From: Onchidella celtica
Lineage: Eukaryota; Mollusca; Gastropoda; Systellommatophora; Onchidiidae
DNA: 64,000 nucleotides
Direction: 5' to 3'
Assembly: GCA_963931925.1 (NCBI GenBank)
Contig: OZ007575.1
Location: 33,970,850-34,034,849 of the forward strand
Position numbers and translations under genes: made by a program. This document shows positions 1 to 64,000 of this stretch, one piece after another. The notes below the pieces were generated by a model that was not told where the DNA came from, did not search any database, and was given only the letters and a program-made list of their open reading frames with translations. Position 1 is the first letter of the stretch. Every line of letters starts with the position of its first letter.

Positions 1-1149
1 CATCATTGTATTCACGACAGTCTCACAAGAGACAGTATTAGTTCTCTACTGGTGTAGATGTAATACTCCCACAGAATTCAGTACTATTTCGGTGCAGGTG
101 ATTTGAAAACTGGCGCTATTTTGACGGTGTAAATTTCATGTTTTCGTCAGCTAATGCTACACTGTTGTTGATGCTTTTGTCGTTCTATTTGTTGTGGATG
201 TTGCGGGCGTCGTTGTTTCTGGTGATATCGTTGCAGTTGGTGTCGTTGCTGTTTATGTGATTCCCTCTGTGGTGGAGTCCTACAAAACTGGTAATTTACC
301 GAACCTCTTATATCTGTTTGTGTGGGAAAGGGGTTGGGGCGCTCCTTCTCTAAAGGAAGATCATGAAATTGTACATCTTAATAAAACCGTATGCTTTGTA
401 TTGTGTTTGTTGGGGGTCGGGGGGGGGGGGCGGCTCAGTTTCTGAACAGAAAGCTTAAATTGTTGTGTCGGTCTGAAACTCCCAACCCACACTCAAAACA
501 GGCACTTTGCTAGACCCGATCCCTGATTTATTCCCATCTTTAAGGCTGGAATCTGAACAATGGCTCATCACAGCTTCCACGCCAGGACTGATGGTCTTCA
601 TAAACAATAGCCATTATCTGCCCTTGTCTGTAGGAGACGGAAAGGAATAAACATGATAAACAATGAGAGATATCTACCCCCTTCATCTTGGCTACCAGTG
701 TGATGGAACCGAGCGCCAGGGGGCGTTGGGAGGATAATTGTTCCGTATAAACATGCATCGCACTTTTGTAGTTAACTGGCGGGAACAAATGGAGTTGTTT
801 TGGTTTGACGTGCCAATGTATTGTGTAAGCTGTATAAAAGCTTTTCCTTGCGTACCTCGGCAGGCGAGGAAACCGAAGACCCCTGACTGCTCTGTATAAA
901 TAGTTTTTCATCTTTTGCCACATCATGTTCTCCCGTTTTCTTCAATTTTCTATCCGATCCATTAGTCTCTTTACAAGAACGCAAATGCTGTTTAAGGGTG
1001 AACCTGTTTAAGAGGGCGTATCACTTTAATGGAACCCCGAGAGTGAAAGGAAAAATTATACTTTAAAGTTTACACTTTTTTACCTAGTAAATATACCACA
1101 GACTGATAGGCGTTGTAAAGAGTATGCAGCAGCCTTAAATACGAAAATG
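1..1149. other. No gene recognised
   Basis: Unique-looking, moderately AT-rich DNA. Two TATA-like strings lie at about 829-839 and 893-903 but no coding exon is attached to them. A 128-codon minus-strand open frame (540-926) has no recognisable motif and is treated as chance. Confidence 0.5.
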
Positions 1150-1405
1150 GTCACTGCTCTACGCTAATGGCATAAGAAAAATTTGACACTTTTGATATAT
1201 TTAGAAAAAAACTGTTTCTTTTTCTGTCACTTAATGACTTACGCCATTATGATTCTATTGAATTATTACATTTTCCTATTGGCGCATTTCTTTTTATAAA
1301 TATAATAATATTATCTCAAAGCCCTCATGCTCAGGAATGCAGTGAACCGTCAGTTGCCCTTTGGCATAAGTCTGACATACGATGCCATTGTCGTAGAGCA
1401 GTGAC
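1150..1405. mobile_element. MITE-like element with about 24-bp inverted ends
   Basis: The left end GTCACTGCTCTACGCTAATG at 1150 is matched in inverted orientation at the right end (1381-1405) by GTCACTGCTCTACGACAATG. The interior is AT-rich and noncoding. Length about 256 bp. This is the structure of a non-autonomous DNA transposon; the superfamily cannot be assigned because no clear target duplication was seen. Confidence 0.7.
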
Positions 1406-4400
1406 AAAATATTTTGTCCAGGCTGCCGTTGACAAATTTGGCATCTGCCCTAGGACAGTCCAGTGGTCATTCATTCATTCAGACCTTAAATCAAAGGGTT
1501 CCAGTTGTGGAAATGGAATGTCATGTAAAGGTATCCCCTTAATACTTCAGCGGCGGAGACATCTTGAGTAAGTGGGACGGCTGTGACTGTGAGTTACAAA
1601 TTAATTTTATTTCACATTCTGTCTCTTGGGTCTCTCGGAAAGGGGGGAGGGGGTGGCACAGAAGGCAGCCATCTGCATTGTCTTTTTTTTTACAGCACTA
1701 TGTTTAACTCAGAAATTATGTCCAGAAGATGATAATACACACAAACAGATGTCATGTCTTTTGTTGTTGTTGTTGTTGTTGTTGTTGTTTTTACCAGGGA
1801 AACAGGGACAAAGTTTCGAAACGTTCGCTTATCGGCCTGCCGGATATTTGCAAGGCAGCCATCACAATCTTTGCGATATACAATCAAGTGACTCGCAGCT
1901 ATTTTGGCAAGCTTTTCAAACAATTAGATTCGATTAGGATTCCATTTCTCATTCACTTCTGTTGACCCAAATGACACGACAGTTTCATTTTTCATTGCAA
2001 AATATAGGACCTGCCATGGGGGTGCATGTGACTTTATTTAGATGAAATCTTTTGTTGGGAAACGTTCGTTTATCGCAGAATCTTTTAAAACTTTTTTTAA
2101 GCCCGAATGACCTTTATTTCCCCGTAGGAGAAATGCTCTTCATAGTTGTTGCTGTTGCTTTCGATTATTTTCACGTTTTAATGCAGGATTCTTTTCATTG
2201 TTATTGTTTACGGCAAATTATTGTTATTACTATTATTATTATTATTAATATTGTTTTTGTTTTTGTTATTGTTGCCCTGTCTTGCTAATATCACATGAGA
2301 AATATAGAAGTTGAAAAAGTCAGCCCAAAAGTAAGATATCATATTTACTTTGATGCTCAGTTGTGTGTTATGACAGACGTGTCAGGATGTTTATGACTCA
2401 CTGAAGAATAAAAGAGACCGATTGTCGAAAAATCGTTGTGGAAAAGCGATAAATATTTTGCATTGCTTCCGTTTGCTGGAAAAAATAACTGCTTTTTGTT
2501 CATGCTTTGAGATTCTGTCCTTGGACTTTCTAATTTAAAAAAATGTTTGAACTATATTATTATTGCTCAGTATTGTGTATACTGCATTAAATAAGAGGCC
2601 ATGGTCACAGGGAATGGCAGATGTTCGCACGTTGGCTACCAGAAAGACCTCTTAAAATTAAATTAGCTGTGGGTGGATAGATGGATGGATGAATGAATGA
2701 ATGAATGAATGAATGAATGAATGAATGGAGGGAGGGAGGGACGGATAAAACATTAAAAAGTGAAAACAAGAAAGAAAAAACAACTGCTGGACTCTAAATA
2801 AGTTTGGCTCAGGTTGTGTGAAACTTGGCTGTTGCACGTTGCATATTTTCATCATGTCTTCTCTGTTCAGCTGACATGCCTGTTTCACGTAAATTGAATA
2901 AAATATGCGATGAAAGTAAAGTGAATCTGTGTGCAGAAGACCAGGCTACACCCACTCAAGAACCACTTACTGCGTGGCACAAACTGAGAAATAACAGAGT
3001 ATAGGAAGACACTGATTTTGACGGCTAGCGGACAGCTGTTCAAATACTACAGCCAATGAAATAAAACAAATTAGAGCCGCGACACATGAAAAGCTTTACC
3101 ACGATACGGAAACGAATCTATCCGAAAGCATTTGTTTCGTTTCTTGGCCTTTTTTATTTCCTTTTTTTTTCTTTTTAAATTTTTCCTGGGGGAAGTGGGG
3201 TGAATGAAAACAAAACAAAAGAAGAAAAAAAAGGAGTTGGTTTTGACTTCGTAAAAAAAAAAAAAAAAGAAGGAATAATTAACCCTATTTTACACCCGGG
3301 GTATTCCAGACTCCAGACACTCACTCTTTTCATCATAACATCCCCCAGCTGAATGTAAAAAGTAGGAAAGAAATTGTTTTGCCTTCTTGTTATACATTTT
3401 CCGCCCATAGAACGAAATTGTCGACACTTTGAATATTAAAAAAAATATATATGTATATTATTTTATTGTCTATTAATGATGAGTTTCTCTTTCAAGTCAT
3501 GTAACATAAAAGTGGCAAGTAGATCTTCCCCTTTTTTTTCTTTTTTTTTAAAATATTTCTGGGATGTTAAAATTGGTTATTTTTTACGCTTTGTTTTGTT
3601 GCGGGAAAAACGATCGGTTCTGGTTTTTCATTAATTGTAAAGAAGCATATTATTACATTTTTTTTTTTCCAGAATTCCTTGGATTCGTTTTTGACATTCG
3701 CCAGACGAAACAAAGCAGCAATGAAGAAAACTACAGGATAAAAAAAAGAAAAAAGGAACGAAACAAAACAAAAAAAAAGCGAGATTGATAGAAGGTGAAA
3801 ACGAATTGTCAAAATGACACCATAATCTATGTCCAAATCAAAAGATTACCATACCGTATATATTTTAAAAGATAAAAAATGACACGCAATTTGAAATGGT
3901 ATCATTTTTACCCTCTGCAAATCCTCATATTTTGGCGTTGGTAAAAGCTACCTTTTCGTCTCCAGTCCGCGTGCACACTGCTCACTCGCTGGCGGATCCT
4001 ATTTCCCCAAATATTTTCATGCTATGCTCGTTGGCTGCCGTAACCATCGAATTTATTGTTTCTTCATTTTTTTTTCCTGAGGCGTCCTCTCCTCGATTGT
4101 TTATTGGTATTACCCTGTCATATTTACGCTGGATAACTGGCAGTTTCATCAACTATCTTACCGTAGCCACTCGCGATATTGTTTAGGTATATAACTTGGA
4201 GCCTGTGATTAACCTCAGCCCTCGTAGGAAGAAAGACATTGAAGCTTCTGGTCGCTCGCTTATACTGCCATTTGAGCTGGCCGAATGCTGTCTTTGGTCT
4301 ATCTGCTCGTGTAGGAAAGTCATTGTATTGTACAGAAAATCCTTTTCATATCTGTTTTTTTTTCCCCTTTCATCTATTCTTTTCATTGTCCTTACTTGTT

Positions 4401-4457
4401 ACAATGTAAGCTTTGTTCATTTTGGTGGGTTTGTTCTGCAGTATATGTTTGTCTAAC
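1406..4457. other. AT-rich DNA with simple repeats, no gene recognised
   Basis: Contains a (GTT)n run near 1761-1789, an ATT-rich run near 2220-2260, a degenerate (GAAT/GGAT)n run at 2676-2745 and poly-A/poly-T tracts. No exon-like segment stands out. Confidence 0.6.
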
Positions 4458-4690
<233 letters not shown>

Positions 4691-7600
4691 CCCCTGCCCT
4701 CACCCCCACCCACAGGGAAGACAATGACATGTAAACTCCCACACTTCTGAACTCGAAGTTTTTCATACTGTAAAACAGCTTGTGTTTGTCCCCAGCTTTC
4801 AAACAGCCCTTCCGTCCTCAACTTTGTTTGCCTTGCTACTGTAGTCAACCCAAAACTGTACTTGATGTTTGAGAAACAGTCTTTTGTTTTCCCGGGATTA
4901 GACTCCGCCTTTTAGACTATCCTTCATCCGGGTCGCACCATTAGAAACGCTTAAGCGCAAGGAATCTTCCGAAATGACGAATAGCTGGGAAAAGTAATTC
5001 TTCGGTTGAAAAAAATAAAAACTGATTTAAAGCCATTTTTTTTTTTCTTCTTTGAAACGATTAATTATTAGTGAGACGTAATTCTTACTATCTTAATAGA
5101 ATTTATATTAACTGTAATTGTAATTGTGTAGAGGTTTAAGATGGGAAGGTTTTACAGGTTGTTCGTGGTTTGGGTTTGGATCGAGAAAGAATGTCGGCAC
5201 GATAAGGGTCACATTGTTCTCGGAAGAAACAAGACGATAGATAGAATAATTATGAAAGAATGATATTATAGAAGAAGATCCTACCAGAAGCGCCCACCAA
5301 TTATCCGCCATTGACAGATAGAAAATAGAAAACACATACATAAATTTTATATGTACATTACAAATTTAGGCGGTAGTCTGTCAAATTATTTTTGTTCAGA
5401 GAGACCCGGAATAGTTCTATCTGTTTTTGGATACGGTAACTTTTTGGCAATACCCTTCGTCCAGAAATTACAAAACACGGCCTGCGGTAATTCGAACACT
5501 GGTCATGTTTGAGAAGATGGTTCATTTCTGGCGTTAAGACTTTACTGTTACATGGCATAGTTTGACTGTTGTACACAAGGTGTATAAATTATATGCCGGC
5601 TATTTCTTAATTTTTTTTTTATGTTTTGAAATATTAATTGTGAATCTTTGAAAGTTTCCTATACGACACAACTTTAAGTTAGTTTTTGTTTTGTTTTTGC
5701 CTTTCTCAGTGTTCTTGTTTTCATGGCTGTTGTTAAATTTTTGGAAGTAAACAAGCTGATGGATTGTCAAAGTGTTGCATGTTGAACAAGAAGGGATAAG
5801 GGATAAATGAAATAATAGTAATTAAAACAGGGAACAGAAAAAAATTAAGTGTGCATTTTTTTTCCCACACTCGGTAGAACTTTTTCCATATAGAACATCT
5901 ATAGAACATCTGTCCCACAGAGTTACAGTGTCGTTCAGCTTTAGTGCGTCAATACAGTTAAAAAGATTATAATGACACACTATGAAAATGTATTTATTTA
6001 TAGTCTTGAAGACAGAAAATATTCAGAGCGTGTCGTCCTGTCAGTCTCATTTAGAGTTCTTCCACTGTTTGACCCTAATTTCTTCATTGTTGTTATTTTG
6101 GTTCAAGTTAAAGGAAGAAATGACATTAGTACGGTGTTTTATTTGACCGAGAAAATATTAAGAGAGCCTATGGTTGGCAATGAAGAATGAAAGATGTACA
6201 CTATTTTGAAGAGGAGAAAAAAGAAACTGGGAGATAACGATAGGGATCAGAGATAACAATAGCGAAAGAAAAAAAATGTGTTTTTTTGGTCTGCTGTTGT
6301 TATTTTTAAATGAATTTTTTTTTAATTCAGAGGGAAAAGGCTGTCGAAGATGTTTTCGAGCAAATACGACTCTCCTTGTCATGACAGCCAATTTGCGACA
6401 TTACTTTTCTTGCTATTTTAAGAGTAATTTCTTTGCTTTTCTAGGTGTGTATTTAAATCATATTTTATCGTTAAGATCTCAAAGCGTCTGGCATAATTAT
6501 TATTCTGTCTATTCGTTAGTACAGCCCCGTCTTGACGAGCCGCTGAACTGAGCAAATCCTGCCACAGGAAAAAATCCCTCGCGAAACAGTAGGTGGAAAA
6601 TACAAGTGAAATTGTGAGAGGAAGTGAAGCGAGAACCGCGCTCCGTCCTCGGCCGCTGTGGCTTCTGTATGCCGTCATGCGTTTTCTCTCTCGTTAACTG
6701 TTTCTTCGTTCTCACAGCTTCAGCGGCTGTGACGCGGTGGGGTTTGTTTCCCCCCAGCCCTCTCTCTCTCTCTCTCTCTCTCTCGCTTTACATAGCGCCA
6801 CTCCCCCTTGTTCGCGGCAACAGTTGCGCGCATGTTGAGGGGGGCTTGAACACTCATACACACAGTACTCACCGGATATTCTTGCAACAGGGAAGACAGG
6901 AGTTCATTCATTCCGCTGGCGCTAGTTTGGTGCTGTACTAGTTTTATGTTTAGTGCGAAAAAAAAAAAAAACGTGTAGCCCAATGTGTGACAGTGTGATT
7001 TAACAACAGTATGTGTTCTTTGCCTAAATTAGTGATATGATCAAAAGGTAATAGTTATTAATTTATTTTTTATCCATTACCATGTTGTTTCCTTTTATCA
7101 GTTTCTTCCTTGATTGTTAATAATTACGGTGTTTGTTTACTTTACACTAGTTTCTGTTGCTTTTTTTACTCTTTTTTTTTAAATTTTTAGTATCACTTTT
7201 AGAGTCTTCGTAATTTGTTTAATTTTTAAACTATTTTAAGAATTCATTTATTTTTCTATGCGTCTTTAAGTTATAATGATAAATTACATGTCATGTTTCT
7301 GTTTATTCATTCATTTATTTATTTATTCTGCATTCGTTTTTCAAAAATTACTTCTTGATAATTATTACTTCTGCATTTCCTTTGTGTGTCGATTTTAATG
7401 AGTCAATGACTGGTTTAGAAACAAGGAAAACGTGTCGCGGGGTGTAAGGATAATACCAGACTAGTAAAGGGGCGCGTTCCGGATCAATGCTGTTAAATTG
7501 TCTATCTGTGCTCTGATCGAAACTTAAAACTGCCAAACCTGGGCAGGGGGGCTTATTCTTACCTATCGGAGCGGCTGACATGGCTGGTAACTGGGGTATT

Positions 7601-9423
7601 GTATGACACAGAAAGTTGACAAAGACATAAGAAGAAAAAGAAAGATAAACCTGAATAAATGAGTAGCCGAATATAGCAGCATTACAAAAGCATAGAGAGT
7701 TTACAAAGGGAGGGGGTCGCAGAAAGGGATAGAAATTAAATACAATATTTCAACATTGAGGAGAGTGTAGGCGGTGCGGGGGGGAAATCCGAAATGGCAT
7801 TTCTGTGGCGACAACGGTCGGATAATAAGTGTCATAACAGTTGTCTTTCTTTTATTATTTTTTTTTATCTATTGCGAATGACAAAAGAGTTGTGTTTGAG
7901 TGTGTATTCTCACAGAGTGTCTCCCGGGTAGGACATGACGCAGCATGCATGTTTGATTTTGAATAGAGGGAACCAGGCTGTGTGGCATTCAAAGTTACAT
8001 GAGCGTGATTTCAAATCCTTAACAAGCCGTGACGTCACTCTGAACAAATAGATTTAGTTAGATAGCGAGGGGCAAGGGGAGGGACAATAGAAATAGACTT
8101 GACAGAAAGGGCGTATCAGTGATTTACTTACGGCAACAAAAGGGAAATAGAGCATTAATGTGTGTGAGATATTCCCTGTGTCACTCTTTTTATTCCTGTC
8201 TAGTTGAATTCGAACCCTTTTTTGGGGAGTGTTTTGCAAAACGGTAGGGGTGTAGGGAGAAAAAGGTAAACATTCTAGTCTTGCCTTCCACAAACAAAAG
8301 ACGTCTGTGTAGTGCTGACACCACGAACAAACACTGCTTTGTGTTTTGCTCCTTTTTGGCATCTCTGCCTTAATAAATATTCTAATGAGAGTTACTGCTT
8401 TCTTGTAAGTTGCCGGCAGTTGTTTTCTAAACAGGAGGGTTATTCTTTTCAATTTTTGTGTATGCTTTAAAGAAAAAAAAGTAAGTGACAGTGAGTATCA
8501 GTATGTCCGAAGTTACGATAATTTTGGTTTCGCAGTAGCAAATGCCAGGCCAGCTTCACCAAAAATCTGTTAACTGTAGAGAGAGTGTTAGTGTGGAGCA
8601 GGGGGAATAACCAAGAGAAATAGTAACTCTTCGCGACTATATAGCGCAGAGTTGCTGCCCTTAGTATGACGCTCCCAATTCGTGTGTGCGCCGGTCTCCT
8701 GCATACCGAACTTTGTATTCAAATTGTAAAGGTTTTTGTACTTCTAGTGTTGTTGTTGTTGTGAGTGTTTTGATTTGTCTCTAATTTCTTCTTTGATCTA
8801 ATGGCCTGTTTCCATACATTTTTTGTGAAACTCACTATGGCTTTTTCTGTCTTGCATTAATTTCTTGCGGTTATTAATTAGCGTGTTTTTCCTAGTTTTA
8901 ACAAGATAAAATGAATAATTACCTACAAGATAGAAAAATAATCTGATGCTCGAATTTTTTTACATTTTATTGAAAAATCCTTTAAAACATTGAAAAATCA
9001 CCCGCTTTGTGTTTAAATTCCAGTCGAAATCTCAGCAGAGTAATTCATTCTTTTATCATACCTTCATTCCCATTTCTCACACTTTGAAGTCACCTACCTT
9101 CGATTTATTTATTTATTCATTTATTTAATTACATTTTTGTTTATTTATTTATTTAATGATCTATTTATTTATTTATTTACTTTTGTTTGTTTATTTAAAA
9201 AAAACAAAAACACTCTTTTCCTGTCCATTTTCAAACAATTTTATAATGAGTCTATTATTTGTTGTTGTATTTTGTTTTTAATTTTAATTATATTTAAATT
9301 TGTTTGCGTAACTTTTATGTCAAATATTTGTTCAAAATATACATAATTATATATATTTTTAGGAAACTATATAAATATTTGTATCCTGCACATTTCCTGA
9401 CACATTGTTTGATTTGCAAATAA
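4691..9423. other. No gene recognised; possible GC-richer island near 6600-6860
   Basis: Mostly AT-rich. The 6600-6860 stretch is locally richer in CpG and could be a promoter or untranslated first exon of SoxD, but no splice-linked coding start was found. Short (TTTA)n runs lie near 7305-7325 and 9100-9180. Confidence 0.4.
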
Positions 9424-9660
9424 AGACTACAGGGGAAGAACGTCAGATGTCACAAAATGAACGTTTGGCGTTTTAAAGTTTGAAAGTTCATAGGTTGAAA
9501 AGAGCAAGCTTTGTCTAAATTTGCTCCTATTGCTGGATAATGGTTGTTTTTCACTTAATCGGTTGAGAGGGACAAAGCTAAACATATTATTTACCTAAGA
9601 GCTGAGAGAGGTAACCATAAAGCTCGCATTTTGTGACAACTGACGTTCTTTCTGTAGTCT
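9424..9660. mobile_element. MITE with about 38-bp inverted ends, next to a SoxD exon
   Basis: Both ends begin AGACTACAG inward and continue AAGAACGTCAG, then TGTCACAAAATG, with a 2-bp length difference between arms. Total about 237 bp. Flanks are TAA and TCA-like, too short to name a superfamily. It ends about 118 bp before the acceptor of the 9779 exon. Confidence 0.8.
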
Positions 9661-9778
9661 TCAGGTATTAATTTGGTTCCAAATGCCAAGATTACACCCA
9701 TCCTTGGCAACTTTTTCATTGTAGAATTATATGGTCGTTTTCGCGCTAACGAAAATTATTCTCTTTGTCTCTTCTAAG

Positions 9779-23301
<13,523 letters not shown>

Positions 23302-25014
23302 TTGTTTAGTATTACCTTTGTATTGTAGTTTGCACATGAATATAATCCATACTTAATTGTCTCAGTTTTTGAAAAAAAAAATCAACTCAACATTTAACTC
23401 ATGAGAGTTTCTAATGTAAACGTCCATAATGATTGTCTATTTGCTTGACTATCTGAATTGAAAACCGTAAATATTTCACGTGTAGTGCAGCTGGGCTGCA
23501 TTGGCTTCAAAGAGTAGTAAACTCACAGCCTTTGTTTTTTACATTTGATTCACATCATATTCAGAACAATCTTTATGTCGTTGAATATTTTACCTCTGAA
23601 AGTTTATGTTTTGAACATATATAATTCAATGTTTTAAATAATCATGTTTAACTTAACTGTCATTCTACAACTATCTAATATACACCATTTCACTTCTTGA
23701 ACGAAAGATAAAACATACAAAAAGTGCATTACATCATGAAAGATAAAATTGCTATTGAAGCGGTAGCTTCTTGATACTTTCGTACTTAATTATTTAAGAT
23801 AACCAGTTTGGAACACTAAAGCCTTAAAGTTAAAGCTACAAAATGCTCAGTTTAAATGATATTGACAGAAGACTGCAGGTATAAGTGATATCTGATCATA
23901 TGTAAATTTATCAGTTCCTAATATGTATATTGTTTTTGTGCAGGTTTTTTTTGGTATTAAGCACAAAATGTGTTTAAATACAGATATACAGCGAATAACA
24001 GGAAAAAGAAAACTGGCTATTGTCTGAGAACAAGAAACTGTCTCAATTATAAATACAGATTTAAATTAACTAAAGTTTGGAAATACATGTATAATTCTTC
24101 AATTGTTCGTCTACAGTGCAGTTGATGTATTTGCCCTTAAATGGTTTTATCTAGCTAGTTCTTTGTTTTCGTTTTGCATTATCTTATTTATTTTTTTGTA
24201 CCTTTTACTCACACCCATCAGGCTCATAGACAACGAAATTGGTACATTGATATTAAATAATTGTTGTGAGTTTGTTCATATTTCCGGTTACCTCTGTTAT
24301 CCCCGACTACGCCAGTGACAATATGACAAAATGCATAGACTAATCATAATTATTAAGGCTGTTTTTTCGCTTCATTATATCAATGTGACACACGAAATTA
24401 CTGATTTCATTTTTTTAAATTTCTTTTTGCAAAAACGAATGCCAAATTAAGCCCATTACTCCAGTGGCCATCTCCACTTACAACCATTAAGTGTCCCTAA
24501 TAATTAGTTGACCAACATTGCTTTGGAAGACCATATTGTTATATTTTCAGTTAAGGCATGTCTGATCTAAAGCAGGTGCGTTTTTGAAAATAATTTTCTC
24601 TGGACTATCAGCTGTCAGACTTTTTTTTTTATTTTTTGACTATGCACATTTGTATGATCTACATGAAAGATTATTTTCATTAATATGTACTTGTGTACTG
24701 ACTTCAAAATAATTCCCAATTTTGCATACCAGCCTCTCTACCCCCACTGCCCCCCCCCCTCCCCCGTCTGCAATCCCCCACCTCTTCATCCCCATCTGTT
24801 TAATTAACTAAGATCCACTCCATTCACCTGATACATGTATTACATAATGGTGACCGGGTGAAAGTATGGCTGCTTTTCAGCCTGCATTTGGCTCAAAACC
24901 TAAAAATAAAATATGTCCACAGATTGAATTTTGTTCTGTTTAAACCGTCTAATTTTTTTTTTAAAAGGAGAGAAATGATATTTTCATCTCTGCCTGTACC
25001 TCCTGGCAGTCAAT
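23302..25014. other. SoxD 3' flank, probably 3' UTR in part
   Basis: AT-rich and noncoding. AATAAA strings lie at about 24905 and again near 25625, so the 3' UTR could be 1.6 kb or longer. A C-rich tract lies near 24740-24780. Confidence 0.45.
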
Positions 25015-25293
25015 AATGATTTTACAGGGCAGACAAGAAGAGTTAAATCTTGTGCAATGATAATGATTTTACAGGGCAGACAAGAAGAGTTAAATCTTGT
25101 GCAATGATAATGATTTTACAGGGCAGACAAGAAGAGTTAAATCTTGTGCAATGATAATGATTTTACAGGGCAGACAAGAAGAGTTAAATCTTGTGCAATG
25201 ATAATGATTTTACAGGGCAGACAAGAAGAGTTAAATCTTGTGCAATGATAATGATTTTACAGGGCAGACAAGAAGAGTTAAATCTTGTGCAGT
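25015..25293. repeat. 47-bp tandem repeat, six copies
   Basis: The string ACAGGGCAGACAAG recurs at 25024, 25071, 25118, 25165, 25212 and 25259, a constant 47-bp spacing. Units appear identical over the full period. Each contains CAAGAAGAGTTAAATCTTG, an inverted repeat with CAAGA/TCTTG stems. It lies 1.7 kb after the SoxD stop. Confidence 0.96.
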
Positions 25294-28200
25294 GCACTTC
25301 TGACACAGGTTAAAAAAAAAAAAAAAAAGAATGAAACAAAAGACATTATATATCCTATACAATATCTGCATGGACATTATTATTATGCTGTAATATATGT
25401 TTTCCAACATTGTACTATCAGTGACGTGACAATCTGCCACTTGCACTGGCAGAGACAATTCCTATCGCCAAAAGAACAAAAAAAAAACAACAACTTATAT
25501 CTTCACTTGTCTTGACATTTGTAATCTTAATTCTTATGTACTTATATGTACAAAGCGGTTGTGTGATTGTGTGAATTGAATATGTGTGTTTTTCTCCAAT
25601 CTCTTTCATTCATTGACTTATATGAATAAATAAAAAAAAAAGAAGGCTCGATAAATTTAATTAATTATATGTTTTTTGCTTGGATTTTTGTGTATGTGTG
25701 GCTGGGCCATGATTTTGTCGCTCCAGAGTGACAGGCTTGAGGCTGTGATCGTTCCCCCATATTGTAAATTCCTTTCTCAACACAAGTGAACTAAATGAAT
25801 CCACCAGATTCTCAATTCAGAGAGCCTAGGAGAGGAAACATTTTGTAGTACAAATCAATACACAAATGGAATGCATTCTTTGACATGCAAGTTTCTCTTC
25901 TGACATTGATGATATTAATGCCTTAATTGTTAAATTTTCACTTCCAAAGACCATTTGTTTTTCAGGGACTGGACAGGATATAGTTATTATTATTATCTTT
26001 AATTATCTGGTGTTGTTTTGTTTTTTTTTGTGTGGAAATTGGCTCCAAACAATTGTTGTAAGAATTCTGGCGTACTGGCCATAGTAAGATCCTCCTATTT
26101 CTTTGCCTCTCTGGAGAGAAGTGGTTTTTGATGGAGAACCTTATCACTCTGGGGAACATAATATCATGGAACAGAATGTATGTGTGACTGGGTACTGGTG
26201 TCATCACAATATGGATTGTGTACAGCCAAACACAATTAAGCTCATCCATTTACTGTAATAGCAATAAGATGTACATGCAATGTAAATATACATTTTGTCT
26301 TAACTGCTTTCATGGTTATTTTGTTTCTTATTTTTCTTCTTTTTGATTAAACATTTGCAAATGTTATCATGATTATGATTTAAATTTTTATTTTATCATA
26401 ACATCTACACATTTTATTCACTGCTTGTGATGTTAAACAGTGATCACATGAATTTGAAGATCACTTTATTGTTATTGTTGTTTAAGCTTTTATAATAATT
26501 ATGATCAATTCTGTTGTTTGTATGTTTATTCGTTTGTCTGGGTTTTTTTTTTTTCTCGTAATTGTCCTCAAATTAATTATTCACAACAATTTTTGTTAAG
26601 ACAATTTTATTTTGTTCATTTTAAAATCTTTGTTGTCCTGAAAGAATAGTATGATCTCATTCAGCGTCTCGGCACTGAATTGTTGCTAAGTCTACTTAGA
26701 TATTTTTCATGTTTTTCTTCATTTTACAGCAAGTGTATTTATGTATTATGACAATATTATAATGATTTACTCTTATGAATGAGAGCAAAACGTGACAGAT
26801 CACAATGTTTTTACCTTTTGAGAAAGATCACACATTTTTACTGTCGGTATCATTTACTGGTAATGTACATATAATTATGATATATAGTATTCAGACTGTT
26901 AATCATATGGTCAGTGCAGTGATAATTGTCATAAATCATTGGTTTCATGACGGAGGGGCGAATATAACAATAGCTGTACATCTATTCGCCCCTTTGTCAT
27001 GAAACTGATGAAATGAATGAAGATGTATTGCTTTGTTGGCAGAATAATTCTCAAATGGTGGTAATTATTCATATCTATGGCACAGTTGACATCCCTTATT
27101 GCACAGTACTTGCTCTTTGTCGGAAGACACTTAACAGTAAGAATACTTTAGATACAACAATGGAAGGTACTTTCTCTCAGCCACAAATCTTACAAATAAG
27201 TATTTACTTTAAATATTTGAAGGAGAAGGCAAATTTGCTTCCCTAAAACTAATCTACTTCTTGAAGAGAACTTAAACTAGTGTTTCATAGTCAGTAGATA
27301 TAGAATGAGAACAATATCTGTCAGAAACAGAACTTTTTTTTTTTAAATGTTCTGTCATTTAACTTCCGTTTAATATTCAGTGATAGAAGCAAAGGCAGAA
27401 TGTTTCTTTTCCAATCAACCAATGGATGCTGTGCAAAGATTAAAAAGAATAGAACGACAATATTCTAAATATGTCATTGCCAAAGTATTCGGGATTTTCT
27501 TGAGTGGATTCTCAGAAAAGATTTTCACATGATGATGTAGATCTAATTGGTGGGCTTTACATTTACAATCATTTCTCAGGGTTCGAATTATGGATCATCT
27601 TCATGACACGTCAAAGGTGTTGATTTCTTAGGGCAAATACAGTTTTTAAATGATTATATTTGTGAGTGGCTACTGGAGAGAGCCTCACTTCTGTGGTCAC
27701 CATGTGAATATTCTAGAGTATTCTAACAGGCTGTAAAATTTGGAAGTCTTAGAGGCAAAATCAGTAAGGTTGCTCAAGTTGAAGTTCAGTACAATGTAAA
27801 AAAAGTTAAGTGGGATAATAGCTTTACATATTTATTTTTCCTTACAAGTAGATACTGTCTGCCAAATACATCTGTACAGCTAGATGCACTCTTGAATAAA
27901 AAAAAAATGACAACACAGAGAACAGTCAGTGATTGCTATATTTACTTTGCTCTCTTGCTCTCTCTCTCTCTCTATCTTTCTCTTTCTTAACTTTTGGTGC
28001 ATTTGGGTAAAGTCTCATTTAAGAGCAGTAAAGATATAATTGTGAAAAGTGGAATTCCTATTTCTTATTTCCTACCTGGGATTTTGAATTACAGGCATTA
28101 GTTTCAACAACAAATTTTCACACAGTAATATTACACAATATCACCAAATACCATAGATTTTACAAGAATTTTGTTCCTACCATAAGGAGTAGTTTGTTTG

Positions 28201-29800
28201 GACAAAACCTAAAGCTTCATGGCAAGTTTTACAAAACAATTTTTCATGACGACCAACCACCCTGCACATACTTCTGTTTTTGAAAGCATTTCTGCCTCAA
28301 GAAATGGAATGCAAGTAATGTGTTATTGACCTGTGTATTAACAAGTACTGTGAATCTTTAATGTTGATATTCTACACTGTGTTCAAGGATGTCATCCTTC
28401 TGTGGCCAATAAGTCTTTGTACTTTTTCCTTCCTTTAATCTTTAACACTGGCCAAATTCGTCACTTTTTTTTATTGCGGTATATGAATTTATTCACGTAT
28501 TTATGTCATTGTCTTTTTTTTCTTTTGCTTGTACTTATGACAGATATGCAAGATAATACAGGTATCAATTTCTCTCATAATTATATAATGCACAATTTTT
28601 TATATTAGTTTTTTAGAATTTTGTCTTTTATTTTGCCATTACTACTTCCATTCAGATTTAATGTGTAGTACAGGTGCTTTATTATTTATTTTGTCTGGTT
28701 CAATTTTTAAATTTTTGTTTTTAAATTTTTGGTTGGTTAGCAATGCTTATAATATTATCTTATCTCTCCACAAAGTGCTGAATTTTTCCAACATTTGAAC
28801 ACATTTCAACAAGACACTTTAGACATGCATTCTGCAGGACAGTACATCTAAATCTTACTTCAACTCTTTTTTGTTTGAAAAAAAAAATAAATTGCTTTCA
28901 GATATAGCAAAAGAAAATTCTGCAAATGTCTGTCGCCATGCACCAATTTACTGAGAAAATATTTGGCCAGCTCTGCTCCATATGGAATTATGTATGACGC
29001 ACAATCAAATATAGCACAAAAAAAAGTCATTAAAAAAAAAAAAACACATTTTAAGAAACATGATGAAAGTTTTGAGGGGAAACCTGAAATACAGCGAAAG
29101 ACATAGAAAAAAAAAGATTTAAATTATACACACATATATAGGGCCTAAGCAAAGTACGGTTGCCCTAGGCTAGGACAAATTTGCTCTTTTTTTTTCTTTT
29201 AACTATAGCCTGTCATGACGTCTGCAGTCAACTCCACTGACCTTGCCCTGTATACTCTGACTTCTCTTGCCCGCATGAGTTGACCTGCCGTAGAAACTCT
29301 ACCAACAACGGAAGCTAGTTCTCAGCTGACTTTGGCATCATCATATCGTATCGTTGTTGATATTATTATTTTCTCTCTCTCATGACTCGACCATCTCCCT
29401 CTACCTTCTCCATCTCATCACTATCATGATAAATATCGTTCTAGAACAATATGTATAGAGAACAATATTACAATTATTATGCTACATACAACTACCCAGG
29501 CTGGAAAAAAAGCAATAAAGAAGTTGTTTTCCAGAATAATGTGTTTTGGTTTTAATTTCATGTCCATAACAAGAAAAAATGTTGTGTGTCTATATATTTT
29601 GAAGAAGCATGTATATCATAATGAACATGGTCATACTCAGAAACACAGATTGCACCGCAAAATGGGTTTTCGGCTGTTTCCCAGGTTCAACACATTTGGT
29701 GTTAAACACCACAATCAGCAATGAAAAGAAATAAAAACAAGACAAAAAAAACAACAACAAAAAAAACAGTACTATAAGATGGAGGGAGAACAATATTCTC
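25294..29800. other. AT-rich intergenic DNA, no gene recognised
   Basis: Apart from the hairpin at 26941-27006 and poly-A/poly-T runs, only short open frames without motifs are present. AATAAATAAAA at about 25623-25635 could be a late SoxD polyadenylation signal. Confidence 0.5.
26941..27006 (+). ncRNA. 66-nt perfect hairpin, pre-miRNA-like candidate
   Basis: Arms 26941-26964 and 26983-27006 pair over all 24 positions as plus-strand RNA, with three G-U wobbles and an 18-nt loop. The 5' arm core is TTTCATGACGGAGGGGCGAA and the 3' arm core TTCGCCCCTTTGTCATGAAA. On the minus strand the three wobbles would be A-C mismatches, so the plus strand is the better fold. The size fits an animal pre-miRNA, but a short foldback transposon cannot be excluded. 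Sequence not recognised as a known miRNA. Confidence 0.35.
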
Positions 29801-32800
29801 GGTCAGTTTTGCAATACCAGACATAGGCTACTATATGTTAATTTTCCCAACTCTTAAAAGTAAGTTTTGAATGATACTCTGTTTTAAAAAAATGTTCATG
29901 TCAGCAACAAGACTAGTTATTTGGGTAAAAATAATCAGCTTTTGACATTTCCTAAAATACTGAACAAAACAGTTTACAACCATATCACCTGACCACAATG
30001 ATATTTTAGAAAAATGGAAGCAGAGGAAGAAGGCTGGTCTAACAAACATGATGTTTCAATGACTTGACAAAATACATTTAAAAAACAAAAATACTGCAGA
30101 TGGTAAAAGAGAATTTTACAACAAATATTTAGTTAATGTCTTTGTCACTAATAATAATTAATCCACAGTATATCACACATCCAGATAAAAATCTCATGCG
30201 AAAGATAATTTATTTCTCCAGAACATTATATAACATATATACATAATATAAAGTACAGCAGTAGGTAATGTTTCAGATAGAGTACCATACAAAAATTGCC
30301 AGTGTATATTTGTATAAATCATCAGTTATCACAGAAGAATGCTGGTAAGTTTGCAATGGTTAAAAAAAAAGTACAGCTAATGTGTCAATCTTGTCCATGC
30401 ATCAGCATTAACTCAATGTGCACTGTTAAATAATTATATAAACAATCTGTAGAATCAATCACCCTTTGAGTCAAAAGTCCATTCAATTAACTGTATTGTT
30501 TCTTTCAAACCCTTCATAGATTAGAAACGCCAGTATCAAAAGAAGGCTGGTAATAAAATAATATTCAAATACATGGTAGACTCATTGTCAAGAATCTTTC
30601 CAAAAATGCAAAATAGTTTTTCAATATAACACTAAAAATATAGCATGTTTCACAAAATTCCAGAAAGTGCATGGGTGTATATATGCATATACAACAGAGA
30701 CTGTCTGCAAGTCAGTTAGCCTATTTGTACGACTGTCAATAAACTCAGAAGATAGACACTATTGAGTAGGTGATAAAAAGTAACATCACAATTATAAATA
30801 CATGTACATGTATTATCAAGCCATTATGGAGCCCTTACCAGGCCAGTAGTCTGTGCCCCATATCACTTCTATCCTACAGGAGAAAACCAGATGTTTCCTA
30901 TGGAAATCTCAATCCGCAAACTGCTTTCCATAGGGCGCTAACATCCTAGAATTTTCATTTAAATGATAAACCTATAAAATTACAGTTTAGACATTGTGCT
31001 GCTAGATAATAGGGTAAATGTTAAAACTGAAATGGAATCTGGTAAAGGATACCATTTTTAAATGGGAAAAAAAGTTTAAATGTAATGAAGTCAGTTCTGT
31101 CGCTGGTTAAAAGAACCGCAGTCAATGATCCCTTACACTGAACACAAAGATGTGCTTACCTGGCCACTGATCCCTCATAAGCATTAAATTTCACAGGGAA
31201 TGGAAAGTTGTATATTGTATTTAATTAAGTGACTGTATAAACATTAATTGTGACAAAAATACAAAAATGTCCTAAAACCATATAAATGCATGCTTGACCA
31301 CACAGGTAACTGGCACAAAACTGCCAATAAAATGCTTGGAAAGTATGAAAATAATGAAGATCATGGAATACCACAAATTTACTGCTGAGATCAAACTATA
31401 TGAAAATACTTGAACTTCTTTCAAAAGGAAAGCCAAAATAAAACTGGCATGAATTGCAGTTCACAAGGAAACCTTGTACATTTATATCTTTGAACTGACG
31501 ATACTCATTTTGGGTAAATACTCTGGAAAGAAAAAAAAAAACAAAAAACAAGAACATGAAGCTTAAAATGACATCAAAGAGAAATTTTGAGGCCACTTCA
31601 GATACAGAAGACATCCAGATTATAAAGCTTTGAGGCAATAATGCATGTAAATGTCTTTATCAAATTATATCAACTGCAGACTAGTAAGTGGAAAATAATA
31701 AAGCAAAACAAGCAATGATAAATATTAAGTTTTGGCAGAGATATCAAGAGCTGAGTATTCTGCTGTAATCGTGGACGTTCAACCTCCATTATCTCTATAT
31801 TCTGCACATTGCCAGGGCTGCAGTGCAGTGTGTCCAATCAGCAAACAACTTTAAATGACTTATTTCCTGCTCCTCTGTTTCTGTAAAGTCAGTATTTACT
31901 TTTTGAAGGAATGCACCTCTGTGTGAGCCTTCCAGAAAAAAAAAAAGATCAGTATACACTGAGGCTGCCAAGATTTATATATGGATGCTGGATATATCGG
32001 GTGATGTATACCACAGCTAAAACATCAAACAAACAACATTAAATTAATCTCCAATGCAAAATAAAATAAACAAAACTTCAGTTTAGATAAAGGCAAAATG
32101 GTTGGAAAATTGTTGAGTCGTGAAAATGTGCCATGTAACATATATCTCCTCAAAGAGAATAATGGCATATACTATTTTACATGCTCTCTAAGGCAATGTT
32201 TCAGAAATATGATGCCATGGTGCAGTTAAGGGTATTGTCATAGATTAAACTTCCATACAAAGAGAACAATGGAATGTGGGAGAATCGTTGTATTCCTTTG
32301 GCCTACAGTTTAAAATAATACTGAATTTTTTTGCCCTGATGATAAACAAAGAAATTCCTTAGGCATGAAAATGGGGTACAGTTTTTGCATGATACAACAA
32401 GTGTCAGAACTGCGAGACAGCCTTCTATATATATAATATGTTTATCCATCCAATAATTCATTACTCACTTCCATTTCTCACTTTCCTGTCTTATTAAACT
32501 ATTAAACAATATCAAATAATATAAGACAGTATATAAAGATGTATGTATCACAAGAGCCTGAATTGGAAAAACATTAGAATATCAGTATAGCATTAAATTA
32601 TGAAAGTGCAAACAGAATCTGCAAGTTAACTGTTAGCCCTGACACTGTTTCCTGTCAAACAAATGTCTCACAGTGGCTACATGTATTTGGTATAGTTTCT
32701 TCGATATTCAAGTTCACAGTATCAGTCTCCCCTCACTGTTGGAGAAACTTTCTGCATCTTAAATGATCCCATCTCGTGTCTTAGAATTTTACGTACAGCT

Positions 32801-32930
32801 GTCTTTATTTAATAAATGAGAATTCAGGTGCCCCTGGAACAAGCCATGAAACGCTATTACACAAGACATTACAGTTATGTAGCTTACTTTAATATCATGA
32901 AGCTAGACAGGCAGACAGGATTAGACAAGG
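29801..32930 (-). other. Possible long 3' UTR of the cysteine-rich gene
   Basis: AT-rich, no coding exon seen. A minus-strand AATAAA lies at 30209-30214, which would give a 3' UTR of about 2.7 kb. This is inference from position only. Confidence 0.3.
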
Positions 32931-33314
32931 CTAGGAACTGTCACTATTATGACGTATTCTACGACCTACATGGACACTTCCCGGGGGTATTTTACAAATG
33001 CAAGCACCACAACAAGTACCATCCCAACAGCCTTCCTCAACACAGCAAAGTAGATTCCGATACCATGGTATGCACAGAGAACAAGGAAAGACCAAGCAAA
33101 ATGCATACCACATGCAGCAGAGTGTGCACATTTTGATGAAACCTTTATCCCAGGGATAATTCCAGTCATCTTCATCACCACAGCAACATCGCCGCTTCAT
33201 TCTCCTCCGCGATGAACACTTTACATCTAACTCTTCATGAGGTACACTTTCTCTTGATTGTGATCCAGTAGACCGTTGGTTATTAGGTTGAAATGTTACT
33301 GGATGAGCTGCCAT
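32931..33314 (-). CDS. Small cysteine-rich protein, function unknown (127 aa)
   Basis: I do not recognise this protein. Seen: ATG at 33314, stop at 32931, 127 codons. Residues 1-31 are polar and Ser/Gln-rich; a basic RRRMKRRCCCG patch lies at about 37-46; DDWNYPWDKGF lies at about 49-59; residues 59-90 are hydrophobic and Cys-rich (MCTLCCMWYAFCLVFPC); then CCVEEGCWDGTCCGACICK and a basic/Ser tail ending RIRHNSDSS. It has 17 Cys in all, clustered in CC pairs. No signal peptide is obvious. The hydrophobic Cys-rich core could be membrane-associated and palmitoylated, or a disulfide or metal-binding fold. A possible 5' UTR splice acceptor (ttactaacag) lies about 50 nt upstream of the ATG. The opposite-strand frame (32816-33136) is treated as its shadow. 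The gene faces away from the VPS4-like gene. Confidence 0.68.
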   Translation of the reverse strand: MAAHPVTFQPNNQRSTGSQSRESVPHEELDVKCSSRRRMKRRCCCGDEDDWNYPWDKGFIKMCTLCCMWYAFCLVFPCSLCIPWYRNLLCCVEEGCWDGTCCGACICKIPPGSVHVGRRIRHNSDSS

Positions 33315-35640
33315 TTTATCATTTCAGTCTGTCCACCACTGCTCTTCTTTTCTTCTCGATGCTGTTAGTAAGTCAGTAGAACACAGCTGTGACTTCTTTT
33401 TCTTCAGAGAAACATATCAGCTCACAATGTCTAGCAATGCCAGTTCCTAATTGGCCTTCAACCAGACAAAAAGAAAGAAACAAATTTCATTAAGTATCAA
33501 CGAACTGACAAAATAAATTCGAGAGCCTATATAGTTTCATTGGCCAACCTATTTCTTACATGATTAGAATTGTGGTGATTCACTTTTATTCCCAAACTGT
33601 GAAAGAAAAAAATGCAAACAAACTAACAATTAACAACAACAACAACAACAACAACAAAAAAGCCTGATTTGACTGCACATTAACTTGTTTAATTGCAGTT
33701 TAACTTGTGTAAAACAAAAAAAACCGACACTTTACAAACACCAGCTGATTAAATAATAACCATAATAAAATTTGAAATAAAAGAGTATAGTCTAGTATCA
33801 TGATGCGTGTGATCTATTTGGATATAGAGGTCTAGGCTAGTCTATATCAAACTTGTCAGACCTAATATAAAAATATTTCAACAAGCCATAAACTTGTATC
33901 TTAATTTGGCTCAGAAATACTTATTTCTATCAGATAAAATTTCCGTACTTCATGTGTCTTCTGAGAATGTTCCTTTTAATTCGATTCCATGCATTCGAAT
34001 TTGGAACACCCAGCGGAGTTAAATATATCAGACGCTGCATGGTTTCTAGATCTAGATCTACTAAATCTAGATCTAGATCTAGATGTAGTTTCAAAGATGA
34101 AATCAAAGCAGCTGGAAAACACTAGATTGCACTTGCTTGCAAACGTTCTGTATCGGTCACCAAAAGGAATAATACTAGAATCTAGATCTAGAATCTAGTA
34201 TTTTGATCGATCTCATAGCTCTTTCTTTTTTTTTTTTTTTTTAATAGATCTAGTCGAGATTCTGGATATTTCTAGAGATCTAGAGTCTTGATTGTGCTTG
34301 CACCAGTGACTACAATCTGTACAGCACTTTGATTACGTCTGATCTCTCTCAAATTCATTTCACCTTTTCAATTGTTTACTTGTCCAGCTCTGCCCAGCAT
34401 TTTTTTTTTTGTCTGGGCGTGATACCGACACGGAATGTCAGTCCACAAGAATACCCCCTCCTAGGTCAGTGAAAAGTAACCATAGTTCATTTAGTCTCGC
34501 ACACCTCTAAAGACACGTGATATAAACATAACAACACAACATAGAAAGTCGTGGGTAATCGAAAAATCTAAGACCTTTACTGTATGTATCAACAGTGCAT
34601 GAGAGTTCGGCATGAATCATAACAGTATACGCATGCAGTGAGGAAGTAAAGTTATTTTCAGTTGTTCTCCTGGAAAATTACCCCCCCCCCCCCACCTCCA
34701 TAAAATGAAGGTTTTTACAGATAGCGGTTTGTCAAACTATTTGATAAGGCTCAAAAGCACTAACCGATATGGATGATAGAAACACGCAGATTGCAGAAAA
34801 GTTTGGCTCTCTTCCTTCGTACTCATAGTCATAGTAAACTACTAAACTTCTATTTTAGGATTCCAAACATATTCTCACATGACCATGAACCGATGAAGTT
34901 TTAATACTGCCAAAAAAAAAAATATAATGAGCAACAGAGTCACTGCGGCACGAGGCTTCAGACCCAGGTATGATCTTCATTGTAGTAGACATGCATTTTA
35001 GTTACGTGTAGTTCTACCAGAGAGTATAGACTAAATCAGACTAAATCTATACTCTCTGGTTCTACAGCCCTTTCTGACGGAAAGAGTTGGCAGGTGGGGA
35101 AAATTTGACAGTGTCACTTACAATATCAGGGTCTTTTTATCAAACTCTTCACCATGTTCTTATGTATATATATTTCAGGATCTGCCAGTGCTAGGCACCA
35201 GTGACTAATTAAAAAATATAGAATTTAATAATTTTCAAGGTTTTCGTACAGTTTACTATTTTGATAACTCAGATCATAACACAACCATTGACAATTATAG
35301 ATACTGAGGTGACTATTTTTAAAATAACATTTTTCTGGTTCATTTCAACCTCACCTCATGTCCTCTTTCAATTCTGTATAGTTTTTAATTGACTGTCCAA
35401 CAGGAGCGTTTAATCTGATGCACTTTTCCCTGATAGGAGCATCGTGCATACAATTACAGGGTAAAGTAATGCGCAGAAACTGTTTTTGAGAGGAGGGGGA
35501 GAGAAAGAGAAGGAGGGGACATGAAGAGGGTAGAGGGATGAATCAGGCTTATTCATGTCATGACACCACCCTCAGAGAGTGTATTTTTGAAATGTGAATA
35601 AGATGCCATACTCAGCCACAATTTTATTTCCTTTCAACAG
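33315..35640. promoter_or_regulatory. Intergenic region between divergent genes; likely shared promoter region
   Basis: The flanking genes point away from each other. A plausible noncoding first exon of the VPS4-like gene ends at 34967 (GACCCAG|gtatga) and would splice to 35641 (ctttcaacag|A). The region also holds (TCTAGA)n-type clusters at 34044-34085 and 34181-34200, a C run at 34681, an AAC run at 33638-33657 and a hairpin at 35018-35059. Confidence 0.35.
34044..34200. repeat. AGATCTAG-type palindromic hexamer clusters
   Basis: Runs of AGATCTAGATCTAGATC at 34046-34085 and AGAATCTAGATCTAGAATCT near 34178-34198. The same motif recurs at 47310-47545. Confidence 0.85.
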
Positions 35641-35742
35641 ATTCAAGTACCAACCAGTCGGTGTCACTCATTGGTACAGCACTTTCTTACCGCTGAAGGC
35701 TTTTCTTAAAAGAGTAGAACTCTGCACAAATCACAAACTATT

Positions 35743-36659
35743 ATGGCTGAAGGGGGAAATTCTAGTGAGTTGACTCCAGAAAAAGACCTGAATTTACCAG
35801 GTGCTGAATTATTTCATGAATGCTCTGACAACGAACACAATTTGCACATCATGATATCAGGTCTCAAAATGTGTGAAACCCCTCACATTAAAGATGTTAT
35901 TAAAAAGGTCAATCCATCAGTTTTTCATGCAGAATCATTGTTTTCTGAAGGGGAATATCGCAAAAGTCTGGAATCTTACACCAAGGTTCTCCATCTGCTA
36001 CTGAGTTGTAGGAAAACACTGGAAAATTCACAGGATAAGAAAATTCTTGAATCAACAGCTCATAAATTACTGTCCAGAGCTGAGGAGATTAAACTTTTAT
36101 GTCCTGTTGCTAAGCCTGAAGATGAATTGAAGTATTGTGACTCACTTGAAGCAGAAATGGCACGTGATTATCCTACAAGAAGTTTTAATAGTATCAGTGG
36201 GTTTGAAGACTTGAAAACCTTCCTGAAGGAACGTGTGATCCTTCCTTTGAAATTTCCTAAGCTGTTTAAACGGCGCCCAATGCAGGCAATTTTGCTGTAT
36301 GGATACCCTGGAACAGGTAAATCACTCTTCCTCGAGGCAGCGGCATATGAAGCAGGTGTTAAGTTGTTAGTCTTCAATCTATATTATCTGGGGCATAGGC
36401 TGTATGGAGGACCACAAAAAGCAGAATCTTGCATCAAGACTGTCTTCCAAATTGCTCATCAAAAGCAGCCTTGCATTTTGTGTCTGGAAGACTTGGATGT
36501 CTTGAGCAAGAATGATGAAGTTTTCAGGAGAGGGAAAGTAGAAACCATGATACAAACTGAATTTCTGACAAGGACTTATTCTGATTCTGTCATCCTTATT
36601 GGCACCACTCAGAGGCCATGGCTGTTGGATGCATCACTGAGGAGAAGATTTCTGCGCAG
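35743..36659 (+). CDS. VPS4-like exon 1: N-terminus, MIT-like region and most of the AAA core
   Basis: ATG at 35743 with an in-frame polar leader (MAEGGNSSELTPEKD) not shared with VPS4. Upstream is a splice acceptor at 35640, so the 5' UTR is probably spliced. It carries the MIT-like region, Walker A, pore loop, Walker B and sensor 1. The donor TGCGCAG|gtaacg leaves in phase 2 within the arginine-finger stretch. Confidence 0.88.
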
Positions 36660-39600
36660 GTAACGCTTGTGTTTGTTGACATTTGCATTCTTTTTTCATG
36701 ATTGAAAAGAAGATGTGTTTATGGCTTGGGGAGTGGGGAAGGGGGGGGGGGGGGGGTTGGGGGTGGAGGAAGCTCTTAAAAGTTGTATTTGTAAAGGCAC
36801 TGGGCAAAATCTCTGCTTAAAAAGAAACAACAACAGCAAGTGGTGAAGTTAAGAGTGGATCCTAGTGAATTTGATACATCGTCACTGCATGGCATAATGG
36901 CAGATATATATCTCATTTTTCATCGTTTTGTGGAAGGTGAATAATACTCCATGTCATGATAAGATACCTATATTTGTTGTTTAGATGAGTATTGCTAATG
37001 GCTGGGACTGGCACATCTATGGTTTGTGTACATGACAGTGCTGGGCTTGTCCAAAAGAAGAATGTGAAAGATCAGTGCAATTTTGGCTTCAGAGTCTGAC
37101 CAAGGCAGTTATGTTATCACAGTGACAGTATCACTATTTCTTTTATAGATATAGGTCAGCCACTCTGTCAAGAGCAGATTTAATTCATAAGAGTGAATTT
37201 TTGCGAGAGCAGTAAGTAATTTTTAGAAACGTAATTATTGTACGAGCCAGCATAACTTGGCCTTGAGCTGGTCTCGTAAACAATGTGTTTTGAACAGTTT
37301 TTTCCCTGATAGATAGACAGAAGGTGGGGAAGGATAGAGGGACAGCGTAGGTGTGCATGACTGAGCACTTGTTGTATCTCGTGTTTTGAACTAGGGGTAG
37401 TAAAGAGGGAAGGGGTGAGTAGGAATTAAATGTTATTGAGACGTCTGTTGACGTACAGAAAAACCGTGATCCAGAGTAAAAGCTCGGGGTTTTGAACATG
37501 TTAAGAATTTATTGCTATAAAATTTATATTATATTGTATTGAAGTAATTCGACCTTTGATGTCGACCCAAGGTCGTTGCGTAGGGCTGTTACTTAAAATA
37601 ACTCAGTTCGGCAGCTGAGCTAGAAGTGGTTGCACCAATCACAATCCAGGAATTAGACGGTAAGCTGCAGATGCAGTCCAGTATTTAAGGCCATACAGAA
37701 CTTAGTTCTGGGCCACATGTAGAAAATCCATTTACGAGGTGGACGGCGATAGTCCTCAGCCAGATGAGAGACATAGAGACGCAGTTGAGCAGTCCATTGT
37801 GAGGGGCCTGATTTAAAGCTCCAGAGCCTAAGCTACTTGGTTTGATATAAACCCACAGCCTTTACATCCAGCGCTCTCACTCCCAGTGAGGGCCGCATGG
37901 TGAGAGTCTATACTAATTTGTAATGATGAAAGTGAACCGTTCTACTTACTTTTGAAGACAGTTTCAGAGCTACCGCCAGACAACGCATGGTTGTACAAGC
38001 ATTCTCCATGGCGTGTCTAGAGGAAATGTCCACATCATAACATGTCTCATTGAATTAATAGAATTTAAACTGTTATATCCGTCGCCACGTGCGCGGATTC
38101 TATTTGCCATATAACTCATATGACCTGCAAGTAGTTAGATTGAATTCGTTAGTCTTTATAAAAGCTGTAGTTCCATTAGTTAGATTCAGTTGCCTTTGAA
38201 TTGATATATATATTTATAATTATATTTGTTACATTAATTCCTGTAATTAAACTGCCCTACAGTTCTGCTAAAATTGAAAGCAATTGATTTATTTAGTTTT
38301 TAGAGTGCAAGTATTTATTTTTGTGTGTTCGTCGATTGTGGGAGCGGACCTCGAAAGAGTGTCAGTCGAAATATCCCCATGTAACCCACATCGCGACACA
38401 CTCATTTTCAACTTCCTTGGATTCTGTGTATTAGGCCCAATGAGATTTTATCTTTGTCTCAATACTTAAATGTCATGATAATATTATTGTAGAAGACAGC
38501 AGAGCTAAACTTTGAACATCACTTAGAGCGCTCATGCTTGCTGGACAAAAAACATTACATGTCAGAAGACAATAGGGTATGGTTCATTACCAATTATAAG
38601 TTGTAGGTTAAGTCAAAGATTCTATAGGTGAGTTTTCCTATGACAAAGACAGCATCTATCCTCTATACACAGTACTTATCAAGCATAAATTTGTGTTTGG
38701 CCAGTAGGTATGTGACCTTACCATCCATCGAAAGTCGCAGAGACATGATCAGACAGTACCTGGACAATCACAGCCACAACATGAGTGGTGATGACATTCT
38801 AGAAGTCGCTCGTCAGACAGATGGTAAGTAAATTTGGAAAAAGGTAGGGTATTTAATGAGGAAAGAATCAAGATACCAAGGAAAAATTATTGAAAAGATC
38901 ACATGGTAAGCTGAAATACAATTATACAGATGTAATCCGGCCATCCAATCCAATCACAGTAATTTACCTGCATAAAGAGAAAAACTTGTTCAATGCCGAA
39001 GAAGAAAATTACACCTTCATTGCAATAGTTTACTATCTAATGTCTTTCCTTCCTATAGAAATGAATACTGATACTCAAATAGTTTGCAAAGGAATGATGT
39101 GATGAGTTGCAATATGACTTGAAGAAAACCACCAATATGAAAATGTAGACACTTTACTTTTCATGTGATGTGTGAAAGTAAAGCATGATTGAGTCACTGG
39201 AGAAAGTTAGTGAGATGGTGAATGAGGAATAACACAAGCAGAGGAGGCTCACAAGAGCAGTAGCTATCATCTAGCTATCATCACAAACAGGGTGATTTAT
39301 CAGCTCAGTTATCCAGCCAAGCTTTTGATATGTCTTTGGTGAAATTGATTTGAAGAGAAGAAATTGGTCACAATAGCCATGGAAATCTTATATTAGCTTT
39401 AGGAAACAGGTATCTCAAATAAAATATTTAAACATTAATCAATGACTGGTTGGCCAGGTGCCAGAGATTTTAACAAAGTGCTTAATCAGTATTTTGAGTG
39501 GTCAGTTGCGACTATCAGCATGAGGTGTAAAGAAGGCAGCTAACACAGCTTGTGCAGTACCCTTGTATCCTCTGCTCCATATTCTTTGATGAAGTGTTTG

Positions 39601-41375
39601 TCTGGGAATTTTCAGTTTTTATTGTTGTGTTATTAATTATCTTTTTGGGTAATGCCAATTTGTTGATAGAATAGGTAGACATTATGTGTATGTGGAAAAT
39701 GATGTACCTGTACCTGTGCATGACCTGAACTGAAGGAAAGAATGGCCGCTGTATGACATGGACACTTTTCTAAGTATGATTTTTGTGGCAATCCATTTCT
39801 TTGAAGTCATCTTTATGTGGATTACAAATTGCATCTAAAAATCAAAGAAGGCACCTTAACTCTTTCAGGATGTCAGTGTTAGGGGCTTCAGTCAAGTCTG
39901 GACATAATTAATTTTTTCTCACTTTGGGAAAAAACAGCATGGTTCAGAAAAACGCTTACAGAAAAAAAGTATTGATAGTGAAGTAAAATGTTACACATCA
40001 AATGAAAGACAATTGAATATAGAATACAATATATATTGGCGATATGTCCAAGTGCAATAAATCGGGGATACATCCCGAAAGAGTTAAAGAGAGAGAGAGA
40101 GAGAGAATTGTTTCATCCGAGAATTATGAAGTATTTTATACTGCTATATAAAGAAACAACAAAATGAAATAAGAGAAATTAGCTTTATGAAATTTTCACT
40201 TACTCAATGTCATTTTCCTTCTACCAACATGCATTATGATTACACATTTCATTTGTACTTCTTCCATAGGTTTTACAGGGGCAGATGTGCTTGTACTCAT
40301 GAAGGTTGCCAGCATGGAGATTGTGAGAAAGCTTTCCACTGCCCAATACTTCAAGAAAATATGGGTGCATGAAGAGAGGATCACTGACAGGAAAGCTGAG
40401 GTATTGCACCTAGGATATCTCTAATTCCATTTTTCAAGATGAGGAAGTACTGTGAAAGTTCAGACTTCATTCATGAAATGCTAATGTTTTCAGCTGAAAA
40501 TGGATTTTTCCCATACTTTTCCACCATACCTGGTATTTGAGGCCTACTTATTTAACTTTGTAATGTGTTTGTTCTGGGCAAACCTCTTATCCCAAAGACT
40601 GAAGCTAAGTGACCCATTTTATCATGTTTAGTAAATGAACACACTAATTCTGCAATTTACATCAGTAAACAGAAACAAAATTTCATAGAAATTAAACTGA
40701 TATATTATATCCAACCAGTCTGTATCAGAAAAACAAGAACAGACAGCCAGTGATGGGCATGATGCAGACTCCTCAAGCAGGGATAGGGATTCAACAAGCA
40801 CAGATGCTGGGTCACAAGCACTTGGTCATGTGAGCCTCCCTTTGTCGGGACAGAACGAAACAAGCCAAGAAGATGTAAAATCAGGAGATGCCAAGGATTG
40901 TACAGAAACATCCTCAGGGGAAGAACATCTTCACCACACTGCAAAAAACACAAACCCTCAGCAAAGTGAAAGTGCAGTAACAATAGAACAGGACGCTGTT
41001 GAAAAGGGAGACACTTGCAGTGCTGAAGATCTATGTGCAATGGCTAATGAAGCAAAAGACACAGAGGCTGATCAGGAAGAAACAGATAAAGTTCAGGCTG
41101 AGCATGGGGACTTGTACAATGACTCAAAACTAGCACAGCATTGTGGTAGTTCCAGCGAAGAGCTCACAATGGTGGAAAAATTCATTCCCTGTGAATCCAC
41201 TGAGAAAGGGGCTGTGAAAGCCACATTTCTGGACCTACCGGAAGAAAAACTCTATCTCCAGCCAGAGATTTCTAAAGAGGCAATGGTGACAGCCCTTAGT
41301 ACAATGAGAAGCAGTGTATCTGAAGAGGATGCAGAACATATGAGAGACTTCATCGATTGGTTTGACACACCATGA
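35743..41375 (+). CDS. Diverged VPS4-like MIT-AAA ATPase (606 aa, four coding exons)
   Basis: Gene-level entry: exons 35743-36659, 38708-38823, 40270-40400 and 40719-41375 join in frame. VPS4 is the AAA ATPase that disassembles ESCRT-III at endosomes, the midbody and other membranes. Seen: a MIT-like helical region at residues 50-120 (ESLFSEGEYRKSLESYTKVL), the VPS4-type linker (VILPLKFPKLF), Walker A GYPGTGKS (187-194), Walker B-like LCLEDLD (246-252), sensor-1 region LIGTTQRPW (285-293), arginine fingers LRRRF (299-303), GFTGADV (345-351) and a VPS4-like C-terminal helix ending FIDWFDTP. Odd points: the Walker B acids read E-D instead of D-E, the sensor-1 Asn is Gln, the pore-loop KWLG reads RLYG, and about 165 acidic Ser/Thr/Glu-rich residues precede the C-terminal block. 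Usual VPS4 length is about 440 aa. Probably a fast-evolving paralogue with altered or lost ATP hydrolysis; that is inference. Confidence 0.85.
36660..37238. other. Start of the large first coding intron, with a G-rich run
   Basis: Noncoding. A G-only run lies near 36740-36756, then AT-rich DNA up to the LTR-like fossil. Confidence 0.7.
37239..38400 (+). mobile_element. Solo-LTR-like fossil, copy 1 (in VPS4-like intron)
   Basis: Starts TGTACGAGCCAGC and ends ATCGCGACACA. It carries a CCAAT-like and TATA-like pair (ACCAATCAC... TATTTAAGG) near 37636-37690 as expected for an LTR promoter. The first half aligns with 44305-45656 on the other strand, and the last 35 bp resemble the end of the copy at 50313. 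No internal coding region is attached, so it is a broken, probably old, solo LTR of an LTR retrotransposon of unassigned family. Confidence 0.45.
38708..38823 (+). CDS. VPS4-like exon 2
   Basis: Encodes YVTLPSIESRRDMIRQYL through VARQTD, aligned to the VPS4 segment that follows the arginine fingers (IYIPLP... GRKTDG). The acceptor region reads ccagTAG|G, so two acceptors 3 nt apart are possible; the downstream one gives Arg-Tyr, the upstream one would add Ser. Donor GATG|gtaagt. Confidence 0.87.
40270..40400 (+). CDS. VPS4-like exon 3
   Basis: Acceptor cttccatag|GT. It encodes the sensor-2 type segment GFTGADVLVLMKVASMEIVR and then a helix ending ITDRKAE. The donor GCTGAG|gtattg is weaker than the others but gives a phase-0 join to an open exon. 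Confidence 0.82.
40719..41375 (+). CDS. VPS4-like exon 4: acidic insert and C-terminal helix
   Basis: Acceptor ccaaccag|TCT, phase 0, stop TGA at 41373-41375. About 165 residues of Ser/Thr/Glu/Asp/Gln-rich sequence without predicted structure are followed by FLDLPEEKLYLQPEISKEAM and a last helix ending FIDWFDTP. This matches the VPS4 C-terminus (WMDVPGDKL... KKFTEDFG). The conserved end confirms the VPS4 relationship across the insert. Confidence 0.87.
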   Translation, partial: SVSEKQEQTASDGHDADSSSRDRDSTSTDAGSQALGHVSLPLSGQNETSQEDVKSGDAKDCTETSSGEEHLHHTAKNTNPQQSESAVTIEQDAVEKGDTCSAEDLCAMANEAKDTEADQEETDKVQAEHGDLYNDSKLAQHCGSSSEELTMVEKFIPCESTEKGAVKATFLDLPEEKLYLQPEISKEAMVTALSTMRSSVSEEDAEHMRDFIDWFDTP

Positions 41376-42125
41376 AACTTCTTAAATACGGTACATATCA
41401 CTTGAATTATGTCTCAAATATTTCTGTGGTAATGATAGCTGAATTAGGCTAAGTGTTAAGTTGAGAACTTAAGCATGACTCTTTGTTTAGGTGAAAACTG
41501 CTTTGTCTCTCTCACAGTTTACATACATACATGTAATTGATGGGATAGATAAAAAATTAATACTTTTCAGGACTCAGTTACTTGAATATAAGTTATTTTG
41601 TAGGTTATATCCCTTGATTTGAAACCAATGTTCCTTGATACTAATACCCAAAGTAATGTTTCACAGTGATCATTTTGAGGTGTATGATTACATCAAGCTA
41701 ATAACTGTTGATCCAAGTTTTGATATGCTTGAGGAATTTTATGTTTGGTGCTGCACTGCAAAATTGCTGGGTGCTTGATTTCACTGATTTCATTCAGGCA
41801 TTTCAGAAGAAAAGAAAAACTGACAATGCATAAAAAAGTAAATGGTTTGACAAGAAACTCACGGCAAGTCTCGTCAGACTTCTCATTTTTAGGTCAGGTC
41901 CAATTAGCTTTAGAGATGGCCATATTTATCGAAGTGAAGCCTTTGCTTTATAGTGTGGTGGCCGCAGTCATGAACTGGTATTGACCACATCCAAAGTGAT
42001 TTTTGAAGAGTAAATAACATTGGTAATCTCAGTGGTAGATCAGTATGATGTCAGATCACCATTTATAGTCTGGTCAAAAATACTTGGAAGTATTGGATAT
42101 GAACTGAACTGGGCATTGATTATAA
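41376..42125. other. VPS4-like 3' flank, no further gene
   Basis: AT-rich noncoding DNA, at least partly 3' UTR. No clear polyadenylation signal picked out. Confidence 0.5.
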
Positions 42126-42597
42126 TCTATACTATATATATTTGTGGACTTGAGATTTTTCGTTGCAAAAGGCTTCTGAACCGCTCAACACTCAGACTTC
42201 AAATTTTATATGGTGCATCAGAATGGATGTAAGAGTGCACACTTTTTAATACAAGGCTAAAATCGGTGTTGTTTTTTTTATTGGAAATTTATTGTTTCGC
42301 CATCATTTAGATCTATTTCGAGTCATGGTTCGCCATTTTAAGGTTTCGTTATCACTTCCTGCGATGTGTTCACTATCAAACACACTAACCAGTGCGCAAA
42401 TCATGCTGTTGTACGGGATGCGCAGGGTGTCAACTCACAAAGGCAGAGCAGTAAGACTTAAATATTTAAAACAAACAAACAAAAATAAAATAAACAAATA
42501 GGAACAGACTAGATGAAGCAGGTCCATATTAACCACCCAGAACTGAAACCAATATTCAAACCGATTTATCCCAGGCAGGGCTGGGGACCTCAGCTAG
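42126..42597 (+). mobile_element. Non-autonomous Helitron, copy 1
   Basis: Begins A|TCTATACTATATATAT and ends with hairpin CCCAG...CTGGG (42570-42585), 8 nt, then CTAG|T. TC start, subterminal hairpin, CTRR end and A/T flanks are the Helitron signature. The 3' 300 bp match the copy at 47722-48441 at high identity in inverted orientation; the 5' part is shorter by an internal deletion. No Rep/helicase coding sequence. Confidence 0.8.
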
Positions 42598-42648
42598 TTT
42601 TTTTTATATTTATACATGTATATATAAGGTTTAATATGTGTTTAATAT

Positions 42649-43020
42649 GGGAACTTGCTACTGGCAACCGACCCAGAGGTGGGCCACATCTGCGATTCAA
42701 AGACACTTGCAGGGTCACGATGAAAGCATTCAACATCGACCCCAATGAATGGGAGAACCTTGCGGGTGATCGAAGCAGATGGAGACAAAAATTGCGCAGT
42801 GGCACGCTCGCAATAGACTTCAAGGCAAAAGAAACATACCTGACAAAACGACAGAGGCGGAATGAAAACACTCGCCAAAGTGAACCCAAAAGACTGACCT
42901 GCAATCAGTGCCATCGCACTCTCGGGTCAAACATTGGTAGAATAAGCCACGAGAGACGCTGTCAGTCAAAGTGAAAGTGAATATTCTAGCTGCTTAGACC
43001 GTCTGTAAAGACGCTAAAGG
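42649..43020 (+). mobile_element. LINE 3' fragment: C-terminus of a reverse-transcriptase ORF with zinc-finger end
   Basis: The frame to the stop at 42974 reads LATGNRPRGGPHLRFKDTCR, then NIDPNEWENLAGDRSRWRQK, and ends CNQCHRTLGSNIGRISHERR plus C. Pattern recognition: many invertebrate LINE ORFs end with RPRGRP-LRFKD, an IDP-WE-LA-DR-WR block and a C-C-H-C type finger. Only this tail is present, directly after the Helitron end, followed by about 45 bp and a TA run. Confidence 0.72.
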
Positions 43021-43332
43021 CCATATATATATATAATATGTGTTGTAATGTCATAGAATGCATTATTACTGTATTACAGTGTTTGCATGTTTTGGCCATC
43101 ATTATTTGTGTGTGTGCCTGGAGAAAGGTCCCAGTTGTCGCAAATTTTGGATTTTGAGATAAGGGCATATTCTTCTAGAAAATTCAATGCTGAACACGCT
43201 GCTTTTAAAATTTTTTCCAATATCTTAAGTAGTTTTGAAGATATGACACATTTTGTAAGACAGGGGGCAAAAACAAACTTTTAAGTAAAACAGCTTTAAC
43301 AGCTCTCTCCCATGACAGACTTTTTGGATATT

Positions 43333-43435
43333 GTTGGGGGAGCGTAGTTTCATTACAAAGGCAAATAGGGAAACTACTGAGTTATGTTCACTGCTCAGCT
43401 CTAGCTTTCTATGTAAAATACTGCGCTCTCCTAAC
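43333..43435. mobile_element. MITE family 'GTTAGGG', copy 2
   Basis: Left GTTGGGGGAGCGTAGT and inverted right GTTAGGAGAGCGCAGT. Pairing continues outwards (CTTTTTGGATATT/GTTTTTTGGATCTT) to about 43319-43449. Shares GTTCACTGCTCAGCTCTAGC with the other copies. Confidence 0.75.
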
Positions 43436-43466
43436 AAGATCCAAAAAACTTCCGACTTGGCTGTTT

Positions 43467-43567
43467 TTAGGGGACCGTGGCATGTTACACGGTAAACTAT
43501 AGATCAGCAGTGAACACTACTCAGTATTATCTCTATAACGGCTTTGTAATTAGTCCACGGTCCCCTA
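43467..43567. mobile_element. MITE family 'GTTAGGG', copy 3 (inverted)
   Basis: Ends TTAGGGGACCGTGG and CCACGGTCCCCTAG are near-perfect inverted repeats. The interior CAGTGAACACTACTCAGTA and GGCTTTGTAATTAG match copy 2 in reverse orientation. Only about 30 bp separates it from copy 2. Confidence 0.75.
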
Positions 43568-43998
43568 GCAACAGTCACTCCAATATTACTTCCTGAAGAG
43601 TCACATGTTGTACAAATAATTAATAAAATAATATTTAAACATAAAATATTCCAAAGTCCTTTTCATATGCTATTTAGAAATGGTTAAACTTGTGTTTTCT
43701 GCTAGAAGTACATTTCCGACTAGGCACGACTTTTTCAACCTTTTCACCCCCTAGCTCAAAAATAGCTGTACCGACAACTGGGACCTTTCTTCAGGCGCAC
43801 ACACATTTATGGCTGAAGCCTGTTTTTTGTTTCATGTGCAATCTCAGAGATTAAAATTTAATTGATTTACCTAGTGCAATTTGTATGGGCATTTTCCTTA
43901 GGTTAGACTTTGATGTGTACTGTATGATTGTATCTTCTCATGGCTACATTGAGGACAGCTTTGTCACTTGTCAGGCAATGTCATTATTTCTGGTAATT

Positions 43999-44183
43999 TT
44001 ATAGAATCACTCCCGTCTCCAATCGGGTGGTTACCCTAACCCTAACCCTAACCATGTAAATATCTTGCAAACTACATGTAATAATTTGTGATGGATTTCA
44101 ATAACATATTCATTTTCAACGGCCCAAAATACGCATGAAAAAACCGGTTTGGAGCCCAGTTTGGAGACAGGAGTGATTCTATA
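43999..44183. mobile_element. Short MITE with 28-bp TIRs carrying telomere-like repeats
   Basis: Left TATAGAATCACTCCCGTCTC (then CAATCGGG) and inverted right TATAGAATCACTCCTGTCTC (then CAAACTGGG). About 185 bp. Just inside the left end lies CCCTAACCCTAACCCTAACC at about 44034-44053. Confidence 0.75.
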
Positions 44184-44304
44184 AAAATACATACCTTATT
44201 TCTTACTTAATTTGCCTCAGCTTCAAAAAACAGATTTTGTTTCTTTTTTTGTTTAAATTACACTCGCTTCTTTCTACTTTCTTTTTGTCACTTTCTAAGT
44301 AGGC

Positions 44305-45656
44305 TGTTACAAATCTGGTACTGGGTGGTAGTGCCCTCTAGCTGTTATGAAGAGGGTCTTCTCAATGATGGAATTATGACTGCATTTTAAATCGAGAGGT
44401 ATTTACTATTTACTCTTTCGTACCATGCCACACACTAAGAACAATCTGAATAAGTTTCATAAACAGACCTGCAGGGCCACAAATTTAATTACATTAAATT
44501 TCCTAACAATTTTGTCTAGATCTATTACATACTAAAAGACAACATCAGCAGCATCAAATGAAAATTCAATAATATGTCACTAGAAGTCTTCTCTAGATTC
44601 CTATAAGGTTATGATCATTCTGACTCACTAACAATTTAAGTACTAGTTATATATCTCTCAGATATAGTCTGCCTACTATCTATCAAGCAATATACTAATG
44701 TCTCTGGCGACGATGTCCTCTCAGCTATTTGTGCCTACCGCTTATAATGGATCAAGCTCGTCAATATAAACTGACGTAGTTAAGTCTATTGGATCTACTC
44801 TAGGATGGGCTGGCAATCCCCAGCCTCATCCAGACAAATCAATCCCAATTCACAGATGTGTATGCCAAACATTCATACTAGTGGCAAGTCAATATAAATC
44901 TTTGTCTTGCATTCTTGGGTAGCACTCCTAGCATATGCGGCAATCCTGTCCTACTGGATAAATTATGTTCAGTTCCTCGTTCATTGTTGAATCATCAAAG
45001 GACAAACACTTACACTTGGTCCCTGGTATTAGAAAAACCAGGGAACAGTAGACAATAGCAGTGGGCATATCTCATTCAAGCATATGGCTTCATCTCAATG
45101 TCTATAGTGGACTAGACATGAATCAACAGTCTTATGATTCTTCAGGCAGAATCGTGCCGACGCCTGCACAGATTGGAATTTTCTGTATGGAGTAATGGAC
45201 ATAGGTATGGCTACACTTTTATACTGTGCAGCCACCTGCAAATTACCGTCCAAATCCCTAGATTTGATTGGTGCATCCATGCGAGCTCATCTCGCAGTAT
45301 TAATATATTCTACGTGGGAGTTGCTCACGGCCTTGTACTAAAAACAGACAAGGTCAATTTAAAATGTCAAAACAATTACTGAAATCTTTAAACCCTCGTG
45401 CTTTCTACATTTTATGTACGAATTTCTGAACGCGACTAAGCGTCTTAAACTATCTATCCTTATTCACCCCTTCTCTTCCCTTCTAAGTGTTCATCAAAAT
45501 CACGGGGTCGAGAATTGCACTGTCACTCCTAACTTATCCATTTATTCTATCTCGCCCCACTTTCTTTCCATCTCTATGAAAAAGTGTTTCAAAAACAAAC
45601 TGTTCACGAGAACAGTTCAAGGACAAAATTACGCTGGTTATAAGCAACGAGACCGT
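44305..45656 (-). mobile_element. Solo-LTR-like fossil, copy 2
   Basis: On the minus strand it starts TGCTTATAACCAGCGTAATT and ends near AGATTTGTAACA. It aligns with copy 1 over at least 500 bp, for example GATTGGTGCA next to the promoter-like block and CACCCCTT/TTCACGAGAACAG-like strings. No coding interior. Broken and diverged, hence old; boundaries approximate. Confidence 0.42.
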
Positions 45657-46014
45657 GAAAAATCAACTCCTTACAAGTCGTGACCCAGCACGGCATTTAT
45701 ATTACTTAAACCCTGACATAGGCCTACTCTATCTCTGCATCACCCTTTCTGTCAGTCATGGCCTCTTTCCTATTATCAATTATTTGCATTCTTCCACTGT
45801 GTTTTGAATGCATTTGTGGCAGAACAAAGGAATATAAAGTTCATGTGTTTTGTTCTCCCTGTCCATGGGAAAATTTAACCTCAGCGTCATTCTCTCCGTC
45901 CTTTTCTTTGGCATTGTTTGTTTATGTTTTGTGATCTTTCAATGAATGAATTTCTGTCCATCATATCATCAATCTGCTGTTGGAACCTGGTTAAAATTAA
46001 AGTTGACAGCCATT

Positions 46015-46120
46015 GTTAGGGGACGACAGTGAAATTACAAAGCCAAAGAGAGAAAATACCGATTTACCTGTGTTGCTCAGCTATAGCCTCCTATGTGAGA
46101 TATCATGGTCCCCTATCAAC
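46015..46120. mobile_element. MITE family 'GTTAGGG', copy 4
   Basis: Starts GTTAGGGGACGACAGT, has AAATTACAAAGCCAAAGAGA and GTTGCTCAGCTATAGCCTCC, and ends GGTCCCCTATCAAC, with inverted-repeat ends. Confidence 0.72.
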
Positions 46121-46375
46121 AGGCTTTGAGTTGAGTTTTAACAAGATTCCAACAGCCAACCGATGACATGATATATATCTTTCTCAATTTTTTTCCCTGT
46201 GGTTTTCTCTTCTTTTTTCTGTTTTGTTCCTTCCTCAAATCCTTTTCATTCTTTCTGTGAGATCATCGCCATTCTCCAAGTTGGCTTCATAAACATTGGA
46301 TGGTAAAGTGTTTGCCCACAAAGCGGAAGTCATGGATTGAATTCTCATATTGGAGCCATCCACATTATAAGCCAT

Positions 46376-46462
46376 TGTTGAACAGTGAACACAATTCAGC
46401 ATTTCCTCTATTTGGATTTTTAATAAACTCTGAAGACTCTCTGTTGTCCGGCTCCCCCATGA
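46376..46462. mobile_element. MITE family 'GTTAGGG', copy 5 (inverted, degenerate)
   Basis: GAACAGTGAACACAATTCAG, then TTTCCTCTATTTGG, and a later GGCTCCCCCAT follow the order of copy 2 read on the other strand. Confidence 0.5.
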
Positions 46463-46580
46463 GTTTCTAGTTACTTACATAATATAAAGTCACATTGCCA
46501 ACATGCCAGAAGTATTTGAAATTCTTGAAGATCAAGTTCCACTTGCATCACAAATCAAATAAGGTAAGAAATGATTTACG

Positions 46581-46595
46581 AAAAAAAAAAAAAAA
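46581..46595 (-). terminator. Pol III terminator of the tRNA-Arg gene
   Basis: Fifteen A on the plus strand, i.e. fifteen T on the transcribed minus strand, starting 5 nt after the tRNA 3' end. Confidence 0.9.
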
Positions 46596-46600
46596 GATTT

Positions 46601-46673
46601 CGAGCCTGCCAGGATTCGAACCTGGAATCTTCTGATCCGTAGTCAGACGCGTTATCCGTTGCGCCACAGGCCC
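46601..46673 (-). tRNA. tRNA-Arg-ACG: tRNA-Arg (anticodon ACG)
   Basis: The minus strand folds as a canonical 73-nt cloverleaf. Acceptor GGGCCTG pairs with CAGGCTC, with G as discriminator. The anticodon stem TCTGA/TCAGA holds loop CTACGGA, anticodon ACG, and the T arm is CCAGG-TTCGAAT-CCTGG. The A-box (TGGCGCAACGG) and B-box (GGTTCGAATCC) are intact. A run of 15 T follows within 10 nt, which is a strong Pol III terminator. No intron and no encoded CCA, as usual in eukaryotes. The sequence is nearly identical to metazoan tRNA-Arg-ACG, so it looks functional. Confidence 0.97.
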
Positions 46674-47309
46674 ATTCGACTACATTGCACAGGTGAATGA
46701 ATAGTATCAAGTTGATTTCTTCTGAACAAATTTAATTTCATACTCAGCAAGTAATTAATATGACTTCAGGGGAGGAATTCCTTACGAGATCCGCACTTTT
46801 TGATAAAAAACCCTATATATTTTTTCGGTAGGCCTACTTATTAATTTTGTTAGTTTATCCAATTGTCATTGGAAAAAAAGCAATGTTGGGGGCGTGAGGG
46901 TCTAGTCAGTTTGTATCAATGGGCGGTAGTCAGATTGACTACTCAGGCGAAAAGGGGCTGGGGTAGTTGTGTTAGTTTCTGGTCTTTGGCGCTTTGTCGG
47001 CAACAGTGCGGATCTCGTACGGAATTCCTTCCGACTTCAGATTTTACGATGTTTCCGATCTTTTCACACATATTGTCAACGTACCACTATTTTTCTTTTA
47101 TCGCGCTAATATCAAGAGCCCTATAAAGGTAGGAAACTGCTTATTTTCTAATCCATTTGGTTGTTTTTAAGTAACCTCCCCTGGAATCGTCTGCTCGCAA
47201 ACACACAGTTAAGTCATTCTGGGCTTGTGCAAACCTTGGATTTGGGTATCTTTCACCCACTGAAAAGGTAAATCTTACTCAGCGAATAGACCTATACATT
47301 AGGTCTACA
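46674..47309. other. tRNA 5' flank, no gene recognised
   Basis: Mixed AT-rich sequence without exon-like structure. Confidence 0.5.
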
Positions 47310-47545
47310 TAGATCTAGACCGAGATCTAGAAGATCACATTTCATAAGAGTCCAGTGAACCAGTGGCACGCCAGTTAGCATAATAATTATTACCTGTACG
47401 GCTCAAAATTGAATGATGATCTACGGTTCAGATCAAGTCTAGATCTAGATCTAGATCTAGATTAGATCTCGATCTAGATAGATCTAGTCTAGATCTAGAA
47501 GAATATCTAGACTAGATCTAGATCTGGTCTAGAATTAGATTGTAG
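47310..47545. repeat. AGATCTAG/TCTAGA palindromic-hexamer cluster
   Basis: Dense runs such as TCTAGATCTAGATCTAGATC at about 47440-47462 and further variants to 47545. Same motif as at 34044-34200. Confidence 0.88.
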
Positions 47546-47721
47546 ATCTAAATCAGTGGTTCTCAGAGTGCCATGCTGCATTCCTATTCTTGTGATCCCT
47601 GATTGCCCCAGTTCCCGGGGGGGGGGGGCGCAAAATGAATGGAGAACAACTTACAGAGTGACAATTGCTGCATGGAACACTTAGACCTAGTCTACGTTTT
47701 GTTATGTCATTTTAGGGATTA

Positions 47722-48441
47722 CTAGCTGAGGTCCCCGGCACTGCCCGGGATAAATCGGTTTGAATATTAGTTTCAGTTCTGGGTGGTTTTTATGGACCTG
47801 CTTCATCTTGCCTGTTCCTATTTGTTTACTTTATTTTTGTTTGTTTGTTTTTAATTAAGTCTTACTGCTCTGCCTTTGTGAGTTGACACCCTGCGCGTCC
47901 CGTACAATAGCATGATTTGCGCACGGGTTAGTGTGTTTGATAGTGAACACATCGCAGGAAGTGATAACGAAACCTTAAAATGGCGAACCATGACTCGAAA
48001 TAGATCTAAATGATGCCGAAACAATGAAAAATGAAACGTAGAAGCCTGAATATTTCATAATTTCTAATATAGCCCATGTTAATTTCGCACTGATAATATG
48101 CTGTTGTGCAAAGTTTGAAGCCTGAGTGTGATGCGGTTCCTGAGCCTTAGGTGACCAAAGTTTCGAGTTACCAAAATATCTTACTACACTCGGCCCTGTC
48201 TGAGCTGTAAAAATGATGAATCGGAAAACCTCGAACGGCCCATTTTGTTTTCTATTTTTCTAAATTTTTAAGGTTGTTGCATCATTAAAATGAATTGATA
48301 CAAACCTTGCTCAGTCTTTGAACTACTTTCAGTAATTTTTTCATGGCTCTACGTTCAGTAGTTTTTTCAATTATAGGGCACAACCGTCCAATTTTACCCA
48401 ATTAATATATGTATATGTATAGACATAGATATAGATATAGA
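47722..48441 (-). mobile_element. Non-autonomous Helitron, copy 2
   Basis: On the minus strand it starts A|TCTATATCTATATC and ends with hairpin CCCGG...CCGGG (47734-47749), then GACCTCAG and CTAG|T. Length 720 bp, AT flanks as expected. The last 300 bp match copy 1. No protein coding. Confidence 0.82.
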
Positions 48442-49215
48442 TTGTCGTTGTCGGTGCTTGGAAGACTTCTCTCAGTGTTTTCTTTTGATCTTTGATGTTT
48501 AACAGATAAATTAGGCTTAGTCTTGATTTGGTAACTCTAAAGACACATACAAAGGCCCGAAAAATGCCAAGATCTTTAAAAAAAAAAAAAATGCTAAGAT
48601 CCCAATATAACCGCTAAAATCTCAAGATTTGGGGGAAAATCCCGGTGACAGTAGGGGCGCCTAATGCATGTGACGCAAAATAGAAAAGAACGAAACGAAA
48701 AAAGGAAACATATTCATTGTCAATCTACTAATATAGATCTAGATCTATATAAAGTTATAACATAGACAATCATGACAATTAAGATTTTCTCTTTACTTGA
48801 TAGCTGTTCATGAGTTGATACAGTTGAGATAGATCACAGTAGGATATTATGTCACCAATAAGGCAGCAACTGCCCGGGTGGGGGGGGGGGCAGAGAGAGA
48901 GGGGGGATGCGTTTATGTTTATTTGCGAAACTCCACAGCGCAAGGCGAGTCGCGAGAAGATCGGGGACTGAACCGCTCACCACCAGCCCCCACCCCCACC
49001 TCTTTCTACATGCACAAAGACATGCCCACAAGTACGATTTATCAGTTGTTCTCACACTGTTTCGTGTGTTTCACAGAATCTGTTCAGGTCAGTGTCATGA
49101 TTCGGATGTTATTAAAACTCACGCAGAGAGTGAGTTGTTTTTTTACCAGGGCCATGAGAAATTGGCTGGTGGCCTTGAACGGTCCTCGCCAAATTATAGT
49201 TGGTGAGTAAATAAA
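48442..49215. other. No gene recognised
   Basis: Contains a poly-A run at 48579, a short AGATCT motif near 48735 and a G run at 48881-48890. Confidence 0.5.
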
Positions 49216-49229
49216 TGTAAAGTTAAACT

Positions 49230-50313
49230 GTTAGATTCACGCTTGTGGGTTTTAATGTTCGTGATTAATAAGTAATGGAGTAGGGGTGAAACAAGGTGGG
49301 GACAGTTGACTTTGTTAAGTATGACTAGACAAGTTTTTGCACGTTAACTGGCTGGTAGAATAGTGCAGACGTATTACTACAATTAAAATGGTGGGAGGTT
49401 TCGACCTATGAGATAGCTGAACTAATTGGGCCAGCGGACTAGCACGCTGGGTAGTTAGATAGTATATAAGATCGTGTAATGTTCAGATTTAGTGAATACA
49501 GACGAGCAGAAGCATCGTGTCGTGAAGTATCTCCGGTTGACCAGTACCTGAACTGTGTGCTTTGAAGACAAGAAGTCCTTGCTAACGGACTGACTGAGCT
49601 CTAGAAAGAAAGGTCTGAGTGGGCTGACCTTTGAAAGCCCACGCTGCGCTATATTGATGTTCGCGCCTACCAGTAGGCGTGAGCAATGGTAATATATCTT
49701 ATTTATTCAAGTATAATAGAGATCGGAGATAGAGAGAGAACTACAGCCTCATAGGAAGACTAAGGAAACCCCAGCTGGCACTCGACCACGAGTGTCCTGT
49801 ATCATAGATCTATTGCCATAGTATGATTGGAATAATATAGCACATTGTTGATGAATTGAATAGTGATTGTGCATAAAATATAGTCTTTTGGCAACTGCTT
49901 AAATTACCTACAAGCCGAAGAGTGCTTCTGTAGGCTTTGAACGTACTGGGCTCTCCTAACATTTAAGCCCATATGATTTATGGAGAGTTTGCCTGGCGAC
50001 TGGCCAGTGGCGACTGAACTGTCACTTTAAATTGATATCTAGTTTCGTATAATATACCTATTTGCTATTGATTGCAGTACCTCCATAGTTACATGAATAT
50101 CAGTTAAGTTATTAGAGTTTTTTTTTGGTTTGGATATATACCCCTGTTGTCTTTTGTTTTGTTATTAATATTTATGTAAACTATGGCCTGACCGGCCTGA
50201 CATATATACGCTCTAGTTATTTAATACTTTTCTTGTGTGGTTGTGTCCGAGTGTGAGTTAGCTGCCTCTCGTGCAGTCGTAACATCCCCAAGACCCTAAC
50301 TCTGCTCGTGACA
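49230..50313 (+). mobile_element. Solo-LTR-like fossil, copy 3
   Basis: The 3' end CAGTCGTAACATCCCCAAGA... CTCGTGACA resembles the 3' end of copy 1. A TATA box (AGTATATAAG) lies at about 49460 with a long untranslated stretch behind it. The start is uncertain. No gag/pol-like frame adjoins it. Broken, probably a solo LTR of the same or a related family. A degenerate right half of the 'GTTAGGG' MITE (GGGCTCTCCTAACA, about 49950-49963) may lie inside. Confidence 0.38.
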
Positions 50314-50559
50314 GTCAGGGTCGTCAAAGGGATAAGTCAGGTATTTTGCACACGTGAAGTAAACCCTTTTAAAGAATGAAGGATTGCCCATCTGCAGCGT
50401 TAGCCTAAATAGACTACAAGTAGGCCTACTTTGAAAACCATCGTTACCTCTCTTCGCCGTCAAACTATGCCAGGGTGGCAACTCCATCGCCATTCGACAC
50501 GAAGTGAATTCTATGTCTCAACACTGACAGACTGTTACTTAATATTTTCTTGTATTGTG

Positions 50560-52464
50560 TTTGACAAAGTTGAAGTACAAAGAGAGAGTGGAAGAAAAGT
50601 TTTGTGCGAGTGGAGTAAAAGAGGCGTGGAAGGGACTGAAGGTGATGACAGGTCAGGGAAAGGTGGTGGAGAAAGAGGATGGCATGAATGAAGATGAAAG
50701 AAAGGATTTTGTTGAACGTTTGAATTCCTTCTATTGTAGATTTGATGTACGTGATTTCTCAACAAAGAAGAAGATGCTTGTAATGTTGTTGCATGTAAAC
50801 TTGATGATCATGTTGTTCCTATCATTGAAGTGGAAACTGTAGAGAAAACATTCAGCAGGGTAAATGCCAGCAAGGCCCAGGGCCCCGATGCCGTTAGTGG
50901 CCGGGTGCTCAAGTTATGTAGTCAAGAGTTAGCGCCAGTGTACTGCGACGTGTTCAATCGGTCTTTGCAGACACACACAGTGCCTAGAGGGTGGAAAGCT
51001 GCCACGATTTGTCCAGTGCCAAAAAAAGCCTGTCCCTCATGTCTTAATGACTATCGCCCCATCGCCTTAACATCTGTCGCGATGAAGTGCTCAGAGCGCA
51101 TTGTTCTCTCATTTCTTAAACAAGACACACAGCACGCAATAGACCCTAATCAGTTTGCATACAGGCAAAATAGAGGAGTAGAGGATGCAGTCATTTCCCT
51201 TATTCAGCACTCGCATTCTCACATAGAACAGGGTGGAGCCTTTGCAAGGATCCTCTACGTTGACCTTTCGTCAGCATTCAACACCGTTCAGACCCACTTG
51301 CTCATTTCTAAACTAGATGCCATGAACCTCAATCCCCATCTCACGCTGTGGGTGGCAGACTTTCTGTCTGACCGTACACAAACTGTTTGTGTCAAATCTT
51401 ATACTGGTCATCACCCCCCACCACCACACACACTCACTCCCTCATCAACACAAACCTCTGTGTCCTCTCCTTCCTCGTCTGTCGCCTCTTGCACATCCTC
51501 CACCAGGACAATCAACACCGGTACACCACAGGGAACAGTAGTCTCACCTTTTATTTTTACCCTTTACACCAACGACTGTCGCAGCGACAAAGATGAAGCC
51601 CGTCTTATCAAATTTTCAGATGACACAGCACTAGTAGACTTGTCAGACTCAGAGGTCAGATACCAAGAAAATGTTTCCGTTTTCGCCCAGTGGTGCGATG
51701 ACAACTTTTTAGAATTAAATGTAGGGAAAACAAAAGAAATGCTTATAGATTACAAGAGGAATAGGAAAGATGTGGCGGCCCTCCAGCTGAAGGGTCAAAC
51801 AGTAGAGAGAGTGGAAGAACACAGATATCTGGGCACAATCATAGACAATAAACCTAATTTCTCTAAAAATGCTCAAGTTGTCTACAAAAAATGTAAACAG
51901 AGAATGCACATCCTGTATCAGTTGAGATCATTGATGGTCCCAAGCAGAATTATGGAAATGTGCTACCATGCTTTTATCGAATCCGTCCTCACTTTTTCCT
52001 TTATATGCTGGTACAAAACTCTTAATGTAAAAAGCAAAAATCCACTGAACAGCATTGTGAACTCATGCAGCAAGATAGTCGGGAGAGAGCAGGTGCCTCT
52101 TGAACAGTTGTTCAACAAGAGAGCCCTTGGCAAGGCAACCAGTATTCATAAAGACCCATCCCACCCTCTGTCCTATCTTTTTGAACTTCTCCCTTCAAAC
52201 CGACGTTTTCGGTCAATTTCGACAAAAACACAAAGATTCCAAAAAACCTTCGTTCCCACCGCCGTCACCCTACTTAATCAAGCCAGCTCCAAAAATTCGA
52301 GATAGGTCTGCCTTGGTGAGAGAGATCGAGAGAGAGAGAGAGAGAGAGAGAGAATACACATGCATGTTTATTTGTTCTATCTTAAATATGTTACTTTTAT
52401 GCCTGACAATTTGTTGCACAAGTTCCTGTTTATGGGATAATAAAGATTTGTTGAACTTGAACTA
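50560..52464 (+). mobile_element. 5'-truncated LINE of the CR1/L2/Rex1 group
   Basis: Only the linker, reverse transcriptase, thumb and 3' tail are present; the endonuclease domain is missing, as expected from 5' truncation. The main frame (about 50765-52305) has NDYRPIALTSVAMKCSERIV, YVDLSSAFNTVQ (catalytic Asp), INTGTPQGTVVSP, FSDDTALVDL (catalytic Asp pair) and VGKTKEMLIDYKR, ending with stop TAG. The linker KEAWKGLKVMTG... LNSFYCRFD lies in another frame, so one frameshift near 50765 separates it. The 3' end has a GA repeat, TAATAAAGATTTG and TTGAACTTGAAC, a short tail repeat typical of this LINE group. A 37-residue Pro/Ser/Thr-rich in-frame segment (about 51400-51510) interrupts the palm domain, so the copy is probably inactive. 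Confidence 0.9.
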
Positions 52465-53202
52465 GATACTGGCATGTTTCTACGTAATAGTTATAGCTGA
52501 CAGCAGGTTCAGATTTAAAATGGCAAAATAGGGAAAGGTTGTATATCATTATATATTGTAAGGCATGCTATTATTGGATGTTGTTGTTTTTTTTCAGAAC
52601 AATTAATTTATTTTTTTTCGGGAAAGAAAAGGGGATGGTCTTGTGTGTGTATTATTTTTTCATAGCTGAGTGGCCGGTGTGGAAAGTACATTTTCAGTCA
52701 ACCTCGGGGATTGCTAGGCCCGCGGGCGGTAGGTAGCCGATATGTTTCAGTGCCTGAGAATCTCCAAACCGTTTGAATGTACGTGTCCATGTATAACAAA
52801 ACCAGTCCCAGCTGATACGCAGTGGAGACACCATGTGTCCAGCTTCCCACCAGTTGTCTGGGATTATGTCAGACACTAGAAGTCAGCTAGCTGGGACAAG
52901 ACATAGTGGACAATGGTGAATTGTGGGGTGGTCCCAGCGTTAGCCAGAAGTGACCACAGCTGAAATGGCCACAGACTGTTCAAGCTGAATCATTTTGTTG
53001 CATGATAAAACAAAAGTGCACACCGAAATGATAAACTTCACCGGTATCACTTGCCATATTTATGTTGGTCTCAGTTGATAGTTAACGATGTCATTTTGTT
53101 TCTTTTCCCCGAATTTGTATGAAACAGACTAGATCTAGATGAAAACTGGACTTAAAATACAGTAGTGCGAGATCCAACACAGGCAGAATGTGTTGTTCTC
53201 TC

Positions 53203-53276
<74 letters not shown>

Positions 53277-53417
53277 CCCCCCCCTCCGCCCACTCTCTCG
53301 CTCTGTGCACATGTAAGTGTGTGTGTAGAAAAGGGAGGGGTGGCTTTTGTTTGATGTGTTGAAGCAGTGACTGCTTTATTTTGGTATTATTAAAAGTAAT
53401 TATATGGTTTCCAGTTT
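52465..53417. other. No gene recognised; (CT)n microsatellite at 53197-53272
   Basis: Mostly unique-looking DNA. The microsatellite is almost pure CT over about 75 bp. Confidence 0.6.
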
Positions 53418-53878
53418 AGTATTTTGTATTTTTGTATACTTCTTTAATCCCAATTGGGAAATTTGCCTTAATGTCAAACTGTCATTGCAGCCCAGTTACT
53501 GGAGCAGACACGCCGACGCCACAGCGCAGCGCTGGTCGGCGTTTTTTTTTGGGGGGGGGCCCCACAGGGGGTTGAGGGGGCGGAGTGGTAGGGATACATT
53601 TTATTTAATTTCGCCCGGGCAGTGGCCAGTTCGACCTGCTCTTCTCGATTTCCAACTGCTAAGGTATCTTTAACGCGAGCAACGTCCACACGGGCTCTCT
53701 GGGTTTTTTCGTCCCTATCCGAGAAGGCTAGGTGCTCGATCCTATCCACCATAGGATCAGGGACAGGAAAACATGAGGAAAAATCCCAAAATTCCTACAT
53801 GCTGCACCGACCAGGATTCGAACCCGGTACATTTGGCATGTGAGGCGAGCACCTTGCCTCTAGTCTAGACCACCGTGT
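53418..53878 (-). mobile_element. tRNA-derived SINE with LINE-like 3' tail
   Basis: On the minus strand the head has an A-box-like TGGTCTAGACTAGAGG and B-box GGTTCGAATCC inside a tRNA-like cloverleaf remnant (GCTCGCCTCACATGCC...). The body follows, with GTTAAAGATACCTTAGCAGT. The tail is AAATTTCCCAATTGGGATTA, AAGAAGTAT and A-rich repeats. The tail resembles 3' ends of CR1/L2-type LINEs, suggesting mobilisation by such an element. Length about 460 bp. Internal C/G runs and flanking partial copies of the head (53920-53950) mark rearrangement. Confidence 0.75.
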
Positions 53879-53950
53879 CCCCCCCCCCTCCCCTCTTGCT
53901 CCCCCCCCCCCCCCAGACCACCGTGTTCCCCCTTGCCTTTAGACCATCGT
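53879..53950. repeat. C-rich run with partial repeats of the SINE head
   Basis: CAGACCACCGTGTTCCCCC and AGACCATCGTG repeat the AGACCACCGTGTCCCC of the SINE start, separated by C runs. Looks like slippage or local duplication at the insertion edge. Confidence 0.6.
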
Positions 53951-56900
53951 GTAATAGTTGAGATTCATTGTGATAACATCACTCTACATCTCATTACAGT
54001 TCTTTTAATCAGAAGGAAACATCAATACACACAAAGTGCAAACATGTATAAAAGGCTCACACCAGTGCCCCTTCTTTTTCAAACATTAAATAAAAATCGG
54101 ACACCAGAAACTGTAATTGACCGTGTGGAAAAAAGGTGGCACGGGACAGTAATGAGAAAAACAAATATATAAAACAATTTCCAAATGCGTTTCGTTGAGT
54201 AAATAAAATCCACTATGCAGAGAGATGTCTCTCTGAAGGATAGAAGTAAAGAGAGAAAAGAAAGAGAGAGTAGACAGTAAGCGTATGTGTGAGTGTGTGT
54301 GTGCTTGTTTTAAAGACATGAATTAGGTTTTCTGCGCAACACACCTATTTATATTATTAGATAGCATATATTAGATAACAACATGTTGGATAGCTAATAC
54401 AGTACGTATATTAATTTGATATACTTGATAGTTATTATCTGCAAATGAAAGGCATGCCGATGTTCATAATGGTGATGACAGATCTTTGAACAAAGTGTTG
54501 AGATCTATCTTAGTGTTACTACAAAGAAGCCTGGGGTGTGTTTTTTTCTTTTCATTGCCAGCGCTGGTTTAAATAAATACGGCTCATTTCTATTGCTCCT
54601 GGATACGAATAGAAGTGAAGCTCTATCGTGCATTGCGGTGGTTAAACACAGAAAAACTTCTAGGAAATCTCCACTGAACTTATGTTTGATCCTTGCAGAC
54701 AAATTCTTGACAAAATAAAGGATTTAATTATTTACTGCGCTTAACATCGACAACCTAAGAGGATACAATAAAAAACTATTTATTGATAATAAATGACTGG
54801 ATGCTACTGCTTCCTTTATCAGGAGATGAGAGCATTGAGGCGATTAAACCCTTTGACGATATTTATATTGATATTGTATTATTTATTATTATATACCATT
54901 CAGAGCACCAATTATTTTCATAAAGGTAACCATTTATCTTTATGTCACCCCCCCCCCTCACCTCCCCCCCCCCCTTTTTTTTTTTAAAATTTGAGCGTGA
55001 TGCCTCGTCACACAAAGAAGGACATTATGCACAATGTTAAGTCTCACCGTTTTTAGGGAGATGAAAAGGCAATGTTATTTTATCTTATTCTTTTAACTGT
55101 CGACACCTCAACAGATTTTATGGAACGTAACTGTCCGCCGGTGGGCGAGTTTTATTATCACCCCCGCTGTCTTAATCAATGGGCAAGATTACTACAGCCC
55201 CACACGCCTGCGTCACACGTTTTCTGAATGACCACGGAAGATTTACGACGAGTCTGTGGCGTGGCTACAAAAATGTGCAGTGCAAGGGCGAAGAGTGAAC
55301 CTTTGCACGATAAAAAAGCCCGGTCATCTGAATGGCATATTTCGGATTGTTTTGTCATCTGACTATTCTTAAGAGATTGCATGTAGGCCGACATCTTCCA
55401 TTCTACCATAATGATTAATGAACAGCAATCGCAGGCACAAAATAATGAACCAGTAGAGTTTTACAGTGACCACCTTCATCTTTTTATCTGACCGTCAATC
55501 TGTTAGTCCGTCTGGCAATCTTGCTATCACTCCCTGCCTCCATTCACCCATCCATCCATCTATCCATCCACCCATCCATCCATTGATTAACCCCTTCATA
55601 GATACTGCTAATCCACGATTTTTTTTTTTTCAAATACCTACCATGTGTCACTTTTTGGATTGTTGGTCGTGTCATTCATAATTATGTTTTGGGATTACTG
55701 GGGCATTGTGACCTGAAGGGGTTGAGTTTAGATGGGCAATTTGCATCAAATGGGTACAGTCCCCCTTCGCATTTGTTTTCTCACTTACGCCCATTCATCC
55801 ACCTCGAAATCCAAAAAACATATTCACTTCTTTATTACGATCACTCTTGAAGCGAACTGATGATCGCCAATGTCACTTCACAATGCTTTATACAACAGGA
55901 CAATTTTCAACAGTGCGGCCACGCCCATGACAGACTTTGACAAGGCTTCATGTCGTGGTGACTGTCATTATTTTGCTATCAAATCATTAGACGCAAGTCA
56001 TAACACAGATGGTCATTTCTGTCAACGAGTTCATAGGCATGACACTGCCCAAAAACTGTACTGAATCCGCTCTTTAGCTGGTGGTAAAGGGCTTCACTAG
56101 GTCAGCATAGTTCCCTCGATGAGGAGGCGGAATGTACATAATGTGTGCCGGTTACAGTTAGGCCTACAGATTGATGTTATCGATAAACACATCTACCATG
56201 ATGATTTATAGATGGCCCACAACCCCGAAAAAACTTGTTGGTTATGGACAAGGAGCTTATTGATCCATTCATAAAACTTTGTCCCCTGTTTTAATAGTGG
56301 TTCTCGGTGGATATCGATACCGGTATACTGTGCAGGAGGTTAGATACAATCGACTGGCAAATATGCAACTGTGTTGTTATATAAATTCGCACGTGTGCTG
56401 TGTTTGGATTACTTCACAGGGATGTGTTCGTATTTTGACATGGCTAATTTTCCGTTCTTTTAAATAACCGTGCAACTAATAGGGAAGCTGTTATGTGAGT
56501 CTCCAAGTGGTGCACCTCAACTACTCCGTACAAACTGGGTGACTATTAAATAGCCAAGTCCGATGAGGCCAGTTATATATGTTTCATTTTAACAATGGAG
56601 ATGCTATGTAGCTATGTAGATAAGTACCAGTGGACTGTGGTGTGTTCAGCGCGTTTATTTTCCTTGCGCTGTCTAAGTTGGTAGAGGTGTCATTTGACTT
56701 TTTCATACCGGCATACACCAGTCCATCTCAGTTAGCCCCTCGTATGTTAGTTTAGATTGATCAGATTATATACTGTTGCATTATATTACTGATCCTTCAG
56801 TGAGATGCCGGCCTCCGGGGTGTAGTGCATGAATGCAACCAAAGAGGCCTCGCATTAAATTGTCGCTGCGCCTGCATTTTCGACGATCGATGTATACATT

Positions 56901-59900
56901 TGTTCTTCTTGTTATTTTTCTCGGACAGAAATCCGTGTCACATTGCTCATGTGAACTAAGCCTTCTCGTGCGTGTCAAGGAAATAAAACCATTCTACTGC
57001 CGAACTTCCACAGTGATCAGTATCAAAATTATCTTAATATTATAATTTGTGTGTGCGATGTAATAAATACTGTGACATCGTCATTAGCGCAAAGCACCAA
57101 CGAAATATTCAGATTATTTAAACAGTGATCCCGCTAACGAAGACACACGTGGTGCAAGAATATACACTGACGAAAATTTGGTAGATTTATGAATTTCCAA
57201 CTTAAATATATTGTTGCCCTTCATTACATACTAAATTTGTTATAAAAATAATGTAGCCTAAATTTATATAATAGTAAGTACTATTAGGTTTGTCCTGAGT
57301 TTTAAGGTTTGTTATAATTACATATATATCATACCAGAGTTGTGTAACTTTTAAATGTGCAAAAGAGTGATAGGGCAAACATAAGAAGATTAGAAACTGA
57401 ATTACGAAGATTCGCTAGACACGAACACTGTCGTTTATTAATGAAAAGAACATTGAAATCCACAACGGCAAAAGGAGGATAGAAAACCATTTTAAAAAAT
57501 AGCAAAATGATAAGCAAAACCACCGCTGGTTAGAGAAAACATCGTACTTTGTGTCTTCCTGCTTTCTGTTTCACATTTTTAACAGAATGACAACTGAATT
57601 AACCTAGCTATAATCAAAAGCAAAATTCCCCCCTAGTTATCTCAGACTGATACTCGTATAAAGGACTCTTAAATGAAATTTTCATTTACTAAATCATTGC
57701 GAGTAATCACGTTGAATGACTTTGAAGTTTAAGATCATTAAGAAAACATTATTCAGGTGTGGTATGTTCGTACTCTGCTTTGTTTTCATAAGGAAAAATA
57801 TTCAATACGCCCAGCGCCGGACATTAATTTCTACACGTGGATACCCCAATATATTCGAGCACCTTCGACGCAGACCGCCCTTAAGAATCATTTTGTGGGT
57901 GTATGTTGATCAACTAATGCATTATTGGCCTTTTGTATGTGTGTGACATGTTTTCGACTGCTTCTCAGAACAGTGAATCGCACCTCTGCGCATACAAGAG
58001 CAGGAACTGAAGTAGTTTATTTCCGGAGACTCTAACCCTCTTAGTGAATTAATAATTATCAGTATCACAGAATCAGCGTTTTTTGTTGTTGTTTTTTTGC
58101 TGTTTGTATGACGGTAATGACAGTTTTCCAAAGGAACAATATTTGAGTATTTGGGATGATTTGAGGATGAATTCAGACGGCGATGATTTTAACCTTGATG
58201 GTGAGTATAATTCTATTTCATTTGTTGCTATATTATTGGCTTTACAAAGTAATACGATATAATTATAGGAGACATTGGCGTTGATATTTTTACAAAAGAT
58301 TTTGTCTTTCTCCGAATAATGGATTGCGATTGTATATTAATAAATGTGTATGTGTGTTGGGTGGGTGGATGGGGGTGGGGAGAGGGCGTGGATGTTACAT
58401 AATGCATTGACATTATTTATTTTCTCTGTCTTTCTTTTTTTTTAATCTGCCTTCGACAAAAGTGAGGACTTTCAGAGTTCCGTACGTCCCGGCCACTTTG
58501 AACTCCTACAAGTCTCACAGATTTTCCATTTGTTTCCTAGTTGGAAGGATAAGGAATATGATTAAGGATAAGATTTAGAATTAGGGTCAGGGATAACGAC
58601 AGGGATGCAAGGTTAGTTAAATGGTGGTCTTAACTAAATGGTCGTGACGTACTACATAACTCTTTCCGAGGACTTCCGAATGCGTGTATGGTTCGATGGG
58701 TGGATGTGTGCAGAGATGGATGAATGGGGTGGGGTGGGGAAGTTCCATTTGAGGCACACAGCAATGACATTTCAAGGACGCGACTTTAGGAGCGACGGTA
58801 GGTATGGGGGGGACGACTTTCCTCCAGGGGAATGTCTTGGTAGTTAACAGGTGGCTCTGCGATGAACACTCAGAACATAAAATGGGTGCCAGACTGTAGC
58901 TGTGTGCGTTTTATGGTACCCCTTCCAATATGAGAGAAATTTGGTTGGTTCCACAAAGTCTGTGGTCGGCTGCGATACATGTCTGAGGACGAGAAAGGTT
59001 AGCCAATTAGTTAATTTTCTGCATACTGAACTGAAGATGTCGGTTCGTCATTTCATGTGGAAATGCTCTGCCATCTGAATGTATAGGTCACAAAGAGAAA
59101 ACACTGCTAGAGAAAATAGAATTGTCATTCAGCAGCTAAAATTTGTTCCTGTAAACGTTTTTACTCATCTAGAGAGGGTCCGAAATTTTTGTTAAAAATT
59201 GAATAAATGAAAGGTGTGGTAGTTCCGAAAATGCGCCCAATTTTTATAATTTTTTTTTTTTTTTTTGATTATTTTGTGCACACGGAGCTAATATGATGTC
59301 TTATAGAATCACAGCCAGTCTGGGGTTCCGGAACTGGCTTACCCAAAATCAGACTCTTCCCGAGAAAGTTATGGTGCGAAAATGGAGTAGCCTAGTTGGG
59401 AGTATTTGGTTGTTATTTGTTTTCGTCATGATGGCTGTGAACAGGGTCGGAAAAATTCCCCTTGGGCACTCTGATCATTTGTTTTAGAGCATCCAACTCT
59501 TTTTTTAAATAAAACTTCTTTTGAATGTATATATACTGACAATCATACTGAATAATTTTATATAAATATTTGTAAAACCTTTCTTGTATAAATACGTGCA
59601 GAGTAAACTAACTTAGTCCGATCATGATGGGGTGAACGTTTTCTTTTTGGTTTTTGAAAATTGTAGTGAGTCATGGGACAGAAACGGTTGAAAAACACCG
59701 ATGCAGAGAAAGTACGGCGGTATGCCACACGGTGTAGTCAATGCAATGCCATGCACCAGTTCACACACATGGTAGTTAACTGGTACTTGCACAGTAAACG
59801 TGGTGTTTTATTTGTTGCTTTCCCTTGACAAAGATTACATCGCTATTGATTTTCTCCGCAACAGCGCAGCACGCATGTTCAAATGCACGCATGTCAGGAT

Positions 59901-62598
59901 GTGTGAGCCACTTTTTTTTTTTGTTGTTGTTGTAGTTAATCACCGTTACGCACAACACATTGGCTCTATAGTATATCACTCACATCAGCAAGACTGATTG
60001 ATGTGCATTCAGTTATTCAGCTATTAATTTAAAATACGCCGACTTAATAAAGACATGGGTATCAAGTTCACATGATTATGCCGATCTGATCTGATATGTG
60101 GAGGTCTCAGAAACGCATATCTCAATATTTCATTGTCTGTCAGTTCTGTTTCATTCCGTTTTGTTTTTTATGAATGATATTAAAACTGTGTATCATTATG
60201 AAGCAAAATTACTCTTTTTTTTTTAACAAGAAAATTCAGATAGTAACCATTTAGTCTGACCCCAGCGGGACTGCCTTGATTTTTTATTTTTTTTACATCA
60301 AGTCTCCAATGTCTGGTCCATGTGCTTATGTTTCATGTTGTTGTTAAAAGAGTCTGTAATGGGTTTCGAACAAAAGCATTTTCGTCAATTAGTTTGTCTT
60401 TTAATACTCCGCCTGGAAAGCCTTTTCGCAGACTGACAGTACCGGTATTGTCCAAAAAAATCCAACACTGTCCAGAAAATTATGTGATTTATTTTTCTCT
60501 TTACGATTTTGAACGATTTCGTTGCATTTGTGGATGCAACGGGCATGCCATTACCAGATAACACAAATTTCTATAACGTGTCGCCATAAATGCTTTATCA
60601 CTAATCTGAGAAAGATAAAAATGTCTTTACTTGTTTATCTGATGACTTGGGGGGGGGGGGTGAAAGGGATGGTTCATTACAGCAACATTCACTTTCTGAA
60701 ATAATTAATATTGTGTTGAGTGAGGATGGATAAAAATATTTAAAATCAAACGCACAGAACTTTTGAAAGTGTAAGTGTATTGCATTCTGCAACTAATGAC
60801 CCATCATCCTTTCATTAAGACCCCGCACTGAACTGGCAGTATTTCGATTATATATTTTTTTTCTCCTGTTCAATTCATCACAACCTTCCCTCGCCCTTTC
60901 CTGCGTCCTGGAGAACGGAAACTGTGCACAGTAGAGCTCACTGTGACCTTGTGTACGGCTCTCCTAATGGATTTCCTCAAGCTCACATCCGCAGTGCACG
61001 TCTTCTTGTGCCAATTTATCATGCTTCATTATGCTAATTATACTCTTCGAAATTGCCAAAATAGCTTTGCCTCGTCTAAATCATAGCCCGAAACTGACAA
61101 CCTTGAGTGGTTCTGATCGCCTTAGCAGATAAGTAAGTGAGGGTGTGTAATTGTGCTAAGCTGTAAAGTATTACACTTCACAAGTGTAAGATTAGTGAAG
61201 GATTTGTACTGAACTGTTTGTTAATTCCTTCAAATCAAAATTTCCATGACGTTGAAAAATGACTTATTGGGTGTATTGACAACAAAATGAATGGATAACA
61301 GTACACCTGGGGCTAAAGTAGAAGCATAAAAGATTCGGATGTAAGCGTGAGTTGGGTAAGATGAAATCCTCCGCTTTTACGTTCATATATATCGGTTGCA
61401 TATAATCAGCTTAATCAACAGACCATTCGCCTTTTGGACCATAGTCAGTGCGTTGAATAGAATCTTTCCGTTGGTTCCAATGCATAAAATGGAACGGTTT
61501 AGTTTTACAGACTAGTAACAATAGGATGTTATCTAACATGGATTGGTGGCATGGATGGATGGGTTTCCGGATTCATTGGTGGAATGAGAAAGAGAGAAAG
61601 TGAGAACGGCTAGAACTGGCCTGACTCGAAAAAGGAAAATGGTAATGGGCCGTGGGCCCCTTGAATCGGGAACGAAATTGGAGGATCATAATTAACTCTG
61701 CTATGGGATAGCTGCCCTTGCTTCCTGCCTTGGCTAGATGATTGGCTGATTAAGATGATGTCTGATTGTTGATTGGTTAATCAAAGTGATAGCTGCGATT
61801 CCGAGCAAAGAGAAGACAGAGTAAGGGAGTTAAATAGCGTATGAAAAATTACCGGACTTCAGCGGCAAGAGTAGCATTTGGCATCTCTTGATTCGAATAT
61901 TTTGAAGAACCTTAGTTTAAAGAAGTGACCATTAGGCCTACTGCTGTCATTCCTTTCTCTTCAGTCAGAGAAGAAGGGATTGAAGAAGAGATGAGGATTG
62001 AAATCTAATACCTAGCTAGCTCTATCCCCTGCACTTTTTTTTTTTTAATGATAATTACTAGAATTAAACCTCATAAATACAAACCGACGCTGCAGGGAGT
62101 GACAGGATGCTGGTGATGCTCTTTCAGGTTTGTTTATTTTTACTTTGAGATCTCTTGCTCACATTGAAAGTGTAGCTTATTAAGGTATCAAAGGCTCAAC
62201 GCACTCCTGGTAGTTGCAAGATCTTGTAAGTGCCGTATTTATGTGATCAAAATACATTGTATTTAGATTTACACCCCCCCCCCTTCCCCGAGAACCGCCA
62301 TCGCATGTAAAATTTGAGTCTTTAGTATCATGTTTTATGACTTACTTTCCTATGTTATACAGTGGTGAGGATGTCTGCATCATTTAAATCTGTAACATAA
62401 CATAATGATTATTGACCTGGCGTAGTCATTTTTCAGAAAGTCATGCTCAACTAAATCGGCGGAATCACGGGTTCTTAATATTCTCTTTCATGCAATGGCA
62501 CGAGGAAGAATGCACAAAGCAATCTTGGAAAACCGAGGCAGATGGAGATGCAGTTTCTGAATGTCTTTTACATTACCCAGACTGAACATCCAAATCCT
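53951..62598. other. No gene recognised
   Basis: About 8.6 kb of AT-rich DNA with short open frames only. Noted inside: a C-rich/T-rich run at 54948-54986, a CATC simple repeat at 55545-55585, a possible tiny first exon at 58167-58200, degenerate GGATAAG-like repeats at 58540-58600 and poly-T runs. No tRNA or retroelement coding piece was found. Confidence 0.45.
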
Positions 62599-62720
62599 TA
62601 TAAGATAAGATAAGATAAGATAAGATAAGATAAGATAAGATAAGATAAATTTTATTCGTCCTTGTACAAGGAAATTTGTTTTGATCATTGGATACATAAC
62701 AATACAGTTACAGAAATTAT
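62599..62720 (-). mobile_element. Retroposon 3' end with (TTATC)n tail
   Basis: On the minus strand it reads AAACAAATTTCCTTGTACAA, GGACGAATAAAATT, then about ten TATCT units (62599-62647). TTTCC..GGA hairpin plus AATAAA plus a pentanucleotide tail is typical of CR1/L2-type LINEs and their SINEs. How far the element extends to the right is unclear, possibly to about 63030. Confidence 0.6.
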
Positions 62721-64000
62721 GATATATAGCGCGCGCACACACACTAATAAATAAACAAAATTAACAGTGCGCACAATATGCTTCCGTTACTAAAACACAT
62801 TGGCCTGGCACGCAAGACAATTCAACTGTACACAAATTACGATCAAGATGACGTCACTATTGCAACATCCTAGTTGATGATGGAATAAACGATTTAAATT
62901 TAAAGTAGCGCTCAGTTTTAGTTTTCTTTGACAAATACAGTCGGGCCAGTGAACAGAAGGTGACCGAGTAAACACTGATGCAAAGGAACACTGTGCCCCT
63001 TTCTTCACACTCCCAACTCTGAGAGGGTTAATTATCGATGTAGATTGCTCTCCATTCTTTTTAACGGGAATAATTTTGAAATAAAGCCCCTGGTTATCGT
63101 CGTACAGCTTTCGGGTTAATAAGAGTTAAATTTCCTCCTTTTTTGCCACAGAATTTCCTGGAGCACAGGTTGCTGATGAGAATTACGCAGCTCGTCGATT
63201 GACATCACCGTTTCACACTTTGTGCACAAGTAAAAAGGGGGGAAAAGGGCTGGGGAAGGGAGATTCGTAATCATTCCTCTTTCATAGGAAATAGCCTTTG
63301 GGTTTCATTTCGAATAGGTAGATGGCATCTATTTAATCTAACTCTCTTTCATTTCATTCATGATCCGTGCAGAAACATTTCCCTGTATTGACAGAGGCTT
63401 TTATTCGTTATCATGAAATTATGCCAACAGGAACCGGCTTGTGAATCGAACAAACAAATACAAACAAGAAACTCAAAAAATGAAAAATTAATGTCTCTTC
63501 ATTTCTGTCAAGTGTCATGTTTTTTTCCTCTCGAGCAAGCACATCAGGAAAATCAGCTAATTATTACCTCGACCGTAGGTCTGAACGTGGCAGAAGCTAT
63601 TAACCGATGGGCCACCATTTTTGTATTTTTGCCCGCCAATTTCATTTTCGCGCTTTTTGCCAATCTGCGCGCAGTATCCGCTCGCGTTCATTAAGCATGC
63701 GAGGCAATCACTGGGAGAAAGCGGCGCTGGCTCTTCTTTGAGCCGTCCTGGACATTCAGGAAATTGAAATTTTTACACTTTCCTTCTCCCCCAAGTCAGA
63801 AGAGCGGGTAATAAGAGGACGGGAGAAGGCGGAGTTCTCGTTCTTTGCTTTGCTTCGTCTTAGCAATGTTTTTGATGAGTTTGGAGGTTCACTGTTACTT
63901 GAAGTGTGCAAATGTTTGGGAGAAGAGATTGTTAGCAGAAGTGTTGTAGCGAGATGATGGAAATTGCCAGACAAATAGTTCTAGTTCTATTTCTTAATGT
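62721..64000. other. No gene recognised
   Basis: Possibly includes more of the retroposon. The 63540-63760 stretch is less AT-rich and looks less decayed than its surroundings; function unknown. Confidence 0.4.

Follow-up and report, generated by a model that had tools for sequence, protein, structure and literature searches.

Does the gene that lies near the middle of the 64,000-nucleotide stretch of Onchidella celtica DNA analysed here (the window) encode a working VPS4, the ATPase of ESCRT-III disassembly, or a copy whose catalytic centre has been altered? The answer that we prefer, judged from sequence and held at about an even chance, is that it would be a fast-evolving VPS4 paralogue impaired in hydrolysis and modulating ESCRT-III turnover, present in one copy as far as searched.

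Analysis of the locus revealed four coding exons on the plus strand at positions 35743-41375, with GT-AG at every border and an in-frame stop (35707-35709) upstream of the ATG. The 1821-base reading frame specifies a product of 606 amino acids with no internal stop. The coordinates, the 606-residue length and the four-exon count given in the initial annotation were all reproduced from the sequence. The features of the gene are listed below.

35641..35742, plus strand: probably the untranslated 5' portion of the first listed exon, with a good-looking 3' splice site (tttcctttcaacag) ahead
35743..36659, plus strand: coding exon 1, with the MIT-like region, the linker and the AAA large domain up to the arginine fingers
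35944..36093, plus strand: MIT-like helices, residues 68-117 (Pfam MIT, below cut-off)
36301..36324, plus strand: Walker A GYPGTGKS, residues 187-194
36397..36408, plus strand: pore loop 1 RLYG, residues 219-222, where VPS4 has KWLG; a 3-residue insert comes next
36484..36498, plus strand: Walker B LEDLD (IDEVD in host VPS4), from the alignment
36601..36612, plus strand: sensor 1 GTTQ, residues 287-290 (GATN in VPS4), from the alignment
36640..36648, plus strand: arginine-finger cluster RRR, residues 300-302, kept, from the alignment
38708..38823, plus strand: coding exon 2
40270..40400, plus strand: coding exon 3, carrying the FTGAD motif
40719..41375, plus strand: coding exon 4, with the acidic insert, the beta-domain motif, the C-terminal helix and the stop
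40719..41159, plus strand: Ser/acid-rich insert of the beta-domain region, residues 389-535, probably disordered judging from composition
41184..41357, plus strand: Vps4_C domain, residues 544-601 (Pfam 3.9e-9)

The gene had been described as encoding a VPS4-like AAA ATPase, and this description is borne out by trees (96-99/100 with VPS4), by a beta-domain motif and by introns at or near those of VPS4. The closest solved relatives of the window protein are VPS4B chains (2e-49); it shares 111 of 320 aligned residues with mouse VPS4B and 129 of 397 with the VPS4 of the host. Maximum-likelihood trees placed it with VPS4 at 97/100 (13 rows) and at 96/100 (14 rows, including host VPS4), and in the latter it stood beside host VPS4 at just 64/72. 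A 15-row tree, which adds the archaeal Vps4-like protein L001, placed it with VPS4 at 99/100, and the animal VPS4s were its nearest kin at 95/98. The end branch of the window protein is very long: in changes per column it measures 3.4 in the 13-row tree, 2.9 in the 14-row tree and 2.4 in the 15-row tree.

L001, from Bathyarchaeota, was obtained from a scan of genome contigs. The best 80 of 572 confirmed loci yielded this one archaeal Vps4-like protein, the only one of the 80 with RRR[FL] after sensor 1; 78 of the other 79 carry the GRFD/GRLD form of Cdc48 and FtsH, and the remaining locus (L048) carries neither. L001 itself adjoins Cdc48 (89/90) in the 15-row tree, and that tree is an imperfect guide.

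Membership of another AAA family (katanin, spastin, fidgetin or Cdc48) is very improbable. It draws some support from the AU test on the 14-row tree, in which katanin (0.086) and Cdc48 (0.078) both escaped rejection as its closest relatives; the same test rejected spastin (0.018) and fidgetin-like proteins (0.021), and katanin was rejected too (0.032) with the archaeal row included. Addition of L001 raised the support for the grouping with VPS4 and lowered the already very small probability of another family slightly further. The best trees, the Vps4_C domain, the near-coincident introns and the VPS4-type beta-domain motif also speak against it. The motif PC....GAV..TFLDLPEEKL marks out the VPS4 rows of the alignment, being absent from those of katanin, spastin and the fidgetin-like proteins; the window protein carries the VPS4-type motif around GA[IV], and its stretch FIPCESTEKGAVKATFLDLPEEKLYLQPEIS matches the corresponding stretch of VPS4. 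The Vps4_C domain is not specific to VPS4, as the katanin, spastin and fidgetin-like rows also align there. Overall, these sequence comparisons support the placement of the gene as a VPS4 paralogue and not a katanin, spastin or fidgetin. A viral origin was considered and is unsupported, viral contigs having yielded no relatives with exon 1 as query and one weak locus with the VPS4 alignment as query.

The host genome was examined for a canonical VPS4, a check that the initial annotation had proposed. An AAA-domain search of the same genome (1.14 Gb, 43 contigs) gave at least 21 places, with 20 of 141 candidates scored, and among eight loci inspected one was the window gene and one was VPS4. 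The latter lies on another contig than the window gene (C8:44224564-44246914, minus strand); eleven of its exons were read and the start of the first exon was not found. Of 330 residues compared with mouse VPS4B, 262 agree (79%), and its motifs are canonical (GPPGTGKS, KWLG, IDEVD and GATN). A search of the genome with the window protein gave six matches, of which four are exons of its own gene, one is host VPS4 and one a fidgetin-like place, and this search found no second divergent copy of VPS4. According to PMC11086821, one VPS4 is all that most organisms encode. No comparable VPS4 paralogue was found among the matches listed in our literature search, whose coverage excludes most subscription journals.

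Comparison of intron positions connects the two genes. Introns of host VPS4 interrupt the third-R codon of AIRRR (phase 2) and the Gly codon of TEG/YSGAD (phase 2), and another follows HFRR (phase 0). Intron 1 of the window gene lies four codons past the AIRRR intron of the host in the same phase 2; intron 2 falls in the same Gly codon in phase 1, one base away; and intron 3 (phase 0) lies about 14 codons after YFKK, where the acidic insert starts. A fit this close occurred in 1.2% of random placements, with thresholds that were chosen after the fit had been seen. The window gene has three coding introns versus at least 10 in host VPS4, and the other seven host introns read are missing. Near-coincident introns fit a copy of an intron-bearing gene that was stripped of introns in part, later or at once, and descent of the window gene from an intron-bearing animal VPS4 gene, without most of its introns, is supported. 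An intron-free retrocopy is rejected, because the coding part is interrupted three times, each time at or close to an intron of VPS4. The gene is possibly a half-spliced retrocopy, or one that lost introns later.

The motifs of the catalytic centre were compared with 12 PDB chains of VPS4, katanin, spastin, fidgetin-like and Cdc48-type proteins. Walker A reads GYPGTGKS versus GPPGTGKS, with Lys and Ser kept. At Walker B, the pair E249-D250 (LED at residues 248-250) replaces D-E, so that the motif reads LEDLD versus IDEID, and the Asp two places past the swapped pair (D252) is kept. Sensor 1 has lost its Asn to Q290 (GTTQ versus GATN). In pore loop 1 (RLYG versus KWLG) Leu 220 occupies the W206 position, with Tyr at 221 and the Gly kept, and the arginine-finger cluster is kept as RRRF. 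The assignments of Walker A, pore loop 1, Walker B, sensor 1 and RRR were identical in four MAFFT modes. The exchanged Walker B acids, the Asn-to-Gln change at sensor 1, the altered pore loop and the retention of Walker A and of the arginine fingers, all pointed out in the initial annotation, were thus confirmed. All 12 other rows have Asp as the first Walker B acid and Asn at sensor 1. One chain, 6b5c (katanin-like 1), has Q at the Walker B Glu, probably as a deposited mutant, and this column was therefore not scored as invariant. The Pro-to-Tyr change in Walker A and the 3-residue insert directly after pore loop 1 had been missed in the earlier description.

YYLG (residues 214-217) was tried as the pore loop and discarded, as the four MAFFT modes place RLYG there instead. 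The register of pore loop 2 and of the helix after Walker B is uncertain, and IQTEFL could also match IKTEFL. When compared with the codons of host VPS4, the two Walker B changes require one base each in adjacent codons; two bases each are required for the AAT-to-CAG change at sensor 1 and for the TGG-to-CTG change at the pore Trp. Sequencing error is an unlikely cause of these differences: the frame is open and divergent throughout, and several of the changes are multi-base.

In yeast Vps4, Walker B is formed by Asp232/Glu233 and sensor 1 by Asn277, residues tied to ATP (PMC5520056). For the classic-clade structures compared, PMC5716660 states that the W206 position of pore loop 1 holds W, F or Y without exception and that the glycine two residues later does not vary. 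The altered order of the acids, the loss of the sensor-1 Asn and the loss of the W206 aromatic predict poor hydrolysis and poor grip for the window protein. Hydrolysis could nevertheless occur, because the E-D pair still provides two acids and the arginine-finger cluster is kept. A literature search, with most subscription journals outside its coverage, gave no match for a Glu-to-Asp change at Walker B.

The main rival is an active ATPase with a retuned centre, in which the swapped acids compensate each other and the Tyr of RLYG grips one position further on, acting on another filament or at another speed. We give this a minor yet appreciable chance. Retention of the Walker A Lys, the arginine-finger cluster, D252 and the pore-loop Gly speaks for such an enzyme, an aromatic is still present within the pore loop, and the preferential keeping of invariant residues described below speaks for a working fold. 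It is opposed by the constancy of the first Walker B acid and the sensor-1 Asn, which extends from the 12 other rows to host VPS4 itself, and by the restriction of W206 to W, F or Y mentioned above.

The initial annotation held that the whole VPS4 layout is kept. This stands for the AAA core, the arginine fingers and the Vps4_C helix, and the MIT-like region is its weakest part. Pfam AAA (1.1e-18) and Vps4_C exceeded their cut-offs, and Pfam MIT (1.4e-5) and the AAA lid (2.1e-5) both fell below the curated ones. In local alignments with host VPS4, the score of the MIT-like region against the host MIT was matched by 61 of 2000 shuffles and that of the C-terminal stretch by none of 2000. The window-protein stretch aligned to MIT helix 1 contains a Pro. 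An N-terminal MIT domain is among the criteria that define Vps4 in PMC10936438. Analysis of the beta-domain region revealed an insert of about 147 amino acids, missed earlier, that is rich in Ser and acids (23% D+E, 11% ILVMFWY) and absent from the VPS4 rows of the alignment. No MIM-like motifs were found in the window protein with two patterns.

The GAV motif of the beta domain serves contact with VTA1. The retention of this motif and the size of the acidic insert would suit a non-ring adaptor, in which the MIT-like domain, the acidic insert and the beta domain join ESCRT-III or VTA1 partners and the AAA core serves as a folded platform. Such a role is a real rival because a regulatory role has been proposed for the VPS4A monomer, monomer-locked VPS4A binding CHMP4C and ANCHR in human cells (PMC11086821). 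We nonetheless regard it as unlikely, since the protein retains two features that serve assembly and hydrolysis in trans, namely the arginine-finger cluster and a Vps4_C helix that can be aligned, and since the match to MIT is weak.

An open frame over four exons had been taken to argue against a pseudogene. The window protein keeps 41 of the 68 columns that do not vary across nine spastin, katanin, fidgetin-like and VPS4 rows, versus 50 of the 150 whose constancy is limited to the three VPS4 rows (odds ratio 3.0, p 3e-4); this test is rough, as the rows include near-copies. Neutral decay was simulated with substitutions only, from the window gene's own aligned codons, with 400 runs per level. 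At 0.3, 0.5, 0.7 and 1.0 changes per site, levels over which mean identity ranged from 0.55 to 0.20, every one of the 400 frames was broken; 2, 9 and 77 of 400 stayed open at 0.2, 0.1 and 0.05 changes per site, respectively. The frame of the window gene is open at 32% identity to host VPS4. The simulation and the preferential keeping of invariant columns point to long past selection on the gene, and together with the intact frame and splice sites they agree with the earlier argument in that this is not a long-dead pseudogene. A recent relaxation, covering roughly the latest five changes per hundred sites, would stay invisible to these tests. A dN/dS ratio against host VPS4 is unsuited here, as synonymous sites would be saturated at this identity.

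A duplicate long held open by selection, now relaxed and without present function, is quite improbable. The long end branch is compatible with it, and so is the loss of 27 of the 68 clade-invariant columns, which include the Walker B Asp, the sensor-1 Asn and pore-loop residues as well as glycines, prolines and alanines. The losses thus reach beyond catalysis, as several of the changed Gly, Pro and Ala residues play no direct part in it, and a general relaxation of the gene is possible. Identity to host VPS4 is 84/223 in the AAA core and 19/65 in the C-terminal part, which is no better kept. On the other side, the 1821-base frame shows no stop, frameshift or broken splice site, and GC by codon position (0.52, 0.38 and 0.39) resembles that of host VPS4 (0.53, 0.39 and 0.34), with position 1 far above the introns (0.37).

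If the window gene encodes a hydrolysis-impaired paralogue, its product would bind ATP through the kept Walker A Lys and Ser and would offer the kept RRR as arginine fingers to the neighbouring subunit. The Walker B exchange and the sensor-1 change affect residues responsible for placing Mg and the attacking water, and the Trp-to-Leu change removes the aromatic that grips the substrate. The weak MIT-like domain may bring the protein to ESCRT-III sites, and VTA1 could possibly be reached through GAV. In mixed rings with VPS4, or in a slow assembly of its own, the protein would then slow or time ESCRT-III disassembly and not drive it. A narrower and more tentative proposal, which we consider possible but doubtful, is a dedicated VPS4 pseudo-ATPase: a snail-lineage subunit of mixed rings that would bind ATP without turnover or grip and set the speed of disassembly in some tissue or stage. 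If true, this pseudo-ATPase would be a native, genome-encoded equivalent of the E-to-Q dominant-negative VPS4, and the timing of ESCRT-III could be set by a dedicated defective subunit. A second copy with ring and partner parts kept and the hydrolysis and grip residues changed would also let nature show which residues of VPS4 can be spared in assembly.

The window protein has in common with VPS4A/VPS4B and yeast Vps4 the domain order, the Walker A Lys, the arginine-finger cluster, the beta-domain motif and the Vps4_C helix. It departs from them in Walker B (E-D, not D-E), in sensor 1 (Q, not N) and in pore loop 1 (RLYG, not KWLG), and further by the 3-residue insert, a short MIT-AAA linker and the acidic insert; its gene has three coding introns where host VPS4 has at least 10. 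The D1 domains of Pex1/Pex6 likewise keep the Walker A Lys; although part of a functional machine, they are without the Walker B and the aromatic pore loops that hydrolysis and grip need. However, D1 is one ring of a two-ring protein and also lacks arginine fingers, whereas the window protein has a single AAA domain with the cluster kept (PMC9265785). Extra VPS4 copies are also found in Giardia, where the paralogues GlVps4a-c occupy different locations in one organism; their catalytic residues are not compared, and the words Walker, sensor and catalytic are absent from the main text of the source (PMC12611102).

As a separate observation, contig C43 of the same assembly (13,988 bases) is mitochondrial, and its genetic code and gene order point to a euthyneuran gastropod as the most likely source of the genome. 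Its cox1 reads with the invertebrate code (AGA as Ser, ATA as Met). The gene order is cox2, atp6(-), nad3(-), nad4, cox3(-), nad2, cox1, nad6, nad5, nad1 and cob, in which nad6 was placed at 9e-4, below the cut-off, and nad4 and nad2 were separated by place and length. The position of atp6, nad3 and cox3 on the minus strand agrees with the 10 pulmonate genomes listed in PMC3198971, which describes the order of protein-coding genes as stable across euthyneurans.

Analysis of the divergent VPS4 paralogue revealed a Ser-rich acidic insert in the predicted protein (residues 389-535; 40719-41159), which starts directly after intron 3, the last coding intron of the gene. This intron is located near an intron position of the canonical VPS4 gene of the same genome. 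Since the start of the insert adjoins intron 3, near the canonical VPS4 intron, the insert may have arisen by expansion at this exon boundary.

A scan of contigs also identified an archaeal protein carrying a Vps4-type motif:

L001:2001-2720, Bathyarchaeota protein with the RRRF motif

This protein is considered a candidate archaeal Vps4; its N-terminal stretch is helical-looking and it is placed next to Cdc48 in the 15-row tree.

Five further features were listed in the window:

13879-23301, plus strand, SoxD-type-looking exons (several open stretches)
32931-33323, minus strand, small open frame, very Cys-rich predicted protein
42513-42974, plus strand, open frame directly downstream of the VPS4 paralogue
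46600-46674, minus strand, predicted tRNA-Arg (acg) gene (ARAGORN)
50755-52305, plus strand, non-LTR element reverse transcriptase (RVT_1, 6.2e-30, Pfam)

The Pfam scan found no match for the Cys-rich frame, for the frame at 42513-42974, or among the four SoxD-like open stretches scanned. The open stretches at 13879-23301 have the appearance of SoxD-type transcription factor exons; one of them holds a 12-residue sequence (letters not shown). The frame downstream of the paralogue is similar to the 3'-terminal part of non-LTR elements, and the reverse transcriptase is a single open frame of 516 aa.
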